NCBI GenBank assembly: GCA_039030075.1
Contig: JBCCEW010000011.1
Coordinates: 1-64,000, forward strand
Source of the DNA: Myxococcota bacterium
GTDB lineage: Bacteria; Myxococcota_A; UBA9160; SMWR01
Direction of reading: 5' to 3'
DNA length: 64,000 nt
Shown: piece by piece, positions 1 to 64,000 of the stretch
Numbering within the stretch: the stretch's first letter is position 1
Layout of the letters: every line of letters begins with the position of its first letter
Translations under genes and position numbers: made by a program
The notes under the pieces: model-generated
The model's input: only the letters and a program-made list of their open reading frames with translations
Database searches by the model: none
What the model was told of the DNA's origin: nothing

Positions 1-142
1 CCCCCCCCCCCCCCCCGGCCCCGCCCCGCCCCGCCCCCGGCCGGTGCGTCTCCATCGCTCTGCTTCGCGCGGGGCCCCCACCCTCCACCACCCCTGGGCG
101 GGCGGCGGGCGCCCCCCCCCCCCCCCCCACGACCAAGGGTCT
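1..142. repeat. Low-complexity C-rich edge with two poly-C tracts
   Basis: The window opens with 16 consecutive C, then alternating short C and G runs, and positions 112-128 hold 17 more C. The stretch lies downstream of the repeat-protein gene, whose TAA stop is at 143-145. I see no gene in it. It may be a contig-end artefact or a real homopolymer; the sequence alone cannot decide. Confidence 0.8.
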
Positions 143-1588
143 TTAGAACGAGTTGTCCACCGAGGCCGTGATGTTCACGGACTGCTGGGTACCCGCGTTC
201 GCACCGGAGTTCACCGTAGCCTGGGTGATACCGGTGTTGTTCGACAGCGCTCCGCCCGTCACGCGAGCCGAGTTGTCCACGGTGCCCTTGCCAAGGGACG
301 CATTCAGCACCTTGTTGTTGGACACTTCGTTGTGCAGGTCGGTCATCGACACGATCGCGTCGGCGCCAGCCGCGATGCCGTGATCGTCAGCGATCACGGC
401 GCTCACCGTCTGACCGGCGATCGAGTCGTCGCCGCTGGCCTTGATCTCCACCGAGTTGTCGGTGGCATCGTGGCCGGCCGCGATGTTCTCGTGACCGTCG
501 GCGTCGACTTCCATCGAGTTGTCGGTGGCGTCGCCCGTGCCCGAAGCCACGGAGTCATCGCCATCGGCGTCGACTTCCTGCTCCATGGAGTTGTCGGTCG
601 CGTCGCCGTTGGCCGCCGCAATGCTGCCCTTGCTGGCGTCAGCCTGGGCGGAGTTGTCGGTGGCATCGCCGTTGGCGGCCGCAATCGCGCCCTTCTCGGC
701 GTCGGCCTCGGCCGAGTTGTCGGTGGCGTCGCCCGTGCCCGAAGCCACGGAGTCATCGCCGTCGGCGTCGACTTCCTGGTACTGCGAGTTGTCGGTGGCG
801 TCGCCGGTACCCGAAGCGATCGAGTAGTCGCCGTCCGCGTCGACTTCCTGCTCCATGGAGTTGTCGGTCGCATCACCATTACCCGCAGCGACGGACTCGT
901 CCTTGGCGGCGGCCGCGGTGGCGGTGGCCGTCTTGGTGTCGTTGTCCTCGTAGACCGAGTTGTCTGTCTTCGTGACGGTGTTGGTCTTCGTGTCGTTGTC
1001 TTCGTAGACCGAGTTGTCCGTCTTCGTGACCGTCTTGGTCTTCGTGTCGTTGTCTTCGTACACCGAGTTGTCTTCGTAGGACTTCGTGTCGTTGTCCTCG
1101 TAAGTCTTGGTGTCGTTGTCTTCCTTGGTGATCGTGACGGTATTGGTCTTCGTATCGTTGTCTTCGTAGACCGAGTTGTCTTCGTACGTCTTGGTGTCGT
1201 TGTCCTCGTAGACCGAGTTGTCGGTCTTCGTGGCCGTCACCGTGTTGGTCTTCGTGTCGTTGTCTTCGTAAGTCTTGGTGTCGTTGTCCTCGTAGACCGA
1301 GTTATCGGTCTTCGTGGCCGTCACCGTGTTGGTCTTCGTGTCGTTGTCTTCGTAGACCGAGTTGTCGTCCTTGGTCAGCGTCACCGTCTTGGTGTCGTCG
1401 TCCGAGTACGTCGAGTTGTCGGTCTTCGTGTACGTCTCAGTGTTCGTGGCATCGTTGCCGGCTGCGACCGAGCCCTTTTCGGCCTCGACCTTGCCGGCTG
1501 CATCGCGCTCTTCCGCCGCGGCGCCCGTCGCAACGAGGGCCGCCAGGGGGGCGGTCAACAACGCGAGCCAGATCCTCTCGAGCTGCAT
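143..1588 (-). CDS. Secreted, acidic tandem-repeat protein (amyloid- or Ca-binding-like)
   Basis: A 481-residue protein with a cleavable-looking signal peptide (hydrophobic residues 6-24, Ala-rich end near 25). Residues 55-220 are a Thr/Asp-rich array with nine copies of YEDNDTKT or one-residue variants, separated by DNSV and TVT(A)TKT segments. Residues 238-392 are a second array of 21-24 residue units starting DATDNS (seven copies), several with DADGD, an Asp spacing like calcium loops. The C-terminal 90 residues are Asn/Gly/Ser-rich, include GANAGTQQSVNI and end in DNSF. There is no Cys and no recognised enzyme domain. The start has a strong site (GCGGAGGAAAAGCAC before ATG). A sigma-54 promoter lies about 70 bp upstream and an activator gene is divergent. 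An extracellular fibre, matrix or surface protein is inferred; no family is recognised. Confidence 0.85.
   Translation of the reverse strand: MQLERIWLALLTAPLAALVATGAAAEERDAAGKVEAEKGSVAAGNDATNTETYTKTDNSTYSDDDTKTVTLTKDDNSVYEDNDTKTNTVTATKTDNSVYEDNDTKTYEDNDTKTNTVTATKTDNSVYEDNDTKTYEDNSVYEDNDTKTNTVTITKEDNDTKTYEDNDTKSYEDNSVYEDNDTKTKTVTKTDNSVYEDNDTKTNTVTKTDNSVYEDNDTKTATATAAAAKDESVAAGNGDATDNSMEQEVDADGDYSIASGTGDATDNSQYQEVDADGDDSVASGTGDATDNSAEADAEKGAIAAANGDATDNSAQADASKGSIAAANGDATDNSMEQEVDADGDDSVASGTGDATDNSMEVDADGHENIAAGHDATDNSVEIKASGDDSIAGQTVSAVIADDHGIAAGADAIVSMTDLHNEVSNNKVLNASLGKGTVDNSARVTGGALSNNTGITQATVNSGANAGTQQSVNITASVDNSF
413..877 (-). repeat. Coding repeat array II (21-24 residue DATDNS units)
   Basis: Seven diverged units encode residues 238-392 of the secreted repeat protein. 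Each begins DATDNS. Units of about 24 residues carry EVDADGD and SVASGTG; units of about 21 residues carry KG(A/S)IAAANG. Units 1, 2 and 5 are nearly identical in DNA, which suggests recent duplication or conversion. Confidence 0.85.
929..1426 (-). repeat. Coding minisatellite array I (YEDNDTKT units)
   Basis: This array encodes residues 55-220. On the + strand the recurring words are gtcgttgtcttcgta and gaccgagttgtc, read as DTKT/YEDND and DNSV. Unit order is irregular (single, double and truncated units), as expected from slippage or unequal recombination. All units keep the reading frame. Confidence 0.9.
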
Positions 1589-1658
1589 GTGCTTTTCCTC
1601 CGCATGGTTCAGAAAATGGAATCCGCACTACGCAGACTCCCGTCCTGGCGCTCTGGAC

Positions 1659-1674
1659 TGCACGGTGCGTGCCA
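1659..1674 (-). promoter_or_regulatory. Sigma-54 (-24/-12) promoter of the repeat-protein gene
   Basis: The minus strand reads TGGCACGCACCGTGCA. Compared with the RpoN consensus TGGCACG-N4-TTGCW it differs at one defined position and has the required GG-N10-GC spacing. The predicted start site is near 1648, leaving a leader of about 60 nt before the ATG at 1588. Confidence 0.8.
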
Positions 1675-1760
1675 GACCCGACGGAAGATTCCGAAGGCAC
1701 TGAAACTGAAGAGGAATCTCGAAACTCACGAACACCTCGGGGAAGCCCAGCACCGCAACG

Positions 1761-1778
1761 TGTACGGGAAGCCGTACA
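1761..1778. promoter_or_regulatory. Palindrome 1, candidate activator-binding site
   Basis: TGTACGGGAAGCCGTACA has 7-bp arms around GAAG and is perfectly symmetrical. It is centred about 120 bp upstream of the predicted sigma-54 start site, within the usual range for enhancer-binding proteins. It lies between the repeat-protein gene and the divergent activator gene. Confidence 0.6.
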
Positions 1779-1803
1779 GCTGGGCGGGTTTGGTGCGGTT
1801 GGG

Positions 1804-1823
1804 GTGTACGGGAACCCTTACAC
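1804..1823. promoter_or_regulatory. Palindrome 2, candidate activator-binding site
   Basis: GTGTACGGGAACCCTTACAC matches 8 of 10 positions between its arms and shares TGTACGGGAA and the following CTGGG with palindrome 1. The two sites start 44 bp apart, about four helical turns, and so would face the same side of the DNA. Confidence 0.55.
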
Positions 1824-2060
1824 CTGGGGGAGCTCGGACCAACCGGCAAGTAGGGAGCCCAAGTGGCTGCAATGTAGAACGCTTTTGGATCTGACCCGTG
1901 CGCTCGGCCGAGACGCCGATTTCCCGTGACCGCCGCGCAACCGGGGGAAACTCACCAGTTCACGAAGGTGTGTATCCACACGCCGAACGACAGGAGAGAA
2001 CGCGAAACACCGGGCTGCTGAGACGCGAAAGCGGATGTTCTGAACGGGAGGCCACGAAGG

Positions 2061-3488
2061 TTGGCTGAAGCGGTGTTAGCTGGGCTGGACGGTGAATACG
2101 AAGAGGGCTCCTTTCTCTGGATCGGAGTCGAGCCCTCTCTTGCGCGAGAGCTCCGCGGACTCCTGCCGGCGGGGGCCCGGGTCGAAACCCATGCGGCGGC
2201 GGGCAGTCCTCGCGCGAACGGGCGCGAGCCGGCTGACACCCCGCATCACGACGCCATCCTTCTCGACGCCACCGTGTTCCCGCGCCGTGAACGCGAACGG
2301 CGGGTGAACGAAGTCCTCGGCGAGATCTACCGCGCGGACCCCCGCACCCAGCTCGTCGCGCTCGTGCCCGGCGACGACCCGGACGCCCTCCTGGCTTCCG
2401 TGCGCGCGGGCGTCCGCGACGTCCTCGCACCGGGCTCCGATCCCACCGAGATCTCCGCGGCGCTCCAGAGCGCCGCGCGGATGCGTCGACTCCTGGAACT
2501 CCGCGAGGGCCCCTTACCCAGAACCGAGCGACTCGAGACCCTCGGGCAGATGATCGGCTCGAGCGCGGAGATGCGACAATGCTTCTCCCTGGTCCGCCGG
2601 GTCGCGTCGAGTGAGGTCCCGGTGCTGATCACCGGCGAGAGCGGCACCGGGAAGGAGCTCGCAGCGCGCGCCATTCATGAGAGTGGCGATCGCGCCTCGG
2701 GGCCGTTCGTGCCGATCAACTGCGCCGCCATTCCGGAGCCGCTCCTCGAGGCCGAACTCTTCGGGCACGAACGCGGCGCGTTCACGGGCGCGGGCCAATC
2801 GCGCCCGGGGCACGTCGAGGCGGCCGACGGGGGAACCCTCTTCCTGGACGAGATCGGGGAGCTCGCTCCCTCGCTCCAGGCAAAGCTGTTGCGCTTCCTC
2901 GAAGATCACACGGTCGTGCGTGTCGGCGGCCGCCGGGGTATCCCGATCGACGTCCGGATCGTGGCCGCGACGAACCGCGATCTGGCGCAGGAGGTCACCG
3001 AAGGCGCCTTCCGTCAGGACCTCTACTACCGGCTCGCGGTCTTTCAGCTTTCCATGCCGGCCCTCCGCGAGCGCCCGGGCGATACCATCCCGCTCGCCCG
3101 TATGTTCCTCGAACGCTACGGAGACGGTCGCCCGAGCCAGGCCCTGCGCCTCACGCCGGACGCGGAAGAGGCGCTGCGCAACGCGCCGTGGCCTGGCAAT
3201 GTCCGCGAGCTGATCAACCGCGTGCGCCGCGCGATCGTGGTGGTGGATGGGCCGACGATCGGGGCCGAGGAACTCGGGCTGAGCGAGTGGGTGCCCGAAC
3301 TTCCCGCGCGCCCCCAACCTCTACGCGAAGCGCGGCAACAGGCCGAAGCCGAGTGCATCCAGCGCGCACTCGAACACCACGAAGGCAACAAGTCGGGAGC
3401 CGCGCGAAGCCTCGGGGTCAGTCGCACCCAGCTGTACGAACTGATGCACCGACACGGACTCGGAACGCTCTGGAGCGCGCGGGCGTAG
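2061..3488 (+). CDS. Sigma-54-dependent enhancer-binding transcriptional activator
   Basis: 475 residues, the normal length for an NtrC-family activator. Residues 1-135 look like a degenerate receiver (LLDA strand, then AGVRDVLAPGSDPTEI, resembling CpaE/TadZ-type pseudo-receivers). The AAA+ domain at about 165-395 has Walker A GESGTGKE, the sigma-54-contacting GAFTGA loop, Walker B LFLDEIGE and an arginine-finger region. A Fis-type helix-turn-helix (about 430-470) ends the protein. The start is TTG, chosen because GGGAGG sits 9 nt upstream and no in-frame ATG precedes the receiver. The divergent repeat-protein gene has a sigma-54 promoter and paired palindromes, so it is the likely target. 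PrsR-like activators of exopolysaccharide/PEP-CTERM systems are an alternative relative. Confidence 0.93.
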   Translation: MAEAVLAGLDGEYEEGSFLWIGVEPSLARELRGLLPAGARVETHAAAGSPRANGREPADTPHHDAILLDATVFPRRERERRVNEVLGEIYRADPRTQLVALVPGDDPDALLASVRAGVRDVLAPGSDPTEISAALQSAARMRRLLELREGPLPRTERLETLGQMIGSSAEMRQCFSLVRRVASSEVPVLITGESGTGKELAARAIHESGDRASGPFVPINCAAIPEPLLEAELFGHERGAFTGAGQSRPGHVEAADGGTLFLDEIGELAPSLQAKLLRFLEDHTVVRVGGRRGIPIDVRIVAATNRDLAQEVTEGAFRQDLYYRLAVFQLSMPALRERPGDTIPLARMFLERYGDGRPSQALRLTPDAEEALRNAPWPGNVRELINRVRRAIVVVDGPTIGAEELGLSEWVPELPARPQPLREARQQAEAECIQRALEHHEGNKSGAARSLGVSRTQLYELMHRHGLGTLWSARA

Positions 3489-3499
3489 CCCGGACCGTA

Positions 3500-3805
3500 C
3501 TAGGCGCGGAGGCTCTGGGGCAGACCGCCGAGCGCCTTGTGAACACGGCGCTTCAGCCGCTGGCCTTCGGGCGCGAGCTTCGCAATGTCGGTCTTCACCA
3601 GGAAGGGGTCGATGCCGCCGTACTTCTGCACGGTGCGGAGCGCGCGCGTCGTCACGCGCAGCGGCACCGGGCGCTTCAGCGCATCCGAGTAGAACGTGAC
3701 GTTCTGGAGGTTCGGATCGAAGCGGCGGTTCGTCTTGCGATTCGAGTGCGAGACGTTGTGGCCGAACTGGGGTTTGGTGCCGAGCAGATCGCAGCGACGC
3801 GCCAT
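3500..3805 (-). CDS. rpmB: 50S ribosomal protein L28
   Basis: 101 residues. The N-terminus MARRCDLLGTKPQFGHNVSH followed by KTNRRFDPNLQ is the L28 signature, binding 23S rRNA in the large subunit. It has one Cys (residue 5) and lacks the CxxC zinc pair of C+ paralogues. The C-terminus is longer than in E. coli and resembles the approximately 98-residue alphaproteobacterial form. AGGAAG lies about 8 nt before the ATG. It converges on the activator gene with an 11-nt gap and stands alone, without rpmG. Confidence 0.96.
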   Translation of the reverse strand: MARRCDLLGTKPQFGHNVSHSNRKTNRRFDPNLQNVTFYSDALKRPVPLRVTTRALRTVQKYGGIDPFLVKTDIAKLAPEGQRLKRRVHKALGGLPQSLRA

Positions 3806-4128
3806 GGCGGTCTTCCTGTGCGCGCGGGGATGGACCGCGCGGGGTCGAGATGGAGCCCGGGCGTGGGCCCGAGGCGAACCGGGTAGGTAGCGAGGGCGCC
3901 GAGGCCGGTCAAGCCGTCCGCCCCCTCGGGGCCACTCCGTCATCGCGGCAGGCGCCGCCCGGGTATCTACCCGAAATACTGCATGAATTCCGCTGCGGTG
4001 CAGCCGTCCAACTGCGGTCGGAAGGCCCGTGGGCCCCGCTCCCGCGCCCAGAGCCGGCACGCCGCTTGCTCTCCCAGGAGGCGCGCCCCCCGAGAACCCT
4101 GTCCCAACCCTGGAAAGGAGGCTGGAAC
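3806..4128. other. Intergenic region upstream of rpmB, no gene seen
   Basis: 323 bp between divergent rpmB and the small membrane-protein gene. I recognise no RNA gene. A perfect short palindrome CGGGTATCTACCCG lies at 3960-3973 and is followed by an A/T-richer patch; it could be an operator but nothing else supports this. The right end carries the Shine-Dalgarno site AAAGGAGG (4114-4121) of the next gene. Confidence 0.5.
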
Positions 4129-4371
4129 ATGACCGTCTACGACGACTTCGATTCCCCCGCCGTGCGTCCCCCGAACCCCGGGATCGCTGCGGTCCTGTCC
4201 GTGCTGCTACCGGGCCTCGGGCAGGTCTACACCGGACGCCTGACCGCTGGCGGCGCCTGGTTCCTCGGAACCCTGTTCTGCTACTGGGCCGTGCTGCTCC
4301 CCGGATTCCTGGCCCACGCCGTCTGCATCTGGTCGGCGTATCGGGGCGCCAAAGAATGGCGCGGTTACTGA
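4129..4371 (+). CDS. Small two-helix membrane protein, TM2-like
   Basis: 80 residues. A short polar N-terminus is followed by the motif PGIAAVLSVLLPGLGQVYTGR, a glycine turn and a second hydrophobic segment, as in TM2-type small membrane proteins whose loop carries a PGLGQ(I/V)Y motif. It ends in a basic YRGAKEWRGY tail. The ATG is preceded by AAAGGAGG with 7-nt spacing, which fixes this start over longer in-frame options. The function of the family is unclear. Confidence 0.8.
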   Translation: MTVYDDFDSPAVRPPNPGIAAVLSVLLPGLGQVYTGRLTAGGAWFLGTLFCYWAVLLPGFLAHAVCIWSAYRGAKEWRGY

Positions 4372-4456
4372 TCCCGCCCCCTCGCCGACGACTGCTGACG
4401 CGGCCCCCCCTCTGATTGTCCCCTCCGCGTTCGCGCGGGTCGTCTAGAATCGGGGC

Positions 4457-4474
4457 GAGCTCCGAACGGAGCTC
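4457..4474. promoter_or_regulatory. Perfect hairpin just upstream of the nuclease gene
   Basis: GAGCTCC and GGAGCTC pair around a GAAC loop, 14 nt before the GTG start. TAGAAT (4445-4450) just upstream looks like a -10 element, so the hairpin would lie in the short leader and could limit ribosome access. There is no T-run, so it is not a typical terminator. Confidence 0.45.
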
Positions 4475-4488
4475 GGGGGACAGAGAGG

Positions 4489-5622
4489 GTGATTCGCTTC
4501 CTGCACTCGGGCGATTGGCAGCTCGGGATGACGCGGAGCGTGCTCGACGACGAAGCGCATGCGCGGTACGTCGAAGCGCGTTTCTCGTCCATCCGTCGCC
4601 TCGGCGCCCTTGCCGAAGATGCGCGCTGCGAGTTCGTGGTCGTGGCCGGGGACGTCTTCGAGTCGAACCGGGTCGATCGCAAGACCGTCGCCCGCGCGCT
4701 CGACGCCCTGCACGGTGTCCCGGTCCCGGTCTACCTGCTCCCGGGCAACCACGACCCCCTCGACGCGGCATCCCTGTTCCAGAGCGATCGCTTTCGCGAC
4801 GCGGCTCCGCCCCACGTGCACGTCCTCGACGACACCGAGCCGCGCCCGGTCGCACCGGGGGTCGAACTGGTCGGCGCTCCCTGGCGCAGCAGGCGTCCCG
4901 AAGCCAACCCGGCCCTCGCTGCCGTGGAGGGTCTCGGGCCGCCCGGACCGATCCGCATCCTCGTCGCGCACGGTGGGGCCGACCTCCTCACCCCGGACCG
5001 CCGCGACGCCTCGATGCTTCCCGTGGCCCCGCTCGAGTCCGCCCTCGAAGACCGACGCATTCGCTACGTCGCCCTCGGCGACCGCCATTCCACGACCTGC
5101 GTCGGTAAGAGCGGTCGGATCTTCTACGCCGGCACGCCCGAGCCCACGGATTTCAACGAGCGAGACCCGGGCCGGGCGCTGGTCGTCGAACTCGATCACG
5201 AGCACATCCAGGTCACGCCGCAGCGGGTCGGGACGTGGCAGTTCGTCCAGTGGGATCCGTTCCTCCTGGAGGAAGCCGAAGACGTCACCGAGCTGAGTCG
5301 GCGCCTCGCCGACACTGAAGCGAAGGAGCGCAGCGTTCTGCGACTCGAGCTGCGGGGCCGCATCGATCTGCGTGCAGCCGCCGAGCTCGACGGGCGACTC
5401 GAAGCGGCGCGCGATCTCTTCGCCGGCCTCGACGTGCGCGACGCCGAGCTGGAGCGCGTAGGAACGAACGAGGACTTCGACCAGGTGGCGCTCGGTGGTT
5501 TCGCCGCCGAGGCGGTCGAAGCGCTTCGCGAAGAGTCCGCGCTTCCCGGCGAGGCCGGACGCGCCGCGAGAGACGCCCTCGCGCTGTGCCTGCGGCTCGC
5601 GTCCGAAGGAGCGGGCGCGTGA
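4489..5622 (+). CDS. Mre11/SbcD-like metallophosphoesterase nuclease subunit
   Basis: 377 residues. Calcineurin-type motifs are present in order: HSGDWQLG (usual HxSDxHLG, with His replaced by Gln), VAGDVFES, LPGNHDP, VAHGGAD and YVALGDRHS. The last form matches the SbcD-like/YhaO branch rather than E. coli SbcD. The C-terminal third probably caps the nuclease and contacts the partner. It starts at GTG with weak ribosome-binding sequence and its stop overlaps the ATPase start as GTGA. The predicted role is double-strand-end processing with its partner, in the cytoplasm. Confidence 0.88.
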   Translation: MIRFLHSGDWQLGMTRSVLDDEAHARYVEARFSSIRRLGALAEDARCEFVVVAGDVFESNRVDRKTVARALDALHGVPVPVYLLPGNHDPLDAASLFQSDRFRDAAPPHVHVLDDTEPRPVAPGVELVGAPWRSRRPEANPALAAVEGLGPPGPIRILVAHGGADLLTPDRRDASMLPVAPLESALEDRRIRYVALGDRHSTTCVGKSGRIFYAGTPEPTDFNERDPGRALVVELDHEHIQVTPQRVGTWQFVQWDPFLLEEAEDVTELSRRLADTEAKERSVLRLELRGRIDLRAAAELDGRLEAARDLFAGLDVRDAELERVGTNEDFDQVALGGFAAEAVEALREESALPGEAGRAARDALALCLRLASEGAGA

Positions 5623-8243
5623 AGCTGCTCCGGCTCCGACTCCGCCACTACCGGGGCACCGAGGCGCGCGAGATCGCGCTCGCGCCCGACGGTGTCACGC
5701 TCATCGTCGGACCGAACGAGATCGGGAAGTCCAGCCTCTTCGAAGCCCTGGACCTCCTCTTCGACGAACTCGACAACACGACGAAGCAGCGGGTGCGGGA
5801 CGTGAAGCCCGTCGACCGGGATGCCGCGACGGAGATCGAAGCCGAGCTCCGCGTCGGTAGCGCGCACCTGACCTACCAGAAGCGCTTCCACCGTAAACCG
5901 GCGACCGAGCTGCGCCTCCACGCACCGCGCGTCGGAACGTGGACTGGGCGTGAGGCCCACGAGAAAGCGCTCGCGCTGCTCGGGGAACACGTCGACCTTT
6001 CACTCTGGCGGGCGCTCCGGATCCTGCAGCAGACGCCGCTGGCGCCGCCGAACCTGGCCGATGCACCGAGCCTGACCCAAGCGCTCGATCGCGTCGCCGG
6101 CGGTTCCGGGGAAGGCGAGCGCGAGGGGACCCTCTTCGACGCAGCCGAGGCGCACTACGGCGAGTACTTCACGCCAACGGGTCGCGACCGCAAGGCGGCG
6201 CGCACGCTCGAGAGCGGCTGGGAAGACGCGCGTCGGGAATCCGAAGCGGCCCGGCAAGCCCTCGAAGCGCTGGAGGCGGACGTCGCCGAGGAAGCGCGTT
6301 TGCGTGACGCCGTCGCGACGGTGGAAACCGGACTCGCAGAATCGAAGAATGCACTCGCGGCACTAGAGGCAGAACTCGAGACAATCGGGGAGCTGCGCAA
6401 CTCGCTCGCGCAACGACAGGGGGAGCTCGACACGGCCCTCGCGGTCGAGCGTGAATCCATCCAAGCCGCGCGTCAGCGTGGACAGCTCGTGTCGGCCCAG
6501 ACTGGCGCCGCGGCGGAAGTCGAGAGCCTCGCCGAGGCACTCGAGAGCGAGGAGCCGGCCCATATCGCAGCGGGCGCCGAACTGCGCCACGTCGAGGAGA
6601 ACCTCGCAGCGGCGCGCGAAGCCCGGGACCAGGCCCACTCGGTGGCCGAGTGGGCGCAGCGCGACGCTCGCTTCCGGCGCGGCGAACGCACGCTCCGTGA
6701 ACTGCAAGCGCGCACCGAACGCGTGGCCCGAGAGGAGCGTGAAGTGGAGCGCGCACGCGCGCTCCTCGCGGGCCCCGAGATCACACCCGCGCAGCTGCAA
6801 GCGATCCAGGAGGCGCAGGTGGTCGTCGATGCCGCGCGGGCACGACTCGCGGCCGAGGGGCCCATGGTGACACTCCAACCCGAAGCCGCGCTGGAGGTGT
6901 CCGTCGATGGGGAGCGTCGGCGCATCGGCCCGGGGGAGCCGCTCGAAGCGCGCGTTTCCGAGGCACTGACCCTCCACGTCCCCGGCGTCGGCGACCTCTG
7001 GGTCGTCGCGGGCGCCGCGGTCGCCGAACGCCGCAAGAGTCTCGAGGAGGCCGAGACGCGCCTGCGCGGGTTGTGCATGGAAGCCGACGTCGACGATCAC
7101 GCCGGGGCCGTCGCAGCGGTCACCGCACGCAAGGCCGCCCGCGAGGAGCTCTCTCGCAGCGAAGCGCGCCTTGCCGAGGCCCTCGGCAAGACCGATGCAG
7201 CCGCGCTCGAAGAGCGCGTCGCCAAGCTGGCGCGCGATTGCGATCGGTACCGCGAAGTGCGCGACGCCACCACTCCTCTCCCCGCCGATCTCGAGAGCGC
7301 GGAACGCGCGACGGAAGCGACTGCGCGCGAGGCAGAGCGGGCACGCGCGTCGACGGAAGAACTCGATCGGCGCCATGCCGACGCATCGCGGCGCTTCGCC
7401 CACTACGAGCAACACCGCAGTGAAACCCGCACGCGCCTCGAGCTCGCCGAGCGCAACCGCTCGGACCTCACGCTGCGCCTCGAGGAAGCCCGTAGCCAGG
7501 AAGGCGACGAGGTCCTCGAAACGAATCGAGACGCGGCGTCGGAGCGGGTCCGCGAGCTCGACGCACGCGTTCAGGAGGCGCGCCGGGCCCTGACGGAACG
7601 CGAGCCGGATGCCATCGAGAGCCGGGCACACGAGCGACGCGATGCCCGGGACGCCCTGGCTCGGGAACTGCGCGAGCTGCAGGACGGGTGGGTCCGTGTC
7701 GGTGAGCGACTCGAGATCGCGGGCAACGAGGGCCGCTTCGAACGCTTGCAGGAGGCAGAGCGAAACCGGGCGAGCGCCGAGCGCGCGCTCGACCGCTACC
7801 GGCGCCGGGCAAGCGCGGCGGCGCGTCTCTTCACCGCGTTGCGGGATGCACGCGAAGCCCAGCGAAGGCACTACGCAGCCCCCCTGGCCGACACCATCGC
7901 GGCGATGGGGCGTCCGCTCTACGGGACCGACTTCGGGGTCGAGCTCGACGAGGAACTCGCCGTTGCGCGTCGCATCGCAGGGGGCACGGCGCTCGCGCCG
8001 CGTCAACTCTCCACGGGCGCCCAGGAGCAGCTCTCGCTCCTCACCCGTCTCGCTGCCGCGAAGCTGGCGGGCGATGTCCCCCTTTGGCTCGACGACGCCC
8101 TTGGGCACACCGACCCGCAGCGTCTGGCTGCCCTGGGCCCACTGATCGCCGCGGCCGGCAAAGCCCATCAGGTGCTGGTGCTGACCTGCGACCCGGAGCG
8201 GTTCCGAAGCGTGACCGGGGCGCGCATCGTGGCTCTCGACTGA
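5619..8243 (+). CDS. Rad50/SbcC-like SMC ATPase without a zinc hook
   Basis: 874 residues from a GTG that overlaps the nuclease stop; AAGGAG lies 8 nt before it. The N-terminal ATPase half has Walker A GPNEIGKSSLFEAL. Long Arg/Glu/Ala-rich coiled coils follow. The C-terminal half has the signature LSTGAQEQLSLL and Walker B VPLWLDDALGHTD. No CxxC hook exists; instead residues about 413-464 form a beta-rich segment (MVTLQPEAALEVSVDG ... LTLHVPGVGDLWVVAGA) at the coil apex. Together with the preceding gene it should form an Mre11-Rad50-type DNA-end complex. Confidence 0.9.
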   Translation: MKLLRLRLRHYRGTEAREIALAPDGVTLIVGPNEIGKSSLFEALDLLFDELDNTTKQRVRDVKPVDRDAATEIEAELRVGSAHLTYQKRFHRKPATELRLHAPRVGTWTGREAHEKALALLGEHVDLSLWRALRILQQTPLAPPNLADAPSLTQALDRVAGGSGEGEREGTLFDAAEAHYGEYFTPTGRDRKAARTLESGWEDARRESEAARQALEALEADVAEEARLRDAVATVETGLAESKNALAALEAELETIGELRNSLAQRQGELDTALAVERESIQAARQRGQLVSAQTGAAAEVESLAEALESEEPAHIAAGAELRHVEENLAAAREARDQAHSVAEWAQRDARFRRGERTLRELQARTERVAREEREVERARALLAGPEITPAQLQAIQEAQVVVDAARARLAAEGPMVTLQPEAALEVSVDGERRRIGPGEPLEARVSEALTLHVPGVGDLWVVAGAAVAERRKSLEEAETRLRGLCMEADVDDHAGAVAAVTARKAAREELSRSEARLAEALGKTDAAALEERVAKLARDCDRYREVRDATTPLPADLESAERATEATAREAERARASTEELDRRHADASRRFAHYEQHRSETRTRLELAERNRSDLTLRLEEARSQEGDEVLETNRDAASERVRELDARVQEARRALTEREPDAIESRAHERRDARDALARELRELQDGWVRVGERLEIAGNEGRFERLQEAERNRASAERALDRYRRRASAAARLFTALRDAREAQRRHYAAPLADTIAAMGRPLYGTDFGVELDEELAVARRIAGGTALAPRQLSTGAQEQLSLLTRLAAAKLAGDVPLWLDDALGHTDPQRLAALGPLIAAAGKAHQVLVLTCDPERFRSVTGARIVALD

Positions 8244-8248
8244 GACCG

Positions 8249-9616
8249 TTGGAGCGAGCGCTTCCCGAGGAAGCCGCGCGTTTCGAAGCGCACCCCACGC
8301 GCACGTTCGTGGCGCTTGGACTCCCGGTGATGGCGTCACTGGTCGCCGAGCCCGTCACCGGACTGGTGGACACGGCCTTCGTCGCGCGCCTCGGTACCGT
8401 GCCGCTGACCGCGCTCGGCGTCGGCACGATCGCGCTCTCCAGCGTCCTGTGGGCCTTCAACTTCCTCGGCACCGGAACCCAGACCGAAGTGGCGATCGCC
8501 CTGGGCGAGGACCGCGCAGACCAGGCCAGTGAGATCGGCTTCGTCGCGATCGTGCTCGGTGCGTTGATCGGTCTCGCGTTCGCGGGGATCGGAGGCGTGG
8601 GACTGCCGTGGATCGTGGCGGTGCTCGGCGCGAGCGGAGACGTCGCCGTGACGGCCGAGCTCTACCTCGGCATCCGCTTGATCGGGGCACCCGCCATCCT
8701 CGTGATGATGGCCAGCGCCGGAGCGCTGCGGGGGCTGCATGCGATGCGCACCGTCCTCGCCATTGCGGTCGGAAGCAACGCGCTGAACCTGCTGCTCGAT
8801 CTGGTCTTGATCTTCGGTTGGGGACCGATTCCGGCGCTGGGTGTCGCCGGTGCCGCGTGGGCCTCGGTGGCGAGCCAATGGGCGGGTGCCGCAGTGTCGA
8901 TCGCGCTTCTCGCGCGGCGGGTCGGCTGGCCCGCGTACATCGATCTGCGGCGCGCGGGCGAGTTGCTCGTGGTCGGCCGGGATCTCTTCCTGCGCACGGC
9001 CTTGCTGGTGGCGTTCCTGCTCGTCGCGACGCGAGAAGCCACCCGCCTCGGCGACGAGGCCGGCGCCGCGCATCAAGTGATTCGCCAGGTATGGATGACC
9101 ACGGCGCTCTTCCTCGATGCCTTCGCCGCGGTCGCCCAGAGTCTCGTGGGGACCAGCCGCGGCGCCGGGCGCAACGACCTGGCGCTCCACGCCGCGCGCT
9201 TCGCCGTCGGCGCTTCCCTCGTGTTCGGTGTCGCCCTCGCGCTGGCGATGCTCGCGACGACGGACCTCGTTCGCGCGGGCTGGGTGCCGGACGCGGCGGT
9301 CGCGGCATTCGCCGGGGCGTGGTGGGTGGCCGCGATCGCCCAACCGCTGAACGCGCTTTCCTTTGCCACGGACGGGGTTCACTGGGGGACCCGCGACTAC
9401 CGCTACCTCCGCAACGGAATGGCGCTCGCGTTCGTCGCCGGCGTCGCCGTCTGGGGCGCCGCGGTCGCACGCGGCGATGCGGAGCTCTCCGATATCTGGT
9501 GGGCGACCACCGCCTGGATGACCGTGCGCGCGGCGATCGGCATCGCTCGTTTGCACCCGGGCTGGCGCAGCGCGCCGCTCGCGACGGCCTCGGCGTCGAC
9601 GCGCGCAAGCCGCTAG
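8249..9616 (+). CDS. MATE-family multidrug/metabolite exporter (DinF-like)
   Basis: About 455 residues with twelve hydrophobic segments. The N-terminal helix FVALGLPVMASLVAEPVTGLVD and the internal repeat are MATE features. Cation-driven drug or metabolite efflux at the inner membrane is expected from the family. The start is uncertain: TTG at 8249, five nt after the ATPase stop, gives the usual length, and no ATG precedes helix 1. It is probably cotranscribed with the nuclease-ATPase pair. Confidence 0.87.
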   Translation: MERALPEEAARFEAHPTRTFVALGLPVMASLVAEPVTGLVDTAFVARLGTVPLTALGVGTIALSSVLWAFNFLGTGTQTEVAIALGEDRADQASEIGFVAIVLGALIGLAFAGIGGVGLPWIVAVLGASGDVAVTAELYLGIRLIGAPAILVMMASAGALRGLHAMRTVLAIAVGSNALNLLLDLVLIFGWGPIPALGVAGAAWASVASQWAGAAVSIALLARRVGWPAYIDLRRAGELLVVGRDLFLRTALLVAFLLVATREATRLGDEAGAAHQVIRQVWMTTALFLDAFAAVAQSLVGTSRGAGRNDLALHAARFAVGASLVFGVALALAMLATTDLVRAGWVPDAAVAAFAGAWWVAAIAQPLNALSFATDGVHWGTRDYRYLRNGMALAFVAGVAVWGAAVARGDAELSDIWWATTAWMTVRAAIGIARLHPGWRSAPLATASASTRASR

Positions 9617-9643
9617 TCTCGCCGCGCTCTGGGGGGTGGCGCG

Positions 9644-10405
9644 GTGAGCCAACACGCACAGTCGAAGCCGGGCAGCACGGCCAACCGAGAGGCCCGCGTG
9701 CGCACCGAAGCGCGCGCGGAGGTGACGCTGCTGCGTCACGGCGAACCCGACTGGACGCCGAACGGCACCTCGGTCCCCGACCCGGGGCTGACCGCCTACG
9801 GCCATGCCCAGGCCGAGGCCGCCGCCCGTTGGCTCGCCCCCTACGGTGTCGATGCCATCTACGTGAGTCCCTACCAACGCTCGCAGCAGACGGCCGCGCC
9901 GCTCGCGAGCGCTGTCGGCGTAGAGCCCCACACCCTGCCGGACCTCCGCGAGGTCGGCGTCAACGTCGACGGACTGACTCAGGAGGACGTCGACCGCTAC
10001 TTCGTCGAAGCGTCCCAGCGGCCGCTGCAGGAGCACTGGGAAGGCTGGCCGGATGCGGAGTCGTTTCGAGACTTCCACGAACGGGTCACGGGAGCAGTCG
10101 ACGCCCTGCTGGCCGAACAGGGTTGGACACCGCGACGCGACGACCAACACGACTTCACCCAATGGGATCTCGACGGAGAGCCGCGACACATCGTGGTCGT
10201 CGCTCACGGCGGGACGAACTCGGTGGCCCTGACCCACCTGCTCGACGTCCGCCCAGTGCCCTGGGAGTGGCTGCGCTTCGAGAGTGAACTGGCGGCGTTC
10301 TCGCGGGTCCAGGCGCGCCCGCTCGGGCCGAGGGGCTACGTTTGGTCGCTGCAAGATTTCGGCGAGGTGGGTCACCTCGTCGAAGCCGGCCTGCGCGAGG
10401 CCTGA
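9644..10405 (+). CDS. Histidine phosphatase (phosphoglycerate mutase-like)
   Basis: 253 residues. The catalytic LLRHGEPDW motif near residue 27, the [15 protein letters not shown] segment and the second catalytic His in VVVAHGGTN define the branch-1 histidine phosphatase fold. The substrate cannot be told from sequence. The N-terminal 25 residues are polar and likely disordered. The GTG start has a G-rich stretch upstream. It lies 27 nt after the exporter gene. Confidence 0.85.
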
Positions 10406-10451
10406 ACCGCCGCAGCGGGCCCGATTCGCCCGATGCACGGAGATCGATTCG

Positions 10452-11479
<1,028 letters not shown>

Positions 11480-11483
<4 letters not shown>

Positions 11484-11848
11484 AACGCGCAAGGACGACC
11501 CTCGCTCTCCTTGCCGTGGGCGCGATCGCGCCCCCCGCGCTTGGCGGCCCGGCGGACGTCGTGGCAGCCGAGGCCGAGTGCAACGCTCAACGCGTCTGCA
11601 CCTTCCGGGTAGGCGTCCGACACGCCGACGCAGGCTGGGACCACTACGCGGATCGCTGGCAGGTGCTCGCCCCCGATGGCACGGTTCTCGCGACCCGCAT
11701 CCTGCACCACCCGCACGTGGAAGAGCAGCCCTTCACCCGCTCCTTGCGCGACGTCGAGATCCCGACCGGGCTCACGGAGGTTCGGGTGCGCGCGCACGAT
11801 TCGGTACACGGCTTCGGCGGCGCAGAGCAGGCGGTTCCGATCCCGTAG
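11480..11848 (+). CDS. Small secreted protein, unknown function
   Basis: 122 residues from a GTG overlapping the ychF stop. Residues 1-22 are a signal peptide (KRAR, then hydrophobic, ending ALGG). The mature part has two Cys (AECNAQRVC) probably forming a disulfide, then a beta-rich stretch [29 protein letters not shown]. This HPHVEEQPF region recurs in small periplasmic proteins of unknown role. No catalytic residues are apparent. Confidence 0.8.
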
Positions 11849-11898
11849 GCTCGGCTCTCTGTCTCCCACACGGCTCCGGTCTCGCGCAACCGGAACGC

Positions 11899-11904
11899 TA
11901 CGCT
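11899..11904 (+). promoter_or_regulatory. -10 hexamer placed for a leaderless transcript
   Basis: TACGCT is followed by exactly 6 nt and then the GTG start at 11911. No Shine-Dalgarno sequence fits in between. The same layout recurs at several other genes in the window. Confidence 0.5.
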
Positions 11905-11910
11905 TGCCGC

Positions 11911-12216
11911 GTGGTCCTGGAAGTCGCCATCCTTCAAGTCATCGCAGGCCGCGGGGACGCGTTCCAACGGGCCTTCGAAGAGGCCCAGACCATCATCGCG
12001 TCGATGCCGGGCTACCAACGCCACGAGCTCCGACGCTGCCTCGAAACCGCGGACCGCTACCTGCTGCTGGTCTGGTGGGACGATCTCGAGAGCCACACGG
12101 TCGGGTTTCGCGGATCTCCCGAATACCAGCGCTGGAAGGCGCTGCTCCACGACTTCTACGATCCGTTCCCGGAAGTCGAACACTACGTGCCGGTCTTCAC
12201 GGGCGACCGACCATGA
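11911..12216 (+). CDS. ABM-domain (antibiotic biosynthesis monooxygenase-like) protein
   Basis: 101 residues: a ferredoxin-like ABM fold with GYQRHELRRCLETADRYLLLVWWDDLESH and a C-terminal EHYVPVF strand. Relatives are small dimeric oxygenases or heme-degrading-like proteins, but many have no known substrate. The GTG start sits 6 nt after TACGCT, suggesting a leaderless mRNA. Its stop overlaps the phosphodiesterase ATG (ATGA), indicating coupled translation. Confidence 0.85.
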   Translation: MVLEVAILQVIAGRGDAFQRAFEEAQTIIASMPGYQRHELRRCLETADRYLLLVWWDDLESHTVGFRGSPEYQRWKALLHDFYDPFPEVEHYVPVFTGDRP

Positions 12217-12695
12217 CCACCCGGATCGGTGTCATCTCGGACACCCACGGACTGGTTCGACCCGAGGCGCTCGACGCGCTCGCGGGTGTCGAGCGCATCC
12301 TGCATGCCGGCGACATCGGCGGACCGGACGTGCTCTCCCAGCTCGAGAGCGTCGCGCCGGTCGTCGCGGTGCGCGGGAACAACGACCGCGGCGCGTGGGC
12401 CGATGCACTGCCGCTCACCGAGGTCGTCGAAGTGGAAGCCTGCCTGCTCTATCTGCTGCACGAGCGCGAGCACCTCGACCTGGACCCGGTCGCGGCCGAG
12501 TTCCATGCCGTCATCACGGGCCACTCACACAAGCCTGGTTCGGAAGAGAAGAATGGGGTCTTGTACCTGAACCCCGGCAGCGCGGGGCCGCGCCGCTTTC
12601 GCCTGCCGATCACCCTGGCGCGTCTCGAGATCTCGAACGCCCGGATCCACCCCGAGTGGGTCGAGCTGGTGGGCCCGCCCGAGCCGGTTGGATAG
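12213..12695 (+). CDS. YfcE/MJ0936-type metallophosphodiesterase
   Basis: 160 residues. Metal-binding motifs ISDTHG, HAGDIGG, RGNND and ITGHSHKP appear in order and a closing LNPGSAGPRRF segment is present, as in small calcineurin-fold phosphodiesterases. The loop HEREHLDLD replaces the usual HGH motif, so one metal-ligand position differs. The physiological substrate is unknown. The start overlaps the ABM stop. Confidence 0.9.
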   Translation: MTTRIGVISDTHGLVRPEALDALAGVERILHAGDIGGPDVLSQLESVAPVVAVRGNNDRGAWADALPLTEVVEVEACLLYLLHEREHLDLDPVAAEFHAVITGHSHKPGSEEKNGVLYLNPGSAGPRRFRLPITLARLEISNARIHPEWVELVGPPEPVG

Positions 12696-12747
12696 CCTCT
12701 CTCGAGCGGGCGGGTGCCGCCCCCGACCGAGCCCCTCGGAGCCTGCC

Positions 12748-13131
12748 ATGAAGCCTTCCATCCACGCCGCCTCGGTCGCGACCGAGCTCCGCTGGCTCGT
12801 CGCCGCGCTGCTCTTCGGCCTGGCGATCCCCGCGAGCGCCGACGACGTCTCGAACCTCGAAGACGAGCTCGAGGGCGAATTCGCCGGCGTGACGGTCTTC
12901 GCCGTAGGCAGCCGCTCCGTCGCCGTCGTGGGGAAGCAACACGACGCTTCTCTCGAGAAGCTCGCCCGCGATTGCGAACTCGCCAACGCGATCATCCAGG
13001 AATGGGTGCCGGACCGGTCCGCGACCGTCGTGTGGAAGCAGGGACGCCGCCCCGACTACCGTTGCAAGCCGGTCACGCCCACCGCGAAACGCCCCTCGCT
13101 CGAAACGCTGCGCGAAGCCGTCAAGCAATAG
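12748..13131 (+). CDS. Small periplasmic protein, unknown function
   Basis: 127 residues. A signal peptide covers residues 1-31 (hydrophobic WLVAALLFGLAIPASA). The mature protein begins with acidic DDVSNLEDELEGEF and has two Cys at about 77 and 106 that may pair. No family was recognised. TAGCCT at 12693-12698 may be its -10 element. It is followed after 34 nt by the DsbA-fold pair. Confidence 0.72.
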   Translation: MKPSIHAASVATELRWLVAALLFGLAIPASADDVSNLEDELEGEFAGVTVFAVGSRSVAVVGKQHDASLEKLARDCELANAIIQEWVPDRSATVVWKQGRRPDYRCKPVTPTAKRPSLETLREAVKQ

Positions 13132-13165
13132 GAGCCCACGGAGCGCACTGCGCACCGCCGTCCGC

Positions 13166-13858
13166 ATGCCCAACGCCTTCTCGGAGCTTCGCGGATCTGC
13201 GCCCCTCGCGGTCTACATCGACCTCAAGAGCCCCTACGCCTACCTCGCGATCGCGCCCACCCGAGCCATGGCCGCTCGCGTCGGTGTCGCCATCGACTGG
13301 CGCCCGTTCACCCTCGATATTCCCAGCTATCTCGGCTCGGCGAAGCTCGACCGCAAGGGCAAGGTCGAGAAGAGCAACCGCAGCGCCGAACAGTGGAGCG
13401 GCGTGAAGTACGCCTACAAGGACGCCCGTCGCTACGCGAGCCTGACCGGGCTGACGGTACGCGGCACGGTCAAGATCTGGGACTCGAGCCTGGCCGGCAT
13501 CGCGATGCTCTTCGCGAAGCGACAAGGGCCCGAGAGCTTCGACCGCTTCCTGAACACCGCCTACCCACCGTTCTGGAACCGCGAGCTCGACATCGAGGAC
13601 GTGTCGGTTCTCGCCGAGACGCTCCGACGCGCCGATCTCGACGCTGCGGGCTTCGAGGAGTTCGCCAAGGGTCCCGGCCGCGCCGAGCACGACGCGATCA
13701 ACGAGCGCGCCTTCGACGCCGGCGTCTTCGGGGTGCCGACGTACCTCGTCGAGGACGAAGCGTGGTTCGGACGCGAGCACCTGCCACGCGTCGCCTGGCT
13801 GCTGAGCGGGCGTGAAGGCCCGGCTCCCGTCGTCGCCAACCTCCGGTTCGAAGCATGA
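13166..13858 (+). CDS. DsbA-fold 2-hydroxychromene-2-carboxylate isomerase-like protein
   Basis: 230 residues. The N-terminal YIDLKSPYAYLA matches the SPYxY active-site motif of glutathione-dependent HCCA isomerases, with Ser as catalytic residue. VFGVPTYLVEDEAWFGREHL carries the cis-proline loop of thioredoxin-like folds. Family members isomerise aromatic breakdown intermediates or act as kappa-class GSTs; the substrate here is unknown. The stop overlaps the next gene's ATG (ATGA), a second member of the same fold. Confidence 0.85.
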   Translation: MPNAFSELRGSAPLAVYIDLKSPYAYLAIAPTRAMAARVGVAIDWRPFTLDIPSYLGSAKLDRKGKVEKSNRSAEQWSGVKYAYKDARRYASLTGLTVRGTVKIWDSSLAGIAMLFAKRQGPESFDRFLNTAYPPFWNRELDIEDVSVLAETLRRADLDAAGFEEFAKGPGRAEHDAINERAFDAGVFGVPTYLVEDEAWFGREHLPRVAWLLSGREGPAPVVANLRFEA

Positions 13859-14499
13859 CCCTTTCCGCCGCTCTCGAGAGCGCGCCGCTCACCGTCCTGC
13901 TCGACGTGCGCCACCCCCAGGCCTATCTCGCCCTGGGTCCCACCCTCGAGCTCGCCGCCGCGACCCACCTCACACCGAACTGGCTCCCGATCGCCGCGCA
14001 GACCCTGCGCGCGCCGGGGAACGCGGCGCCCACCGACGATCGCGGCGCGCGGCACCGGCGGTATCGGGCCGAGGCGATCGCGCGCGAGATCGAGACCTAT
14101 GCCGAGGCCCAGGAGCTCGAAATCCGGGGCTACTACCGCGACGGCGCACCCGAGGGCGCGCATCTCGCTTGGCTCTGGGTGCGTCACCACTACCCGGAGC
14201 GACTCGTGGAGTTTCTCCAGGCCGTGTTTCGCGGCTACTGGAAACAGGAACTCGAGATCGCGTCGCCGTCCCAGCTCGCCCCCGTTCTCGACGAGCTCGG
14301 CCTCCCCTCGGCCGCCTTCCTCGACTGGGTGGCAGGCGAAGGCGCGGATGCACTGCGGCAGCTCGGCGAAGAGCTCCGCGGGCACGGGTTGCAGCAGGTG
14401 CCGATGTTCGTGGTGGAAGACGAGGTGTTCTGGGGACGACAGCATCTTCCGATGATCCGTTGGATCCTCGAAGGGCGTCGCGGCCCCGGCCCGATCTAG
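13855..14499 (+). CDS. Degenerate DsbA-fold (HCCA isomerase-like) paralogue
   Basis: 214 residues, same fold as the preceding gene: VPMFVVEDEVFWGRQHLPMI aligns with the partner's VPTYLVEDEAWFGREHLP. In the N-terminal motif SPYAY becomes HPQAY, so the catalytic Ser is lost. It could be a non-catalytic partner subunit or bind a different substrate. Start and stop overlaps show tight translational coupling with its neighbour. Confidence 0.8.
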   Translation: MTLSAALESAPLTVLLDVRHPQAYLALGPTLELAAATHLTPNWLPIAAQTLRAPGNAAPTDDRGARHRRYRAEAIAREIETYAEAQELEIRGYYRDGAPEGAHLAWLWVRHHYPERLVEFLQAVFRGYWKQELEIASPSQLAPVLDELGLPSAAFLDWVAGEGADALRQLGEELRGHGLQQVPMFVVEDEVFWGRQHLPMIRWILEGRRGPGPI

Positions 14500-14501
14500 C
14501 C

Positions 14502-14936
14502 ATGCGTCGCACCCTCGTGCGCGGTGCACTCGGACTCGTCGTGGCGCTGCTCGGGTTCGCGGGGTTCACGCTGTGGGCTCTCGAGAGCGGGGCCGTGGTG
14601 GTGGTCGAGACCCGCGACGGCGAGGGCGCCACCCGCGAGACGCGGGTCTGGTTCGTCGAGCGCGACGACGGTCTCTGGATCGAGGCGGGAACTCCCGAGA
14701 ACCCGTGGTTCGTCGACGTGCTGCGCGAACCGTCGCTCACGCTGAGGGGCGACAAGGTCGCCGGCCGCTACCGCGCGCTTCCCCAACCCAACCCGGAAGG
14801 GCACCGACGCATCCGCGCCTGGCTACGCGAGAAGTATGGGATCCGCGACGCGTGGGTAGCGTTCGTCTTCGACACGGAGCGTTCGATCGCCGTGCGCCTG
14901 GAGCCCCTCCCGGGCGCGGACGCGCCCCCGAGCTAG
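14502..14936 (+). CDS. Membrane-anchored split-barrel (PNPOx/F420-type) protein
   Basis: 144 residues: one N-terminal transmembrane helix (residues 8-28) and then a small beta-barrel. The segments ETRVWFVERDDGLWIEAG and ENPWFVDVLREPSLTL resemble flavin/deazaflavin-dependent reductases of the Ddn/DUF385 type. The window carries F420 genes, which makes F420 a plausible cofactor, but this is inference. The ATG follows the upstream stop by 2 nt. Its stop shares a CTAG with the convergent GFA gene. Confidence 0.65.
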   Translation: MRRTLVRGALGLVVALLGFAGFTLWALESGAVVVVETRDGEGATRETRVWFVERDDGLWIEAGTPENPWFVDVLREPSLTLRGDKVAGRYRALPQPNPEGHRRIRAWLREKYGIRDAWVAFVFDTERSIAVRLEPLPGADAPPS

Positions 14937-15358
14937 AGCCGCTGGTTCGCCGGGGGCCTGCCCGGAAAGGCCTGCATGGTGTCCGACTCCGCGAGCCAGT
15001 CGGGAACGTCGTCGGTGAAGATCCTGCGGAACGGACGCACCTCGGGCTCGTCGTCCAGCACGCCGGCCAATACCATCATCCACTTCGTGTCGCCCAGACG
15101 GACGGGCATGGGAGATCCGCACACCCGGCAGAAGGACCGCAGCATCGCGGGCGGCTCCCGCAACAGCGGCGCCTCGTAGTGGGTCAGCAGATCCTCGCCA
15201 CGCACCCAGGAGAACGCTTCGCGATCCACGGCGAACTCGGGCGCCAGGACCGAACCCGTGAGTTTCTGACAGCGACGCGCGTGGCAGAACTGGATCGGCG
15301 TCGCGCCACCTTCGAAGCGAAACGCCACGCCACCACACAGACAACTGCCCGTCGTCAT
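14933..15358 (-). CDS. GFA (glutathione-dependent formaldehyde-activating) family protein
   Basis: 141 residues with the Cys sets CLCGGVAF, CHARRCQ and CRVCGSPM that bind zinc in GFA/CENP-V proteins. The family name comes from an enzyme proposed to speed formaldehyde-glutathione adduct formation; most members are uncharacterised. AGGAGGCGGAC precedes the ATG. A second GFA protein lies at 24.7 kb. Confidence 0.92.
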   Translation of the reverse strand: MTTGSCLCGGVAFRFEGGATPIQFCHARRCQKLTGSVLAPEFAVDREAFSWVRGEDLLTHYEAPLLREPPAMLRSFCRVCGSPMPVRLGDTKWMMVLAGVLDDEPEVRPFRRIFTDDVPDWLAESDTMQAFPGRPPANQRL

Positions 15359-15438
15359 GTCCGCCTCCTGCGCTGACGCCGCGCGCGGCGTGGTTCGCGA
15401 GGAAGGTAGCGGGCGTCCGGGACGGCGAGTCCCTGGGC

Positions 15439-15444
15439 TACCGT
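15439..15444 (+). promoter_or_regulatory. -10 hexamer placed for a leaderless TTG start
   Basis: TACCGT lies 6 nt before the TTG at 15451. The spacing matches the other leaderless-type starts here and supports TTG over the internal ATG at 15490. Confidence 0.45.
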
Positions 15445-15450
15445 GAGGAC

Positions 15451-15891
15451 TTGTCGGAAGCAGCCGCTGATCGAAGTTTCGCCCCCGTGATGCGGGGATG
15501 GGCCTGGCTCGACCTCGTCGTGACGGCGGCGTTCGCGGTCCCGCCGGTGGCGATGGGCTTCATCGCACTGCTCTTCGCCGTGGATCGCGCGCTGGGCGGG
15601 AGTGCTGAACCGCTCCCGTATGACGCGACCCAACGGTTCTTCGTCTCCCTCGCCGGCACCCTGGGCGTGCTGTGGGCGTGGGCGCGGATCCGTTTCCCGA
15701 TGGCGCGTCTCGGCTGGGCGGACGTCTTCGGGCGCTGCTGGGTCGCTCTGCTCCTCGTGTATTTCTGGCGATTCGAAGGAGGCCCGAACGCCTTGGCCCT
15801 CTTCGTCGCGACCGAGCTCGCCGGGGCGGCCCATCAGGCATGGGTCCTCCCGCGTCCCCCGAACAGCAGCCCAGAGAGAGAGCCATCGTGA
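15451..15891 (+). CDS. Four-helix membrane protein, unknown function
   Basis: 146 residues with four hydrophobic segments (about 17-42, 62-78, 86-104, 110-128) separated by short loops and a polar C-terminus. No motif identifies a family. The TTG start rests on the TACCGT hexamer; an in-frame ATG at 15490 is the alternative. The stop overlaps the thioesterase-like gene as GTGA. Confidence 0.75.
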   Translation: MSEAAADRSFAPVMRGWAWLDLVVTAAFAVPPVAMGFIALLFAVDRALGGSAEPLPYDATQRFFVSLAGTLGVLWAWARIRFPMARLGWADVFGRCWVALLLVYFWRFEGGPNALALFVATELAGAAHQAWVLPRPPNSSPEREPS

Positions 15892-16595
15892 CCTCCGTTT
15901 CGACCTTCTCGATCGCCCGCCGCTTCTGTGGCCCTCCCGACTCGGGAAACGGCGGCTACGTCGCAGGCACCCTCGCGGCCGCCCTGGGAGGCAACGCGAA
16001 GGTGCGCCTCCACGCACCGCCGCCCCTCGAACGCGAGCTCCGAATCGAGTGCGACGACCGTGAAGCGAAGCTTCTCGACGACGACCAGCTGCTCGCCAGC
16101 GGTGTCGCAGACCTGGATCCGATCGAGGTGCCACCGGCTCTTTCGGCCGAGGCCGCCGAGCGCGCCGCCGCGCGCTCCCGGGTGTTCGAAGAGCACGTCT
16201 TCCCCACCTGCTTCGTGTGCGGGCCCGATCGCGCCGAAGGAGACGGACTGCGCATCTTCGCCGGCCCCCACGATCCGCAAGCACGCATCGTCGCGGCTCC
16301 CTGGACCCCGGACGCGTCGCTCTGCGACGGGAGCGGTCGCGTGCGGACCGAGTTCCTCTGGGCGGCCCTCGACTGTCCCGGCGCGTTCTCCTTTCCCCAA
16401 CCGCCCACGCCGGTGCTGTTGGGGGAGCTCGCGGTCCAGGTGGACGCCCCGGTCGCGGGCGGCGAAACCTGCGTTCTGGTTGCGCATGAGGTCGAGCACC
16501 GCGGGCGCAAGCATCGAACCGCTACCGGCCTCTACGGCCAGAGTGGCGAGCTACGCGCGCGCAGCCTGGCCACTTGGATCGAGCTCAGCGCCTAG
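15888..16595 (+). CDS. Thioesterase-like (hotdog) protein
   Basis: 235 residues starting at GTG overlapping the previous stop. The N-terminal RRFCGPPDSGNGGYVAG and the later HVFPTCFVCGPDR and LLGELAVQVDAPV segments are typical of a bacterial double-hotdog thioesterase-like family often annotated as acyl-CoA thioesterase. A CxxC-like FPTCFVCG lies centrally. The substrate is unknown; acyl-CoA is the guess from fold. Confidence 0.75.
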   Translation: MTSVSTFSIARRFCGPPDSGNGGYVAGTLAAALGGNAKVRLHAPPPLERELRIECDDREAKLLDDDQLLASGVADLDPIEVPPALSAEAAERAAARSRVFEEHVFPTCFVCGPDRAEGDGLRIFAGPHDPQARIVAAPWTPDASLCDGSGRVRTEFLWAALDCPGAFSFPQPPTPVLLGELAVQVDAPVAGGETCVLVAHEVEHRGRKHRTATGLYGQSGELRARSLATWIELSA

Positions 16596-16776
16596 GCCCG
16601 CGCAGGTGTGACAACACTGCGTGTCACCGAAGGCGTAGTCCCACCACCGGAAAAATACCGAGGCCTGCAGCGCCTCGGAAACCCAGTGGCGACGACCTCG
16701 CACGGAGGCGGCAACGCGTGCGCGTCGGCGCTCCGGTGGGCTCAAACGAACTCGAGCGCGGGTCGATTCGAACCTC

Positions 16777-17076
16777 ATGGATGCCCTCTCCATCGCCACT
16801 TCAGGAATTCAGAGCGCGCAGCGCCGGCTCGCTGGTTCTGCGCACAACGTCGCGAACCTCACGACGCCGGGCTTTCGTCCCCTGCGCACGCTCCAGAGCA
16901 GCCAGGCGGGCGGAGGCTCCACGGCGATCCTGCGCCAGACCGACGAGCCCGAGCCGGTCCAGCTGAGTCACGAAGCGCTGGAACAGACGCGGGCGCGCAT
17001 GCAGGCCCAGGCCATGCTGGGCGTGGTCCACGTCGTCGATTCGACGCGCGGCTGTCTGATCGACATCCTCGCCTAG
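16777..17076 (+). CDS. Orphan mini flagellar rod/hook-type protein
   Basis: 99 residues. MDALSIATSGIQSAQRRLAG with SAHNVANLTTPGFRP is the N-terminal signature of the flagellar rod/hook family (FlgB/C/E/F/G); the C-terminus ARMQAQAMLGVVHVVDSTRG resembles the partner helix of the same family. The whole central D1 region is missing. No other flagellar gene is in the window. A weak sigma-54-like TGGCGACGACCTCGCA lies at 16687-16702. It may be a secreted rod-like helical protein or a relic. Confidence 0.85.
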   Translation: MDALSIATSGIQSAQRRLAGSAHNVANLTTPGFRPLRTLQSSQAGGGSTAILRQTDEPEPVQLSHEALEQTRARMQAQAMLGVVHVVDSTRGCLIDILA

Positions 17077-17145
17077 CGACGCAGCCATGGCGCTGCGAAC
17101 GAGGCGTGCATCCGCTGCCGGTTCGCGGCGCGATCGGTCGCGCGC

Positions 17146-17589
17146 TCAGTCGAGATAGATCGCGAGGTACTTCTGCCCGACGTCGGGAGTGGGATCGCTC
17201 CCCCAGAAGACCGCTTCGCGCTGGAAAATCTGCTCCCGGGCGATGCCGCTCGCGGGCAGCTCGATCGCGATGGAGGCCGTCAGCGTCTTCCCCTCGTACT
17301 CCTCGAGGCCCGTGAACCACACGTTCGGGGCGCCCGAGGCGTAGACGTCGTCGACCAGCGCTTGCACGTCCTGGGAGTCTCCTCCCCAGATCGCGTTCCC
17401 TTCCTGCTGGAGCCAGTGCCGGGCGTCGGCCACGGTACCGCCGGCCAGATCCTCGGCGACCCAGGCGTCGGCCTCTTCGGCCCAGGCGGTCTCGTCGACC
17501 GGGAACATCTCGTCCTCGACCGCCCACCAGACGCGCTTGGCGACCGCGAAGCAGAGGGAAAGCACGACCACGATGAGGATCTTCTGCAC
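17146..17589 (-). CDS. Membrane-anchored or exported protein, unknown function
   Basis: 147 residues from GTG (CCAGGAG upstream). Residues 3-17 are strongly hydrophobic, acting as an anchor or signal. The rest is acidic and Trp-rich (WAEEADAWVAEDLAGG, LQQEGNAIWGGD) and ends in a beta-like segment TLTASIAIELP ... KYLAIYLD. No family was recognised. Confidence 0.75.
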   Translation of the reverse strand: MQKILIVVVLSLCFAVAKRVWWAVEDEMFPVDETAWAEEADAWVAEDLAGGTVADARHWLQQEGNAIWGGDSQDVQALVDDVYASGAPNVWFTGLEEYEGKTLTASIAIELPASGIAREQIFQREAVFWGSDPTPDVGQKYLAIYLD

Positions 17590-17762
17590 GACCGACTCCT
17601 GGATTGGGGTGACGCATTACTGGATCGGTGGTCGGCTCCATTGGCTTGAGCTGCAGAGGAATCTGCGGTCCGTGCAGCGATGGAAGTGCAGGTTCACGCA
17701 CAAGCAGCACGCAACGCACCAGCAGCTCGGCGGCAAGCCGAGCGCCTGATAGGCTCGAGACG

Positions 17763-18356
17763 ATGAACCGGCGAACGCGAAGAAGCCCGCGCCGCCCCCA
17801 GCGCGCGCTTCGCAGCCTGTCGTGTGTGATGGCGCTCTGGGGATGCCAGAGCGCGGGTCCGCCGGCCGTGGAGCCGGCGCCGGAGCCACCGCCCGACATC
17901 TGGCGGGCCTATCGGGCGCTGGAGGGTCCGAAGGCCCTTGCCGCCGCCTTCGACGGCGTGCGCAACGCCTACGGGCTCCATCATTCGGCGGCCAGTCATG
18001 CCATCGCGCGCGAGGAGGCCCTGCGCGCGTGCGAGCGCTATCGCGCCCAGTACGCGGTCCGAGCGCCCTGCTCGCTGCGCGCGGTCGACGATGCGGTGAT
18101 CTGGACGCTGGCCGACGCACTCGATGAGTTCGAGAGCTATCCGGGTCACAAGGCCCTGTGGCTAGCCGGACGGCCCGACGCCCACGATTTCGGCATGCAG
18201 TTCGGTCGAGGCACGCTGCGAGAGGCCACCGATGCGGCACTGGCCGAGTGTCGCCAACGCGCGCAGCGGTTCGGGTTCGAGCACTCGTGCCGGATCTGCG
18301 CGGTCGACGCGGGCGTCCCCTGCACCGAGCTGGAGCCCGGCTGGGGTCCGCGCTGA
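17763..18356 (+). CDS. Lipoprotein, Cys-rich, unknown function
   Basis: 197 residues. A basic N-terminus is followed by a short hydrophobic stretch and lipobox LWGC (Cys about 30). The mature part is helical with five further Cys (ACERYRA, PCSLRA, AECRQRA, HSCRIC, VPCTE). The ATG follows TAGGCT (17750-17755) by 7 nt; the preceding TGA makes an extended -10 of TGATAGGCT form, indicating a leaderless transcript. The stop overlaps the next ATG (TGATG). Confidence 0.8.
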   Translation: MNRRTRRSPRRPQRALRSLSCVMALWGCQSAGPPAVEPAPEPPPDIWRAYRALEGPKALAAAFDGVRNAYGLHHSAASHAIAREEALRACERYRAQYAVRAPCSLRAVDDAVIWTLADALDEFESYPGHKALWLAGRPDAHDFGMQFGRGTLREATDAALAECRQRAQRFGFEHSCRICAVDAGVPCTELEPGWGPR

Positions 18357-18787
18357 TGCGTGGAGCGAGCGACGCGATGTCGGCCCCGGCGATGACTCCT
18401 CGCCCGCGCAGCCGCGCGGAAACCGGGTTGGCGCTGTTCTGTTTCGGAACGGTCGGCTTCCTGGTGCTGCGCGACCTGACGCTCCCCGAGGTGCGCGATA
18501 CCGAGGTGTGGTTCGGATTCGAGCTGCGGGGGTGGGCTGCCTGGCTGACCGCCCCCCTCCACTGGGGCCTGTTCGCCTTCGGCGGCTGGGCGTTCTGGCG
18601 GGCGCGCACCTGGATCTGGACCTGGGCACCGCTCTACGCGTTCGGAATCGCGGTCAGCCACCTGGTCTGGAACCTCACGAGCCGGAACGGCGGCGGCTGG
18701 AGCGATGGAGTTGCACAGCTGATCCTCTTCTCCCTACCCGCCGCAGCCCTCCTCCGGCTGCGCCCAGACGAGACGGTTCGCTCCTAG
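18356..18787 (+). CDS. Four-helix membrane protein, unknown function
   Basis: 143 residues with hydrophobic segments at about 24-40, 58-80, 84-103 and 117-133. Trp-rich helices (FRARTWIWTWAPLYAFG-like) dominate. The ATG overlaps the lipoprotein stop, so the two are probably made together. The stop codon shares a CTAG with the convergent DUF2087 gene. Confidence 0.75.
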   Translation: MRGASDAMSAPAMTPRPRSRAETGLALFCFGTVGFLVLRDLTLPEVRDTEVWFGFELRGWAAWLTAPLHWGLFAFGGWAFWRARTWIWTWAPLYAFGIAVSHLVWNLTSRNGGGWSDGVAQLILFSLPAAALLRLRPDETVRS

Positions 18788-19185
18788 CGCGGTCGCCGCG
18801 ACGGCTTCCGCCGCACGGAATCGAGATAGGCGGCCACGGTCGCACGTACGTCGATGTCCTCGACTTCGAGGTCGAATGCGACCGCGCCGGGCGGGAACCC
18901 CACCCGGTACCAGCGGCCGTCCGCCGTGCGCTCGAGCAGCCCGTAGTCGACCAGCCAGCGCCGAACCGTCACATGGTCCGTTTCGACCGCGGGAGCCACA
19001 TCGCGGTTCCAGCGCTGGATGTGCTCGTTGATCTCGCCTTCCGAGTACTCGAGGGCGCTGTCGAGCGTCAGCAGAAAGCTCTTCATCAGGATGTGGCGAT
19101 CGCGGCGCTTGCGTGGGAAGCCCCGCGGGCCCCGATCCGCCCCCACCAGGCACAACCGCTCGATGAACTCCTCGACGCTGATCAT
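18784..19185 (-). CDS. DUF2087-domain putative regulator
   Basis: 133 residues. FPRKRRDRHILMKSFLLTLD, then EINEHIQRWN and VTVRRWLVDYGLLERTADGRWYRV, match DUF2087, a small helical domain often fused to or next to DNA-binding regulators. The pattern resembles a winged-helix recognition region. TAGGAT (19194-19199) lies 8 nt before the ATG on the minus strand, with GAGG between. Confidence 0.85.
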   Translation of the reverse strand: MISVEEFIERLCLVGADRGPRGFPRKRRDRHILMKSFLLTLDSALEYSEGEINEHIQRWNRDVAPAVETDHVTVRRWLVDYGLLERTADGRWYRVGFPPGAVAFDLEVEDIDVRATVAAYLDSVRRKPSRRPR

Positions 19186-19290
19186 GGGGCCTCATCCTAC
19201 CGATTGGCTGGGCTAGCGTGTTTTGCGCCGCTGGAGAGTGAACTAGTTCACACAGTCGTAAGCGTTTCGCGTCGTAGTCTCCGGGGACCT

Positions 19291-19635
19291 GTGGAGACCC
19301 CCTTGTCGCTCTTCTTCCTCCTGTTGGCCGCCCACGCCCTCTGCGATTTCGCCCTTCAAGGCGAGGTCATGGGGCGCGGCAAGAGTCGCCGCAAGGCGCT
19401 GGAGCAGCCGCCGCGGCCGGACGACGATTTCCCGCCCTGGTACTACTGGCTGGCGGCGCACGGGCTGATCCACGGCGGCGCTGTGGCGCTGCTGACGGGC
19501 TCGCTGTTCCTGGGCGTACTCGAAACGGTCCTCCACACCGCGATCGACCATCTGAAGTGCGAGCGCAAACTCAGCTTCGACCAGGACCAGGCGCTCCACG
19601 TCGGTTGCAAGCTGCTCTACGTGTTCCTCGTCTGA
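19291..19635 (+). CDS. DUF3307 membrane protein
   Basis: 114 residues. LFFLLLAAHALCDFALQ at the N-terminus and HTAIDHLKCE near residue 85 fit DUF3307, a small polytopic family with conserved His/Asp positions; its function is unknown. The GTG start has GGGGA about 6 nt upstream. TAGTCT at 19275-19280 may be the -10. Confidence 0.78.
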   Translation: METPLSLFFLLLAAHALCDFALQGEVMGRGKSRRKALEQPPRPDDDFPPWYYWLAAHGLIHGGAVALLTGSLFLGVLETVLHTAIDHLKCERKLSFDQDQALHVGCKLLYVFLV

Positions 19636-19717
19636 AACCCGCGCACAGCGTGATAGGCTACGCGGCCCGCACCCGCGTCCGTGCTGGGCACAGCGCGAGA
19701 CAGCCCGAGGAGAACCC

Positions 19718-20014
19718 ATGCCCGCCTACCTGATCGTGAACTACAAGCTCGAGAAGCCAGAGCTCTACGGCGAGTACGCCGCCGCCGCCGGTCCGGTGAT
19801 GAAGATCGGAGACGCCTGCCAGCTGCTGGCCCTCGATCCGAAGACCGACGCCCTCGAAGGCGAGCCCGGCCATCAGACGATCGTGCTGCGCTTCGACTCG
19901 AAGGAGCAGGCGCGTGAGCTCTACGAGTCCGGCGACTACCAGGCCATCATCGGGAAGCGACTCGAGGCCACCTCGAATCACTTCGCGGTCCTCGTCGACG
20001 GCGTCCCCGGCTAG
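19718..20014 (+). CDS. DUF1330-family small protein
   Basis: 98 residues of ferredoxin-like fold: AYLIVNYKLEKPELYGEY, HQTIVLRFDSKEQARELYES and a closing NHFAVLVDG fit DUF1330, a dimeric alpha/beta-barrel family of unknown function. GAGGAGAACCC precedes the ATG. TAGGCT at 19652-19657 (within TGATAGGCT) may be the -10. Confidence 0.88.
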   Translation: MPAYLIVNYKLEKPELYGEYAAAAGPVMKIGDACQLLALDPKTDALEGEPGHQTIVLRFDSKEQARELYESGDYQAIIGKRLEATSNHFAVLVDGVPG

Positions 20015-20037
20015 TCAGCGCGCCCGAGCGCCGAGCC

Positions 20038-20412
20038 TCACTCGGACTCGATCGCCGTCGGCCGACCATCTTCTCCGACGGCGACCATCACGAACTCACC
20101 GGTCGTGCAGAGGCTGCGGTCCGCCGTCAGCAGATCCTCGCGGAACATGTCGATCCGAACCCGGAGCGAGGTCCTTCCGGTGTGGACCACGGTTCCCTCG
20201 AGTTCGATCAGCTCACCCTGTTTCACCGGGGCGCGGAACTCGACCTTCTCCGAACAGGCGGTGACCACCGGAAGCCGCGTGTAGCGGGATGCCACGATGA
20301 ACGCGAGGCGGTCCATCAGGCTCAACGCGTGACCGCCGAAGAGCGTCCCCTGACTGTTCGTGTCTTCGGGGTACACGATCTCCACGAGGCGCTCGCGACC
20401 GACCTCACTCAT
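20038..20412 (-). CDS. Acyl-CoA thioesterase (YciA-type hotdog)
   Basis: 124 residues. PEDTNSQGTLFGGHALSLMD contains the Asn/Gly motif of hotdog acyl-CoA thioesterases, and CSEKVEFRAPVKQGELIELE is the second family segment. Hydrolysis of short or medium acyl-CoAs is expected from the family. GAAGGAGAG precedes the ATG. It lies 12 nt downstream of the DUF1801 gene in one operon. Confidence 0.88.
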   Translation of the reverse strand: MSEVGRERLVEIVYPEDTNSQGTLFGGHALSLMDRLAFIVASRYTRLPVVTACSEKVEFRAPVKQGELIELEGTVVHTGRTSLRVRIDMFREDLLTADRSLCTTGEFVMVAVGEDGRPTAIESE

Positions 20413-20424
20413 CGTCTCTCCTTC

Positions 20425-20790
20425 TCACGTCGCCGGATCCGCATCGGCCGTCGAACGTCGATGCTCCAGGGTGTCCTGAAGCAGTCTTCGCAAGGCAGAC
20501 GGATCGACCTGATCGATCCGTCGGAAGCGCAGGCAGCTCTTTCCGGCGTCGACTTCCGGGAACCGGTCGCGGTGGCGCGCCAGCACCGTCGGCGCCAGAT
20601 AGAGGCAGACGGTGTGTTTCTGGGCGGCGAGATTCGCGAGACCCGGATAGTCGAGCATGCCGTGGGCGATGCCTTCGTCGATGTCCGGCGCGACCTCGCG
20701 AATCGCAGTGCGTACGGCTTCGAAGAGCGTCCGCTGCGGCTCATCGATGTCGGCCCGGTAGGTCTCCGGCGTTCGCGCGTCTCGTTTCAT
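20425..20790 (-). CDS. DUF1801-family protein
   Basis: 121 residues. YRADIDEPQRTLFEAVRTAI, GIAHGMLDYPGLANLAAQK and the Cys-containing AGKSCLRFRRIDQ are DUF1801 features; relatives have been called iron-chaperone-like because of similarity to frataxin-like folds. A segment YATCGT-like (TATCGT) at about 20830 may be the -10. First gene of a two-gene operon with the thioesterase. Confidence 0.83.
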   Translation of the reverse strand: MKRDARTPETYRADIDEPQRTLFEAVRTAIREVAPDIDEGIAHGMLDYPGLANLAAQKHTVCLYLAPTVLARHRDRFPEVDAGKSCLRFRRIDQVDPSALRRLLQDTLEHRRSTADADPAT

Positions 20791-20953
20791 CTCGGAGTTC
20801 TCGAGCCCTCGGGATCGACAGGCGGGTACGATAAGACGGCCCGCCGAGGAAGCCCAACGTGAATCGAACCCGAGCGTCGAGCCGGAACGAATGATCTGGA
20901 TCTTCCGGCTGGATCCGCGGGCGCGCTGAGCCCGGGCAGCACGACCGGGCGGG

Positions 20954-20982
20954 GCGGCTAGGGTTGAAAGCTGTCTAGCCGC
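20954..20982. promoter_or_regulatory. Inverted repeat, possible operator
   Basis: GCGGCTAG (20954-20961) and CTAGCCGC (20975-20982) are perfect arms around a 13-nt spacer. TAGGGT inside the left arm (20959-20964) could be a -10 for the next gene, so a bound regulator would block it. Confidence 0.4.
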
Positions 20983-20991
20983 GCCACTGAC

Positions 20992-21033
20992 CGAGGCTCC
21001 CAGATCGAGGCTCGGAGATCGAGGCTCCCAGAT
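20992..21033 (+). repeat. Three 14-bp tandem repeats spanning the ribosome-binding site
   Basis: Units CGAGGCTCCCAGAT, CGAGGCTCGGAGAT and CGAGGCTCCCAGAT abut. The third ends in AT of the ATG at 21032 and its GAGG is the Shine-Dalgarno site. The two upstream copies are duplicate ribosome-binding sites without a start codon. Confidence 0.8.
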
Positions 21034-21325
21034 GCAATTCGACCCGATCGTGACGGCCCACCAGGAGTTGGCCCCTCTGGTGCGTGCGCTGATCGCCGTG
21101 CTCGAAGACCAACCGGCTCCACGCGACTTCTTCCAGCGCATCCTCGATGGTATCGAGAACGCGCGCGAAGGCGCCGATCTCGCGGGCCCCTTCATGGAGC
21201 TGTCGACGAGTGCCTTCCTCGGGTTCCAGTTCGACGCGGCCGCAACCCTGCTGCTCGACCAGACCCTCGACCGCGCCCAGCAGCTCGCGCAGTCGCTGGC
21301 CCAGGACGGCGAGTGGCTCCACTGA
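21032..21325 (+). CDS. Small helical protein, unknown function
   Basis: 97 residues, almost all alpha-helical, with heptad-like spacing (FFQRILDGIENAREGADL, LDQTLDRAQQLAQSLAQ). It has no signal peptide and no Cys. No family was recognised. Its start lies within a 14-bp tandem repeat that supplies GAGG 7 nt before the ATG. Confidence 0.72.
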   Translation: MQFDPIVTAHQELAPLVRALIAVLEDQPAPRDFFQRILDGIENAREGADLAGPFMELSTSAFLGFQFDAAATLLLDQTLDRAQQLAQSLAQDGEWLH

Positions 21326-21334
21326 GGGCGGCGG

Positions 21335-21517
21335 CTAGTCACTCGAGCGATGGTGCGTGCGCCAGTGGCACAGCCCCATCATTCCGAGCCCTGCGACCAT
21401 CAGCCCTGCGTGCAACGGCATGAACTCCCCCGACAAGAGGCACGCCACGAGCGTCGCCGCGAAGATCGGGGCGCCGACCTTCCCGATGAACTCCCACCAG
21501 AAACCCGGGTCTTCCAT
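21335..21517 (-). CDS. Small two-helix membrane protein
   Basis: 60 residues starting MEDPGFWWEFIGKVGAP. Two hydrophobic segments (about 15-30 and 34-48) are followed by a His/Arg tail. GGAGGAGG about 11 nt upstream supports this ATG over the in-frame ATG eleven codons earlier. Unknown function. It converges on the preceding gene with a 9-nt gap. Confidence 0.65.
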   Translation of the reverse strand: MEDPGFWWEFIGKVGAPIFAATLVACLLSGEFMPLHAGLMVAGLGMMGLCHWRTHHRSSD

Positions 21518-21694
21518 GGCCTGCGATCCTCCTCCTTCGGCCGGCTCCACTCGTGGTACGTTCGACGCGAGGGGCCTGCGCTGGTGGGAGGGTTGCGCAC
21601 CCGCCGCGATCCATCCCGCGTGGTCACGACCGACCGCGCGGCCGCCGACTCCCTTCGACGCTCCGAACCTCCCTCCCCTGCGAGACCCCGCTCC

Positions 21695-22243
21695 ATGGCT
21701 CTGAACCCGAAGGCAATCGACGCTGCGGTGCTGGATCAGACCGTCGCTGGCGTGAATCTGGTCCCCGGGTCGCTCCGCGACCAGCTCTCCGCGTCACCCA
21801 CGTTGCTGGTCTTCTTGCGCCACTTCGGATGCATCTTCTGTCGCGAGGCGATCGCCGACCTCCGGGCGGCCTCGGAAGAGAATGCCGAGTACCCCTCGGT
21901 CCTGTTCTTCGCCCAGGCGCGCCCCACCGAGATCCGCGCCTTCCTGCGCCGCTACTGGCCGGCGGCGCGCGCCATCGCCGACCCCGAACTCCAGCTCTAC
22001 GAAGCCTTCGGCGTCGGGCGAGCGAGCTTCCTCCAGGCCCTCGGCCCGTCCGTGCTGCGCGCCTCCTCCCGCGCCCGCGCAAAGGGACACGAAGGCGGCC
22101 CGCGCTCGGGAGACATCTGGCGCATGCCCGGCGTGATGTGGGCCGAAGAGACCTCGATCCTGTGGAGCTACGAGCCCGAACACGCCGCCGACCACCCGGA
22201 TTTCGCCGCGATCCCGGAGCTCGTCGCAGAGGAACGCGGCTAG
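21695..22243 (+). CDS. Peroxiredoxin-like (PRXL2/AhpC-TSA-like) protein
   Basis: 182 residues. LLVFLRHFGCIFCREAIADL carries a CxxC in a thioredoxin-like fold, as in the PRXL2/FAM213 group; VLFFAQARPTEIRAFL and ELQLYEAFGVGRAS follow in the family order. It probably reduces a small-molecule or lipid substrate, but the reaction is not established for bacterial members. No signal peptide. The stop shares a CTAG with the convergent AhpD-like gene. Confidence 0.85.
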   Translation: MALNPKAIDAAVLDQTVAGVNLVPGSLRDQLSASPTLLVFLRHFGCIFCREAIADLRAASEENAEYPSVLFFAQARPTEIRAFLRRYWPAARAIADPELQLYEAFGVGRASFLQALGPSVLRASSRARAKGHEGGPRSGDIWRMPGVMWAEETSILWSYEPEHAADHPDFAAIPELVAEERG

Positions 22244-22776
22244 CCCGTCGTCGGGCGTCGCCCCTCCGGCCAACCCGGGACGCCTGCTTCGAGCGTCATG
22301 GCGACGGCGTTCGCCAGCATCGAGAGCATCGTGTACTGGCCGACGACCAGGGAGAGCTCCACACACTCGCCCGCGGTCAGCTCGCGTTGCAGGGTCTCCC
22401 AGAGCCGAGCGGGGATCTCCTGGTGCGCATGGAGTGCGTCTGCAGCCTCGACGAGCGCTCGGTCACGCGTGCTCCAAGGATAGGCGGCGGGGGCCTGCGT
22501 GAGTGCAACGATCGCGGGAGCATCGAGGCCCGCGTCGCGCGCGTAGAGTTCGTGATGCCCCCACTCGTACTCGGAACCGCAGTTCCAGGCGGTACGCAGG
22601 GCGAGCAGCTCGCTGTCGCGACGCGGAAGAACGCCCTTCAGGGCGAGTGCGGCCGCGAAGCCCAGGAACGGTTCGACGAGCGCGGGCTGGTGCGCGAGCG
22701 TCCCGAGCATGTGAGCCGGACCGCTGCCCTGGGCGTGCTCCGCGGGACGCGGCTCGAGACGCGGGCGGGCGGTCAT
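22240..22776 (-). CDS. Carboxymuconolactone decarboxylase/AhpD-like protein
   Basis: 178 residues. RDSELLALRTAWNCGSEYEWGHHEL is the CMD-domain core with the conserved Trp/His and one Cys of the usual CxxC replaced (C-G-S-E). This CGSEYEWGHH form is frequent in carboxymuconolactone-decarboxylase relatives rather than true AhpD reductases. The start overlaps the stop of the MmcQ/YjbR gene. Confidence 0.86.
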   Translation of the reverse strand: MTARPRLEPRPAEHAQGSGPAHMLGTLAHQPALVEPFLGFAAALALKGVLPRRDSELLALRTAWNCGSEYEWGHHELYARDAGLDAPAIVALTQAPAAYPWSTRDRALVEAADALHAHQEIPARLWETLQRELTAGECVELSLVVGQYTMLSMLANAVAMTLEAGVPGWPEGRRPTTG

Positions 22777-23156
22777 GCGCCGGACGCCGGGCTCGCGTCG
22801 AGCGCCGCGAGTGCACGAGCGGGCGCAACGGATCGGTACGCCTCTTCGAGCAGTTCTTCCGCCCGACCCCAATCGGGCTTGCGATCGATGCGCATCCCGA
22901 CCCATCCCGACGGGCCCACGTAGGGCGGAACGAAGAAGGTCTCGGGATCCAGAGCGACCAGACTTTCCTGCGCTTCGAGGGTCGACTTGATCCAGAGTGC
23001 GCGACGGCCGTCACCGTGGTGGTTGTTCCGGTACGCCACGAAGGTCTTGCGCCCGCCCCAGAAGGTAGGCGCGCCGTGGGAGATCTTCTCGGTCACTTCG
23101 GGCCAGCGCCCCACGATCTTGCGCAAGCGCGCCAATCCGGGGTTCGTGGCTGCCAT
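22773..23156 (-). CDS. MmcQ/YjbR-family protein
   Basis: 127 residues. LRKIVGRWPEVTEKISHGAP, FWGGRKTFVAYRNNHH and PPYVGPSGWVGMRIDR are MmcQ/YjbR features (double-psi or CyaY-like fold, possibly DNA-binding). Minus-strand TACCCT (23163-23168) lies 6 nt before the ATG with no Shine-Dalgarno site, a leaderless-type start. It is the first gene of a pair with the AhpD-like gene. Confidence 0.88.
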   Translation of the reverse strand: MAATNPGLARLRKIVGRWPEVTEKISHGAPTFWGGRKTFVAYRNNHHGDGRRALWIKSTLEAQESLVALDPETFFVPPYVGPSGWVGMRIDRKPDWGRAEELLEEAYRSVAPARALAALDASPASGA

Positions 23157-23216
23157 GGGAACAGGGTACCCGAGTCATCGACGGAGAGCCTAGAATCGGA
23201 AGCGGAGGAGCACGGG

Positions 23217-23609
23217 GTGGATCGACGCACGGGACTCGCGAGTATGTTCGCTGGGTTGGTCGCGATGGCGACCCTCGGCTGCGCCGAGCCCCCGCGCGCG
23301 TGCTCGAACGGCAGCGCAGTTCCCGTCGCTTCCGCCGACGGAGCCCTGAACGCGTGGATCTTCGTTCGGTCCTGCGAAACCGAGCCGCGCGACTCGGTGC
23401 ACGTCTCGGTCCTGCCCGAAGCCGACCCTGCGCCGAGCGGACCCGGCAACGCCTTCCAGGTCGAAGGCATCCACAGCGTGTCGGTCGACTGGCGCAGCGA
23501 GGGCGAGCTCTGGATCCATCACGCCGCCGGCGCGATCTTCACCTGCGAGAGTCCCGACACCGAAGTGGTCGTGCGGTGTCCGTCGGGCGTCGGCGCGCCG
23601 CCTCGGTAG
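23217..23609 (+). CDS. Small lipoprotein, unknown function
   Basis: 130 residues with lipobox TLGC near residue 20 after a hydrophobic signal. The mature part is beta-rich, with four Cys (RACSNG, RSCETE, FTCESP, VRCPSG) that could form two disulfides. GTG start, with GGAGGAG 7 nt upstream and TAGAAT (23191-23196) as a likely -10. Confidence 0.78.
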   Translation: MDRRTGLASMFAGLVAMATLGCAEPPRACSNGSAVPVASADGALNAWIFVRSCETEPRDSVHVSVLPEADPAPSGPGNAFQVEGIHSVSVDWRSEGELWIHHAAGAIFTCESPDTEVVVRCPSGVGAPPR

Positions 23610-23653
23610 CGTCAGAGCCAGGAGGGCACCCGACCGGGCGCTACGCTTCGGAC

Positions 23654-24070
23654 GTGACGGACCCCGAAGCGTATGGCGAAGCGGATGCGTCCTTCCGCGC
23701 GGCCGGCGGCGAAGCGGGAATCCGCCGGCTCGTCGACGCCTTCTACGATCGGATGGAGACGCTCCCGGAAGCGCGGGGGATCCTCCGCATGCATCCGCGG
23801 GACCTCACCGAGTCACGTGACAAGCTGGCGCGCTTCCTCTGCGGTTGGCTCGGGGGTCCGCGTCGCTACGCGGAGAAGTACGGCGAGATCCGCATCCCTC
23901 CCGCGCACGCACACCTCCGCATTGGACCGGTCGAGCGCGACGCGTGGCTCCGCTGCATGGCGCTCGCCGTGGCGGAACAGGACTACGCCCCGTCCTTCGC
24001 CGCCTACTTCCTGCAGCAGATCGCCGTGCCCGCCGAGCGGGTCGTCGAAGCGAGCCGCGATCCGCTATGA
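23654..24070 (+). CDS. Truncated haemoglobin, group II
   Basis: 138 residues. FRAAGGEAGIRRLVDAFYDRM, LARFLCGWLGGPRRYAEKYG and PPAHAHLRIGPVERDAWLRCM fit group II truncated globins; the His in AHAHLRIG is the likely proximal ligand. Binding of O2 or NO in the cytoplasm is expected. GTG start 6 nt after TACGCT (23642-23647), a leaderless-type start. Confidence 0.9.
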   Translation: MTDPEAYGEADASFRAAGGEAGIRRLVDAFYDRMETLPEARGILRMHPRDLTESRDKLARFLCGWLGGPRRYAEKYGEIRIPPAHAHLRIGPVERDAWLRCMALAVAEQDYAPSFAAYFLQQIAVPAERVVEASRDPL

Positions 24071-24113
24071 GGTCCGTGTGGTAGCGTCGTCGCTCCCGCA
24101 GCGGAGGACGTTC

Positions 24114-24674
24114 ATGTCGCGACGAACCACTCGAGTGGGCCTCTGGCTGCTACTCGCCCTTCTTCCGGCAGCGGGTCTCTTGGCCTGCACGACGGGGCCG
24201 AGTACGCGCAGCACGAAGCTCCCCGCGCCCGAAGCGGCGCGCAGCTGCCCGGCACCGACGATCACCGCCGATGCGCTGCGCTCCGCCCTGCACGAGCGCA
24301 CCGCCGCCCATCGGAAAGCGCAGGGCCTGGGCGCCCTCGACTCCCACGAGCGCGTCGACGCCATCGCACAGCAGCACAGCTTCTTGATGGCCGGCCGGGC
24401 CGCGATGACCCACGACGGTTCGCAAGAGCGTTTCAAGGCCGTGTCCGCCGTCTTCGGGTGGCCGCATGCGGCCGGCAACTTCGCCGAGAACGTCGCCGAG
24501 GTCTGTGGGGACGTCGATGCAGCCGCGAAGCAGGCCTTCGAAGCTTGGCTCGCAAGCTCCGACCATCGCGAGAACATCGAGGGCGACTTCCGGGTGACCG
24601 GGATCGGCGTGACCCAGGGAAGATCGGGCTGGATCTACATCGCCCAACTCTTCTACTTGCCGCGCGAGACCTGA
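24114..24674 (+). CDS. CAP/SCP-domain lipoprotein
   Basis: 186 residues with lipobox LLAC near residue 23. The CAP domain includes LHERTAAHRKAQGL, AQQHSFLMAGRAAMTHDG (His/Glu cavity) and NFAENVAEVCGD then AWLASSDHRENIEGDF, the family's HxxNxx signature. Such proteins are envelope-located; the biochemical role in bacteria is mostly unknown. GGAGGA precedes the ATG. Confidence 0.9.
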   Translation: MSRRTTRVGLWLLLALLPAAGLLACTTGPSTRSTKLPAPEAARSCPAPTITADALRSALHERTAAHRKAQGLGALDSHERVDAIAQQHSFLMAGRAAMTHDGSQERFKAVSAVFGWPHAAGNFAENVAEVCGDVDAAAKQAFEAWLASSDHRENIEGDFRVTGIGVTQGRSGWIYIAQLFYLPRET

Positions 24675-24685
24675 GCGGAGGGGCG

Positions 24686-25081
24686 ATGCCGTCGCCGACC
24701 GCACCGGAGACCTGGCTCGAGGGCGGGTGTCACTGCGGCGCCGTGCGCTTCCGGGCGCGGGGAGCGCGCCGCGCGCTCCAGTGCAACTGCTCGATCTGCG
24801 CGAAGAAGGGCTTCCTCGGCTGGATCGTTCCCGCCGAGGACTTCGATCTCCTGGCGGGCGAACCCGAGCTCGCGACCTACCGGTTCCAGACGAAGCAGGC
24901 CCAGCACCGCTTCTGTCGCCATTGCGGCATTCACCCGTTCAGCCGTCCGCGATCCCACCCGGGACACTTCGACGTGAACCTGCGCTGCCTCGACGACGGG
25001 TTCGAGGGTTTCGAGATCACTCCCTTCGATGGCCAGCATTGGGAGGAGAACGTCGCGCGCATTGGTGGGGGCGAGGCATGA
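24686..25081 (+). CDS. GFA-family zinc protein
   Basis: 131 residues with the Cys sets GGCHCGAVRF, CNCSICAKKGF and CRHCGIHPF, all ligand positions intact. It follows the CAP lipoprotein by 11 nt (GGAGGGG precedes the ATG), and its stop overlaps the next lipoprotein start. It is more canonical than the GFA protein at 14.9 kb. Confidence 0.94.
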   Translation: MPSPTAPETWLEGGCHCGAVRFRARGARRALQCNCSICAKKGFLGWIVPAEDFDLLAGEPELATYRFQTKQAQHRFCRHCGIHPFSRPRSHPGHFDVNLRCLDDGFEGFEITPFDGQHWEENVARIGGGEA

Positions 25082-25524
25082 ACGCAGCAGCTCGGGGAGC
25101 GGCACTGGTGTGCGTGGCGGTCGCGGTGTCCTGCGCCGCCGTACCCCGCGGCGAACTCGATGGAACGCCGGCCTCGGCCCCGCAGCGCTGGGAGTTCTCG
25201 GACCCGGAACAGCCGTGTTGGATCGAAACACGCGCGCCCGAGCCGAGTTCGATTCGCGTCGGCTGCTATGCGATCGACGGCGTCCTGCACATCCACTCCA
25301 CGCGTTTCGCCGACGGCTGGAGGCTGTTCGGAGAGAGCTGGGTCCAGAAGGCCCGCCGTGCGCCGAGCGTACGCGTCGAGGTCGAAGGGCAGGTGTTCTC
25401 GCTGCGCGCCCTCGAGGTCACCGACCCCGAGCGTCGCGAGGAGATCCTCGCCGGGCGGGGCTTCGACCCGGTGCCCGGGGGCATCCGCGTGTTCTCCTTC
25501 GAGGAGAGACCGCACGAACGCTAG
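25078..25524 (+). CDS. Lipoprotein, unknown function
   Basis: 148 residues with lipobox VSCAAV near residue 19. The mature part has CWIET and GCYAI Cys pairs and a beta-rich body (VRVEVEGQVFSLRALEV). ATGA overlap with the GFA gene indicates coupled translation. No family was recognised. Confidence 0.76.
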   Translation: MNAAARGAALVCVAVAVSCAAVPRGELDGTPASAPQRWEFSDPEQPCWIETRAPEPSSIRVGCYAIDGVLHIHSTRFADGWRLFGESWVQKARRAPSVRVEVEGQVFSLRALEVTDPERREEILAGRGFDPVPGGIRVFSFEERPHER

Positions 25525-25555
25525 GTCCGCCGGCGCGCACCGCAGGAGGAGAAGC

Positions 25556-25924
25556 ATGGAGATCGGCTACGCGAACGTCTTCGTTTCGGACCTCGAACGG
25601 GCCGTCGGCTTCTATCGCGACGTGCTCGGGCTCCCCCTCGAGTTCGGGGATGGCGCCCACGGTTACGCGTCGTTTCGCGCGGGCGCCTTCCGACTGGGCT
25701 TGGCGGTCGCGGACGCGGGCGACGGCCAGTGGATCGGACGGCATACCGGGCTGGGCTTCGTCACGAAGGATCTCGTCGCGGACCACGCGCGGCTGGTCGC
25801 CGCGGGGGTCACCTTCGCGTCGCCTCCCGAGCGCCAACCCTGGGGCGGATTCATCGCGCTGCTGCAGGACCCCGACGGCAACGTCTTCTACCTCGACGAG
25901 GTGAGCGCCGTTCACGGCGCTTGA
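25556..25924 (+). CDS. Glyoxalase/VOC-superfamily protein
   Basis: 122 residues. FVSDLERAVGFYRDVLGLPL, FRAGAFRLGL and FIALLQDPDGNVFYLDE are two beta-alpha-beta-beta-beta modules of the vicinal-oxygen-chelate fold, with a His/Glu-type metal site partly visible (HTGLGF, Glu near the end). The substrate is unknown. AGGAGGAGAAGC precedes the ATG. The stop overlaps a possible TTG start of the next gene. Confidence 0.9.
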   Translation: MEIGYANVFVSDLERAVGFYRDVLGLPLEFGDGAHGYASFRAGAFRLGLAVADAGDGQWIGRHTGLGFVTKDLVADHARLVAAGVTFASPPERQPWGGFIALLQDPDGNVFYLDEVSAVHGA

Positions 25925-25935
25925 ATCTCCGGCGC

Positions 25936-26820
25936 GTGGAGAACGAAACGGTGGGACGGCGGAGCGGGTGGCGCTGGCTCGGTTGGACCCTCGCGGCGCT
26001 GGTCGGCCTCGCGGCGAGCGTGTTCGTGTTGCTCACCGTGTGGTGGCGTGGTTGGCACGTCGAACGGCAGACGCCCGACGCCCTGCTCGCCTTCCTGGAG
26101 CCCACCTTCGAACTGCGGGTCCCGAGTGGTGCGGGGCCCCACCCGACGGTCGTGCAGTTTCACGGCTGCGGCGGGCTCCGCGCGAACCAACGCTCCTGGG
26201 CCGCGCGCTTCGTCGAGGCCGGCTGGGCCAGCTTGATCGTCGACAGCAATGGACCGCGTAGCCTGACTCCCAGCTGGGTCTGCAGCGGTCTTTCCCTGTC
26301 GGGCATGGAACGCGCGGGCGATGTCTGGGTCGCACTGGAACACGCTCGCGCGCAGCCCCAGCTCGACGCGGAGCGCATCGTGCTCGCGGGCTGGTCCCAC
26401 GGCGCCTGGGCGATCTTCGAGCTCCTCGACCGGAACACGCCGGACCGCCTGCCCCACAACCTGAGCGGAGCACCACCCGGCGGGCTCGCAGGGATCGCCG
26501 GGCTCCTGTTCGTCTATCCCTTTTGTGGCATGCGCGATGTCGTCCCGCCCCGCACCACGCCTTCGCTCTTCGTGCTGGCGGGCGCCGACCAGATCACACC
26601 GCCGGAGGCGTGCGAAGTCCGCGCTCGTCTGTGGGAGCGCGCAGGGCAACCCGCTCGGGTCACCGTCCTGGACGGCGCGCACCACGCCTTCGATGAACGC
26701 CATCCACCAGGCGTCGGCGTCGGTCACGACGCCGCGTCGACCCGAGCCGCCCAGGAGGAGGCCGTCGCATTCCTGGAGGCGCTCGAAGGCCCGACCGAGG
26801 TCTCGGCGCCCGCGCGGTAG
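25936..26820 (+). CDS. Membrane-anchored dienelactone-hydrolase-like esterase
   Basis: About 294 residues. One hydrophobic helix (residues 14-36) is followed by an alpha/beta hydrolase: VVQFHGCGGL (oxyanion region), nucleophile elbow AGWSHGAW and His in DGAHHAFD, with Cys/Asp features of the dienelactone hydrolase group. GTG 25936 is the chosen start; TTG 25921 overlapping the VOC stop is possible. Anchor and catalytic domain suggest an inner-membrane, periplasm-facing enzyme. Confidence 0.82.
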   Translation: MENETVGRRSGWRWLGWTLAALVGLAASVFVLLTVWWRGWHVERQTPDALLAFLEPTFELRVPSGAGPHPTVVQFHGCGGLRANQRSWAARFVEAGWASLIVDSNGPRSLTPSWVCSGLSLSGMERAGDVWVALEHARAQPQLDAERIVLAGWSHGAWAIFELLDRNTPDRLPHNLSGAPPGGLAGIAGLLFVYPFCGMRDVVPPRTTPSLFVLAGADQITPPEACEVRARLWERAGQPARVTVLDGAHHAFDERHPPGVGVGHDAASTRAAQEEAVAFLEALEGPTEVSAPAR

Positions 26821-26848
26821 AGTCTGGGGTCCGCGAATCGGAGAGACC

Positions 26849-27298
26849 GTGCGCGCACGCCGTTCGACATCGCCGTGGCTGCTGGCACTGCTCTTGCTGG
26901 TCAGCTGCCGCACCGAACGCCCGTGGGACAGCCTGCGCGGCAATCAGGACGACCCGTGCGGGAACCTGGCCTACGCGTTCTACATGATCGCGGAGCAGCG
27001 CGATCGTCGGGTGCCGAAGGAGAAGCAGCTCGAGACCCTGCAGAAGAGCGTGCAGAGTCCCTTCGTGACCCAGCCCAGTCAGGCCTACCGGGGTCTCGTC
27101 GCGATCGTCGATCGCGTCTACGCCGCGCCGGAGACCACTCCCGAGCGCTTCGAGGCCGAGATCCTGGGCCGCTGCACGGTCGACACGGCGGGACGCGCCG
27201 TCGTCGGCTCCGAGCGCCCGCACGCCGCACCGACCCGTCCCGACGACGCGTCGAAGCCCTCGAGGCCCCAGTCCCCGGTGCGCCAATCGAGCCAGTAG
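26849..27298 (+). CDS. Small lipoprotein, unknown function
   Basis: 149 residues with lipobox LLLLVSC near residue 18. GNQDDPCGNLAYAFYMIAEQ and QKSVQSPFVTQPSQAYRGL look conserved-type; residues from about 115 on are Pro/Ser-rich and low complexity. TAGAGT (26818-26823) may be the -10. The 3' end overlaps a minus-strand gene by 181 bp. Confidence 0.7.
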   Translation: MRARRSTSPWLLALLLLVSCRTERPWDSLRGNQDDPCGNLAYAFYMIAEQRDRRVPKEKQLETLQKSVQSPFVTQPSQAYRGLVAIVDRVYAAPETTPERFEAEILGRCTVDTAGRAVVGSERPHAAPTRPDDASKPSRPQSPVRQSSQ

Positions 27299-27456
27299 CG
27301 GCCGTCGGCGATCTCGCCGCAGAGCGCCCGCTCCAGCTGGAAGATCGCGTCCTGGCCGAGACGCGCGCCGTTGAGCACCACGTAGCGCCCGTCCCCGGCC
27401 GAAGCCGGCGAGGCGAGCAGACACACCGCGAAGAGCGGCCAGCGCATCCATCGCAT
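27118..27456 (-). CDS. Small secreted protein, antisense-overlapping its neighbour
   Basis: 112 residues. A 20-residue signal peptide (MRWMRWPLFAVCLLASPASA) precedes DGRYVVLNGARLGQ and DGRYWLDWRTGDWGLEG, a pattern I associate with small exported proteins of the LNG.RL....GRYWLD type. GGGAGGG lies 8 nt before the ATG. The C-terminal third (from about residue 80) is low complexity and lies opposite the previous gene, so one of the two C-termini may be non-conserved. Confidence 0.65.
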   Translation of the reverse strand: MRWMRWPLFAVCLLASPASAGDGRYVVLNGARLGQDAIFQLERALCGEIADGRYWLDWRTGDWGLEGFDASSGRVGAACGRSEPTTARPAVSTVQRPRISASKRSGVVSGAA

Positions 27457-27606
27457 GTCGGTTCCCTCCCTGATCCCCATGCCGAGCATCGGACAGCGCG
27501 ATCTCACGCCGTGTGGCCCAGTTCACAACCCCACGAAAAAGTCGGGCCGGTGCGCCCTGTCACTGCGGGCGCTGCGCGGCATCCGAGGGGCGAAGGCGAG
27601 ACCCGC

Positions 27607-27960
27607 ATGCGACTTCGAACCCGACGCATCTACGAACCGGCGCGCAAGTCCGACGGGCGCCGGATTCTGATCGACCGACTCTGGCCGCGGGGCCTCTCCC
27701 GGGAACGTGCCCAGATCGACGACTGGGCGCGCGACATCGCCGTTTCCGACGCCCTCCGCCGCTGGTACGACCACCGACCCGAGCGCTGGCCCGAGTTTCG
27801 CCGGCGCTACTTCGCCGAGCTCGACGCGAATGCGGAGGCCGTGGAGGCCCTGCGCGACTCTCTCGCGAAGGGGACGAATACGTTGCTCTTCGGGTCTCGC
27901 GAATCGGAACGCAACAATGCGACGGCGCTCCGCGACTACCTCCTGGGTGTCAGCGAGTAA
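27607..27960 (+). CDS. DUF488-family protein
   Basis: 117 residues. IYEPARKSDGRRILIDRLWP, GLSRERAQIDDWARDIAVSD and TLLFGSRESERNNATALRDY are DUF488 family features; relatives often sit near stress or uptake genes, with no assigned activity. The ATG follows a C/G-rich stretch; no clear Shine-Dalgarno site was seen. Confidence 0.92.
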   Translation: MRLRTRRIYEPARKSDGRRILIDRLWPRGLSRERAQIDDWARDIAVSDALRRWYDHRPERWPEFRRRYFAELDANAEAVEALRDSLAKGTNTLLFGSRESERNNATALRDYLLGVSE

Positions 27961-28093
27961 CCGCTCCGCTTGCCAGGGCGCCCGAACCCGTGACCGCGGG
28001 CGCGCGGCGTGGCGCGGAGTCGGAGAAATCGACTTGGGGTAGAGTCCGGCAGGCGGAGCACCTTGCCGCTGGACCGGATCGGAGCCTCGAAAC

Positions 28094-28513
28094 ATGTCCG
28101 CTCGCGTTCTTCGCACCGCCCTGCCGCTTCTGCTCGCGTCGTTTCTCGTCGCGGACGCGGCCCATGCGCGGTGTCTTTCGCAAGATCCGTCCACGGTGCA
28201 GCTGGTCGGCACGGTGACGAAACGAACCTTGCCCGGTCCGCCGAACTACACCAGCGTCGGACGCGGGGATCGCCCCGAGATCGTCTACTTCCTGGATCTC
28301 GACGAAGCGGTCTGCGTGTCGGGCAGCCCCGGGAGCCGGCGCAACGCCAAGAGCCACGCGGGCGTCGAGCAGATCCAGCTGTCGAATCAGGCGTCGCGCG
28401 CCAAGACGCTGGTCGGAAAACGCGTGCGCGTTTCCGGGACGCTCTCCACCGCCCAGACCGACCACGACCGCACGCCGGTCGTGCTCCGCGTGCAGGAGCT
28501 GCGCGTCGATTGA
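28094..28513 (+). CDS. Secreted DUF4431-like protein
   Basis: 139 residues. Signal peptide residues 1-26 (LPLLLASFLVADAAHA). The mature part begins RCLSQDPSTVQLVGTVTKRT, then GPPNYTSVGRGDRPEIVYFL, LDEAVCVSG and TLVGKRVRVSGTL, fitting DUF4431, an exported beta-barrel-like family with two Cys. TAGAGT (28040-28045) may be the -10. The stop overlaps the transglycosylase TTG. Confidence 0.78.
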   Translation: MSARVLRTALPLLLASFLVADAAHARCLSQDPSTVQLVGTVTKRTLPGPPNYTSVGRGDRPEIVYFLDLDEAVCVSGSPGSRRNAKSHAGVEQIQLSNQASRAKTLVGKRVRVSGTLSTAQTDHDRTPVVLRVQELRVD

Positions 28514-29259
28514 GCCCCTCTCGGCGTCGCGAGGCTGGGCGTCGCAAGGCTCGGCGCCGCAAGACGCGCCCGAAGGATCGCCGCAGAACCACCGCTTCGA
28601 AACGCAAGCGAACGGCGTGGGCCTCGCGCGTCGGGCTCGTCCTCCTGGGTCTCGTTCTCGCGCCCGCTTTGCTGGTCCTGCCCTGGCGCTGGATCCCACC
28701 GCCGACGACGGCCTTCATGCTCCAGGACTCGGTGCCCATCCGCTTCGATTGGAGACCGCTCGACGAGATCGCCCCCGCGCTGCCGCTGGCGGTGCTGGCC
28801 GCCGAGGATCAGCGCTTTCCCGACCACCACGGCTTCGACTTTCGCGCGATCCGCCGCGCCGCTCTCGACGAGGGCGGGCGCCGCGGAGCCAGCACCATCA
28901 GTCAGCAGCTGGCGAAGAACCTGTTCCTGTGGCCCGGCCGGAGTTGGATCCGGAAGGGCATCGAGGCGGTCTTCACGGGTTGGATCGAAGCGCTGTGGCC
29001 GAAGCGCCGAATCCTCGAGGTGTACGTCAACGTCGCCGAGTTCGGCCGAGGCATCTACGGCGCCGAAGCCGCGAGCTGGCGCTACTTCGGCAAGCCCGCC
29101 GTCCGCCTCGCCGCTCCCGAAGCAGCCCTGCTGGCGGCGGCGCTCCCGAACCCGAAGCGGCGCAACGTCGGCGCGCCGACCCCGGCCCTGCGGGAACGCG
29201 CACGCACGATCCAGGCGGCGATGGAGCGTTTGGGATCGGGCGTCTTGCGGCGCCTCTAG
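28510..29259 (+). CDS. mtgA: Monofunctional biosynthetic peptidoglycan transglycosylase
   Basis: 249 residues. A very basic N-terminus (residues 1-32, partly three RRKxR-type repeats) precedes one transmembrane helix (about 37-56). The GT51 domain has LAAEDQRFPDHHGFD with the catalytic Glu, GASTISQQLAKNLFLWPGRS and EVYVNVAEFGRGIYGAEA, in family order. It polymerises lipid II into glycan strands in the periplasm. The TTG start overlaps the previous stop; an internal start before the anchor is possible. Confidence 0.93.
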   Translation: MSPSRRREAGRRKARRRKTRPKDRRRTTASKRKRTAWASRVGLVLLGLVLAPALLVLPWRWIPPPTTAFMLQDSVPIRFDWRPLDEIAPALPLAVLAAEDQRFPDHHGFDFRAIRRAALDEGGRRGASTISQQLAKNLFLWPGRSWIRKGIEAVFTGWIEALWPKRRILEVYVNVAEFGRGIYGAEAASWRYFGKPAVRLAAPEAALLAAALPNPKRRNVGAPTPALRERARTIQAAMERLGSGVLRRL

Positions 29260-29309
29260 AGCGCGACTCGGTCCACGAACCCGGCGCGTCCGCCGAGCAT
29301 CGAAGGAAC

Positions 29310-29570
29310 ATGCAGCTCCCCCACAGCGACCCGATCGGACTTCCGGTCGTGCCGAAGGGCTACCGGCGGACTCCCCGCGCGTACCCTCGACGCGTTCGGA
29401 TCGGCGCGGGAGTCCTGCTGGGCATCTTCGTGACCGTCGTCGTGGTCACGACGGCGGTGAGCCTCGGCACCTATTGCCTCACCACGGACACCGCGAACGC
29501 GGGCGACCTGCCGCGCAACGTGTTCGCACCCGGCCCGGGATCCACGGGCCCAGCACCCGCCGCGCCATGA
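29310..29570 (+). CDS. Small single-helix membrane protein
   Basis: 86 residues: a basic N-terminal half (YRRTPRAYPRRVRIG), one transmembrane helix (about 32-54) and a Pro/Gly-rich tail. GAAGGA precedes the ATG. It has no recognised family. Confidence 0.65.
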   Translation: MQLPHSDPIGLPVVPKGYRRTPRAYPRRVRIGAGVLLGIFVTVVVVTTAVSLGTYCLTTDTANAGDLPRNVFAPGPGSTGPAPAAP

Positions 29571-29618
29571 GCCGGCCACCGCTTCAAGCTCGACACGCGA
29601 GCCGTCGATGGTCCCCGT

Positions 29619-30017
29619 ATGGGGGCGGAGGCGGTGTGGTCGGCCGCGGGTTCGAGCGTGGCGTCCGTGGGAGCGCGGGCGGCGACGTCGCTGCACCCGC
29701 GTCGGATTCCACTGGCGACGGCGGGCCTCGCGTCGTTCCTCGTGGCTGTGGCTCCCCTCGTGGGGGTCGTGCACGGCTGGACCGCACCGGCTCCCTGGCA
29801 CGCCCTGTGGTTCGCCGCGTGGGTACCCGCGCCCTTCTGGGGCCTCGGTCTCGCGCTCTTCGCCAGCTTCTTCGAACCGGCGCGCGGCGTGCTCGCGGAG
29901 CTCTCGCCCGGAACCCGACGAAGCTGGCCGGCGCGCCTGTTTCGCGGCTACGCCAATTGCACGGTGCTGGGGTTCGCGATCGCGCCCTTCGTCGTCTGGA
30001 CCGCCGCCCTGCTCTAG
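29619..30017 (+). CDS. Three-helix membrane protein, unknown function
   Basis: 132 residues with hydrophobic segments at about 33-52, 60-83 and 112-132. No family motif seen, and no clear ribosome-binding site; the ATG at 29619 gives the only sensible length. It converges on the small gene at 30035 with a 17-nt gap. Confidence 0.62.
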   Translation: MGAEAVWSAAGSSVASVGARAATSLHPRRIPLATAGLASFLVAVAPLVGVVHGWTAPAPWHALWFAAWVPAPFWGLGLALFASFFEPARGVLAELSPGTRRSWPARLFRGYANCTVLGFAIAPFVVWTAALL

Positions 30018-30034
30018 CGCCCGGCGAGGCGGAC

Positions 30035-30256
30035 CTACTCCTCGAGCATCCGCTCGTAGCGCTCCTCGTTCTCGCGGTGCGCAGCGTCTACGGCCGCACC
30101 CGCACGCTGGGCCGCGGAAGCCCTGTCGACCGGCTCCTCGGAGCCGGACGAGCTCGCGAACACGCCGCCAAAGGCTCCCTCGAGGCCCTTCGTCTGCACC
30201 TCGAGTGAGAACCAGACCCCGACCACCAGGAACAAGATCGCAATCGCTTTGCCCAT
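30035..30256 (-). CDS. Small single-helix membrane protein with acidic tail
   Basis: 73 residues. MGKAIAILFLVVGVWFSLEV forms a transmembrane or signal segment, and the tail is Ala/Glu-rich (AHRENEERYERMLEE). GGAGG lies 8 nt before the ATG, favouring this over the upstream in-frame start. Function is unknown. Confidence 0.65.
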   Translation of the reverse strand: MGKAIAILFLVVGVWFSLEVQTKGLEGAFGGVFASSSGSEEPVDRASAAQRAGAAVDAAHRENEERYERMLEE

Positions 30257-30370
30257 TGGGACGACCTCCGTGAGGAACTCATCGTCGGGCGGAGCCATCC
30301 GCTGGAGCCAGGGGAACGTACAGCCCGGCGTGCGCGCTCGCGCGCGTGGATCTCGGAGGCGGGAAGCGGA

Positions 30371-30541
30371 CTAGCGAAGCCCGTAGAGCATGCTGGGCAG
30401 CAGGACCGCGCAGGCGGGCAGCGCCAGCACGTGGATGTCCGGGCCCAGGAAGGCCGGCACCAGCATGCCGAAACCCGCCAGGATTCCCATCAGGGAATAG
30501 CGATCCACCAGGGCTCCACGGTCGGTGCGTACGATCTTCAT
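30371..30541 (-). CDS. Small two-helix membrane protein
   Basis: 56 residues: basic MKIVRTDRGALVDRYS, then two hydrophobic segments (about 17-33 and 36-53). No family was recognised. TACATT (30550-30555, minus strand) ends 8 nt before the ATG, a leaderless-type arrangement. The divergent region upstream holds repeated TGTCATA words and a long inverted repeat. Confidence 0.55.
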   Translation of the reverse strand: MKIVRTDRGALVDRYSLMGILAGFGMLVPAFLGPDIHVLALPACAVLLPSMLYGLR

Positions 30542-30549
30542 ATGTGGCG

Positions 30550-30643
30550 AATGTATGACAATTTTCGTGTCGACTCTATGACAGAATCGGTCGATCGCAT
30601 CGATGTCTTGATCCACCTGTCCGAAAACGCATGGGTTTTCGGA
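30550..30643. promoter_or_regulatory. A/T-richer divergent control region with repeated motifs
   Basis: TATGACA occurs at 30554-30560 and 30577-30583, 23 bp apart. A perfect inverted repeat has arms TCCGAAAAC (30620-30628) and GTTTTCGGA (30635-30643) around GCATGG. The stretch has lower GC than its surroundings and lies between the minus-strand 56-residue gene and the HAF-repeat gene, as expected for operators of a shared control region. Confidence 0.5.
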
Positions 30644-30784
30644 AGCGCGAACACGACGCGTCATTCACGAGAGCTTCGCTCCAATTTCGTCTTCCGACGA
30701 CCCGCAATGGGCAACCGGCGCGTGAGACGGCGCGCGGGCTCGGGGTTTCCGCTCGGACCGGGGCTTTGTGCTAGGTCCCACCGC

Positions 30785-31906
30785 ATGCGAGCGCGACGCT
30801 GTCATGAAACGCGCCCGCGCCGCGCCCTCGCGACACTGACCTTCCTCGTGTTCGGCGTTGCGGCCCAGGGCGAGACCGCGGCCGAGTTCACCGGCCTTGG
30901 CGATCTCCCGGGCGGACGCTTCGAGAGCGAAGCCGTCTCCGTGTCCGCCGATGGCCGCGTCGTTTGCGGCTCGTCGATCACCGACGTGCACGACCGCACC
31001 GAGGCTTTCTGTTGGACCCCCGAGTCCGGGTTGTGGTCACTCGGCGATCTGCCCGGCGGTGCTCCACGGAGTCGAGTCGGAGACGTTTCCGCCGACGGCC
31101 GCTCGGTGGTGGGTGCCAGCGCCTCCGCCTCGGGGAGCGAGGCGTTCCTGTGGCGCCGAGAGGACGGGATCTTCGGCCTCGGCGACCTCCCGTCCGGCAT
31201 CTTCTCGAGCACCGCGCACGGCCTGTCCGCCGACGGCAGCGTCGTCGTGGGTGAGGGGCAGGCCATCCTCGGGGCGCGCGCGTGGTCGCGCGCGTGGCGC
31301 TGGACGCGCAGCGGCGGAATGGTGGACCTGGGCGATCTCCCGGGCGGACTCCCCACGAGCGCGGCTTTCGACGTCTCGCGGGACGGACGCGTGGTCGTCG
31401 GCCAGGGCTCTTCCCGGGCGGGGTTCGAGGCGTTTCGCTGGACGGAGGAGCAAGGACTCGTCGGCCTCGGCGACCTCGGCGGTGGCGACCATCGCAGCCG
31501 CGCCCTCGCCGTGTCGGCCGATGGCAATGTCGTCGTCGGCAGCGCCACCGGTAGCTCGGGAGAACGCGCCTTTCGCTGGACGCGGAACCGCGGACTGGTG
31601 TCACTCGGGACGCTCCCCGCCAGTACGCGTTCGATCGCGTGGGACGCCTCGGCCGAGGGCGACCGCGTGGTCGGGACCGCCACGAGCGACGCATCGAGTC
31701 AGGCCTTCGTGTGGAATGCCAGACAGGGCATGCGTTCGCTGCAGGCGCTCCTCTCCCAGGACGCGAAGGTCGCCGAGCAACTCGCCGGCTGGACTCTCGA
31801 GACCGCGCGCGCCGTGTCGGACGACGGTCGCGTCGTGGTGGGGACGGGCGTGAACCCGGACGGCCAACGCGAAGCCTGGCGCGCGGAGTTTCGCGAACCG
31901 TTCTAG
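30785..31906 (+). CDS. Secreted HAF-repeat beta-propeller protein
   Basis: 373 residues. A signal peptide (hydrophobic TLTFLVFGVAAQG near 18-30) is followed by seven repeats of about 48 residues, each with the pattern GLGDLPGG ... VSADGRVVVG ... EAFRW. The seventh (residues about 318-365) is the most divergent. The HAF family is an extracellular-repeat group; a seven-bladed propeller is inferred from repeat count. It is probably secreted or periplasmic. No catalytic residues are apparent. Confidence 0.9.
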   Translation: MRARRCHETRPRRALATLTFLVFGVAAQGETAAEFTGLGDLPGGRFESEAVSVSADGRVVCGSSITDVHDRTEAFCWTPESGLWSLGDLPGGAPRSRVGDVSADGRSVVGASASASGSEAFLWRREDGIFGLGDLPSGIFSSTAHGLSADGSVVVGEGQAILGARAWSRAWRWTRSGGMVDLGDLPGGLPTSAAFDVSRDGRVVVGQGSSRAGFEAFRWTEEQGLVGLGDLGGGDHRSRALAVSADGNVVVGSATGSSGERAFRWTRNRGLVSLGTLPASTRSIAWDASAEGDRVVGTATSDASSQAFVWNARQGMRSLQALLSQDAKVAEQLAGWTLETARAVSDDGRVVVGTGVNPDGQREAWRAEFREPF

Positions 31907-31931
31907 CCCGGGCGCGTGATAGCGTGCGCCC

Positions 31932-32813
31932 ATGTCGACCCATCCTCAGCCCGGAATCCTCGCCGACGTTCCGCCGTTCGCGCGTTACCTCTGGTTCGAC
32001 CTGCGCCCCAGCGCCAACGCCCGCGCGGCCCGCGCCCTCCTCGAGGGTCTCGCGTTCGGCGATCACGTGGTCGGGCTCGGCCCGGCCTTCGTCTCTCACT
32101 GTCGAGGGCAGGTCGACGGGCTCCGCGAGCCCGAAACGCTGCAGGGCGTCGGCGTCTCGACTCCCTCGACCCCGACGGCACTCTGGCTGTGGCTGCGCGG
32201 CGAAGACCCCGGAGACGTGCTGCACGCGTCGCGGAGCTTCGAAGCCGCGCTCGCCCCGGCCTTCGAACTCTTCGACCTGGCCGAGGCGTTCCGCCATCGC
32301 GAAGGGCGCGACCTGTCTGGGTACGTCGACGGAACCGAGAATCCGACGGGCGAGAAGGCGAGAGCGACCGCCATCATCGAGGCGGAGGGCGCGACGCAAG
32401 GCTCGAGCTTCGTCAGCGTCCAACGCTGGCGCCATGATCTCGAGGCCTTGGGGCGCATGGCTCCCGACGAGCGCGACCACGTCATCGGACGTCGCCTGGC
32501 CGACGACGTGGAGATCGACGGTGCCCCGGCTTCCGCCCACGTGAAGCGCACCGCTCAAGAGGACTTCGACCCCGAGGCCTTCCTGGTGCGCCGCTCGATG
32601 CCGTGGTCGGATCCGAGCGCCGAGGGACTGATCTTCGTGGCCTTCGCCACCTCCTTCGACCCCTTCGAAGCCCAGCTGCGACGCATGGTCGGGCTCGACG
32701 ACGGCATCGTGGATGCGTTGTTCCGATTCACGCGGCCCGAGAGCAGCGCCTATCTGTGGTGCCCGCCGCTCTCGAACGACCGACTCGACCTCTCGGCACT
32801 CGCTTCCGACTGA
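31932..32813 (+). CDS. Dye-decolourising (DyP) heme peroxidase
   Basis: 293 residues, without a Tat or other signal. The catalytic GxxDG motif is GYVDGTENP, the proximal His lies in AHVKRTAQEDFDPE and the heme-pocket segment LLEGLAFGDHVVGLG is present. Size and lack of signal fit the P/YfeX-like group. It should use H2O2 to oxidise substrates in the cytoplasm. The ATG follows TAGCGT (31920-31925, TGATAGCGT) by 6 nt, a leaderless-type start. Confidence 0.93.
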   Translation: MSTHPQPGILADVPPFARYLWFDLRPSANARAARALLEGLAFGDHVVGLGPAFVSHCRGQVDGLREPETLQGVGVSTPSTPTALWLWLRGEDPGDVLHASRSFEAALAPAFELFDLAEAFRHREGRDLSGYVDGTENPTGEKARATAIIEAEGATQGSSFVSVQRWRHDLEALGRMAPDERDHVIGRRLADDVEIDGAPASAHVKRTAQEDFDPEAFLVRRSMPWSDPSAEGLIFVAFATSFDPFEAQLRRMVGLDDGIVDALFRFTRPESSAYLWCPPLSNDRLDLSALASD

Positions 32814-32855
32814 CGTCGACTCGACGCACGCGGGTGCGCTCTCTACCTTCGCGCG

Positions 32856-33395
32856 ATGGGCAAGCACGCGTCTCGCGAATCTCTCGACGCGGCGTTGGCC
32901 GCGCTCCCCCCGGCCCCGCGCGATGAAGGGCGCATCCGACTGATCGTCTCGCGGCCCGGCGAGAATCAGCGCGACCTTCCCGAGAGCGTCTCGCTCTCCG
33001 TCGAAGAGGGCGTCCCCGGCGACGACTGGAACCGGCGCCCACCGCACGACCCCGCGGCCCAGCTCGCGGTCATCCGTCACGACGTCGCGACGTTGATCGC
33101 CGCCGGCCAACCGGTCGAACGACTGGGCGACAACCTGTACGTCGAGCTCGACATCTCGGACCAGAACCTGCCCGTCGGAACGCGCCTCTCGGTGGGCGCG
33201 GCCACCGTCGAGGTCACGCCGAAGCCTCACAACGGCTGCTCGAAGTTCAAGGAGCGCTTCGGCCTCGACGCGCTGCACTTCGTGCAGGACAAGGCCACCC
33301 GCGCCGAGAACCGGCGTGGAATCTACTGGCGTGTGGTCGAGGCGGGCCTCGTCCGGGTGAACGATCCGATCCGGGTCCTCGCGAGGAGCGCGTGA
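32856..33395 (+). CDS. MOSC-domain protein
   Basis: 179 residues. The MOSC Cys is in PKPHNGCSKFKERFG; preceding segments EEGVPGDDWNRRP and GDNLYVELDISDQNLPVG fit the domain. Stand-alone MOSC proteins are thought to carry or transfer sulfur for molybdenum enzymes. The ATG follows TACCTT (32844-32849) by 6 nt, a leaderless-type start. The stop overlaps the TrmO gene (GTGA). Confidence 0.9.
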   Translation: MGKHASRESLDAALAALPPAPRDEGRIRLIVSRPGENQRDLPESVSLSVEEGVPGDDWNRRPPHDPAAQLAVIRHDVATLIAAGQPVERLGDNLYVELDISDQNLPVGTRLSVGAATVEVTPKPHNGCSKFKERFGLDALHFVQDKATRAENRRGIYWRVVEAGLVRVNDPIRVLARSA

Positions 33396-33865
33396 CCATC
33401 GAGATCGAACCGATCGGCTGGGTGCGCAGCGGCCGAGACGACGTCCGCGACGACGACTGGGGGGGAACCGAGTCGAGCATCGAACTCGCGTCCGGGCTCG
33501 ACGCCTCGGCACTCGACGGCCTGGAGACCTTCTCCCACGTCGAGGTGCTGTTCTTCTTCGATCGCGTCGACCCCGAGCGGATCGTCACCGGCGCGCGTCA
33601 CCCCCGGAACAACCGCGACTGGCCCGCCGTCGGGATCTTCGCGCAGCGCGGCAAGAACCGGCCGAACCGACTCGGCAGCACGATCGCGCGGGTGCTGGGC
33701 CGCGAGGGCCGGGTGCTTCGCGTGGGTGAGCTCGACGCCGTCGTCGGGACCCCGGTCATCGACCTGAAGCCGGTGATGCAGGAGTTCCTGCCGCGCGAAG
33801 CGGTCTCCCAGCCCGACTGGTCCCGCGCCTTGATGGATCGCTACTGGCGGCGCGAAACGCGCTGA
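33392..33865 (+). CDS. trmO: tRNA N6-threonylcarbamoyladenosine methyltransferase (TrmO/TsaA-like)
   Basis: 157 residues. The family signature is HPRNNRDWPAVGIFAQRGKN followed by RPNRLGST; DLKPVMQEF and SHVEVLFFFDR also fit. TrmO uses S-adenosylmethionine to methylate t6A37 in tRNAs. This variant carries the HPRNNRDWP insert seen in one subgroup. GTG start overlapping the MOSC stop, so the two are cotranslated. Confidence 0.88.
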   Translation: MTIEIEPIGWVRSGRDDVRDDDWGGTESSIELASGLDASALDGLETFSHVEVLFFFDRVDPERIVTGARHPRNNRDWPAVGIFAQRGKNRPNRLGSTIARVLGREGRVLRVGELDAVVGTPVIDLKPVMQEFLPREAVSQPDWSRALMDRYWRRETR

Positions 33866-33987
33866 GGCTCGGCGCCTCCCCGGTCCCTGTGCTACCACGC
33901 GGCCGCGGAGCGATGGAGACGCGTAGTGTCTTCACGTCGATCGGCAGCGCGAGCAGAGACGGCAGCATCAGGGAGGGAAGTGGCGGC

Positions 33988-34176
33988 GTGGCGAAGTCTC
34001 GAGACTGGACGAAGGTGATCGAACGGCTCAACCAGAGCGGCCGTGGCGAGATGCGGATCCAGATGGGATCTCCGGGGAGCGCCCAGGTGACGCGCGTCCG
34101 GCTCCTCGACCAGTGGTCGAACCTCGAGGCGTCGACGGCGGGGGCGACCCTGATCCTGCGCCTGCCGCCCGCTTGA
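33988..34176 (+). CDS. Small basic protein, unknown
   Basis: 62 residues, VAKSRDWTKVIERLNQSGRG at the N-terminus then a beta-rich half (AGATLILRLPPA). The GTG start is chosen for GGGAGGG 8 nt upstream; longer in-frame starts at 33889 and 33913 exist. No family was recognised and coding status is moderate. Confidence 0.45.
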   Translation: MAKSRDWTKVIERLNQSGRGEMRIQMGSPGSAQVTRVRLLDQWSNLEASTAGATLILRLPPA

Positions 34177-34280
34177 CGCCGCGCGAGCCGTGGCTCTAGC
34201 CTGATCTGGCGCGCCCGCGCCGGGCGGATGCCTCGAGGCACCGTCCCTGACCGGAGGGCACCCATGCGGCGAGGTCAACC

Positions 34281-34679
34281 GTGAGCGGCCTCGAGCCGGT
34301 GGCGATCGTGATCGGCGCCGTCGTGAGTTCCGCGCTGGGAGCCGCCTGGTACTCACCGGCCCTCTTTGGACCCGCGTGGATCCGCGAGCTCGGACTGAAC
34401 GAAGAGGACCTCGCCCCCGATGCGGTCGCGATGGTCGGCAGCATCGTGTCGTGCTTCGTAGCGGCCACGGCGATCGACTTCCTGGTCGGGTCCACGGGTG
34501 CGTCGGGTTGGATCGAAGGCCTGGGGGTCGGGGCGCTCGTGGGACTGGGCATCGTCGCGATGACGATGCTCTCCGACGCGCTCTTCTCGGGTTGGAGCCG
34601 CAAGCTCTACGCCATCCAACTGGGCTACCGCGCCCTCTACCTGGTGCTGATGGGGGCCCTTTCCGGCGCCTGGCGGTGA
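34281..34679 (+). CDS. DUF1761 membrane protein
   Basis: 132 residues with four hydrophobic segments. The N-terminal GAAWYSPALFGPAWIRELGL is the DUF1761 signature. The family's function is unknown. GTG start with weak ribosome-binding sequence; TAGCCT at about 34197 may be its -10. The stop overlaps the next gene (GTGA). Confidence 0.88.
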   Translation: MSGLEPVAIVIGAVVSSALGAAWYSPALFGPAWIRELGLNEEDLAPDAVAMVGSIVSCFVAATAIDFLVGSTGASGWIEGLGVGALVGLGIVAMTMLSDALFSGWSRKLYAIQLGYRALYLVLMGALSGAWR

Positions 34680-35119
34680 GCGCCATCCCGGAGTGGTGGC
34701 GGGTCGGACTCGCGATCGGCTGGGTGGTTGGCGCTTTCGGCTGTGCCCGGCCCTATCCAGTCTACGACGGACCGACCCGACCCGATTCCGAACTCGCGTT
34801 CTTCGACGCGGCCGAGCCGTGCAAGGTGCTGAAGATCGATGGCCGCGAGGTGCCGCACCTCGAGAACTGGTTCGCGCTGGAGCCGGGGAAGCACTGGGTG
34901 ATGTTCCGCGTGCGCCGCCAGTTCCGGAACGAACAGGCGTCGACCAACTGCCTCGCCTACCTCGACATGCAGGCGGGCCACACCTATACGGTGCAGAGTC
35001 GCTTCGACAAGAAGTTCTCGGAGCACCGCGAGTCGGACATCTTCTTCCAGGTGACCCTGATGGTCGATCTGCTCAACACGACGACCGGGGAGATCATCGA
35101 GGACGTGGTATGCGAGTGA
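34676..35119 (+). CDS. Lipoprotein, unknown function
   Basis: 147 residues with lipobox AFGC near residue 23. The mature part is beta-rich (KVLKIDGREVPHL, GKHWVMFRVRRQF, HTYTVQSRFDKKF) and ends with two Cys-containing segments. The GTG start overlaps the DUF1761 stop, and the next gene starts inside its 3' end. No family was recognised. Confidence 0.78.
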   Translation: MSAIPEWWRVGLAIGWVVGAFGCARPYPVYDGPTRPDSELAFFDAAEPCKVLKIDGREVPHLENWFALEPGKHWVMFRVRRQFRNEQASTNCLAYLDMQAGHTYTVQSRFDKKFSEHRESDIFFQVTLMVDLLNTTTGEIIEDVVCE

Positions 35120-35505
35120 TCAACACAGCGGCTCTGTGGGGTTGTCTGCTGGGCTTCGGGCTCGCGTCCGCCGCCGGCGCCCAGTCCGAGGCGGAGTCGG
35201 AGGCAGATCGAGAGATCGGGCACCTGCTCGGCTTCGTCGAGGCGTCGCCCTGTCGGTTCGTGCGCAACGGAACGGTCCACGCGCCCGCCGAGGGACGCGC
35301 CCACCTCGAGCGCAAGCGCAAGGTGCTCGACCGGCGCGGGATGATCGAGTCGGCCGAGGACTTCATCCGGCTCGCCGCCACTGGCAGCTCGATCACCGGG
35401 CGACCGTACTCGGTGCGCTGTCCCGAGCGGGAGCCCGTAGCGAGCGCGGATTGGCTGGGAGCCGAGCTGAAGCGCTGGCGCGCCGCGCATCCGTCTCCGG
35501 ACTGA
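35110..35505 (+). CDS. Secreted DUF5329-like protein
   Basis: 131 residues: a signal peptide (LWGCLLGFGLASAAGA) and then REIGHLLGFVEASPCRFVRNG, AHLERKRKVLD, ESAEDFIRLAATGSSITGRPY, matching my recollection of DUF5329. Two Cys probably pair. The start overlaps the previous gene by 10 nt. Family function is unknown. Confidence 0.82.
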   Translation: MRVINTAALWGCLLGFGLASAAGAQSEAESEADREIGHLLGFVEASPCRFVRNGTVHAPAEGRAHLERKRKVLDRRGMIESAEDFIRLAATGSSITGRPYSVRCPEREPVASADWLGAELKRWRAAHPSPD

Positions 35506-35609
35506 GCGCGACCGGGCGGAGACGCCCAACCTCGGTACCCTTGCGGCCGCGCGGCGGGGCGGGCCGCGAGACAGTCCTTGGGGGGGTCGTCGATGGGCGA
35601 CAGTCGGCG

Positions 35610-36164
35610 ATGAAGATTCATCCGCGCATGGCCACCGAACGCCTGCGTCTGCGCCCGTTCGTCGCGGACGACGCCGAAGAGCTCGCGAAGCTCGGCAGCG
35701 ACCGCTCGGTGGCGGACACGATGCTCGATTGGCCGCATCCGTTCTCACCTGCGAACGCCCGGTCGACGATCGCCGCCCAGGCGGCGAACTACCAGACCGG
35801 TCGCTCGCTCCATCTCGCACTCGAGATCCAGAAGACGCCCGGTCTGATCGGCGGGATCGAGCTCCGGGGGCTCGATGCCGAGGACGGCTGCGCGGAGCTG
35901 CGCTTCTGGGTCGAGGCCGGATCCTGGAAGAAGGGATTCGCCACCGAGGCGGCGATGGCGCTGCTCCGGTTCGGCTTCGGCGAGCTCCGCCTGCACCGCG
36001 TCGATGCGCTGTGTCTCGCTCGCGACCCCGCAGGCGCCGCGGTTCTCGGGAAGATCGGCATGAAGCAGGAAGGGCTGCTGCGCGAGCGGGTGCGCAAGTT
36101 CGACTGCTACGAAGACGTCGCGCTCTACGCCGTGTTGGCGAGCGACGGCGCGGTGCGCGCGTGA
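35610..36164 (+). CDS. GNAT acetyltransferase, RimJ-like
   Basis: 184 residues. TERLRLRPFVADDAEELAKL, ELRFWVEAGSWKKGFATEAA and ELRLHRVDALCLARDPAGAA are RimJ/RimL-type features, with the acetyl-CoA-binding V-x-x-x-x-Q/R-x-x-G/A region as KGFATEA. Protein N-acetylation is the family's common reaction; the substrate is unknown. The stop overlaps the GDPD start (GTGA). Confidence 0.88.
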   Translation: MKIHPRMATERLRLRPFVADDAEELAKLGSDRSVADTMLDWPHPFSPANARSTIAAQAANYQTGRSLHLALEIQKTPGLIGGIELRGLDAEDGCAELRFWVEAGSWKKGFATEAAMALLRFGFGELRLHRVDALCLARDPAGAAVLGKIGMKQEGLLRERVRKFDCYEDVALYAVLASDGAVRA

Positions 36165-37156
36165 CGCGCCGACTTCGATTCGGCTGGATCCTGGCGTGCG
36201 CCCTGCTCGTGACGAGCTGCAACGACGTGCCCGCGAAACGCGAACCCGGGCCCGTCGACCTCCAGGGCCATCGCGGCGCGCGCGGCCTGCTTCCCGAGAA
36301 CACCCTGGCCGGCTTCGATCACGCGATCAACCTCGAGGTGACGACCCTCGAGCTCGACCTCGGCCTGACCCAGGACGACGTCGTGGTGATCACCCACGAC
36401 CCCTACGTGAACCCCAAGGTCTGCCAACATGCCGACGGTTCGCCGATCGAGGAAGAGCGCGGGCCTCGGGTGCGCGATCTCACGCTGGCCGAACTCCAGG
36501 CCTTCGACTGCGGCAGCCTCAACCCGGATCCGCTGCGGTTCCCCGAACCGCCGCGCACGAACGTGCCGGGCGAGACGATTCCCACCCTCGCGGCCCTCTT
36601 CGACCGGGTGAAGGAGCGCGAGAGCGGCGTCCGCTTCAACGTCGAGATCAAGGCGACGCCGGAGCAGAACGACACGGCCCCCCTGCCCCACTTCGTCGAC
36701 CGCGTAGTCGCCACGATCCGAGACGCGGGCATGGTCGAACGCACCACCGTGCAGTCCTTCCTGTGGCGCGCGCTCGAGCTCACGAAGGAGCGCGAGCCCC
36801 GGCTGCGCACCGCCGGCCTGGTGTCCCCCGAGACCCTGGGCCCGGAGTGGCTCGGCGGGCTCGTCCGGGACGACTACGCGGACTTCCTCGGCGTGCTCGC
36901 CGCGGCGGGCTATATCGACGAGCTCTCACCCTATTGGATCCAGCTGGTGCCGGGCGCGTACTCCCTGGGGCTCGGCGTGCGCAACTTCCAGGCCGCTGGC
37001 TATCGCGTGATTCCGTGGACGGTGAACGACGCAGGAGACATTCGCGCGATGCTCGGGATCGGGGTCGACGGGATCATCACCGACTACCCCAATCGGGTCC
37101 TGGACGAGATCCGGGGAACGGCCCACTCGGTCGAACGTCCCAGCGCGAAAGACTGA
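36161..37156 (+). CDS. Lipoprotein glycerophosphodiester phosphodiesterase
   Basis: 331 residues. A lipobox LLVTSC near residue 20 precedes the GDPD domain: QGHRGARGLLPENTLAGF, LELDLGLTQDDV, THDPYVN and a C-terminal YRVIPWTVNDAGDIRAM then GVDGIITDYP, in family order. It should hydrolyse glycerophosphodiesters in the periplasm. The GTG start overlaps the GNAT stop. Confidence 0.92.
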   Translation: MTRRLRFGWILACALLVTSCNDVPAKREPGPVDLQGHRGARGLLPENTLAGFDHAINLEVTTLELDLGLTQDDVVVITHDPYVNPKVCQHADGSPIEEERGPRVRDLTLAELQAFDCGSLNPDPLRFPEPPRTNVPGETIPTLAALFDRVKERESGVRFNVEIKATPEQNDTAPLPHFVDRVVATIRDAGMVERTTVQSFLWRALELTKEREPRLRTAGLVSPETLGPEWLGGLVRDDYADFLGVLAAAGYIDELSPYWIQLVPGAYSLGLGVRNFQAAGYRVIPWTVNDAGDIRAMLGIGVDGIITDYPNRVLDEIRGTAHSVERPSAKD

Positions 37157-37162
37157 GCGGCC

Positions 37163-37882
37163 ATGCCCGGAATCGAGAGCGCCCTCATCGCGTTGGTCAT
37201 CATCGCGTTCGCCTCGGCGCTCCAGGCCTCGATCGGCTTCGGGCTCGCGCTGGTCGCGGCGCCGCTCCTCGCGCTGGTCGACCGCGCCTACGTCCCCGGG
37301 CCGATCCTCTGCGCGGGGCTCTTCCTGGGCGCGATCATGACGGTGCGCGAGCGCAACGAGATCGATCTGGGCGGCGTGGGGTGGGCCGCCCTCGGACGCT
37401 TCCTCGGCATCGTGCCGGCCGGCTTCGCGCTGCACTGGGCCTCGCAGGCCGCCTTCGACCGCATGTTCGCGTCGCTCGTGCTCGCCGCCGTGGCGATGAG
37501 CGTGCTCCACGGCAACCTCAAACCGAAGCGCGGCGTGGTCTTCGGAGCGGGGTTGATCTCGGGGTTCATGGGCACCATCACCTCGATCGGTGGACCGCCG
37601 CTGGCCCTCGCCTACCAGAGCGCCAGCGGTCCCCGGCTGCGCGCCACCCTCGCAGCCCTGTTCGCCCTGGGATCGGTGGCATCGATCGCCACCCTCGCCG
37701 TGATCGGGCGCTTCGGCGAGGCCGAGGCGGTGCGTGGCTTGCTGCTGGTTCCGGGAGTCCTGGTCGGCGTGCTGGTGTCGGGCCCACTGCTCCCCTACCT
37801 GGATCAGGGAGCCACCCGACCGATGGTGCTCGGACTCTCGACCCTCTCGGCGTTGGCGGTGCTGCTGCGCGCGGCCAGCTGA
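37163..37882 (+). CDS. TauE/SafE-type sulfite/organic-anion exporter
   Basis: 239 residues with eight hydrophobic segments. SALQASIGFGLALVAAPLLAL and GFMGTITSIGGPPLALAYQS are the two homologous family motifs. Members move sulfite, sulfoacetate or other anions across the inner membrane. It lies 6 nt after the GDPD gene. Confidence 0.9.
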   Translation: MPGIESALIALVIIAFASALQASIGFGLALVAAPLLALVDRAYVPGPILCAGLFLGAIMTVRERNEIDLGGVGWAALGRFLGIVPAGFALHWASQAAFDRMFASLVLAAVAMSVLHGNLKPKRGVVFGAGLISGFMGTITSIGGPPLALAYQSASGPRLRATLAALFALGSVASIATLAVIGRFGEAEAVRGLLLVPGVLVGVLVSGPLLPYLDQGATRPMVLGLSTLSALAVLLRAAS

Positions 37883-37921
37883 ACGCGCCCGCCGGTGTGG
37901 CTGCGAGCTAGACTTCCCGCC

Positions 37922-38704
37922 ATGCGAAGGCCTGGGGGGCGCGGCGCACGCGCCGTGGTCGTGGTTGCCATTCTGGTCGCAGGACTCGCCGCCGCGCGCA
38001 GTCAGAGCGAAGCCCCCGCGGTGCATGCGAACGAAGGGGACTCTCGCGAAGCCTTGGCCGAAGAAACCGTCATCCTGCTCCACGGACTCGGCCGCAGCGA
38101 TCGCTCGATGCGCCCGCTCGAGTCTCACCTCGACCGCGCCGGCTACCGCGTGCAGAACGTCCACTACCCCTCGACCGAGGGCGATCCGGAGGCACTCGTC
38201 CGCTTCCTCCACGAGCGCCTCGTGGACTGTTGCCAGGCGGCGTCGAGACTCCACTTCGTCACCCACTCGCTGGGCGGCATCCTGACGCGCGCCTACCTGA
38301 ACCGGCACCCGCTCCCCAACCTGGGCCGCGTCGTGATGCTGGCTCCCCCGAATCACGGCAGCGCCTACGTCGACTGGCTGGGCGACTACAAGCTCTTCGA
38401 ATGGGTGCTGGGCCCCACCGCCAAGCAGCTGGGGACGGGCGACGACAGCCTTCCGAACCGACTTCCCGACGCGGACTTCGAACTCGGGGTCGTGGCGGGG
38501 ATCGGCGGCATCAATCCTCTCGGGGACCGCGTGCTGGATGGACGCAACGACGGCACCGTCTCGGTCGAGAGCACCCAGCTCGCCGGGATGAAGGACTTCG
38601 TCGAGGTCGACGCGTCCCACACCTTCATCATGCGCAACCCGGCGGTGATGGAGCACGTCGTCCACTTCTTGCGCCAGGGGCAGTTCGCGAACGAGGAGCC
38701 CTGA
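37922..38704 (+). CDS. Secreted lipase-like alpha/beta hydrolase
   Basis: 260 residues. Signal anchor at about residues 10-27. Motifs: ILLHGLGRSDRSM (oxyanion), FVTHSLGGILTR (nucleophile), MLAPPNHGSAYVDWLG, GRNDGTVSVEST and HTFIMRNP. These match triacylglycerol-lipase-like proteins. The ATG follows TAGACT (37909-37914) by 7 nt; an in-frame GTG at 37895 is the alternative. Confidence 0.87.
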   Translation: MRRPGGRGARAVVVVAILVAGLAAARSQSEAPAVHANEGDSREALAEETVILLHGLGRSDRSMRPLESHLDRAGYRVQNVHYPSTEGDPEALVRFLHERLVDCCQAASRLHFVTHSLGGILTRAYLNRHPLPNLGRVVMLAPPNHGSAYVDWLGDYKLFEWVLGPTAKQLGTGDDSLPNRLPDADFELGVVAGIGGINPLGDRVLDGRNDGTVSVESTQLAGMKDFVEVDASHTFIMRNPAVMEHVVHFLRQGQFANEEP

Positions 38705-38706
38705 GC

Positions 38707-38895
38707 GTGTCGCCGGCGCTCCAGTTCGCGCTCTTCTGCGGATGCGGTGCCGGCTTGTGCTGGCTCGCCTTGCGAGCACTCGGAAAACTGAAGCGCGGCC
38801 GGCGACCGGGCGATGCACACGCCGATCTCGAGGAGATCCGCGAGGAAGCGAGACGCATCTCCCGCGACGCGGACGACGGGTCCGGGCCGCAATAG
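38707..38895 (+). CDS. Small membrane protein
   Basis: 62 residues: VSPALQFALFCGCGAGLCWL as a transmembrane segment and a charged helical tail (DLEEIREEARRISRDADD). GTG start, 2 nt after the lipase stop. No family was recognised. Confidence 0.6.
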   Translation: MSPALQFALFCGCGAGLCWLALRALGKLKRGRRPGDAHADLEEIREEARRISRDADDGSGPQ

Positions 38896-38948
38896 GGACG
38901 GGCCGGCCCGCCCTCAATCGGCGTCCCCGGTGAACCGATGCCGGGAGG

Positions 38949-39326
38949 ATGGACTCGGCGGATTCCACGCAACCCACGACCAGCGGCCTCGTCGTCGGCA
39001 CGGCCGAGCAGTACCGCTGGCTACACGGGATCGTGAAGACGGTCCTGATTCTGAACCTGCTCGATGCGCTCTTCACCCTGCTCTGGGTGCGGTGGGGCGT
39101 CGCGCGGGAAGCCAACCTGTTGGTCGAGTCGCTGGTGAACGAGCACGCCATCGGGTTCGTACTGGTGAAGACCGCCCTGGTCGGGATGGGCTCCTGGCTG
39201 CTGTGGGAGAAACGCCAGTACCCGGCCGCGGTGATCGCGATCTTCATCGCCTTCCTCGCCTACTACTGGGTCGTGCTCTACCACCTCCAGTACGCCGGAC
39301 ACGTCGTTCGCCAGCTCTGGGGCTAG
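38949..39326 (+). CDS. DUF5658 membrane protein
   Basis: 125 residues with three hydrophobic segments. LNLLDALFTLLWVRWGVARE then ANLLVESLV fits DUF5658. GGGAGG lies just before the ATG. A CCCGCC/GGCGGG hairpin (39335-39350) follows the stop but lacks a T-run, so it is only a weak terminator candidate. Confidence 0.84.
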   Translation: MDSADSTQPTTSGLVVGTAEQYRWLHGIVKTVLILNLLDALFTLLWVRWGVAREANLLVESLVNEHAIGFVLVKTALVGMGSWLLWEKRQYPAAVIAIFIAFLAYYWVVLYHLQYAGHVVRQLWG

Positions 39327-39434
39327 AACGTGTTCCCGCCGCTGGGCGGGACCGAGTCCCCCCACCCCCATGGGCGCCCGGGCGGGTTAGAATCCGCGCG
39401 TGCCCCCTCGGGAGGCGCGCCCATCGGAGGTGAT

Positions 39435-39818
39435 ATGGCGAGCTTCATGCGCCCGTTCCAGTCCCAGGTCTACGCGGTGTTTCGGATCGTGGTCGGATTT
39501 CTGTTTCTCTGGCACGGCACCCAGAAGCTCTTCGGCTTCCCTGCCGCGGCGCGGGAAGGCACACCTGCCTTCATCACGTACGTCGCCGGCCCCATCGAGC
39601 TCGTCGGGGGCATCCTGGTGATGATCGGCTTCTTCACGAGCTGGGCGGCCTTCCTCTGCAGTGGGCTGATGGCCGCCGCGTACTGGATGGCGCACGGACT
39701 CCAGGACGTCTTCCCGCTCAACAACGGCGGCGAACTGGCGGCGCTCTACTGCTTCGCCTTCCTGTTCATTGCCGCCCGCGGCGCGGGCATCTGGAGCGTC
39801 GACGGCAACGCCTCGTGA
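39435..39818 (+). CDS. DoxX-family membrane protein
   Basis: 127 residues with four hydrophobic segments. FRIVVGFLFLWHGTQKLFGF, PIELVGGILVMIGFFT and AAYWMAHGLQDVFPLNNGG are family features. GGAGG lies just before the ATG, and TAGAAT (39388-39393) may be the -10. Family role varies, from quinone-linked oxidoreductase subunit to unknown. Confidence 0.93.
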   Translation: MASFMRPFQSQVYAVFRIVVGFLFLWHGTQKLFGFPAAAREGTPAFITYVAGPIELVGGILVMIGFFTSWAAFLCSGLMAAAYWMAHGLQDVFPLNNGGELAALYCFAFLFIAARGAGIWSVDGNAS

Positions 39819-40286
39819 CACCACGCGTGACACCAGGAAGCGGCAACGCAACTCCGGCGCTGCACCGACGGAGAATCGCGTTTCTCCGACGGTGGGACGC
39901 ATGCGGATACCCCCGGGGCAGTGGCGCGTCGCCCGGAGAGTCCCCTAGGATTTCCGGGCCGAGGAACACGACGAGCCGCCGACCGAGATCGCTTGACCTC
40001 CGTTTGCGGGTCGTCCAGAGTTTCGAGGCCCCCGGGATCTGCGAAGTTCGAAACCCGGGGTTTCATCCTGCGTGTCCGGTTCCCGAGAACTCCCTCGACG
40101 GGGAGAATCTTCATCCGGAAGAACTGCTTCCGGTGGACCGTCCGACGGAATGTCTCGAAGAGATCACTTGGCTCGTCTGAGTCGTCTGGAAAGAGCAAGT
40201 CTGGAAAGTCTCGAAGCTTCGAGGTCTGGTCGCGCCCCCATGTCACTTGCCGAGAACGGTCTCGGCCGAGTGAGCGAGAGAATCAC
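39819..40286 (+). promoter_or_regulatory. Long structured leader upstream of the RRM gene
   Basis: 468 nt with no convincing gene. Hairpins: GAAACCC (40050-40056) with GGGTTTC (40058-40064); the 14-bp palindrome CTCGAAGCTTCGAG (40210-40223); CCGAGA/TCTCGG around ACGG (40250-40265) just before the start. TGACACCA repeats occur at the left end. A long structured 5' leader is typical of cold-regulated RNA-binding protein genes, so temperature or RNA-binding control is plausible. Confidence 0.5.
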
Positions 40287-40580
40287 GTGAAGAAGATCTA
40301 TGTCGGCAACCTCCCCTGGTCCGCTTCGGAAGCGGAAGTTCGGGACTTCTTCTCCGTCGTCGGAGAAGTGCACTCGGTGGCGGTGATCACCGATCGGGAG
40401 ACGGGTCGCTCGCGCGGCTTCGGCTTCGTCGAGATGGAAGACGGGGACGCCGATAAGGCGATCAACGAACTCAACGGCCGCGACATGGCCGGACGGCCGT
40501 TGCGCGTCAACGAAGCGCAGGACCGGCGCCGCGGTGGCGGCGGCGGTGGTGGTGGCGGCGGCGGCGGACGCCGCTGGTAA
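40287..40580 (+). CDS. RRM RNA-binding protein with glycine-rich tail
   Basis: 97 residues. RNP2 is KIYVGNLPW and RNP1 is SRGFGFVEM, with a complete RRM between. The tail is RRRG, then twelve Gly, ending RRW; it is encoded by a GGT/GGC-type slippage-prone repeat. Bacterial RRM proteins of this type are induced by cold and bind RNA. Start GTG; a 468-nt structured leader precedes it and a strong terminator follows. Confidence 0.95.
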   Translation: MKKIYVGNLPWSASEAEVRDFFSVVGEVHSVAVITDRETGRSRGFGFVEMEDGDADKAINELNGRDMAGRPLRVNEAQDRRRGGGGGGGGGGGGRRW

Positions 40581-40591
40581 GCAGCCTATCC

Positions 40592-40627
40592 GGGGTCGCG
40601 GCGCGTGGGCGCCGCGGCCCCGTTTTC
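40592..40627 (+). terminator. Rho-independent terminator after the RRM gene
   Basis: A 13-bp stem pairs GGGGTCGCGGCGC (40592-40604) with GCGCCGCGGCCCC (40609-40621) around a GTGG loop, with one G-T wobble, and is followed by GTTTTCGTTT. It starts 12 nt after the RRM stop codon and is the clearest terminator in the window. Confidence 0.9.
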
Positions 40628-40719
40628 GTTTCGCCCGCCCCGCACCCCTCCGATGCCTGAATTCGGGGGGCGCGGCAGGCGCGTGCTGCACGGCCGTAGC
40701 GGCTGACCGGGCTTGCGGA

Positions 40720-40947
40720 CTAGCGGGCTTCGCCCGCCAGGCGCGGACTCGTGCGCTCGACCACCAGGAAGCGTTCGGTGGGAAGCGCAGGAATGCGCCC
40801 TTCGAACAACTCCCGGGCGACGCGCTCAACTTCCCGGCGACTCTCGTCCCAGACGTAGAACCCGGGACCTTCGATGCAATAGCCGCCTTCACTGCGGCGG
40901 ACCTGCGGTCGACTTGCCGACCCGGAAACGCGGTGGGTCATGCTCAT
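40720..40947 (-). CDS. Small protein, unknown function
   Basis: 75 residues. GGYCIEGPGFYVWDESRREV in the middle looks like a small conserved-type domain; the rest is basic. GAGGAA precedes the ATG on the minus strand. No family was recognised. Confidence 0.6.
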   Translation of the reverse strand: MSMTHRVSGSASRPQVRRSEGGYCIEGPGFYVWDESRREVERVARELFEGRIPALPTERFLVVERTSPRLAGEAR

Positions 40948-41054
40948 GTGATGTTCCTCTTTGGCTTTCTGCCATGGGAACTTCGGTCGCGCGCGTGAGC
41001 ACTGTGTGACGGAGGGCGCACGTTCGCGAAAACTCCGCCCTCGCGGACGCCTTC

Positions 41055-41732
41055 TCAGCGTGTGGCGAGCAAGGCGTCCATGCGCGCGAGGCTCTCGCGG
41101 CGCAAGGCCGCCCGGGTCGGACCGGTCGCGTCCGGAGACAGCGCCCCGAGCCGCTGCGCCGCCGCCCATGCCTGAGTCTCGACTTCGTTCGCCAGGGCCA
41201 CCGCGTCCAGGAAGCCTGCCTCGAGCGCCGACTGTGGGGCGAACAGTTCGCCACCCGCTGTCGCCCGAGAGAGGAAGCGCGGGCTCAGCCGGTCGCGCGC
41301 CAATAGGATCGGCAGCTCGGGGAGCGGCATCCCGATGCCCATTTCGCTGAAGCCGAATCGGAAGTCGCCGGTCGCGCCCACCCGCCAATCCGACACCAGC
41401 AACAGCATCGCGCCCGCAGCCACCGCGTGTCCGGTCGCTCCCGACACGATGCCGAGCGGGCTCGCGTAGAGCGCGCGCAGCAGGGCGCCCATTGCGCCCA
41501 GCAGCTGGTTGGCGGCGGCACCCCCCGCCTGGAGCGTCGCGTTGTCGAGTCCGACACAGAAGCGCCCCGGGCGACCGAGCAGCGCGAGGGCATGAACGCC
41601 CTTCTCGGACTCGGCGCTGCGCAGCGCGTTCGCCAGCCCCGAAACGAGATCCGGCGTCAATGCGTTCGCCTTGCCGTCGTCGATCCGCACGATCGAGACG
41701 GCGTCCCGGGTCTCCTGGGTGAGCGCGCTCAT
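41055..41732 (-). CDS. Crotonase-family (enoyl-CoA hydratase/isomerase) protein
   Basis: 225 residues. GRFCVGLDNATLQ (oxyanion region), AVAAGAMLLLVSDWRVG and FGFSEMGIGMPLPELPILLA fit the crotonase fold; the EMGIG segment suggests an enoyl-CoA isomerase-like subgroup. TAGCAT (41740-41745, minus) lies 7 nt before the ATG. The plus-strand hydrolase begins 50 bp away, so both starts lie in one compact divergent promoter. Confidence 0.86.
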   Translation of the reverse strand: MSALTQETRDAVSIVRIDDGKANALTPDLVSGLANALRSAESEKGVHALALLGRPGRFCVGLDNATLQAGGAAANQLLGAMGALLRALYASPLGIVSGATGHAVAAGAMLLLVSDWRVGATGDFRFGFSEMGIGMPLPELPILLARDRLSPRFLSRATAGGELFAPQSALEAGFLDAVALANEVETQAWAAAQRLGALSPDATGPTRAALRRESLARMDALLATR

Positions 41733-41782
41733 GGCGCCGATGCTACCCGCGAAGGCGCCCGCGCGCGGTACCCTGCCGCGTC

Positions 41783-42697
41783 ATGCAACGACTCCAGCGC
41801 TTCCTCGGCTTCCTCCTCTCTTGCACGGGCCTCGCCCTCGGCTGCGCCCATGCGCCGGGCGCGGCGTTCGATCCGGTGAGCATGGATCCGCCGGAAACCG
41901 ACGCGGACCATCCGGCCGCCCTCGTCGAGCTCGCCATCGACAGCCACGGCGCGCCGATGAACGCCATCGTCTACCAGGCGCCCGGGGCAGGCCCCCACCC
42001 GACGGTAGTCCTCCTGCACGGATTCCCGGGCAACGAGCGCAACCTGGACCTCGCCCATGCGATGCGTCGCAGTGGTTGGAACGTGGTCTTCTTCCACTAC
42101 CGCGGGGCCTGGGGAAGCCCAGGCGACTTCTCTTTCGGCCATGTCCTCGAAGACGTCGCCAGCGTCGTCGACTGGACCCTGGGCGCCGAGGCGGGCGCGC
42201 TACGGATCGACCCCGAGACCATCGCGCTGGTCGGCCACAGCATGGGCGGCTTCGCGGCCCTGCGTGCCGGCGCCGACCACGAACGGGTGGACTGCATCGT
42301 ATCGTTGGCGGGCGCGAACTTCGCCGGACGTGGCCGGGCCGCCAATGCCGACCCGAAGGCCGCCGCGGCGATCGCCGCAGCACTCGACCAATGGCGCGCG
42401 CCGCTCGCCGGGACTTCCGGACAGGCCCTGGTGGCGGAGATCGCCGGCGACGTGGACCACTTCGACCTCGTGCGTCAGGCCCCGGCGCTGGCCGGGAAGC
42501 GCCTCCTGCTGGTGGCCGGGACCCGCGACCAGACGACGCCACCCGCGGAACATCACGATCCGCTGGTGGCTTCCCTCGAAGCCGTGGGCGCCACCCAGCT
42601 CGCCACCCGGGTGTTCGACGCAGACCACGCCTTCTCGGGGCGGCGGGTCGCCCTCGCTCATCTCGTGACGGACTGGCTCGGGAACCGCTGCCCCTAG
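41783..42697 (+). CDS. Lipoprotein alpha/beta hydrolase
   Basis: 304 residues with lipobox LALGC near residue 20. Alpha/beta hydrolase motifs: VVLLHGFPGNERNLDL, VGHSMGGFAAL (nucleophile) and a closing VFDADHAFSGRR with the catalytic His. The substrate is unknown. TACCCT (41769-41774) lies 8 nt before the ATG with no clear Shine-Dalgarno site. Confidence 0.87.
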   Translation: MQRLQRFLGFLLSCTGLALGCAHAPGAAFDPVSMDPPETDADHPAALVELAIDSHGAPMNAIVYQAPGAGPHPTVVLLHGFPGNERNLDLAHAMRRSGWNVVFFHYRGAWGSPGDFSFGHVLEDVASVVDWTLGAEAGALRIDPETIALVGHSMGGFAALRAGADHERVDCIVSLAGANFAGRGRAANADPKAAAAIAAALDQWRAPLAGTSGQALVAEIAGDVDHFDLVRQAPALAGKRLLLVAGTRDQTTPPAEHHDPLVASLEAVGATQLATRVFDADHAFSGRRVALAHLVTDWLGNRCP

Positions 42698-42705
42698 AAG
42701 CCGCC

Positions 42706-43368
42706 TCAGTCGATCGAGATCCAGCGTTTGCCCATCAGGGCGACCACCGGGTCGATCACCGCCGTGAACGAGTCGCGTGCGTGCATCCGCTGCAGGAAGC
42801 CGCGCAGCCGTGGCCAGCGCACCGCATCGGGCGCGACACCCGCGAGGCGCAGGTTCACGAAGATCGAGGCCACGCTGAGGTCGGCGATGCTCATCCGATC
42901 CTCGACGTACCACTCCCGATCTCCGAGCTGGGCATCGAGGTAGTCGCAGAAGGGCGGGAGCTCCTCGTCGGCGACCCGAAGCGGCTCTGCCTCGTCGGCC
43001 GGCTCGCCACTCAGCAAGGGCAACAGCACCAGCGGCTGGAACACCCGTGACGCGACGGGTTGGAGGCCGCCGTCGACGTACTCCTCGAGCCATTCCGCAT
43101 GCGCCGCCGACTCGGGAGCCTCGGGGTAGAAGGCCGGGTCCGGGTGGAGCCGTTCCAGGTAGCGGCAGATGATCGACGAGTCGTGGATCACCCGGTCGTC
43201 GTGCCTGAGCACGGGGATCTTCCCGAGCGGGCTGATCTCCCGGAACCCCTCGGGCGGCGCGTAGGGATTGAGGTTCTCGACCTCGTGATCGATGCCCTTC
43301 TCGTGCAGGAACACGAGGGTCTTGCGCACGAAGGGCGACACGGCGCTGCCGACGACGGTGTACGCCAT
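42706..43368 (-). CDS. Glutathione S-transferase
   Basis: 220 residues. Thioredoxin-like N-domain SAVSPFVRKTLVFLHEKGI, cis-Pro GKIPVLRHDDRVIHDSSII and helical C-domain MSIADLSVASIFVNLRL. It binds glutathione through the N-domain; the substrate is unknown. It starts 3 nt after cofH's stop, so it is the third gene of the cofG-cofH operon. Confidence 0.93.
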   Translation of the reverse strand: MAYTVVGSAVSPFVRKTLVFLHEKGIDHEVENLNPYAPPEGFREISPLGKIPVLRHDDRVIHDSSIICRYLERLHPDPAFYPEAPESAAHAEWLEEYVDGGLQPVASRVFQPLVLLPLLSGEPADEAEPLRVADEELPPFCDYLDAQLGDREWYVEDRMSIADLSVASIFVNLRLAGVAPDAVRWPRLRGFLQRMHARDSFTAVIDPVVALMGKRWISID

Positions 43369-43371
43369 GGC

Positions 43372-44613
43372 TCAGCCGTTCGCGGTCTTGGCGGCGAAGC
43401 GTTCCTTGTCGAGGCGCCAGCGGGTCGGCCCCGACAGCTCCCGCTCGACGGGCGGCTCCAGGGACGGCGGGTCCTTCTCGGGATCCTCGTAGCGGGCCAG
43501 GATGTCGTAGGTGGTCGAGCGCTGGACGGGTACTCGGCCGACCTCTCGAATCAGACGACGCATGTCCTCGGCGGGCAGGTTCTCGCCGAAGTCGGCACCG
43601 GACTCGCGGCTGATCGACTCTTCCATCAGCGTGCCGCCCATGTCGTTCGCGCCCGACATCAGCGCCATCTGCGCGACCTTCGGCCCCATCTTCACCCACG
43701 ACATCTGGATGTTGCTGATCCAGGGCCGCAGGAAGAGCCGGGCGATCGCGATCAGCTTCAGATCTTCGGGCATCGACGCCCCGGGCCGGGCATCGAGATG
43801 GTTGAAGAGCACGTTCTTCTCGTGGATGAAGCCGAGGGGCACGAACTCGGTGAAGCCGCCGGTCTGCTTCTGGATGTCGCGGATCAGCTCGAGATGCCCA
43901 GCGATGTGGTGGGGCTTCTCGATGTGGCCGTACATGATCGTGGCGGTCGAGCGCAGTCCGATCTCGTGGGCGGCCGTCACGATCTCGACCCAGCGATCGC
44001 GTCCCAGCTTGTTCGGACTGATCACCTGGCGGATCTCGTCGTCGAGGATCTCGGCCGCGGTGCCCGGCATCGTCCCGAGCCCGGCATCGACCAGCCATTG
44101 CAAGAACTCGGGCAGCGGCATTCCCGACTTCTTGTGGGCGAAGTCCATCTCCTCGGGCGAGAAGGCGTGGATGTGCAGCTTCGGGAACTCGCGCTTCAGC
44201 GAGACGAGGATCTCACGGTAGTGGTGATGGTCCTTCGACGGGTGGATGCCGCCCTGGATGCAGACCTCCGTGGCGCCGCGCTCGACCGCGTCGCGGGCCT
44301 TGGCGACGAGCTTCTCCATCGGGTGGTCGTAGGCGTCGTCTTCCTCGCGGTGCCGCGAGAAGCCGCAGAACGTGCAGCCCACGTAGCAGACGTTCGTGAA
44401 GTTGATGTTCCGGCAGATGACGAAGGAGACGTCGTCTCCCTTGTCGAGCTCGCGGGCGAGATCGGCCGTCTGCATCAGCGCGAAGAGGTCGCGCCCCTGC
44501 AAGCCGAGCAGCGCCTCGACGTCGTCGCGCCGAAGTTCGTCGCCACTGAGCGCGCGATCGAGGATGCGCGCCGTCCCCGGCGTCGCGAGGGAAAGGAAGG
44601 CGTGTTCGGTCAT
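43372..44613 (-). CDS. cofH: FO synthase subunit 2 (CofH), radical SAM
   Basis: 413 residues. The radical-SAM [4Fe-4S] motif is CYVGCTFC, preceded by FVICRNINFTNVC. Distinctive CofH segments follow: IQGGIHPSKDHHHYREIL, AFSPEEMDFA, GTAAEILDDEIR and MMYGHIEKPHH-like TIMYGHIEKP. CofH couples an iminoquinone precursor to 5-amino-6-ribitylaminouracil, the first step to FO and coenzyme F420. Its ATG overlaps the cofG stop. Confidence 0.9.
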   Translation of the reverse strand: MTEHAFLSLATPGTARILDRALSGDELRRDDVEALLGLQGRDLFALMQTADLARELDKGDDVSFVICRNINFTNVCYVGCTFCGFSRHREEDDAYDHPMEKLVAKARDAVERGATEVCIQGGIHPSKDHHHYREILVSLKREFPKLHIHAFSPEEMDFAHKKSGMPLPEFLQWLVDAGLGTMPGTAAEILDDEIRQVISPNKLGRDRWVEIVTAAHEIGLRSTATIMYGHIEKPHHIAGHLELIRDIQKQTGGFTEFVPLGFIHEKNVLFNHLDARPGASMPEDLKLIAIARLFLRPWISNIQMSWVKMGPKVAQMALMSGANDMGGTLMEESISRESGADFGENLPAEDMRRLIREVGRVPVQRSTTYDILARYEDPEKDPPSLEPPVERELSGPTRWRLDKERFAAKTANG

Positions 44614-45836
44614 GCCGCTTCTCCGACCGGGCGCGGGTCTCGTCGTACCCAACCCTGCTCGTCGACGAGCGCCATGGCGGCCTCGCGAACGCGCGGCTCG
44701 AAGTAGTCGGGCCGCGTGAGCAGGTGCTCGGGATAGACAGGGAGCCGTTCTACCAGGCGCTGCCCGGCGGCCACGGTGCGCTTCTCGAGCTCACGCAGGG
44801 CCGGCCAGGGGGCCTCGGGGTTGATGAAATCGACCGTCAGGGGCGAGACGCCCCCCCAGTCGTTGAGTCCCGAACGCAGCAACTGCTCGAGCACCTCGGG
44901 AGCGAGATTCGGCGGCGCCTGCACGTTCATGTCGGGGCCCAGGATCAATCGCGCCATCGCCACCCAGCCTGCGACGAGATCGTCGGACAGGGGCTCGACG
45001 CCGCGCATCGGCGTGTCGTCCTTCGGGTGGAAGGGCTGCACGATCACTTCCTGGATGTGGCCGTAGCGATCGGCGAGATCCCGAATCGCGAGCAGCGTGT
45101 CGACGCGCTCGGCGTCGTTCTCGCCGATCCCGAGCAGCAGGCCGCTCGTGAACGGAATCTTCAGCTCGCCGGCCTCGGCGTGCATGCGCAGCCGCACCTC
45201 CGGATCCTTGTCCGGGCAGTAGTAGTGGGCCGCTCCCTTCTCACGGAGGCGCGGACTGGTGTTCTCGAGCATCAGACCGAGCGAGGCGTTCGTCTTGCGG
45301 AGCTCGGTCATCTCCTCGGCCGAGAGGATGCCCGAGTTCGTGTGGGGCAGGATGCCGCCGGCGAAGCCGACCTCGCAGGCCTGGATCAGGTACTCGGTCG
45401 TCGTCGAGAGGCCCCGTGCCGCCAGCCACTCGCGGTGGCTCTTGTACGCCACCTCGGGCTTGTCCCCGAGGCAGAAGAGTGCCTCGGTGCAGCCGGCCCG
45501 CACGGCGCCCGCCACGGCGTCGGCGACTTCGTCGAGGCTGTAGGTCTTGGCGTCGGGATCGTCGGGCTGCTTCGCGAAGGTGCAGTACGAACAGCGATCG
45601 CGGCACAGGTTCGTCAGCGGGACGAAGATGTTGCGCGAGACGCTGACGACATCGCCCTTGCCGCGCCGCTTCGACTCGTGGGCGGCGTCGAGGATCGCGC
45701 CGTGCAGCACCGGGTCCGTAAAGCCCGCCGCGAGGGCTTCGGCGCGGCCCCGCTCGAGGCGGCCGTCGTCTACGGCTTCCGCCAGCCAGCGGGCAGCGTC
45801 AGGAGCAGACGGGGGCGTCGTGTGGGGCGAATTCAT
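44610..45836 (-). CDS. cofG: FO synthase subunit 1 (CofG), radical SAM
   Basis: 408 residues. The radical-SAM motif is CRDRCSYC after SVSRNIFVPLTNLC. Then CLGDKPEVAYKSHREWLA, ILPHTNSGILSAEEM and VQPFHPKDDTPM follow in CofG order. CofG completes 7,8-didemethyl-8-hydroxy-5-deazariboflavin. Split cofG/cofH (not fused as FbiC) is the archaeal/proteobacterial arrangement. The ATG overlaps GTTGACATTGC with no Shine-Dalgarno site, so the start is less certain. Confidence 0.9.
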   Translation of the reverse strand: MNSPHTTPPSAPDAARWLAEAVDDGRLERGRAEALAAGFTDPVLHGAILDAAHESKRRGKGDVVSVSRNIFVPLTNLCRDRCSYCTFAKQPDDPDAKTYSLDEVADAVAGAVRAGCTEALFCLGDKPEVAYKSHREWLAARGLSTTTEYLIQACEVGFAGGILPHTNSGILSAEEMTELRKTNASLGLMLENTSPRLREKGAAHYYCPDKDPEVRLRMHAEAGELKIPFTSGLLLGIGENDAERVDTLLAIRDLADRYGHIQEVIVQPFHPKDDTPMRGVEPLSDDLVAGWVAMARLILGPDMNVQAPPNLAPEVLEQLLRSGLNDWGGVSPLTVDFINPEAPWPALRELEKRTVAAGQRLVERLPVYPEHLLTRPDYFEPRVREAAMALVDEQGWVRRDPRPVGEAA

Positions 45837-45861
45837 GCAATGTCAACCGCGGGGCGCGCGA

Positions 45862-45929
45862 GGAAGCATATCATCCCCTGAGAGGGGATATTTGCTTCCA
45901 TTTGGTTGACGCTTTGCTTCCACGGAAGC
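45862..45929 (-). promoter_or_regulatory. Cluster of inverted repeats upstream of cofG
   Basis: GGAAGCA (45862-45868) pairs with TGCTTCC (45893-45899) around an inner perfect hairpin ATCCCCT/AGGGGAT (45873-45879 and 45883-45889), together a 38-nt near-perfect structure. A second palindrome GCTTCC-AC-GGAAGC lies at 45916-45929. The word GGAAGC therefore occurs four times between folB and cofG. Candidate operator or attenuator. Confidence 0.6.
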
Positions 45930-45961
45930 CGTTCTCGGCCCCCGGCGGCGCCTGGCGCGCC

Positions 45962-46327
45962 CTAGAGGTCCTCACGGCTGCGCCGGACCACGACCCCGGC
46001 GTAGCGCAGGACCCCGGCGATCGGCGTGGGCTTCCGCACCTTCACCGTGATCGCCTGGGCATCGAACTGGGTCAGCACAGCGCGGGCGATCCGGTCGCCG
46101 AGCGCCTCGACCAGCTTGTGCTCCTGGTTGCCGGCGACATCCTCGACGATCTCGAAGACCCGCTTGTAGTGGATCGTGTGGCGGATCGAATCGCTGCGGC
46201 CGGCCTCGCGGAGGTCGCGCTCGATCTCCACGTCGAGCAGGACCGGGCGCCGCATGCGGCGCTCCACGGCGGTCACGCCGAGCGCAGCGGGCACCTGAAT
46301 ACCCTCGAGGAGGATCTTGTCTTGCAC
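45962..46327 (-). CDS. folB: Dihydroneopterin aldolase (FolB-like)
   Basis: 121 residues. HTIHYKRVFEIVEDVAGNQE, LVEALGDRIARAVL and VKVRKPTPIAGVL are FolB features; the Lys in KP is the catalytic position. It catalyses the retro-aldol step of folate synthesis. GTG start chosen for AAGGAG upstream. It reads toward cofG, 125 nt upstream of it, with a hairpin cluster between. FolX-like epimerase is an alternative. Confidence 0.83.
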   Translation of the reverse strand: MQDKILLEGIQVPAALGVTAVERRMRRPVLLDVEIERDLREAGRSDSIRHTIHYKRVFEIVEDVAGNQEHKLVEALGDRIARAVLTQFDAQAITVKVRKPTPIAGVLRYAGVVVRRSREDL

Positions 46328-46449
46328 GGGCCCGGTCTCCTTCGGCCTGGGGGAGCGCGGAGTATTCCGCTTCGTCGGCCCAGCGGCGAGGCCCGCGTGG
46401 CTCCGCGCGGCGCGACCGATAGACTTCGAGGCCCCTCTGGAGGTCAGCC

Positions 46450-47634
46450 ATGGATCTCGATGCGCTGCGGGCACGCGAAGCGGCCCATTTCCTGCCGGTC
46501 GTGAACCGCCACCCGGTGGCGCTGGTTTCGGGTCGTGGCTCCCGCGTCGAGGACGTCAACGGGAAGACGTACACGGACCTCATGTCGGGGTGGGGCGTGA
46601 CCTGCATCGGTCACTGCCACCCGGCGCTGGTCGCGGCGATTTCGCATCAGGCCGGCCAGCTGATGCAGACGACGAACATCTTCTACACGCTGCCCCAGCT
46701 CGACCTGATCGATCGTCTGGCCAAGGAGACCCCGGCGGACATCACGCGCAGCTTCCTCACCAGTTCGGGCACCGAGGCCGTCGAGGGCGCGCTGAAGCTG
46801 GCGCACCGGGCCACGGGACGGCGCGCGTTCGTGTCGACGGAAGGCGCGTTCCACGGACGCACCCTCGGTGCGCTGCAGGTGATCGGCACCGAGAAGCACC
46901 GGCTGCCCTATGCCGCGCTGATGCCCGAACAGGTCTGCGTGCCCTTCGACGACCTGGATGCCGCGAAGCAGGCACTCGATGACAGCATCGCCGCCTTCAT
47001 CGTCGAGCCCGTGCAGGGCGAGGGCGGCGTGAACGTGCCCAGCGACGGCTACCTGCGCGGCCTGCGCCAGCTCTGCGACGACACGGGGACACTCCTGATC
47101 TGCGACGAAGTGCAGACCGGCATTGGACGCACCGGCACCTTCCTCGCGTGCGAACACGAGGGCGTCACGCCCGACATCGTCACCCTAGGCAAGGGCCTCG
47201 GAGGCGGCTTCCCGGTCGCGGCGTTCCTGACGACGGAAGACGTCGCCAAGACGGTCCAGCTCGGAGACCACGGCACCACCTACGGCGGCAACCCCCTCGC
47301 CTGCGCGGCGGCCAACGCGGTGCTGACCGTGGTCGAGGAAGAGGGACTCGTCGCCCGCGCGGCCGAGCTGGGAGCGCGCCTGCAGGAGAAGCTGCGCGCC
47401 TTCGCCGAGCAGCATCCGGCGATCGCCTCGGGCGTGCGCGGGCGGGGCCTCTTGCAGGCCCTCGTCCTTCAGGACGCGGACCGCGCGGCGGCGCTCCCGC
47501 GTCAGGCGCTGGACGCGGGCGTCCTGCTCAATGTCACCGGCGGCAACGTCGTCCGCTTCTTCCCGGCCTTGAACATCCCCGAGGACGAACTCTGGACCGC
47601 CGTGGAGCAGGTGTTCGACTGCCTCGCGGACTGA
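46450..47634 (+). CDS. Class III aminotransferase, ArgD-like
   Basis: 394 residues. The PLP-binding Lys is in TLGKGLGGGFPVAA; DEVQTGIGRTG, FLTSSGTEAVEGALKLA and EGGVNVPSDGYL also fit acetylornithine aminotransferase. It is likely N-acetylornithine or succinyldiaminopimelate aminotransferase of arginine/lysine synthesis. GGAGG lies just before the ATG. No other arg gene is in the window. Confidence 0.88.
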   Translation: MDLDALRAREAAHFLPVVNRHPVALVSGRGSRVEDVNGKTYTDLMSGWGVTCIGHCHPALVAAISHQAGQLMQTTNIFYTLPQLDLIDRLAKETPADITRSFLTSSGTEAVEGALKLAHRATGRRAFVSTEGAFHGRTLGALQVIGTEKHRLPYAALMPEQVCVPFDDLDAAKQALDDSIAAFIVEPVQGEGGVNVPSDGYLRGLRQLCDDTGTLLICDEVQTGIGRTGTFLACEHEGVTPDIVTLGKGLGGGFPVAAFLTTEDVAKTVQLGDHGTTYGGNPLACAAANAVLTVVEEEGLVARAAELGARLQEKLRAFAEQHPAIASGVRGRGLLQALVLQDADRAAALPRQALDAGVLLNVTGGNVVRFFPALNIPEDELWTAVEQVFDCLAD

Positions 47635-47723
47635 GGCGTACGACACTTGCAACCTTGTGGTACCGGGGTTAGAGACGGACGAGCCGAAGACTCCAGCGCC
47701 CGAGCGAGCCGAGAGGGAACGAT

Positions 47724-48005
47724 ATGAAAGCCATCTGGAACGGTCGAACCGTCGCGGAGAGCGACGACACGGTCGTCGTCGAGGGGAACCACTACTTTCC
47801 CGAGAGCGCTCTGGCCCGCGAGCACTTCGCGCCGAGCGACCACACGTCGATCTGCTCCTGGAAGGGCACCGCGTCGTACTACGACATCTCGGTCGAAGGC
47901 GAGACCAACGCGAACGCGGCCTGGTACTACCCGGACCCCAAGGACGCGGCTTCGGAGATCCGCGGACGCGTCGCCTTCTGGCGCGGCGTGGACGTCGTCG
48001 AGTAG
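47724..48005 (+). CDS. DUF427-family protein
   Basis: 93 residues. MKAIWNGRTVAESDDTVVVE, GNHYFPESALAREHF and SDHTSICSWKGTASYY match DUF427, a small beta-rich family of unknown function. GAGGGAACG precedes the ATG. It meets the minus-strand gene with an 18-nt gap that holds a hairpin. Confidence 0.95.
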   Translation: MKAIWNGRTVAESDDTVVVEGNHYFPESALAREHFAPSDHTSICSWKGTASYYDISVEGETNANAAWYYPDPKDAASEIRGRVAFWRGVDVVE

Positions 48006-48007
48006 CC

Positions 48008-48033
48008 GAGCCTAGAGGGTCCTCTAGAGGCTC
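48008..48033. terminator. Hairpin between convergent genes
   Basis: GAGCCTAGAGG (48008-48018) faces CCTCTAGAGGCTC (48021-48033) around GT, with one bulged A. It lies in the 18-nt gap of two convergent genes and overlaps the minus-strand stop (48024-48026). There is no T-run; bidirectional termination is an inference. Confidence 0.4.
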
Positions 48034-48449
48034 TCGATCTCCAGGTCGGGCTTCACCGCGACCACCCAGCGGATCTCCTCACCCGCGGCGAAGTTCGCGA
48101 CCGCGGTGAAGAACGCGCTGTCCGCGGGACGCGGGTTCTCGACGCACTCGAGGCGGAAGCAGATCGAGCGCCCGGCGTACTGGGGGTACTGCTTCTCCAT
48201 GTGTCCGCCGAGGACGTATTCGAGGTAGGAGTTGAACTTCGCCTCGAGCTGACGGAGCTGCTCGGGCAGGCTGCCCCAGGGCCGCGCCTCGAGCATGACC
48301 AGCAGGACTTCGCCGCTCTGCGCGTCCTCGGTGATCAGGTCGACCACCCGCGGGTTCTGGACACCCCGGGCTTCGGGCTTCGCTTCGGGGGCCTGGGACG
48401 GCTCCGAACCGGGCTGGATGACTTCGAGCTCTTTGAATTTCTGTTCCAT
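48024..48449 (-). CDS. DUF6572-like small protein
   Basis: 141 residues. VVDLITEDAQSGEVLLVMLE, ARPWGSLPEQLRQLEAKFNS and HMEKQYPQYAGRSICFRLEC are in DUF6572 style; residues 1-30 are polar. The family has no known function. The ATG at 48449 is the first in-frame one after a G-rich patch. Assignment is from memory of the pattern only. Confidence 0.72.
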   Translation of the reverse strand: MEQKFKELEVIQPGSEPSQAPEAKPEARGVQNPRVVDLITEDAQSGEVLLVMLEARPWGSLPEQLRQLEAKFNSYLEYVLGGHMEKQYPQYAGRSICFRLECVENPRPADSAFFTAVANFAAGEEIRWVVAVKPDLEIESL

Positions 48450-48580
48450 GGGACGGTCGCGGCAGAGTAGCGACGAACCGCCCCGGAGGCGCCGCCTGCC
48501 GACGGGCTGGTCCCGGCCGTCGGATCTGGGCGACAATCGCGCTCCGCGCGATCGGCGACGGGTGTCGGACAGGAGGGGAC

Positions 48581-49762
48581 ATGGCGGGCGCACTCGAGGG
48601 ATTCCGGATCATCGACTTCACCCAGGTCATCTCCGGGCCGATGGCGACCCGGATCCTGGCGGACCAGGGCGCCGATGTGGTGAAGGTCGAGCCGCCGAGC
48701 GGCGACATCCTGCGCCACATGGGCGGGCGGGCCGGCCTGTCTCCCACCTTCGCGACCATCAATCGCAGCAAGCGCTCGGTCGTCCTCGATCTCAAGAAGG
48801 AAGGCGGGCTCGAAGCGCTGTTGCGTCTCGTCGACGACGCGGACGTCTTCATCCAGAACAGCCGACCCGGCATCGCCGAACGCATGGGCATCGGCCCGAA
48901 GGTCTTGCGAGAACGCAACCCGCGCCTCGTCTACGTCTCGATCAGCGGCTTCGGCGAGAAGGGCCCCTTCGCCCACAAGCGCGTCTACGACCCGCTCATC
49001 CAGGGCATGTCCGGACTCTGCGAGATCCAGGGCGGCGTCACGGGTCCGCCGGGCCTGGTGCGGGTGATCGTGCCCGACAAGGTCACCGCGCTGACCGCGG
49101 CGCAGAACATCACGGCAGCGCTACTCGCACGGGAGCGCACGGGGGAGGGACAGCACGTCCAACTCTCGATGCTCGACGCCGTGATCGCCTTCGTCTGGCC
49201 CGAGGGGATGGCCTACCACACTTTCCTCGCCCACGACGGTCCGGCGCCGAAACCCGTTGCACGGCGCGATCTGGTTTTTGCCACCCGGGATGGACACATC
49301 ATCGCGTCGACCGTGGCCCACCGGGAGTTCCAGGGCTTCTGCCGTGCCGCGGGGAAGACCGAATGGCTCGAAGACCCGCGCTTCCAGGACACGGCGGGTC
49401 TCGTCGCGAACGCGAAGGAGCGCCTGGAGATGATGGCCGCCGTGCTCGAGACCCGGACCACCGACGCGTGGCTCGCCGCCCTCGACGCCGAGGACGTGCC
49501 CTGCGCTCCGGTGCTGACCCGCGATCAGCTGCACGAGAACGCGCAGGTGCGCGAGAACGGAATCCTGATCGAAGAAGAGCACCCGGTCGCCGGCCGGATC
49601 CGGCAACCGCGTCCCGCCGAGCGCCTCGAGGGCACCCCCTCGGCCATCACCCGCCCGGCACCGATGCTCGGACAGCACAGCGACGAAGTCCTCGGCGAAG
49701 CGGGGTTCGCAGCGAACGAGATCGCGACCCTGCGCGACGCGGGCACGCTGGGAACCGCATGA
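48581..49762 (+). CDS. CaiB/BaiF-family CoA-transferase
   Basis: 393 residues. The catalytic Asp lies in VYDPLIQGMSGL; LSGFRI-type N-terminus GFRIIDFTQVISGPMATR, ADVVKVEPPSGDILRHMGG and FATINRSKRSVVLDLK are family features. It moves CoA between organic acids (frc, bai and related pathways). Candidate substrates are branched-chain or 2-hydroxy acids; a TPP lyase is 6 kb away. The stop overlaps the next GST. Confidence 0.94.
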   Translation: MAGALEGFRIIDFTQVISGPMATRILADQGADVVKVEPPSGDILRHMGGRAGLSPTFATINRSKRSVVLDLKKEGGLEALLRLVDDADVFIQNSRPGIAERMGIGPKVLRERNPRLVYVSISGFGEKGPFAHKRVYDPLIQGMSGLCEIQGGVTGPPGLVRVIVPDKVTALTAAQNITAALLARERTGEGQHVQLSMLDAVIAFVWPEGMAYHTFLAHDGPAPKPVARRDLVFATRDGHIIASTVAHREFQGFCRAAGKTEWLEDPRFQDTAGLVANAKERLEMMAAVLETRTTDAWLAALDAEDVPCAPVLTRDQLHENAQVRENGILIEEEHPVAGRIRQPRPAERLEGTPSAITRPAPMLGQHSDEVLGEAGFAANEIATLRDAGTLGTA

Positions 49763-50427
49763 CGCGACGGCTGTTCGGGATCGGCACGTCGCGCACGATT
49801 CGACCCCACTGGCTGCTCCACGAGCTCGGCCTGCCCTACGAGACGCGCGCCATCCTGCCGCGCACCGAAGGGATGCAGGACCCGGATCTCCTGGCCCTCA
49901 GCCAGCGCGGCAAGATCCCCTTCCTGCAGGACGGCGACATCACGCTCGGCGAGAGCGGCGCGATCCTCTTCTACCTCGCGGACGCCTACCGGGATCGCGG
50001 CGACTTCGCTCCGGAACGCGGAACCGCGGCGCGCGCGCGCTTCGACGATCTCTGCTGCTTCATCCTGATGGAGCTCGACGCCACCGCGCTCTACGTGCTG
50101 CGGCGACACGAAGGACTTCCCGACGAGTACGGGGCGGCCCCGACGGCGTGCGAAGCGGCGCGGGGCTACTTCCAGCGTCAGGTCGGCTTCCTCGAGCAAA
50201 CCCTCGCCGACGGCCGTCCCCACCTGCTGGGCGAACCCTTCTCGGCCGCCGACATCCTGCTGGCGAGCTGTCTGGCCTGGGCGAACCACGTGGGGATCGG
50301 GTCGAGCGAGACCCTGGAGCGCTACGCCGCCGGCCTGCGCGCACGACCGGCCTTCGCGGAGGCCTTTGCGATCAACTTCCCGCCCGGGGCCCTCGAAGCG
50401 GTCCAGCCCGCGTCGACGAGCCGCTGA
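49759..50427 (+). CDS. Glutathione S-transferase
   Basis: 222 residues. GTSRTIRPHWLLHELGLPYE and RGKIPFLQDGDITLGESGAI form the thioredoxin-like N-domain with cis-Pro; the C-domain has FSAADILLASCLAWANHVG. The ATG overlaps the CoA-transferase stop (ATGA). It may use glutathione with a CoA-derived substrate, but this is inference. Confidence 0.92.
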   Translation: MTRRLFGIGTSRTIRPHWLLHELGLPYETRAILPRTEGMQDPDLLALSQRGKIPFLQDGDITLGESGAILFYLADAYRDRGDFAPERGTAARARFDDLCCFILMELDATALYVLRRHEGLPDEYGAAPTACEAARGYFQRQVGFLEQTLADGRPHLLGEPFSAADILLASCLAWANHVGIGSSETLERYAAGLRARPAFAEAFAINFPPGALEAVQPASTSR

Positions 50428-50442
50428 CGCGCGTCGGTCGGC

Positions 50443-51171
50443 TCAGCCGCCGAACATGCCGCCGTTCACGTGGATCACGCTGCCGTTCACGTAGTGGCCG
50501 CGGGTCGCGAGGAAGGCCACGACGTCGGCCACCTCCTCGGGCGTTCCCATCCGCTGCTGGGGAATGCGCGTCAGGATCGCCGTCTTCACCTCGTCGGGGA
50601 GCTCGTCGGTCATCTCGGTGTCGATGAAGCCCGGCGCGACCGAGTTGACGAGGATGTCCCGCCCGGCCAGCTCCTGGGCCAGGCTCTTCGTGAACGCGTC
50701 GAGGCCGGCCTTCACCATCGTGTACGGGATCTGGCCCGGGTTGCCGGTGTGGCCGACGACGCTCGAGATGTTGACGATGCGCCCCTGCTTCTTACGCAGC
50801 ATGAAACGCCGCAGCACCAGCTTCGTCAGGTACCACGCCCCGCGGCTCATGCCCGCGACCGTGTCGTAGTCGTCGAGCTTCATCGACAGCATCGGCGCGT
50901 TGACGTTGAAGCCCGCGTTGTTCACCAACACGTCGACACGGCCCGCGACGTCCTTCAGCTCCGCGACGAGGGCATCGGTCTCCTCGGGAACGGCGAGATC
51001 CGCGCGGATCGTGAAGGCGCCGTCGAGCTCGTCGGCGAGCGCCCGCGCCTTCTCCTCGCTGGAGCGGTAGTGCACCCCGACGCGGAAGCCCTCGGCGGCC
51101 AGGGCGCGGCAGCAGGCGGCACCGATCCCGGTTCCGCCGCCCGTGACCAGGGCGAACCGCGCATCGCTCAC
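50443..51171 (-). CDS. FabG-type short-chain dehydrogenase
   Basis: 242 residues. TGGGTGIG cofactor loop, NNAGFN, catalytic SSVVGHTG and YTMVKAGLD (YxxxK) are intact, and SVAPGFIDTEM fits FabG. Reduction of a 3-oxoacyl-ACP or -CoA with NADPH is likely. Third gene of an operon with the FabI-like enzyme and the helicase; its ATG overlaps the previous stop. Confidence 0.93.
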   Translation of the reverse strand: MSDARFALVTGGGTGIGAACCRALAAEGFRVGVHYRSSEEKARALADELDGAFTIRADLAVPEETDALVAELKDVAGRVDVLVNNAGFNVNAPMLSMKLDDYDTVAGMSRGAWYLTKLVLRRFMLRKKQGRIVNISSVVGHTGNPGQIPYTMVKAGLDAFTKSLAQELAGRDILVNSVAPGFIDTEMTDELPDEVKTAILTRIPQQRMGTPEEVADVVAFLATRGHYVNGSVIHVNGGMFGG

Positions 51172-52106
51172 GAAGACACCCCCGAGATGTGCTCACCGCC
51201 GTCGACGCGAATCACTTCGCCGTTGATCCAGCCCGCTTCGTCGCTCGCGAGCAGGGCGATCACGCCGGCCACGTCCTCGGGCGTGGTCAGGCGACCGAGC
51301 GGGTTTCGCGCCAGCGCCTGAGCCCGCATCTGCACCGAGCCGGGGATCGCATCCTGGGCCGGCGTGTGGGTGATGCCCGCCTGGATCACGTTGCAGCGGA
51401 TGCCGTAGGGCGCGTACTCGACGGCGATCGAGCGCGACAGCGACTCGAGCGAGACCTTCGCGGCGGCCACGGCAGCGTAGCCCTTCCAGGCCACCTCGTT
51501 GCCTTCCGAAGTCAAACCGAACACGCGCGCGTCGTCGGCGAAGAGGCTCCGTTGATGCAGCTCCTGGACCCAGCCGAGCAGACTGGTACCCATCGCGTGA
51601 ATCGTGCGCGAGAAATCATCTTCGTCGAGGAAGTGTTTGTCCGAGTACTCGGCCGGGCTCGCGAGGCCCATCGCCTGAGCGTGCCCGGCTGCGAACACCT
51701 CGTCGATCGCGGTCTGCAACTTCTCGGCGTCCATTCCCAGCTTCTCGGCGAGTTCGCCGGTCGCCGGCCGGGGCTTCTGGGCTTCGTGCACGAGCAGCTT
51801 CAGGTTCCCGAACGCGACCGAGTGGAGCAGCACGCGAACCCGACCGCCCCCCAACTCTCCGGTCAGTTCGTCGAGGACCGTCGCGCGCTTCTCCGACGAC
51901 AGCGCGTCCACGTTCTTGGTGATCAGGCGCGTTCCGCCCGCGCGGATCGCCTCGAACTCGGGCTCGATCTGCGAGAGCACGGCGCGTCTGTCGCGGTGCA
52001 CGATGCAGATGCTCATGCCCGCCGCGGCCAGACGCTTCGCCGTGGCGAGGCCGAAGCCGCTCGAGCCCCCGAGGATCAGCGCCCACTGATCGGCGTCGAA
52101 GCTCAT
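51168..52106 (-). CDS. FabI-like enoyl-reductase/short-chain dehydrogenase
   Basis: 312 residues. GGSSGFGLATAKRL is the cofactor loop; GYAAVAAAKVSLE gives the Tyr-x6-Lys pair of enoyl-ACP reductases and VEYAPYGIRCNVIQAGITHT the later family segment. An extended region (residues about 118-165) is longer than in E. coli FabI. The ATG overlaps the helicase stop; GGGAGGGGGG precedes it. Confidence 0.82.
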   Translation of the reverse strand: MSFDADQWALILGGSSGFGLATAKRLAAAGMSICIVHRDRRAVLSQIEPEFEAIRAGGTRLITKNVDALSSEKRATVLDELTGELGGGRVRVLLHSVAFGNLKLLVHEAQKPRPATGELAEKLGMDAEKLQTAIDEVFAAGHAQAMGLASPAEYSDKHFLDEDDFSRTIHAMGTSLLGWVQELHQRSLFADDARVFGLTSEGNEVAWKGYAAVAAAKVSLESLSRSIAVEYAPYGIRCNVIQAGITHTPAQDAIPGSVQMRAQALARNPLGRLTTPEDVAGVIALLASDEAGWINGEVIRVDGGEHISGVSS

Positions 52107-55015
52107 GTCCCCCCTCCCTGTTCCGTACGTTCCGCAGCGGGTTCCGTACGCTCCCCAGCGGGTTCCGTACCGTCCGCAGCAGGTCCCGGACCGCCGGAAG
52201 CGGATTCCGGGCCGTTCGTGGCGGAATCTAGCCCGCTCACCGCGGTGGCGCCGAGCTCCAGCTCACGCGCCAGACCGACGAGCTCTTGCAGCGAAGCCGT
52301 CTCGATCTCACAGCCCGGCGGCAGCGCCGCGCTCAGCCGCTCGAAGTAGGGCTTGTCGCGCCGCGGGTCCACGACCACCACCAGGCCTCGGTCGTCTTCC
52401 GAGCGAATCAGGCGACCGACCATCTGCTTCAGATTCAGCAGCATCTTGCCCAGCGTGAAGAGCTCGAAGGCGTCCCCGCCCTGGTCGCGGATTCGCCCCT
52501 CGCGCCGCCGGCGCAACTCGTTCGGCACCTCGAAGGGCAGCTTCTCGATCACGACGGCTTCGAGCGCAGGGCCGGGCACGTCGATCCCCTGCCAGAAGGT
52601 GCGCGCCCCGAGCAGCACGCCGCCCCCGCCGGCGCGACGAAATCGCTCGACCAACGCCCCCGGATCGTCCGTGGCGCGCCGCGGCATCCAGACCTCGATG
52701 CCGTCGGGACGCAGCGCTGCGGAGAGCCGCGCCTGGACCTCGCGCATGCGCAGCAGGCTGGTGAAGAGCCCGAGTGTGCGGCCGCCGAGAGCGCGTCCGA
52801 GCTCGGTCAAGACCTGGGTGGTGAGCTCGACCGGGTCGCCCCGGTCCACGAGCGCCACGACACGCATGTGGGACGCGTAGTCGAAGGGGCTGGGTAGCGA
52901 TGCACGCCAACTCGGCGCCTCCCCGCTCTCGACCTCCAGCTCGCCCATGGCCGCGAACGCGTCGCCCCCGACGAAGAGACTGGCAGACACGCCGGCGAAT
53001 GCCTCGAGCTTCTCGAGCAGCTGACCGTGGAAGGCGCGCGCCGGCGACACCGCGCGCAGCGCCATCCGCCAGCGATCGAAGGGTTCGTGCAGTTCATCGA
53101 AGGCCGCGACGATCGCGTCGTCCTCGGCGAACGCGCCGCGCAGGGAAGCGGCCGCATCGCGCAGCTCGCCGACATCGCGCTCGATCTGCTCCGAGATCTC
53201 GTCGTCTTCACCGCGCTCTTCGTTCAGGTCGCTGGCGAGCCCGGCGAGATCCTCGAGACGGGCCGCCGCACGATCGGCGGCCTCGGCCGCGTCGGGCACC
53301 ACGCGCGGTGCGTGGGGCGGCAGCTGGACCTCCCCGAAGTCGCTGGCGCGCGGCGCCAATGCACGGCCCAACAGCCGCAGCTCTTGCAGCAGATCGCCCC
53401 GCGCCACCCGGGGCGACGCCCCGGTCCGCGGACGTAAGAGCGGCGGCGTGCGCCGCACGGGTCCGCCGAAGAGCGCGTCGAGTCGCTCGAAGAGCCGCTC
53501 GGGACGCACTTCCGTTGCATAGGCCTCGTCGGCGACGCCCACCAACTCATGGGCCTCGTCCGCGATCACATGACCGAAGTTCGGGTAGTCGGGCGGCCAA
53601 CGCAGCAAGAGGTCGTGGTTCGCCACGACCAGCTCCGCCCGGCCCAGCGCCGAACGCCGCTTCCCGAACGGACACTGGGGTTCCGACGCGCACTGCTCCC
53701 GGGTGCAGTGTTCGGCGCGGGCGGCCACCGAGCGCTTCCGGAGCTCGCGCAGCGGCGGGAAACGCCCGAGCAGTCCTGCGGGCAGCGTGCCCACCTCGCC
53801 GTGCGGACGCAGTCGCGTGCAGCTCGCGAGCGCGGCATACGAACGACGATCGCGCGGGTCGACGAGCGGGCTCTCTCCCTCGGCCAGCGCCTGGAGCGTG
53901 CGGCGCTGGCAGAGATAGTTCGCGCGGCCCTTGATCGACAGCGCGCGCAGGTCCGAGTAGCCGAGGAAGGCTGCGGCCGCGGGAATGTCCTTCCGGAGCA
54001 GCTGATCCTGCAAGACCTTCGTGCGGGTCGAGATCACCACCGGATCTCGCACGCCGCCGGCCGCGCGCTCGACGGCGAAGGGAATCGCCGCCGCGAGATA
54101 GGCGAGCGACTTCCCGACGCCCGTTCCGCCCTCGAGCAGGAGACGGCCGCCCTCGTCGAGTAGTCGCACGAACTCGCGCGCCATCTCGATCTGGGGCTCG
54201 CGCACGCGGTAGCGCGGGAAGTGCCGCCGACCGCGGGCTTCGTCGGCGAGCGCGGCCGCAATGGCGTCGGCGTCGAAGGGGACCCGCGGCTCGGGACTCT
54301 TGGGGATCCGGATGAACTGGGGCGCCGCCGGCGCCGGCAGTGGCAGGCCCGAGGTCGCGAGCAGGGGGAGCCACGGGTCCTCGGGCGCGTAGGTCTCGAG
54401 GGCCGCCCGCGCCGTGTCGAAGCGGGTGTCGCCTTCGTGGGCCCGGCGCGCGATCTGGGAGAGGACGGCCGCCGCATCCACCGCGTCGGACAGCGCGCGA
54501 TGGCGCTCCTCGCGTTCGAGCAGCCGGTCGACGAAGGTGGCGAGCCGCAGATCCGGCGAATCGGGGAAGCAGATCCCGAGGATGTCCTGGGTGTCCAGGT
54601 ACGTCGCCTGGGCAAACGCGGGAGACAAGAAGCGCGTCAGGAAGTGGCGCTCGAAGTCGGCGTTGTGGGCCACGATCACCCGCCCCGACAAGAGCTGCAG
54701 AAGCTCGGGAGCCACCGCTCCGATCGAAGGCGCGTCCCGAAGATCGGCATCGCGCAGACCCGTGAGCGCCGTGATCGCCGCGGGCACGCTTCCCTGCGGC
54801 CGGATCCGGCTCTCGAAACAGCGGGCACCGTTCCCGTCCAGCAGGACTGCGCCCACCTCGATCGGCTCGGCGCGTCCTTCCTGCGGGAGTCCGGTGGTCT
54901 CGAAGTCGACGACCGCCACCGGGCCCGTCTTCGCCAGCCACGGCGCCAACGCGTCCAGATCGATCCCGTCGTCGCCCGACGCGAGCGCGCGCGGGGGTCC
55001 GGTCAGCGCGGGCAT
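52103..55015 (-). CDS. DEDDh exonuclease fused to XPD/DinG-type helicase
   Basis: 970 residues. The N-terminal exonuclease has VVDFETTGL, VAHNADFERHF and HRALSDAVDA (DEDDh). The helicase has GGTGVGKSLAYL, a Cys set (NYLCQRR, HCTREQCASEPQCPF) for a [4Fe-4S] cluster, DEAHEL and the C-terminal motifs VDRGDPVEL, ARTFWQGIDVPG. This fusion resembles the Gram-positive DinG, in contrast to E. coli DinG. DNA structure processing is predicted. The C-terminal tail is disordered and repeat-encoded. Confidence 0.94.
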   Translation of the reverse strand: MPALTGPPRALASGDDGIDLDALAPWLAKTGPVAVVDFETTGLPQEGRAEPIEVGAVLLDGNGARCFESRIRPQGSVPAAITALTGLRDADLRDAPSIGAVAPELLQLLSGRVIVAHNADFERHFLTRFLSPAFAQATYLDTQDILGICFPDSPDLRLATFVDRLLEREERHRALSDAVDAAAVLSQIARRAHEGDTRFDTARAALETYAPEDPWLPLLATSGLPLPAPAAPQFIRIPKSPEPRVPFDADAIAAALADEARGRRHFPRYRVREPQIEMAREFVRLLDEGGRLLLEGGTGVGKSLAYLAAAIPFAVERAAGGVRDPVVISTRTKVLQDQLLRKDIPAAAAFLGYSDLRALSIKGRANYLCQRRTLQALAEGESPLVDPRDRRSYAALASCTRLRPHGEVGTLPAGLLGRFPPLRELRKRSVAARAEHCTREQCASEPQCPFGKRRSALGRAELVVANHDLLLRWPPDYPNFGHVIADEAHELVGVADEAYATEVRPERLFERLDALFGGPVRRTPPLLRPRTGASPRVARGDLLQELRLLGRALAPRASDFGEVQLPPHAPRVVPDAAEAADRAAARLEDLAGLASDLNEERGEDDEISEQIERDVGELRDAAASLRGAFAEDDAIVAAFDELHEPFDRWRMALRAVSPARAFHGQLLEKLEAFAGVSASLFVGGDAFAAMGELEVESGEAPSWRASLPSPFDYASHMRVVALVDRGDPVELTTQVLTELGRALGGRTLGLFTSLLRMREVQARLSAALRPDGIEVWMPRRATDDPGALVERFRRAGGGGVLLGARTFWQGIDVPGPALEAVVIEKLPFEVPNELRRRREGRIRDQGGDAFELFTLGKMLLNLKQMVGRLIRSEDDRGLVVVVDPRRDKPYFERLSAALPPGCEIETASLQELVGLARELELGATAVSGLDSATNGPESASGGPGPAADGTEPAGERTEPAAERTEQGGGT
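52120..52224 (-). repeat. Five diverged 21-bp tandem repeats at the helicase C-terminus
   Basis: Units start with gttccgtac on the + strand (52120, 52141, 52162) and diverge at 52183 and 52204. They encode a 7-residue PES/TEPA(A/G)ER-type disordered tail. In frame and within the gene. Confidence 0.8.
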
Positions 55016-55087
55016 GCGTCCCCGCGCAGCGTGAGAGCCCGATCGATTTGCGGCACCACGGCTCGGCCGGAGCCGAGCGCGCGTCGG

Positions 55088-56728
55088 CTAGACGTAGATG
55101 CCACCCGAGTAGCCGCGATCCTGGCGGATCATCACGTTCACGCAGGCGGGCTTCCCGGACGCCGCGGCACGCTCGAGCGCGGGTCGCAGATCTTCCGGCC
55201 GCTCGACCAGCTCGCCGTGCCCGCCCATCGCCTCGACGACCTTGTCGTAGCGGGTGGGGTGCAGGAGCGTGCTGTCGTAGTGACCGTAGATCGCGCCCTG
55301 GGGACGCATCATCTGGCCCCAGGCGGCGTCGTTTCCGACCACACCGATGATCGGCAGTCCGAAGCGCACCGCCGTGTCGTACTCGAAGCCGTTCAAGCCG
55401 AAGCTGCCGTCGCCGTAGACGATCACGACGCGCTTGTCCGGGTTCGCCGCCTGGGCCGCCAGGGCGAAGGGCATGCCGACGCCGAGCGTGCCGAGCGGGC
55501 CCGGGTCCATCCACGCACCCTCGCGCTTCACCGGAATGATCTTCGCCGCCGTCGCGACGATGTCGCCGCCGTCGCCGATCACGATCGTGTCGCCGAGGGT
55601 GTCGAGCCAGTCGCGCACCTCTCGGCACATGCGCTGGGGATCGACCGGGCTCTCGTCGCTGTCGAGGGCCGCCTGCACCTTCGCCTCGGCGGCGGTCTCG
55701 ACTTCGCGCAGCTCGTCGCGCCAGCTCGAGAAGTCGAGCTGGGTGCCCGTGTTCTTCATCTCCTCGGTGAGCAGCTCGAAGCTGCACGCGAGGTTGCCGA
55801 CGAGGCCGACGTCGGCCTGGCGGTTCTGGCCGATCATGGTTGCGTCCATGTCGAGCTGGATGATCTTCGCATCCGCCGGAATCGTCGCCCCGAAGCGCAT
55901 CCGGAAGTCCAGCAGCGTGCCGGCGAGAATGATGCAGTCGATCTTCTCGAGCGCCGTGCGCCGCGAGCGATTCAAGAACTCGGGGGACTCGGGCGGAATC
56001 GTGCCGCGCCCCATGCCGTTCGCGTAGGACGGAATGTGGGTCTCGGAGATGAAGTGGTTCATCGCCGCCGAGGCGTTGGACCACTTCACGCTGGTACCGG
56101 CCATCAGCATCGGGCGCTCGGCCGAGCGCAGGAGATCCAGCGCCTCCCCGATGGTCGCCTTGTCGGGCGACAGGCGCGGTGGCGCCGTGGTGATCCGCGG
56201 GATCGTCACTTCCTCCTCGACGTTTCCCATGAAGATGTCCATCGGGATCTCGAGGTAGGCCGGTCCGGGGATGCCCGACACCGCGTGGCGCACGGCGAGC
56301 TCGATGTACTCCGGGATCCGGTGGGTCTGGTAGATCGCGTCCGCGTACTTCGTGATCGGCCGGACGACGCCGATGTGATCCATCTCTTGCAGCGAACCGC
56401 GTCGCAGGTTCTCGAACGGCCCCTGCCCACCGAAGACGAGGATCGGCGAGTTCGCGCGCCAGGCGTTGGCGATGCCGGTGACACCGTCGGTGACGCCGGG
56501 TCCGGCGGTGATCGCCGCGACGCCGATCTTCCCCGGGTTGCAGCGCGCCCAGGCATCGGCCGCGTGCACCGCCGCCTGCTCGTGGCGGACGTCGATGATG
56601 CGGATGCCCTGCTCTTTGCAGCCGGCATAGAGCGGCATGATGTGGCCGCCGCAGAGCGTGAAGATGCACTCGACGCCAGCCGCCTTCAGAGCGCGACCCG
56701 CGAGAATGCCGCCGTGGACATCGGACAT
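55088..56728 (-). CDS. Thiamine-diphosphate lyase (2-hydroxyacyl-CoA lyase/oxalyl-CoA decarboxylase-like)
   Basis: 546 residues. HEQAAVHAADAWAR carries the catalytic Glu; TAGPGVTDGVTGIANAW follows. The ThDP motif is VYGDGSFGLNGFEYDTAVRF with the closing GVVGNDAAWGQ. The C-terminus ends GKPACVNVMIRQDRGYSGGI. Similarity is to the OXC/HACL branch and to acetolactate synthase; a single-subunit enzyme. The CaiB gene 7 kb away would suit an acyl-CoA route. GAGG precedes the ATG. Confidence 0.85.
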   Translation of the reverse strand: MSDVHGGILAGRALKAAGVECIFTLCGGHIMPLYAGCKEQGIRIIDVRHEQAAVHAADAWARCNPGKIGVAAITAGPGVTDGVTGIANAWRANSPILVFGGQGPFENLRRGSLQEMDHIGVVRPITKYADAIYQTHRIPEYIELAVRHAVSGIPGPAYLEIPMDIFMGNVEEEVTIPRITTAPPRLSPDKATIGEALDLLRSAERPMLMAGTSVKWSNASAAMNHFISETHIPSYANGMGRGTIPPESPEFLNRSRRTALEKIDCIILAGTLLDFRMRFGATIPADAKIIQLDMDATMIGQNRQADVGLVGNLACSFELLTEEMKNTGTQLDFSSWRDELREVETAAEAKVQAALDSDESPVDPQRMCREVRDWLDTLGDTIVIGDGGDIVATAAKIIPVKREGAWMDPGPLGTLGVGMPFALAAQAANPDKRVVIVYGDGSFGLNGFEYDTAVRFGLPIIGVVGNDAAWGQMMRPQGAIYGHYDSTLLHPTRYDKVVEAMGGHGELVERPEDLRPALERAAASGKPACVNVMIRQDRGYSGGIYV

Positions 56729-56801
56729 GGGGAGACCTCGGTGGTTCGGGGAGAGGCTGGCGACGGTATCACCGGGCCATCGCGAGGGTCAAATAGACGA
56801 C

Positions 56802-56825
56802 GGGGGCCGTGTTGCCACGACCCCC
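56802..56825 (-). terminator. Terminator downstream of pal
   Basis: On the minus strand GGGGGTCGTG pairs with CACGGCCCCC around a GCAA (GNRA) tetraloop, with one G-T wobble; a T-containing stretch GTCGTCTATTTG follows. It starts about 30 nt after the pal stop at 56855. Confidence 0.75.
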
Positions 56826-56854
56826 GCCGTTCGAAAGAAACCGGTCTGTCGGTG

Positions 56855-57352
56855 CTACTGCACGAAGTCGGCGCGCCGGTTGTAGCGCCAGGCCGACTCG
56901 TCGTGACCCTGCACCGCGGGGCGATCCTCGCCGAAGCTCACCGTGCGGAGCTTCGAGGACGGGACGCCCAGGTCCACCAGGTAGCGCTTCACCGCGTTGG
57001 CGCGGCGCTCCCCGAGGGCCAGGTTGTACTCGGCGCTGCCGCGCTCGTCGCAGTGGCCTTCGATGGTGACGGCACCCGCGTCGGCCGCGTTCACCGCGTC
57101 GGCGTTGCCGCGCAGCGCCGGGCGGGCGTCGTCGCGGATGTCGAAGCGGTCGAAATCGAAATAGACCGTCTGGAACTCAGCCAGCTTGGTCGGCATCGGC
57201 GGCGGCGGCTCGACCGGCGCCTCCTGGAATTCGCTGCCCGTGTCGGGAGTCGCAGCGGCGGTGTTCTCCTGGCTGCTCTGGCAGCCCCAGAGGCCCGTGA
57301 TGCTCGCCAAGAACAGGACGCCGATGGTTCGCGTGAGCGATTGCTGGGTCAT
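56855..57352 (-). CDS. pal: Peptidoglycan-associated lipoprotein (Pal)
   Basis: 165 residues. Lipobox LWGC near residue 24, a Pro/Glu-rich linker and an OmpA-like domain with TIEGHCDERGSAEYNLALGE then RRANAVKRYL, closing with RYNRRADFVQ. Pal binds peptidoglycan and joins the Tol-Pal envelope system. GAGGGGAAG precedes the ATG. No tol genes are nearby. Its clear terminator lies downstream. Confidence 0.95.
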   Translation of the reverse strand: MTQQSLTRTIGVLFLASITGLWGCQSSQENTAAATPDTGSEFQEAPVEPPPPMPTKLAEFQTVYFDFDRFDIRDDARPALRGNADAVNAADAGAVTIEGHCDERGSAEYNLALGERRANAVKRYLVDLGVPSSKLRTVSFGEDRPAVQGHDESAWRYNRRADFVQ

Positions 57353-57612
57353 CTTCCCCTCCTCCGACCGGAATGCGGTGCGACCGAAGCCCGGGCGCCG
57401 ACGGTCCGGTGACCCGTCTCGAGGCCAGTCCCCGATCGGGTACGAACGGCCCCCCCAGGTGTCGCGGGACATAGGGTTGCGGCTTCGTTCCCCCGAGGCA
57501 ACCCGTTTCTCGTGTTTCTCCGGGTGGATCCGGTGATCCGGGTCACCTTGCCCGGGGCCCGGGAGGGCCGCCGGCCGGGCCGCGTCGGTCAACTCGGCGG
57601 GGCTTCTCGCCG

Positions 57613-58014
57613 ATGGGGCACCGGATGAGGGACACGCGAGAGGTCGTGATCGCCGCGGCCGCCCAGGCCGACGAGACCGGGATTCGCTTCGAGGGACCGG
57701 CGGGTACCGAAGAAGTGGGCTGGGACGCCATCGTGGGCGCGGTGGCGGCCGAGGTCGGCGAGCCCCAGGGCGTGTGCGCGATCGTCTTCGATCTCCGGGT
57801 GCGGCGTGCCGGTATCAGCCACACGCTCCGGCTCGATGCCGACCCCGGCGAGGGCGCGATCGACTGGGCCCGGCAGATCGCGGCCGGCATCGGCGTCCGC
57901 GCCGGTCCGTCGATCAAGGCGCTCGCCATCGACGGGGTACCGTCGCGGTGGTTCCCCGATCTGGCGAGCTTCGAGGCGGACGAAGGCGAGGCCGACTGTC
58001 TCTTCGAGCGCTGA
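57613..58014 (+). CDS. Unknown small protein
   Basis: 133 residues of mixed alpha/beta type, with PAGTEEVGWDAIVGAVAAEV, GVCAIVFDLRVRR and LASFEADEGEADCLFE. Possibly a PH-like or filament-type domain; no family recognised. An internal ATG at 57625 is an alternative start. No Shine-Dalgarno site is clear. Confidence 0.62.
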   Translation: MGHRMRDTREVVIAAAAQADETGIRFEGPAGTEEVGWDAIVGAVAAEVGEPQGVCAIVFDLRVRRAGISHTLRLDADPGEGAIDWARQIAAGIGVRAGPSIKALAIDGVPSRWFPDLASFEADEGEADCLFER

Positions 58015-58097
58015 GCGCGTGCCCTTCTCGCCGAGCGAACGCCCTGCTCGCTGATCACACGCCGTTCCGGTGGGGTTCGATATGCTCGGCCCTGCCC

Positions 58098-58400
58098 ATG
58101 CAACGCGTCGAAGGTCCGCAGACCCCCTTCGAGGTCTACTGCTACCAGTGCCAGGTCACGTTCCCGGCGGAGACCCGACGCTGCCTGCACTGTGGTGCCA
58201 AGGTGGGCGCCCGCGGCATGGGGCAGCGCTTCGAGCCGGTTCCCGCTTCGGAACACGGCACCGGCCCGCCCTCCCCCCAGGACGTCCTGGAGGAGGAAGA
58301 GGCCGAGAGCCGCACCCAGCTGGCGCGCCGCTTCGGCGGGCTGGCCGTGTGGGGGCTGATCGCGCTCAGCGCCATCCTCACCCGACTCTGCGGCGGCTGA
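58098..58400 (+). CDS. Small zinc-ribbon-like membrane protein
   Basis: 100 residues. YCYQCQVTFPAETRRCLHCG forms a four-Cys zinc ribbon, a polar linker follows, and a C-terminal hydrophobic helix (about 82-97) anchors it. TATGCT (58081-58086) may be its -10. No family was recognised. Confidence 0.78.
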   Translation: MQRVEGPQTPFEVYCYQCQVTFPAETRRCLHCGAKVGARGMGQRFEPVPASEHGTGPPSPQDVLEEEEAESRTQLARRFGGLAVWGLIALSAILTRLCGG

Positions 58401-58444
58401 GGCGGGCGCTGCCTGGGGCTCGGGAAACCGGGTAGCCTGGGCCC

Positions 58445-59935
58445 ATGGGCGAGCAGAACACTCGGCTCGCGCTGCTGCGCCTCTCCGGCGAGATCGGCAT
58501 CAAGGCCCGCGCTACCCGCATGCGGTTTCGCAAGCGGTTGATCCAGAACCTGCGCGACGCCCTGGGCTACGCGGGAATGCACCAGCGCGTCGAGGTCTCC
58601 CACGACCGTCTCTACATCGCGCTCCCGGACGCGATCGAGCTCGACGACCATCCGTTGACCCACGTCTTCGGGGTCTCCTCCCTGTCGCTGGTCGAGCGGC
58701 ATCCGATCACCGACCTCGACGGCGTGGTCCAGACCGGGGCGGCGCTCTTCCGCGACGCTGTGCGGGGTCGCCGCTTCGCCGTGCGTGCCCGCCACGTCGG
58801 GCGCCGAGGCCGAGCCGAGATCCGCAGCCGCGACGTCGAGCACGCCCTGGGCGCCCTGCTCCTCCCGCTCTCGGCGGGCGTCGACCTGCGCCAGCCCGAG
58901 GTGGTGCTCGGCATCGAGCTGCTCGAGGACGCCACCGCCTTCTTCCACGAGGGCGCGAAGGGGCCGGGGGGCCTGCCCGTCGGCGTCGAAGGACGCGCCG
59001 TCGCGCTGCTCTCGGGCGGCTTCGACTCCGCCGTCGCGGCCTGGCAGATCCAGAAGCGCGGGGTCGAGTGCGACTACGTGTTCTGCAACCTCGGCGGCGC
59101 CCAGCATCTGCAGGAGGTGCTGCCCGTGGCGAAGTCGCTGGCCGCGCGCTGGTCCTACGGCTGCCGGCCGAAGCTCCACGTCGTCGACTTCGAGGCGATC
59201 ACCGCCGCGATCCAGGAACACACGGCCACCCGCTATTGGCAGCTCGTGCTGAAGCGCCTGATGCTGCGAACCGCCGAGGCCATCGCCCTCTCCAACCGGG
59301 CCCAGGCGATCGTTACCGGGGACGCCGTCGGGCAGGTGTCCTCCCAGACCCTCGCCAACCTCGACGTGGTCTCGCGCGCGGCGGAGATGACCGTGCTGCG
59401 ACCGCTGGTGAGCTTCGACAAGCAGGAGATCACCGCGCTGGCGACGGCGATCGGGACGTACGAACTCTCGAAGCGCGTGCGTGAGTACTGCGCCCTCGTC
59501 CCGACGAAGCCCGCCACCCGGGCGAGCCTCTCCCGCGTCGAAGCGGAAGAGTCACAGCTGCCGCCCGGCCTGTTGGCCCGCGCCCTCGACGAGCGCATGG
59601 TCGTCGAGCTGCATCGCATCGATCCGGATCTCGAGAACGCCCCGTCGTTCTCGGTGGAACGCGTGCCCGAGGACGCGCTGCTCCTCGACCTGCGGCCGGT
59701 GGCCCAGTATCGGAACGGCCACCACCCGGACGCCCTGCACCTCGATTTCGAGCAGGCGCTGTCCGCGTATCCGAGCTTCGATCGTGCGCGCCGCTACGTG
59801 CTCTCCTGCGAGTACGGTCTGCTCTCGGCCCAGCTGGCCGAACGCATGCGTCGCGTAGGTTTCGAAGCACACCACTTCCGCGGGGGCCAGCGAGCGCTGA
59901 TGAAGCAGGCGACGAGCAGGGGCTCAGCCGAGTAG
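58445..59935 (+). CDS. thiI: tRNA 4-thiouridine synthetase ThiI with rhodanese domain
   Basis: 496 residues. The N-terminal NFLD/THUMP region is followed by the PP-loop ALLSGGFDSAVAAW, then RAQAIVTGDAVGQVSSQTLA, and the C-terminal rhodanese-like domain has the Cys loop YVLSCEYGLLSAQLAE. ThiI makes s4U in tRNA and supplies sulfur for thiazole. The ATG follows TAGCCT (58433-58438) by 6 nt, a leaderless-type start. Confidence 0.95.
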   Translation: MGEQNTRLALLRLSGEIGIKARATRMRFRKRLIQNLRDALGYAGMHQRVEVSHDRLYIALPDAIELDDHPLTHVFGVSSLSLVERHPITDLDGVVQTGAALFRDAVRGRRFAVRARHVGRRGRAEIRSRDVEHALGALLLPLSAGVDLRQPEVVLGIELLEDATAFFHEGAKGPGGLPVGVEGRAVALLSGGFDSAVAAWQIQKRGVECDYVFCNLGGAQHLQEVLPVAKSLAARWSYGCRPKLHVVDFEAITAAIQEHTATRYWQLVLKRLMLRTAEAIALSNRAQAIVTGDAVGQVSSQTLANLDVVSRAAEMTVLRPLVSFDKQEITALATAIGTYELSKRVREYCALVPTKPATRASLSRVEAEESQLPPGLLARALDERMVVELHRIDPDLENAPSFSVERVPEDALLLDLRPVAQYRNGHHPDALHLDFEQALSAYPSFDRARRYVLSCEYGLLSAQLAERMRRVGFEAHHFRGGQRALMKQATSRGSAE

Positions 59936-60334
59936 GTGCACCGCCACGCGCCGCCGGCGCGGACCGTCGAACTCGAAGAGCCAGATCGCCTGCCAGGTGC
60001 CGAGCAACAGGGCGCCCTCGTGGATCGGGATCACCTCCGAGGGGCCGAGCGCCGAGGCCTTCACGTGGGCGTGGGCGTTGTCGTCCTTGCGGTCGTGCAG
60101 CCAGTCGTTCTGCGTCGGGAAGATCGCCTCGAAGCCGTCGATCACGTCCTGCCCGATGTTCGGGTCGGCGGTCTCGTTGACGACGACGGCGCAGGTCGAG
60201 TGCAGGACCATGACCTGACACTGCCCATGCTGGAGACCGCTCTGGGCCACGATCTTCTGGACGCGCTCGGTGATGTCGAAGGACTGCTGCGGCGCCGTCG
60301 TCTCGAGCTCGAAGAACTCGGTTCCCCCGGCCAT
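59924..60334 (-). CDS. YjbQ-family protein
   Basis: 136 residues. VMVLHSTCAVVVNETADPNI, HAHVKASALGPSEVIPIHEG and ALLLGTWQAIWLFEFDGPRR are family features, with His/Thr-Cys near the active site. YjbQ family members have been reported to have thiamin phosphate synthase activity, and the gene meets thiI with a 12-bp 3' overlap. Its ATG overlaps the PNPOx stop (TGATG). Confidence 0.93.
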   Translation of the reverse strand: MAGGTEFFELETTAPQQSFDITERVQKIVAQSGLQHGQCQVMVLHSTCAVVVNETADPNIGQDVIDGFEAIFPTQNDWLHDRKDDNAHAHVKASALGPSEVIPIHEGALLLGTWQAIWLFEFDGPRRRRVAVHLLG

Positions 60335-60885
60335 CAGCTTCCTCCTCGCAGGCCCGGCAGACCGTCCAGGCTCTTGGCGTTGAACTCGCGCGCGTACTTC
60401 TCGAGCGTCGCGTCGTCGTGGCGGTCGGTCCACAGGTGAAGCTGGCGTCGATCCCCGACGTAGCTGTACTCGGGGACGCCGTACCCACACGAATCGGACA
60501 CGCGATCGACCTTCACCCGGAGGATCGTGCGCGCGTTCCGGTAGTCGCCGAAGTGGGCGTAGAGCGCGTCCCAATCGGCGTCGCCCGGCTCGATCACCTC
60601 TCCGCGACCGTGCAGACGCAGGATCCGCGGCGGGCCTTCGAACGCGCAGAACATCAGCACGATGCGACCGTTCTCCCGGACGTGGGCCACGGTTTCGATG
60701 CCGCTGCCCATCAGGTCGAGGTAGGCCACCGTGTGCTCGTCGAGGATGGCGAGCCCTTCCAGGCCCTTCGGCGAGAGATTGACGAGACCCTCGTCGGCCC
60801 GCGGCGCCGTCGCCACGAAGAAGACGTGCTGCTTGCGGATGAAACCCGCGTTGCGAGCGTCGATGCCGTCGAAGACCTTGCCCAT
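60334..60885 (-). CDS. Pyridoxamine-5'-phosphate-oxidase-like (PNPOx) protein
   Basis: 183 residues. VFFVATAPRADEGLVNLSPKG, VAYLDLMGSGIETVAHVREN and RILRLHGRGEVI are a split-barrel PNPOx pattern (FMN or F420 binder). GGAGGAGGCAGGG precedes the ATG, favouring this start over the one five codons upstream. Operon with yjbQ. Confidence 0.88.
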   Translation of the reverse strand: MGKVFDGIDARNAGFIRKQHVFFVATAPRADEGLVNLSPKGLEGLAILDEHTVAYLDLMGSGIETVAHVRENGRIVLMFCAFEGPPRILRLHGRGEVIEPGDADWDALYAHFGDYRNARTILRVKVDRVSDSCGYGVPEYSYVGDRRQLHLWTDRHDDATLEKYAREFNAKSLDGLPGLRGGS

Positions 60886-60972
60886 CCCTGCCTCCTCCAC
60901 GGTGTGGACCGGGCGCAGCGGGAAGGTAGCGGCTTGCGATCCCCGCCAGCGCCGGGGGTGCTCCCGCGTGGC

Positions 60973-61632
60973 TCAGGGCGCGGCGTCGAGGCGCTCGAGC
61001 AGGGCGTCCCGCTCGTCGGGGGACATCTCGCGCAGGCGTTCCCAGGCCTGTCGCAGCCGCTTCTGTTCGTCGGGCGGGAGGTCGCGGAAGCGCTCGGCGT
61101 TCCGGCGGATACGCGCGCGCTCGGTTCCGTCGAGGCTGCGCAAGGTCTCGAGCCGCTCGCGCAGGGCCTGCTGTTCCTCGACCGGCAGCGACCGGTAGCG
61201 CATCACACGCTCGCGCAGGGCGCGTCGTTCCTCTTCGGGCAGCGCGCGCATCCGCTGCTGCAGCGCCCGCCGTTCGGCGGGATCGAGTCCACCGAGATCG
61301 CGGGCGAGCGCGCGGCGGTCTTCCTGGGAGAGATTCCAGAAGCGGTGACGCATGCGGCGCTGGACGCGTTCGCGTTCGTCCGCAGGCAGCTCGCCCAGGA
61401 AGGCCCGATAGCGCTCGCGCATCTTCCGGCGCTCGTCGGGCCCGGCCTGCTGCCAGCGCTGGCGCAGTCGTTGCCGGAGCTCGCGGCGCTCCGCCGGTGT
61501 CGCGTTGCGCCAGCGCTCGCGCAGCTCGGTCGCGCGAGGGCGTTCGTCCTCGGCCCACGCAGCGCTCGACGGTACGAGCCCGACCCACCAGACGGCGAGC
61601 AGAAACGCGACGAAGAAACGACGGCGCGTCAT
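60973..61632 (-). CDS. Periplasmic DUF3106 protein
   Basis: 219 residues with a signal peptide (VAFLLAVWWVGLVPSSAAWA). The mature part consists of about ten amphipathic units of 15-19 residues, each starting L(P/S)xxER(R/E) and Arg/Glu-rich: LPADERERV, LDPAERRAL, LPEEERRAL and similar. It resembles Spy/CpxP-type stress proteins. It is the third gene of the sigma/anti-sigma operon, with an ATGA overlap. Confidence 0.88.
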   Translation of the reverse strand: MTRRRFFVAFLLAVWWVGLVPSSAAWAEDERPRATELRERWRNATPAERRELRQRLRQRWQQAGPDERRKMRERYRAFLGELPADERERVQRRMRHRFWNLSQEDRRALARDLGGLDPAERRALQQRMRALPEEERRALRERVMRYRSLPVEEQQALRERLETLRSLDGTERARIRRNAERFRDLPPDEQKRLRQAWERLREMSPDERDALLERLDAAP

Positions 61633-62363
61633 CCGCTGCGTTCCTCCTCGAGGGAGAGCCAGGCTTCGAGCAGTTCGAGGTTCGCGATCACTTCGAGATC
61701 GCGGACGGTCTCGAGCTCGATCGCCAAAGCGAGCTCCTCGTCCGAAGGCTCCGCCGGGGCGCTCGAGGGCGCGGACTCCGCGCGGGCGAGGGAGGTGGCG
61801 TCAGTCGCCGGCCTCGGATCCGGAACCGGCGGGACCAACCGCGGCTCGGGAAGGCTCGGTTCCGATCCTTCGACGTCCGAGGCTTCGGGCGGAGGCGCGG
61901 GCTCCCGTGCCACTTCGACCGGCGGCTTCGGCGCGGGCGCTTCCGGGGTCGGCACCACCGGCGACTCGTCGCGCGCGATCGGCGGCGGCGTGGGTGTGGA
62001 ACCCGGGTCGCGACCGAAGGCGAGGTAGAGCGCCAGCAAAGCCGCGGCCGCGGCACTCGCCGCGAGCCAGCGTTCGGGTCGACGGCGGCGCGGCGCGGCG
62101 CCGCGTGCCCGCGACGGCGCTGGAGCCGTCGCGACGGCGTCTCGCTCGGCGGCGATGCGTTCCTGCAGACGGTCCCAGCGGGTCGCCTCCACATCGGGCA
62201 GGGGCAGCGTGCCCAGCGCGTGGTCGACGTTCTCGAGGGCATCGAGCGCGGCGGCGCACTCGGCGCAGGATTCCAGGTGCGCTTCGACCTCGGCGGATCG
62301 GGCCGCAGCCAACTCTCCGTCGAGCCACGCCGAGAGCTCTTCGTGGACGTGCCGTTCGCTCAT
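61629..62363 (-). CDS. Transmembrane anti-sigma factor (zf-HC2)
   Basis: 244 residues. The cytoplasmic ZAS motif is HEELSAWLDGEL ... HLESCAECAAAL (HxxxCxxC). A transmembrane helix (about 100-115) precedes a Pro/Glu-rich periplasmic region with no recognised fold. It should hold the ECF sigma factor until an envelope signal. Overlaps the sigma gene (ATGA). Confidence 0.92.
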   Translation of the reverse strand: MSERHVHEELSAWLDGELAAARSAEVEAHLESCAECAAALDALENVDHALGTLPLPDVEATRWDRLQERIAAERDAVATAPAPSRARGAAPRRRRPERWLAASAAAAALLALYLAFGRDPGSTPTPPPIARDESPVVPTPEAPAPKPPVEVAREPAPPPEASDVEGSEPSLPEPRLVPPVPDPRPATDATSLARAESAPSSAPAEPSDEELALAIELETVRDLEVIANLELLEAWLSLEEERSG

Positions 62364-62971
62364 GAGCTCGCCTCCGGGACCGGCGGTTGCGTCTCTCCGA
62401 CTCGGGGCAGCTTCGCGGCGAGTGCGGTCCGGGCTCGATGCACCAACGCTTTCACGGCCTTCTCCGAGGTATCGAGCGCCTCTGCCACCTCCGCGTAGGA
62501 CAGGCCCTCGACCGAGGCCAGCCAGAGCGCCGAGCGCTGTCGCTCGGGCAGCTTCCGCAGGGCAGCATCGACACTCTCCGAAAGGCGTCGCGCATCGACG
62601 ACCTCGTCGACGGCCGGCAGCGCCGACCCCAGCTCGGGAGCCTCGGGCGCATCCGTGCTGTCGTGAGGATCGCGACGGCGCGGGCGGCGCAGCTCGTTCC
62701 AGGCCAGGTTCGTGGCGATGCGGTAGAGCCAGGTCGAGAAGCGGGCGTCGGGTCGGTAGCGCTCGCGGGCGCGGTATACGCGCAAGAAGGACTCCTGGAG
62801 GAGCTCCTCGGCGCTGGCTGCGTCGGTCACCAGGCGCTCGAGGTAGCGCAAGAGGGGCCGTGACCAGCGCTCGAAGAGCGTTTCGAAGGCGGACTCATCG
62901 CCCGCGGCGAACGCCAGCATCAGCTGGACGTCTTCGTCGGGATGCCGGGCGCGCGCCTCCACTGCCTCCAT
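62360..62971 (-). CDS. ECF RNA polymerase sigma factor
   Basis: 203 residues. Region 2: FETLFERWSRPLLRYLERLV ... AEELLQESFLRVYRAR and TWLYRIATNLAWNELRR; region 4: LPERQRSALWLASVEGLSYA, EVAEALDTSEKAVKALVHRA. The operon order sigma, anti-sigma, DUF3106 suggests envelope stress. A TTTCCGA/TCGGAAA inverted repeat lies 32 nt upstream. Confidence 0.95.
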   Translation of the reverse strand: MEAVEARARHPDEDVQLMLAFAAGDESAFETLFERWSRPLLRYLERLVTDAASAEELLQESFLRVYRARERYRPDARFSTWLYRIATNLAWNELRRPRRRDPHDSTDAPEAPELGSALPAVDEVVDARRLSESVDAALRKLPERQRSALWLASVEGLSYAEVAEALDTSEKAVKALVHRARTALAAKLPRVGETQPPVPEASS

Positions 62972-63002
62972 CGAACCCGTTTCGGCCCTCCGGGTTGCGG
63001 TC

Positions 63003-63018
63003 TTTCCGAGATCGGAAA
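63003..63018. promoter_or_regulatory. Palindrome upstream of the ECF sigma gene
   Basis: TTTCCGA-GA-TCGGAAA is a perfect inverted repeat 32-47 nt before the sigma start codon, at a position suitable for an operator or for -35 overlap. Its GGAAA resembles a weak ECF -35. Confidence 0.4.
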
Positions 63019-63048
63019 CTCCCCGCAGGGGATCCAGGCGGGCAGGGC

Positions 63049-63864
63049 TCAGGCCTGGAGCCGCTCCAGAAATGCGATCACGTTCTCATTGAAGGCGGCG
63101 GGATCGTCGAGATTCGTGATGTGCCCGGCGCCGGCCATCATCACGCGTTGTGCGGCCGGCAGGCGCGTCTCGAGCACTTCCGCGGCCCGCAGGTAGGCGT
63201 CGTCCTTCTCGCCGATGATCACCAGCGCCGGCATCGTCAGTTCGCCCAGCCGGTCCATGACCTGGCTCGCCGGCCCCGCCACGCGCCGGGCGAAGTTCGC
63301 GATGCCGTGGGGCTGCTGGGCCGCGATCGCCGCGGCCGCGGCGCGAGCGACGTCGCTGTCGGGGCGCAGGCCGACCATCGTCGACGCCGCTTTGCCAGAG
63401 ACGAAGGCCTCCATGCCGCGGGTCTCGACGAAGGAAGCCGTCCGCTCGACCATCTTCTCCCAGCGCGCCTGGGCCTCGGGATTCTTGAAGCCCGGCCCCG
63501 TGTCGACCAGCAACAGGCCGCGGACACGCTCCGGGTTCCGCAGCGCCAGGTGCAGCGAAGCCAATCCGCCGAACGAGAGCCCACCGAGCACGGCCGGTGT
63601 GTCGCCGACGGTGGCGTCGAGGACGCGGCCGAGATCGTCGAGGACCGCGTCCAGGTGATAGGCGTCGGGATCCTCCGGCGCGTCGGAGAGACCGTGTCCG
63701 CGGTAGTCCCAGAGCACGACGCGCGCCCCGGCCGCCACGAAGGGCTCGACCTGGGGACGCCAGTTCTCGTGGGTGGTCGAGAGCGCGCAGCTCAGCACCA
63801 CGGGCAGGCCCTCGCCGTGCACCTCGGCGTAGACCGCGTGGCCATCGGAGGTCTCGACTTTCAC
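63049..63864 (-). CDS. Alpha/beta hydrolase
   Basis: 271 residues. VVLSCALSTTHENW (oxyanion region), VVLWDYRGHGLSDAP, nucleophile GGLSFGGLAS and MMAGAGHITNLDDPAAFN with the catalytic His match 3-oxoadipate enol-lactonase-like hydrolases. The substrate is unknown. The GTG start overlaps the upstream stop (GTGA). Confidence 0.92.
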   Translation of the reverse strand: MKVETSDGHAVYAEVHGEGLPVVLSCALSTTHENWRPQVEPFVAAGARVVLWDYRGHGLSDAPEDPDAYHLDAVLDDLGRVLDATVGDTPAVLGGLSFGGLASLHLALRNPERVRGLLLVDTGPGFKNPEAQARWEKMVERTASFVETRGMEAFVSGKAASTMVGLRPDSDVARAAAAAIAAQQPHGIANFARRVAGPASQVMDRLGELTMPALVIIGEKDDAYLRAAEVLETRLPAAQRVMMAGAGHITNLDDPAAFNENVIAFLERLQA

Positions 63865-64000
63865 GAGCGCTCCAGCTGCTGCTGCAGCGCCTTCGCCATC
63901 TCGTCGAGCTGGTCGCGCATGGCGCCCTTGATGGTGAACTCGGGCACCAGCCCCTTCGTCTTGCCTTCCATCTGCAGTCGCACGCGCGTGCTGTCGCCCC
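63861..64000 (-). CDS. Partial SRPBCC-like protein (C-terminus)
   Basis: The last 45 residues are visible: GDSTRVRLQMEGKTKGLVPE then FTIKGAMRDQLDEMAKALQQ, ending LERS. The Arg/Val-rich strand and long C-terminal helix resemble SRPBCC/polyketide-cyclase family proteins. The gene runs off the window end, so the family is only a guess. Confidence 0.6.
   Translation of the reverse strand, partial: GDSTRVRLQMEGKTKGLVPEFTIKGAMRDQLDEMAKALQQQLERS

Follow-up and report, generated by a model that had tools for sequence, protein, structure and literature searches.

A DNS-repeat protein at a Myxococcota contig end is a probable fibre subunit of a Fap-like amyloid system

The window analysed here, the first 64 kb of contig C11 in the 55-contig genome (G000) of a Myxococcota bacterium, begins with a gene for a protein that is probably the long, acidic and repeat-rich fibre subunit in an extracellular amyloid system akin to Fap. 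Sequence comparison makes it a member of a widespread family, and no published description of this family or of its cargo was found in the open-access literature. Surveys have left most FapD/FapF homologues outside fap operons without known cargo (PMC3792158, PMC6173800); we propose proteins of this kind as the cargo for a share of those homologues, in alpha-, beta-, gamma- and deltaproteobacteria. In the suggested design, an acidic tail of variable length carries a single amyloid module. In addition, a leader motif in neighbouring proteins of the operon suggests a target for the FapD protease.

The gene occupies positions 143..1588 of the minus strand, on which all parts of the protein described here are encoded. 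It is an open frame of 481 codons for a putatively secreted product, with C-terminal homology to repeat proteins encoded 5' of C39 and FapF genes elsewhere. A Sec-type signal peptide, MQLERIWLALLTAPLAALVATGAAA, can be read directly at residues 1-25 (1514..1588), with a predicted cleavage site, and is followed by a degenerate array-II-like unit, KVEAEKGSVAAGNDATNT, recognised by eye at residues 33-50 (1439..1492; GSVAAGNDATN). Array I (residues 57-226; 911..1420), delimited by Tandem Repeats Finder and unit analysis, consists of DNSVYEDNDTKT units with an optional NTVTATKT, and array II (residues 227-391; 416..910), delimited by unit analysis, of seven (I/V)A..GDATDNS units of 21 or 24 residues, some with DADGD. 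The conserved C-terminal module, SNNTGITQATVNSGANAGTQQSVNITASV, spans residues 413-481 (146..352) and is, by leave-one-out HMM and profile comparisons, a predicted single Fap-like amyloid repeat. The first-pass annotation had placed the feature at 413-1426; the arrays it described are real, but that extent is too short, as it omits both the array-II-like unit 5' of array I and the C-terminal module.

That annotation had also proposed two repeat types sharing one DNS register, and the counts bear this out. The mature protein contains 17 DNS triads against a mean of 0.63 and a maximum of 4 in 2000 composition-preserving shuffles, with one triad at the start of every unit in both arrays, spaced by 14-36 residues in array I and by 21 or 24 in array II, and the triad recurs C-terminally, as had been noted, in DNSAR (residue 438) and DNSF (residue 478). 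The seven units of array II compare with 0.01 in shuffles, and Tandem Repeats Finder independently recovers both arrays, the freshest duplication being an 84-nt unit of array I at 1175-1354 with 97% matches. Units 1, 2 and 5 of array II are indeed alike, but "nearly identical in DNA" was too strong a wording: their pairwise DNA identities are 82%, 88% and 92%, with synonymous codon differences of 6/20, 6/22 and 2/22. Elsewhere in the window, a tandem repeat with a 21-nt unit in 4.3 copies lies at 52120-52209. The protein has a pI of about 4 and a net charge of -0.16 per residue, is hydrophilic and low in aromatics, and has no cysteine in its mature form. Their strongly acidic character (net -0.15 to -0.23 per residue) and scarcity of hydrophobics make the arrays unlikely to form an amyloid core themselves.

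As a query, the whole protein found no relative in 60 related genomes or genome contigs and no match in the PDB. Pfam gave a single sub-threshold match; a beta-flower match (17.5 bits, cut-off 34) was rejected as compositional. Low complexity and divergence hide the family, so that relatives were found by the C-terminal module alone. The last 90 residues gave matches with weak E-values to secreted proteins in two genomes of the same order, namely four tandem proteins of 160-195 residues in G010 and one member of a three-gene set in G034; module-search matches at E 0.02-1 were mostly antisense or in unrelated frames and were dropped. Downstream of the three-gene set, G034 encodes a small secreted protein, a C39 peptidase (Pfam E=4e-18), a protein of 157 residues and the beginning of a FapF-like protein, a layout which, judged by its gene order, is that of a Fap amyloid operon. 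In G010 the four small secreted module proteins (L056:9184-13075, contig C290) stand beside a sigma-54 response regulator, and a C39 gene was not found in that genome.

Five C39 proteins, used as queries against genome contigs, yielded 80 named proteobacterial loci, and because these were picked by C39 similarity, the following co-occurrence counts apply to this C39 family rather than to bacteria at large; the ORF and motif counts rest on mechanical start choices. A FapF homologue is present in 76 of the 80 loci and a small protein lies directly 5' of the C39 gene in 66; most loci further encode a D/N/S/T-rich or G-rich repeat protein 5' of the small protein, the repeat gene lying about 64 nt 5' of the small gene. 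Many of these upstream repeat proteins end in a motif like AGITQVSQNSGANSLTQQQVSVQAHL. A profile built from the C-termini of 34 relatives, with our protein left out, ranked it first (E=1.9e-7) and reported none of 2000 shuffles of it, and the C-terminal motif G-I-x4-(Q/N)-(N/S)-S/T-G-x3-S/A-x2-Q-Q-x-V-x-V/I is present in it. The arrays are shared less widely: DNS occurs in at least 5 copies and at more than 3 times expectation in 25 of 68 relatives, array-II-like GSAAANNGSTATVDNS units are found in L077/L078, with a deltaproteobacterium and a Woeseiaceae genome carrying such units, and other members, rich in G/A or in N/D/S, share no array sequence. The Vibrio sp. plasmid NZ_CP071844.1 (L153:5375-9543) encodes a DNS-repeat protein (SFNDNSDNSASLG) together with a FapF-type barrel and a C39-like protein, suggesting that the fibre system can be plasmid-borne. 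The anticipated change in repeat length is seen in relatives. In two strains of Ectothiorhodospira mobilis the first 70 residues are identical and the last 100 nearly identical, but between these ends the arrays show indels of 18, 18, 6 and about 10 residues. Across the family, length ranges from about 200 to 880 residues.

The link to amyloid comes from the C-terminal module. Profile comparison aligned the C-termini of the long proteins with those of the small proteins (95%, E=1.8e-8), and the small-protein module with classical FapB/FapC-type repeats, here those of Aeromonas and of the order's own Fap-like operons (89%, E=2.1e-6; 0/120 column shuffles). Compared directly with Fap repeats, the long-protein module matched weakly (22-25% probability). 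Thus there appears to be one Fap-type amyloid repeat at the end of the long protein and another in its small partner, in the pattern of a major subunit and a nucleator, with the link running via the small protein. An AlphaFold2 model intended for fold search was of too low confidence, both with and without an alignment. A different reading, which we consider unlikely though not negligible, is that the protein is exported by FapD/FapF-like machinery and then forms a disordered surface or matrix adhesin or a hydration coat, without amyloid. The very acidic, hydrophilic composition low in aromatics, the prediction of the arrays as coil and the lack of a common array sequence among G/A-rich or N/D/S-rich members would all suit such a coat. 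Two points speak against it: by profile comparison via the small protein, the C-terminal module belongs among the Fap amyloid repeats, and a relative of the exporter carries amyloid substrates (PMC5557850).

The first-pass annotation had envisaged a solenoid or a fibre and had read DADGD as a calcium-binding loop. A fibre is supported indirectly, by the FapD/FapF-type operon and the C-terminal homology to Fap-type repeats. The solenoid found no support in structure prediction: AlphaFold2 reached a pLDDT of 38 with or without an alignment, and in the aligned run strands appeared in the C-terminal module only. A calcium-binding beta-solenoid or RTX-like protein that folds extracellularly on DADGD loops is very improbable. 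The motif does occur three times in array II of a secreted and acidic protein, but it matches EF-hand positions 1-5 only, position 12 being non-acidic, and it is absent from 2 of 6 DNS-started units and from the related proteins that were read. Reading of the repeat units revealed no full set of calcium ligands, neither an acid at EF-hand position 12 nor GGxGxD nonapeptides, and the Pfam search matched no calcium-binding family (EF-hand, TSP3, RTX). Furthermore, the family is associated with a Fap-type locus, not with an ABC exporter.

Returning to the Fap-like fibre subunit, its gene is preceded by a sigma-54 (-24/-12) promoter motif, TGGCACGCACCGTGCA, with one mismatch, at 1659..1674 on the minus strand, 86 nt 5' of the ATG. 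The site is conserved, though not in every relative: of 64 repeat genes, 16 have it on their 5' side with at most one mismatch, compared with 0.3 expected from shuffles and none on the opposite strand. Between the repeat gene and its divergent neighbour lie a dyad, TGTACGGGAAGCCGTACA (1761..1778), which is a candidate enhancer site for the activator encoded by that neighbour, and a second, variant copy, TGTACGGGAACCCTTACA (1805..1822), spaced 44 nt from the first. The neighbour (2061..3488, plus strand) has the domain matches of a sigma-54 enhancer-binding activator, with no receiver domain matched, and likely regulates the repeat gene; sigma-54 activators are found in the flanks of 48 of the 80 related loci. 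The two nearest relatives of this activator in the order, in G022 and G026, each share a contig with a Fap-like operon, at a distance of about 7-8 kb. In G022, the classical Fap-like operon (L067:6842-8074, minus strand) encodes NQ repeats of the form GI..NQ..G..NNQ, and the related activator lies at about 14200-15370 of the same locus.

The window starts at the first base of C11, and its positions 1..130 form a contig end with a C/G homopolymer tail, at which the downstream operon genes are missing. Both this stretch and the last ~100 bases of L066, a locus on contig C22 of the same genome, are C/G homopolymer or odd low-GC tails, which are probably assembly artefacts where the operon was split. 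The tail, together with the lack of a full-length relative, could suggest a decaying or non-functional low-complexity ORF (an assembly artefact or pseudogene), a reading that is scarcely credible for an open 481-codon frame with a signal peptide, a conserved C-terminus, synonymous differences between repeats and a sigma-54 promoter. With the C39 protein of G034 as query, the one match in the genome lay at the end of C22. Reading inward from that contig end, C22 encodes a small secreted protein, a FapD-like C39 peptidase with the conserved Cys and His, a FapE-position protein and a FapF-like barrel, the last matching solved FapF (5o67) with E=1.4e-34 over 328 residues. NCBIfam models gave E=8e-46 for FapD and E=1e-44 for FapF.

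The repeat gene on C11 reads off the contig start without a downstream partner, and the C22 genes begin at the contig end without an upstream subunit; in G034 the same order is uninterrupted, with module-bearing subunits 5' of the small protein. Because the two contig ends fit in orientation and content and G034 has the joined order, the missing downstream operon apparently sits at the end of C22. A valyl-tRNA synthetase gene is near module genes both on C22 and in G010. A ribosomal protein L28-like gene lies beside the activator (window 3500-3805, minus strand) and an S14-like gene near the FapF gene on C22 (L066 3676-3981); such genes often cluster, which lends slight additional weight to C11 and C22 being adjacent. 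Weighing against the Fap-like reading, the C39 gene was found in none of 16 other searched genomes of the same family. The C39 tree places the gene near alphaproteobacterial rows with weak support (82), and horizontal transfer is not claimed.

The proteins beside the C39 peptidase carry a leader of double-glycine type. The motif ELxxxRGG follows the Sec signal in 34 of 40 FapE-position proteins (0.39 in shuffles); in the small proteins it is present in strict form in 35 of 66 and in loose form in 62 of 66 (0.4 and 12.7 expected), and none of 69 long repeat proteins has it. Examples include the locus on C22 (L066, about 6637-7401, minus strand), L077:8610-9125, L099:8693-9202 and L152:4467-5114, among others; the FapE-position protein reads EELDSMRGG on C22 and DGELAHLRGR in Aeromonas. 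The motif resembles the leader cut by bacteriocin C39 peptidases. In Pseudomonas, the target of FapD is not known, and FapE is the sole Fap protein found fully N-terminally processed (PMC5557850). The conserved site in relatives' FapE-position proteins falls in the region corresponding to the processed FapE N-terminus, and we regard ELxxxRGG as a candidate FapD cleavage site.

We envision that the divergently encoded sigma-54 activator would turn on the operon, and that the repeat subunit and its small partner would pass the inner membrane by Sec and remain unfolded. The periplasmic FapD-like C39 protease would then process the leader-bearing partners and so license export through the FapF-like outer-membrane channel, the presumed route of the repeat protein. 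Outside the cell, the Fap-repeat-like C-terminal module, common to the long subunit and the small partner, would build a cross-beta stack, with the small partner as a FapB/CsgB-like nucleator and the DNS arrays as soluble acidic spacers, long and variable in length in the manner of the hypervariable FapC linkers. A broader proposal, whose prospects we see as evenly poised, has two parts: DNS-array proteins with one Fap-type module would be the main substrates of a second, widespread proteobacterial branch of FapD/FapF amyloid secretion, and FapD would start export by cutting, in the periplasm, the bacteriocin-style ELxxxRGG leader of the FapE-position protein in both branches and of the small nucleator in this one.

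Among known systems, the closest parallel is the Fap system (fapABCDEF) of Pseudomonas and relatives. Like Fap, the present system combines a periplasmic C39 peptidase of the FapD type with a FapE-position protein and a FapF-like barrel, and a long variable subunit bearing a Fap-repeat-like module with a small partner resembling FapB. The DNS arrays stand where FapC has variable linkers; their units are of 14-36 residues and of other sequence, and one C-terminal module replaces the three 37-39-residue FapC repeats separated by linkers. The small protein lies directly 5' of the C39 gene. In the FapF tree, solved FapF groups with G022, G026, G037, G039 and G042 (96%), whereas our genome belongs to an alpha/gamma clade of 26 rows (99%); several of the Fap-group rows are long-branched. 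By these comparisons the system appears to work like Fap yet fails classical membership, because the FapD and FapF scores (156 and 153 bits) are below the NCBIfam equivalog cut-offs (330 and 700), the cysteine-free protein is without the conserved CxxC of FapC, and there is no triple 37-residue repeat.

The Fil pilus of Acinetobacter likewise combines a C39 peptidase (FilB) with a barrel, and the C22 proteins match FilB (117 bits) and FilC (51 bits); these scores are below those of the Fap models, and the repeat protein has no NCBIfam match at all. Curli comprise a nucleator and a major subunit, CsgB and CsgA, made of imperfect repeats. The likeness is the conceptual pairing of the two subunits; curli differ in their exporter, CsgG, and the repeat protein has no curli-repeat match in Pfam. 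Finally, a 2013 survey set aside many FapD/FapF matches outside fap operons as 'false positives' (PMC3792158), and a 2018 review reported co-located fapD-fapF pairs in five further phyla (PMC6173800). The loci of both papers, described without substrates, DNS arrays, a small partner or a sigma-54 promoter, very probably belong to the same wider exporter family as the system described here.

Follow-up and report, generated by a model that had tools for sequence, protein, structure and literature searches.

A candidate split BirA-type operator spanning the cofG–cofH promoter of a Myxococcota bacterium

The folB–cofG interval and its inverted repeat

We analysed the interval between folB and cofG in a 64,000-nucleotide stretch of a Myxococcota genome (the window; 69% GC). 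The following features were recognised there, with distances from the transcription start being predicted ones.

43372..44652, minus strand: cofH, FO synthase subunit (TIGR03551, 464.6 bits, cut-off 374), overlapping cofG
44610..45836, minus strand: cofG, FO synthase subunit, the gene proposed to be controlled (TIGR03550, 407.9 bits, cut-off 213)
45840..45848, minus strand: downstream half-site GGTTGACAT, of BirA type and pointing inward, at about +11 to +19 (BirA-matrix score 11.7)
45862..45899, no strand: inverted repeat of 38 nt (cruciform or hairpin)
45865..45873, minus strand: TGATATGCT, very probable extended -10 element of cofG, within the hairpin arm that is 3′ on the strand of cofG
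45893..45899, minus strand: GGAAGCA, proximal repeat in 11-bp phasing, next to the -35 position on its upstream side and also the hairpin's 5′ arm
45904..45912, minus strand: upstream half-site GCGTCAACC, of BirA type and pointing inward, at about -54 to -46 (BirA-matrix score 10.3)
45915..45921, minus strand: GGAAGCA, distal repeat in 11-bp phasing, upstream of the half-site
45916..45929, no strand: GCTTCC-GT-GGAAGC palindrome
45962..46474, minus strand: folB ORF, upstream of cofG (PF02152; TIGR00525 match from residue 52)

Since folB, cofG and cofH all lie on the minus strand, the cluster has to be read on that strand; the nearest downstream gene on the plus strand is an argD-type aminotransferase, which starts at 46450. 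cofH and cofG probably share one transcript, and the true start of folB probably lies inside its ORF. As described in the initial annotation, a near-perfect 38-nt structure with a 7-bp ATCCCCT/AGGGGAT inner stem occupies 45862–45899 (plus strand GGAAGCATATCATCCCCTGAGAGGGGATATTTGCTTCC) and is followed by a second GCTTCC/GGAAGC palindrome, which ends at 45929. The four copies of GGAAGC between folB and cofG are likewise present, at 45862–45867 and 45924–45929 on the plus strand and at 45894–45899 and 45916–45921 on the minus strand. The folding energy of the 38-mer, about -20.8 kcal/mol, gives z -4.7 relative to dinucleotide shuffles of the same sequence, of which 1 in 1,000 was as low; 1.1% of the 38-mers of the window fold equally well. 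A dispersed repeat was ruled out, as the only full-length match in the genome is the locus itself. Over the whole window GGAAGCA occurs 13 times against 6.6 expected, a count reached by none of 100 shuffles; three of these copies belong to the cofG cluster.

With 7 + 8 base pairs the hairpin is strong, and from its place 63 nt beyond the folB stop codon it could serve as a terminator or transcript-end stabiliser of folB. However, no T-run follows it on the strand shared by folB and cofG, as had been noted; the weak terminator-like call (45873–45889) is on the plus strand only, where neither folB nor cofG lies. Moreover, the hairpin is absent from two genomes of the same family, one with folB directly before cofG (G004) and one with folB and another ORF before it (G008), which makes a role in ending the folB transcript highly improbable.

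The cofG promoter and the RNA reading

The sequence TATGCT at 45870–45865 is very probably the -10 element of cofG, judging from its recurrence in related genomes. An extended -10 motif (TGNTANNNT or GGGTANNNT) was found 20–130 nt upstream of cofG in all five regions that carry the conserved box described below and in 24 of 68 regions without it, while dinucleotide shuffles of these 68 regions gave the motif in 1.6 regions on average and in 6 at most. A sigma-70 scan did not find a full -35/-10 promoter, as is expected for an extended -10 element without a -35. Transcription is predicted to start near 45858, giving a leader of about 21 nt, and the whole hairpin (45862–45899) would therefore lie upstream of the predicted transcript. 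The cofG ATG at 45836 has no normal Shine–Dalgarno site, as had been remarked.

The initial annotation had offered an RNA attenuator as one explanation of the hairpin. A regulatory RNA of this kind, attenuator or riboswitch, within the leader of cofG would be consistent with the folding of an 81-nt segment of the window genome (G000; z -4.2) and with the ability of the conserved half-sites to pair as an outer stem. However, in the four relatives with the box the equivalent segments gave z from -1.2 to +2.1, and the hairpin segment itself is unstructured in them: z was -0.2 in G001 (same genus), and +0.2, +0.7 and +1.1 in G008, G010 and G004 (same family), so that among the five box genomes the inverted repeat exists only in G000. 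The check by RNA covariance suggested at the time came out negative, as the helices first described are 55.9% and 66.7% paired in a five-sequence alignment and their covariation does not rise above that of shuffles. In the outer stem one pair is broken and two C-G pairs are changed to U-G, on one side only; there is no other variation. The alignment-wide fold keeps nothing but the outer GTCAACC/GGTTGAC pairing, which would cross the predicted start site. No Rfam match reached the gathering score in the window, and the -10 element, which recurs across the order, lies inside the hairpin. We conclude that the RNA reading is wrong or very unlikely. The hairpin of G000 is instead explained by the proximal GGAAGCA, which happens to complement the -10 region. 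The palindrome at 45916–45929 has a counterpart, GGCTTCC-N3-GGAACC, in G004 only.

Conservation of the box upstream of cofG

We searched 60 related genomes for CofG, 57 of which gave a match (weak radical-SAM matches counted), together with a collection of named genomes that contributed 28 CofG loci, mostly from Myxococcota or 'Deltaproteobacteria' assemblies. Seventy-three upstream regions were compared, among them some genomes entered twice under separate locus ids and one region of only 82 nt (L013); repeats of box genomes (L039, L040, L050) and L041 and L042 were excluded. GTCAAC was present at the matching position in 5 of the 73 regions, those of G000, G001, G008, G010 and G004. Of the 17 genomes of the family, 15 gave a cofG and 14 a readable region upstream of it, and in 5 of these 14 the box is present; across the order, the majority of such regions lack it. 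In the CofG tree the box genomes form no resolved clade (3 changes).

With the G of GTCAAC (45910) taken as 0, GGAANCA starts at -11, GTCAACY at 0, GGAANC at +11 and the -10 hexamer at +40 (TATGCT; the other genomes have theirs at +39 or +40), while GGTTGACA starts at +62. The distal repeat reads GGAANCA in G000, G008 and G004, with only its CA common to all five; the proximal one reads GGAANC in the same three genomes and is degenerate in G001 (GAAAAC) and G010 (AGAATC). The distance from the start of GTCAAC to that of GTTGAC is exactly 63 nt in G000, G001, G008 and G010 (four genomes of three genera), while that from the second box to the start of the CofG match varies (11, 13, 57 and 47 nt, respectively). 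Such a fixed distance despite the variable position of the start codon indicates a constraint set by the promoter rather than by translation. G004 keeps GGAACCA-N4-GTCAACC-N4-GGAATC, and downstream it has only GCTTGACGA, displaced by 2 nt (matrix score 6.6). What lies upstream of cofG varies: G000 and G004 have folB there and G008 has folB followed by another ORF, while in G001 and G010 the neighbour is divergent, an aminotransferase gene in the former and a gene labelled esterase-like from its sequence in the latter. The box stays while the neighbours vary, so it belongs to cofG. The upstream half-site of G010 occurs twice, forming the outward palindrome TTGACAGACTGTCAA (L021:1381-1395).

Whole-genome searches found the combination of these conserved elements once per genome, at cofG. 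With at most one mismatch, the array GGAANCAN4GTCAACCN4GGAANC has three matches, each at cofG, when 79 genomes of the order are searched. In the same set, GTCAACN33-34TANNNTN16-17GGTTGAC gave five, of which four are at cofG and one is in G021; this pattern was built from the same four cofG cases and is informative only about rarity elsewhere. A relaxed version of box plus -10 matched five times in 15 genomes, always at cofG (reversed-pattern control, 2), and a stricter version of this pattern three times in 90 genomes of the class, again always at cofG (control, 1). The match in G021, a genome of another family, is an inward GTCAACC...GGTTGAC pair around TATACT, 1 nt shorter than at cofG (L127:1501-1568; G021:C24:402753-402820), and it precedes an ORF that reads as a CorC/CNNM-like transporter. 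Roughly estimated, chance would supply about 0.7 matches of this kind over 79 genomes; this one may be another case in which the split arrangement is used.

That the box is missing upstream of most cofG genes in the order would be compatible with a simple promoter and no further functional element, the rest being chance. We find this barely credible given the 63-nt register, the confinement of the matches over 79 genomes to cofG (bar the one corC-like match for one pattern), and the absence of any inward half-site pair within 100 bp in 97 other loci (298,684 bp) scanned as background with the matrix described below. We are confident that a DNA-level promoter–operator is present at cofG.

The other explanation first offered, an operator for deazaflavin synthesis, thus stands in part: GGAANCA-N4-GTCAACC-N4-GGAANC is kept only upstream of cofG, whereas the hairpin itself is not conserved. 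Two findings had been named as counting against the original proposal, absence from relatives and a downstream start site, and both hold for the hairpin (the start by prediction); absence does not hold for the half-sites, of which the one at 45840–45848 had been overlooked. A search before other F420 genes had been suggested at the time. The array is found upstream of cofG in relatives, and at the cofD (L182) and photolyase (L163) loci of G000 the box is absent. G000 encodes two PF01933 proteins, one of YvcK type (L166, G000:C15:15079-15927), also present in G001 and G008, and one true CofD (TIGR01819; L182, G000:C21:43870-44673), so that F420, and not FO alone, can probably be made. Real CofD (TIGR01819) was found in G000 and G010, the weaker PF01933 match being widespread in the family; a first impression that the box correlates with cofD came from the YvcK-type paralogues and was discarded.

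Likeness to BirA operators and the proposed mode of control

Table 1 of PMC545781 gives delta-proteobacterial BirA sites of the form TTGTcAACC-[N14]-GGTTgACAA before bioB, bioF and bioW. A search for GTNAACY-N14-16-RGTTNAC matched in 15 of 17 genomes of the family; of the 15 matched loci examined, 13 are before bioB, mostly between radA and bioB, and one (L189) is before bioF, while at another (L190) no biotin gene was recognised at the locus. Genes were called by tblastn and NCBIfam at L195 (L195:340-1419), by tblastn and a Pfam scan at L194 (L194:1520-3028) and by tblastn alone at L184. G000 has a textbook BirA operator between radA and bioB, CTGTCAACC-N14-GGTTGACAG (L195, G000:C5:37733-37760); the family genome search did not find a canonical bioB-type site in G004. 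The BirA ligase gave a single match in G000, a bifunctional BirA with HTH_11 and ligase (BPL) domains in one protein (L208). In G001, L198 has HTH_11 and BPL. An HTH-like N-terminus can be seen at two further loci, L200 and L206. No BirA ligase was found in the draft genome of G008.

A matrix was built from 13 bioB operators of the family, which supplied 26 half-sites. With both strands of the window counted, it reached a score of 10 at only five places, the two cofG half-sites among them, and the cofG pair was the sole inward pair within 100 bp in the window. In the five box genomes, 8 of the 10 inward half-sites agree with TTGTNAACC in 7–9 of 9 letters, and G001, G010 and G004 each have a 9/9 half-site at cofG; the weak ones are the upstream site of G001 (6/9, matrix score below 6) and the poor downstream site of G004. 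The cofG operator thus resembles the BirA operator bioO (TTGTAAACC-N14/15/16-GGTTTACAA) in the letters of its half-sites, their inward orientation, their helical face and their overlap with the promoter. It differs in the gap, 55 nt in four genomes and 57 in G004 (with its poor site) against 14–16 nt in bioO; in preceding cofG, and not the genes for biotin synthesis or transport that bioO serves; and in having extra GGAANC boxes in 11-bp phasing, absent from the bioB operators compared. Centre to centre, the cofG half-sites are 63 bp apart, or about six helical turns, against 22 bp, about two turns, for canonical BirA sites, and therefore both still lie on the same helical face.

Because its spacing is not that of BirA sites, we do not class the element as a BirA operator; BirA may still act on it. 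A passage in PMC4016012 reports that B. subtilis BirA does not bind a single half-site. We considered two canonical BirA dimers side by side, each using a weak inner half-site, and rejected this arrangement, since inner half-sites at the BirA spacing (N14) are not above chance level in the cofG box genomes. A bridging or wrapped complex may form on the two half-sites. Operators of the GalR and AraC type span promoters by DNA looping. The cofG operator is like them in having two sites on one helical face, upstream and downstream of the promoter; unlike them, it has a much shorter arc (63 bp), and each of its sites is one non-palindromic half-site.

We put forward, as a reading that is about evenly balanced, that the stretch is the cofG–cofH promoter with a split BirA-type operator which spans it and is read as double-stranded DNA and not as RNA. 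The extended -10 element would be flanked, on one helical face, by two inward half-sites, one near -52 that resembles TGTCAACC and one near +11 that reads GGTTGACA. One repressor would bridge both and either trap or exclude RNA polymerase. That repressor could be BirA in its biotinoyl-AMP form or another factor that recognises such half-sites, and cofGH would then be turned down when biotin is replete. Taken by itself, the assignment of the half-sites to a putative BirA or BirA-like reader falls just short of even. The fuller scheme is more tentative: such a reader would control FO/F420 synthesis through a new operator geometry, with half-sites split by about four extra turns, and would clamp polymerase between them, aided by the phased GGAANC boxes. 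The GGAANC boxes, one turn to either side of the upstream half-site, may bind a helper or an activator; their absence from the bioB operators compared suggests that they are sites for a second protein.

The same boxes also leave a substantial possibility, though well short of even, that this promoter–operator serves an unrelated regulator and that its likeness to BirA sites is coincidental, since the phased GGAANCA-N4-GTCAACC-N4-GGAANC array as a whole is not BirA-like. Phasing of 11 bp is open to AraC-like and OmpR/PhoB-like readings. By analogy, candidate readers would be an OmpR/PhoB-type or AraC-type activator on the 11-bp boxes, or a MerR-type light repressor such as CarH/CarA. FO can serve as a photolyase antenna, and G000 has a photolyase-family gene, which would suit light control. 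According to a passage in PMC9304148, CarH binds tandem 11-bp repeats over the -35 region in Myxococcales, which, by analogy, counts towards an unrelated regulator. Like the tandem nnnnTnnACAn repeats of Myxococcales CarH/CarA, the cofG boxes are phased at 11 bp beside a sigma-A-type promoter, and GGTTGACA contains TTGACA, comparable to TnnACA, a core shared by the outer boxes. However, these outer boxes form an inverted pair spaced by 63 bp and not a tandem one, and the phased GGAANC repeats lack TnnACA, so that CarH would fit the two TTGAC(A) boxes at most. The arrangement that defines a CarH/CarA site (three or more 11-bp repeats in tandem, with TnnACA in one or two of them at the least) was not found at cofG. 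The misfit of TnnACA to the GGAANC repeats and the lack of the box at the photolyase locus led us to reject light control of cofG by CarH. Against unrelated regulators in general stands the agreement with BirA half-sites described above, in letters and in inward orientation.

Word searches of open-access PMC papers found no description of transcriptional control of cofG or fbiC by a dedicated operator and no link between BirA and F420. We know of no metabolic or biochemical connection between biotin and FO beyond the fact that BioB, CofG and CofH are all radical-SAM enzymes. The half-sites hint that biotin status may control deazaflavin synthesis in this Myxococcota-related lineage. A conserved operator with cofG as its single target offers a handle on how the deazaflavin supply of bacteria is set. 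If BirA reads it, half-sites separated by six turns are within reach of a dimeric winged-helix repressor, and biotin status would be tied to the F420 or photolyase-antenna pathway.
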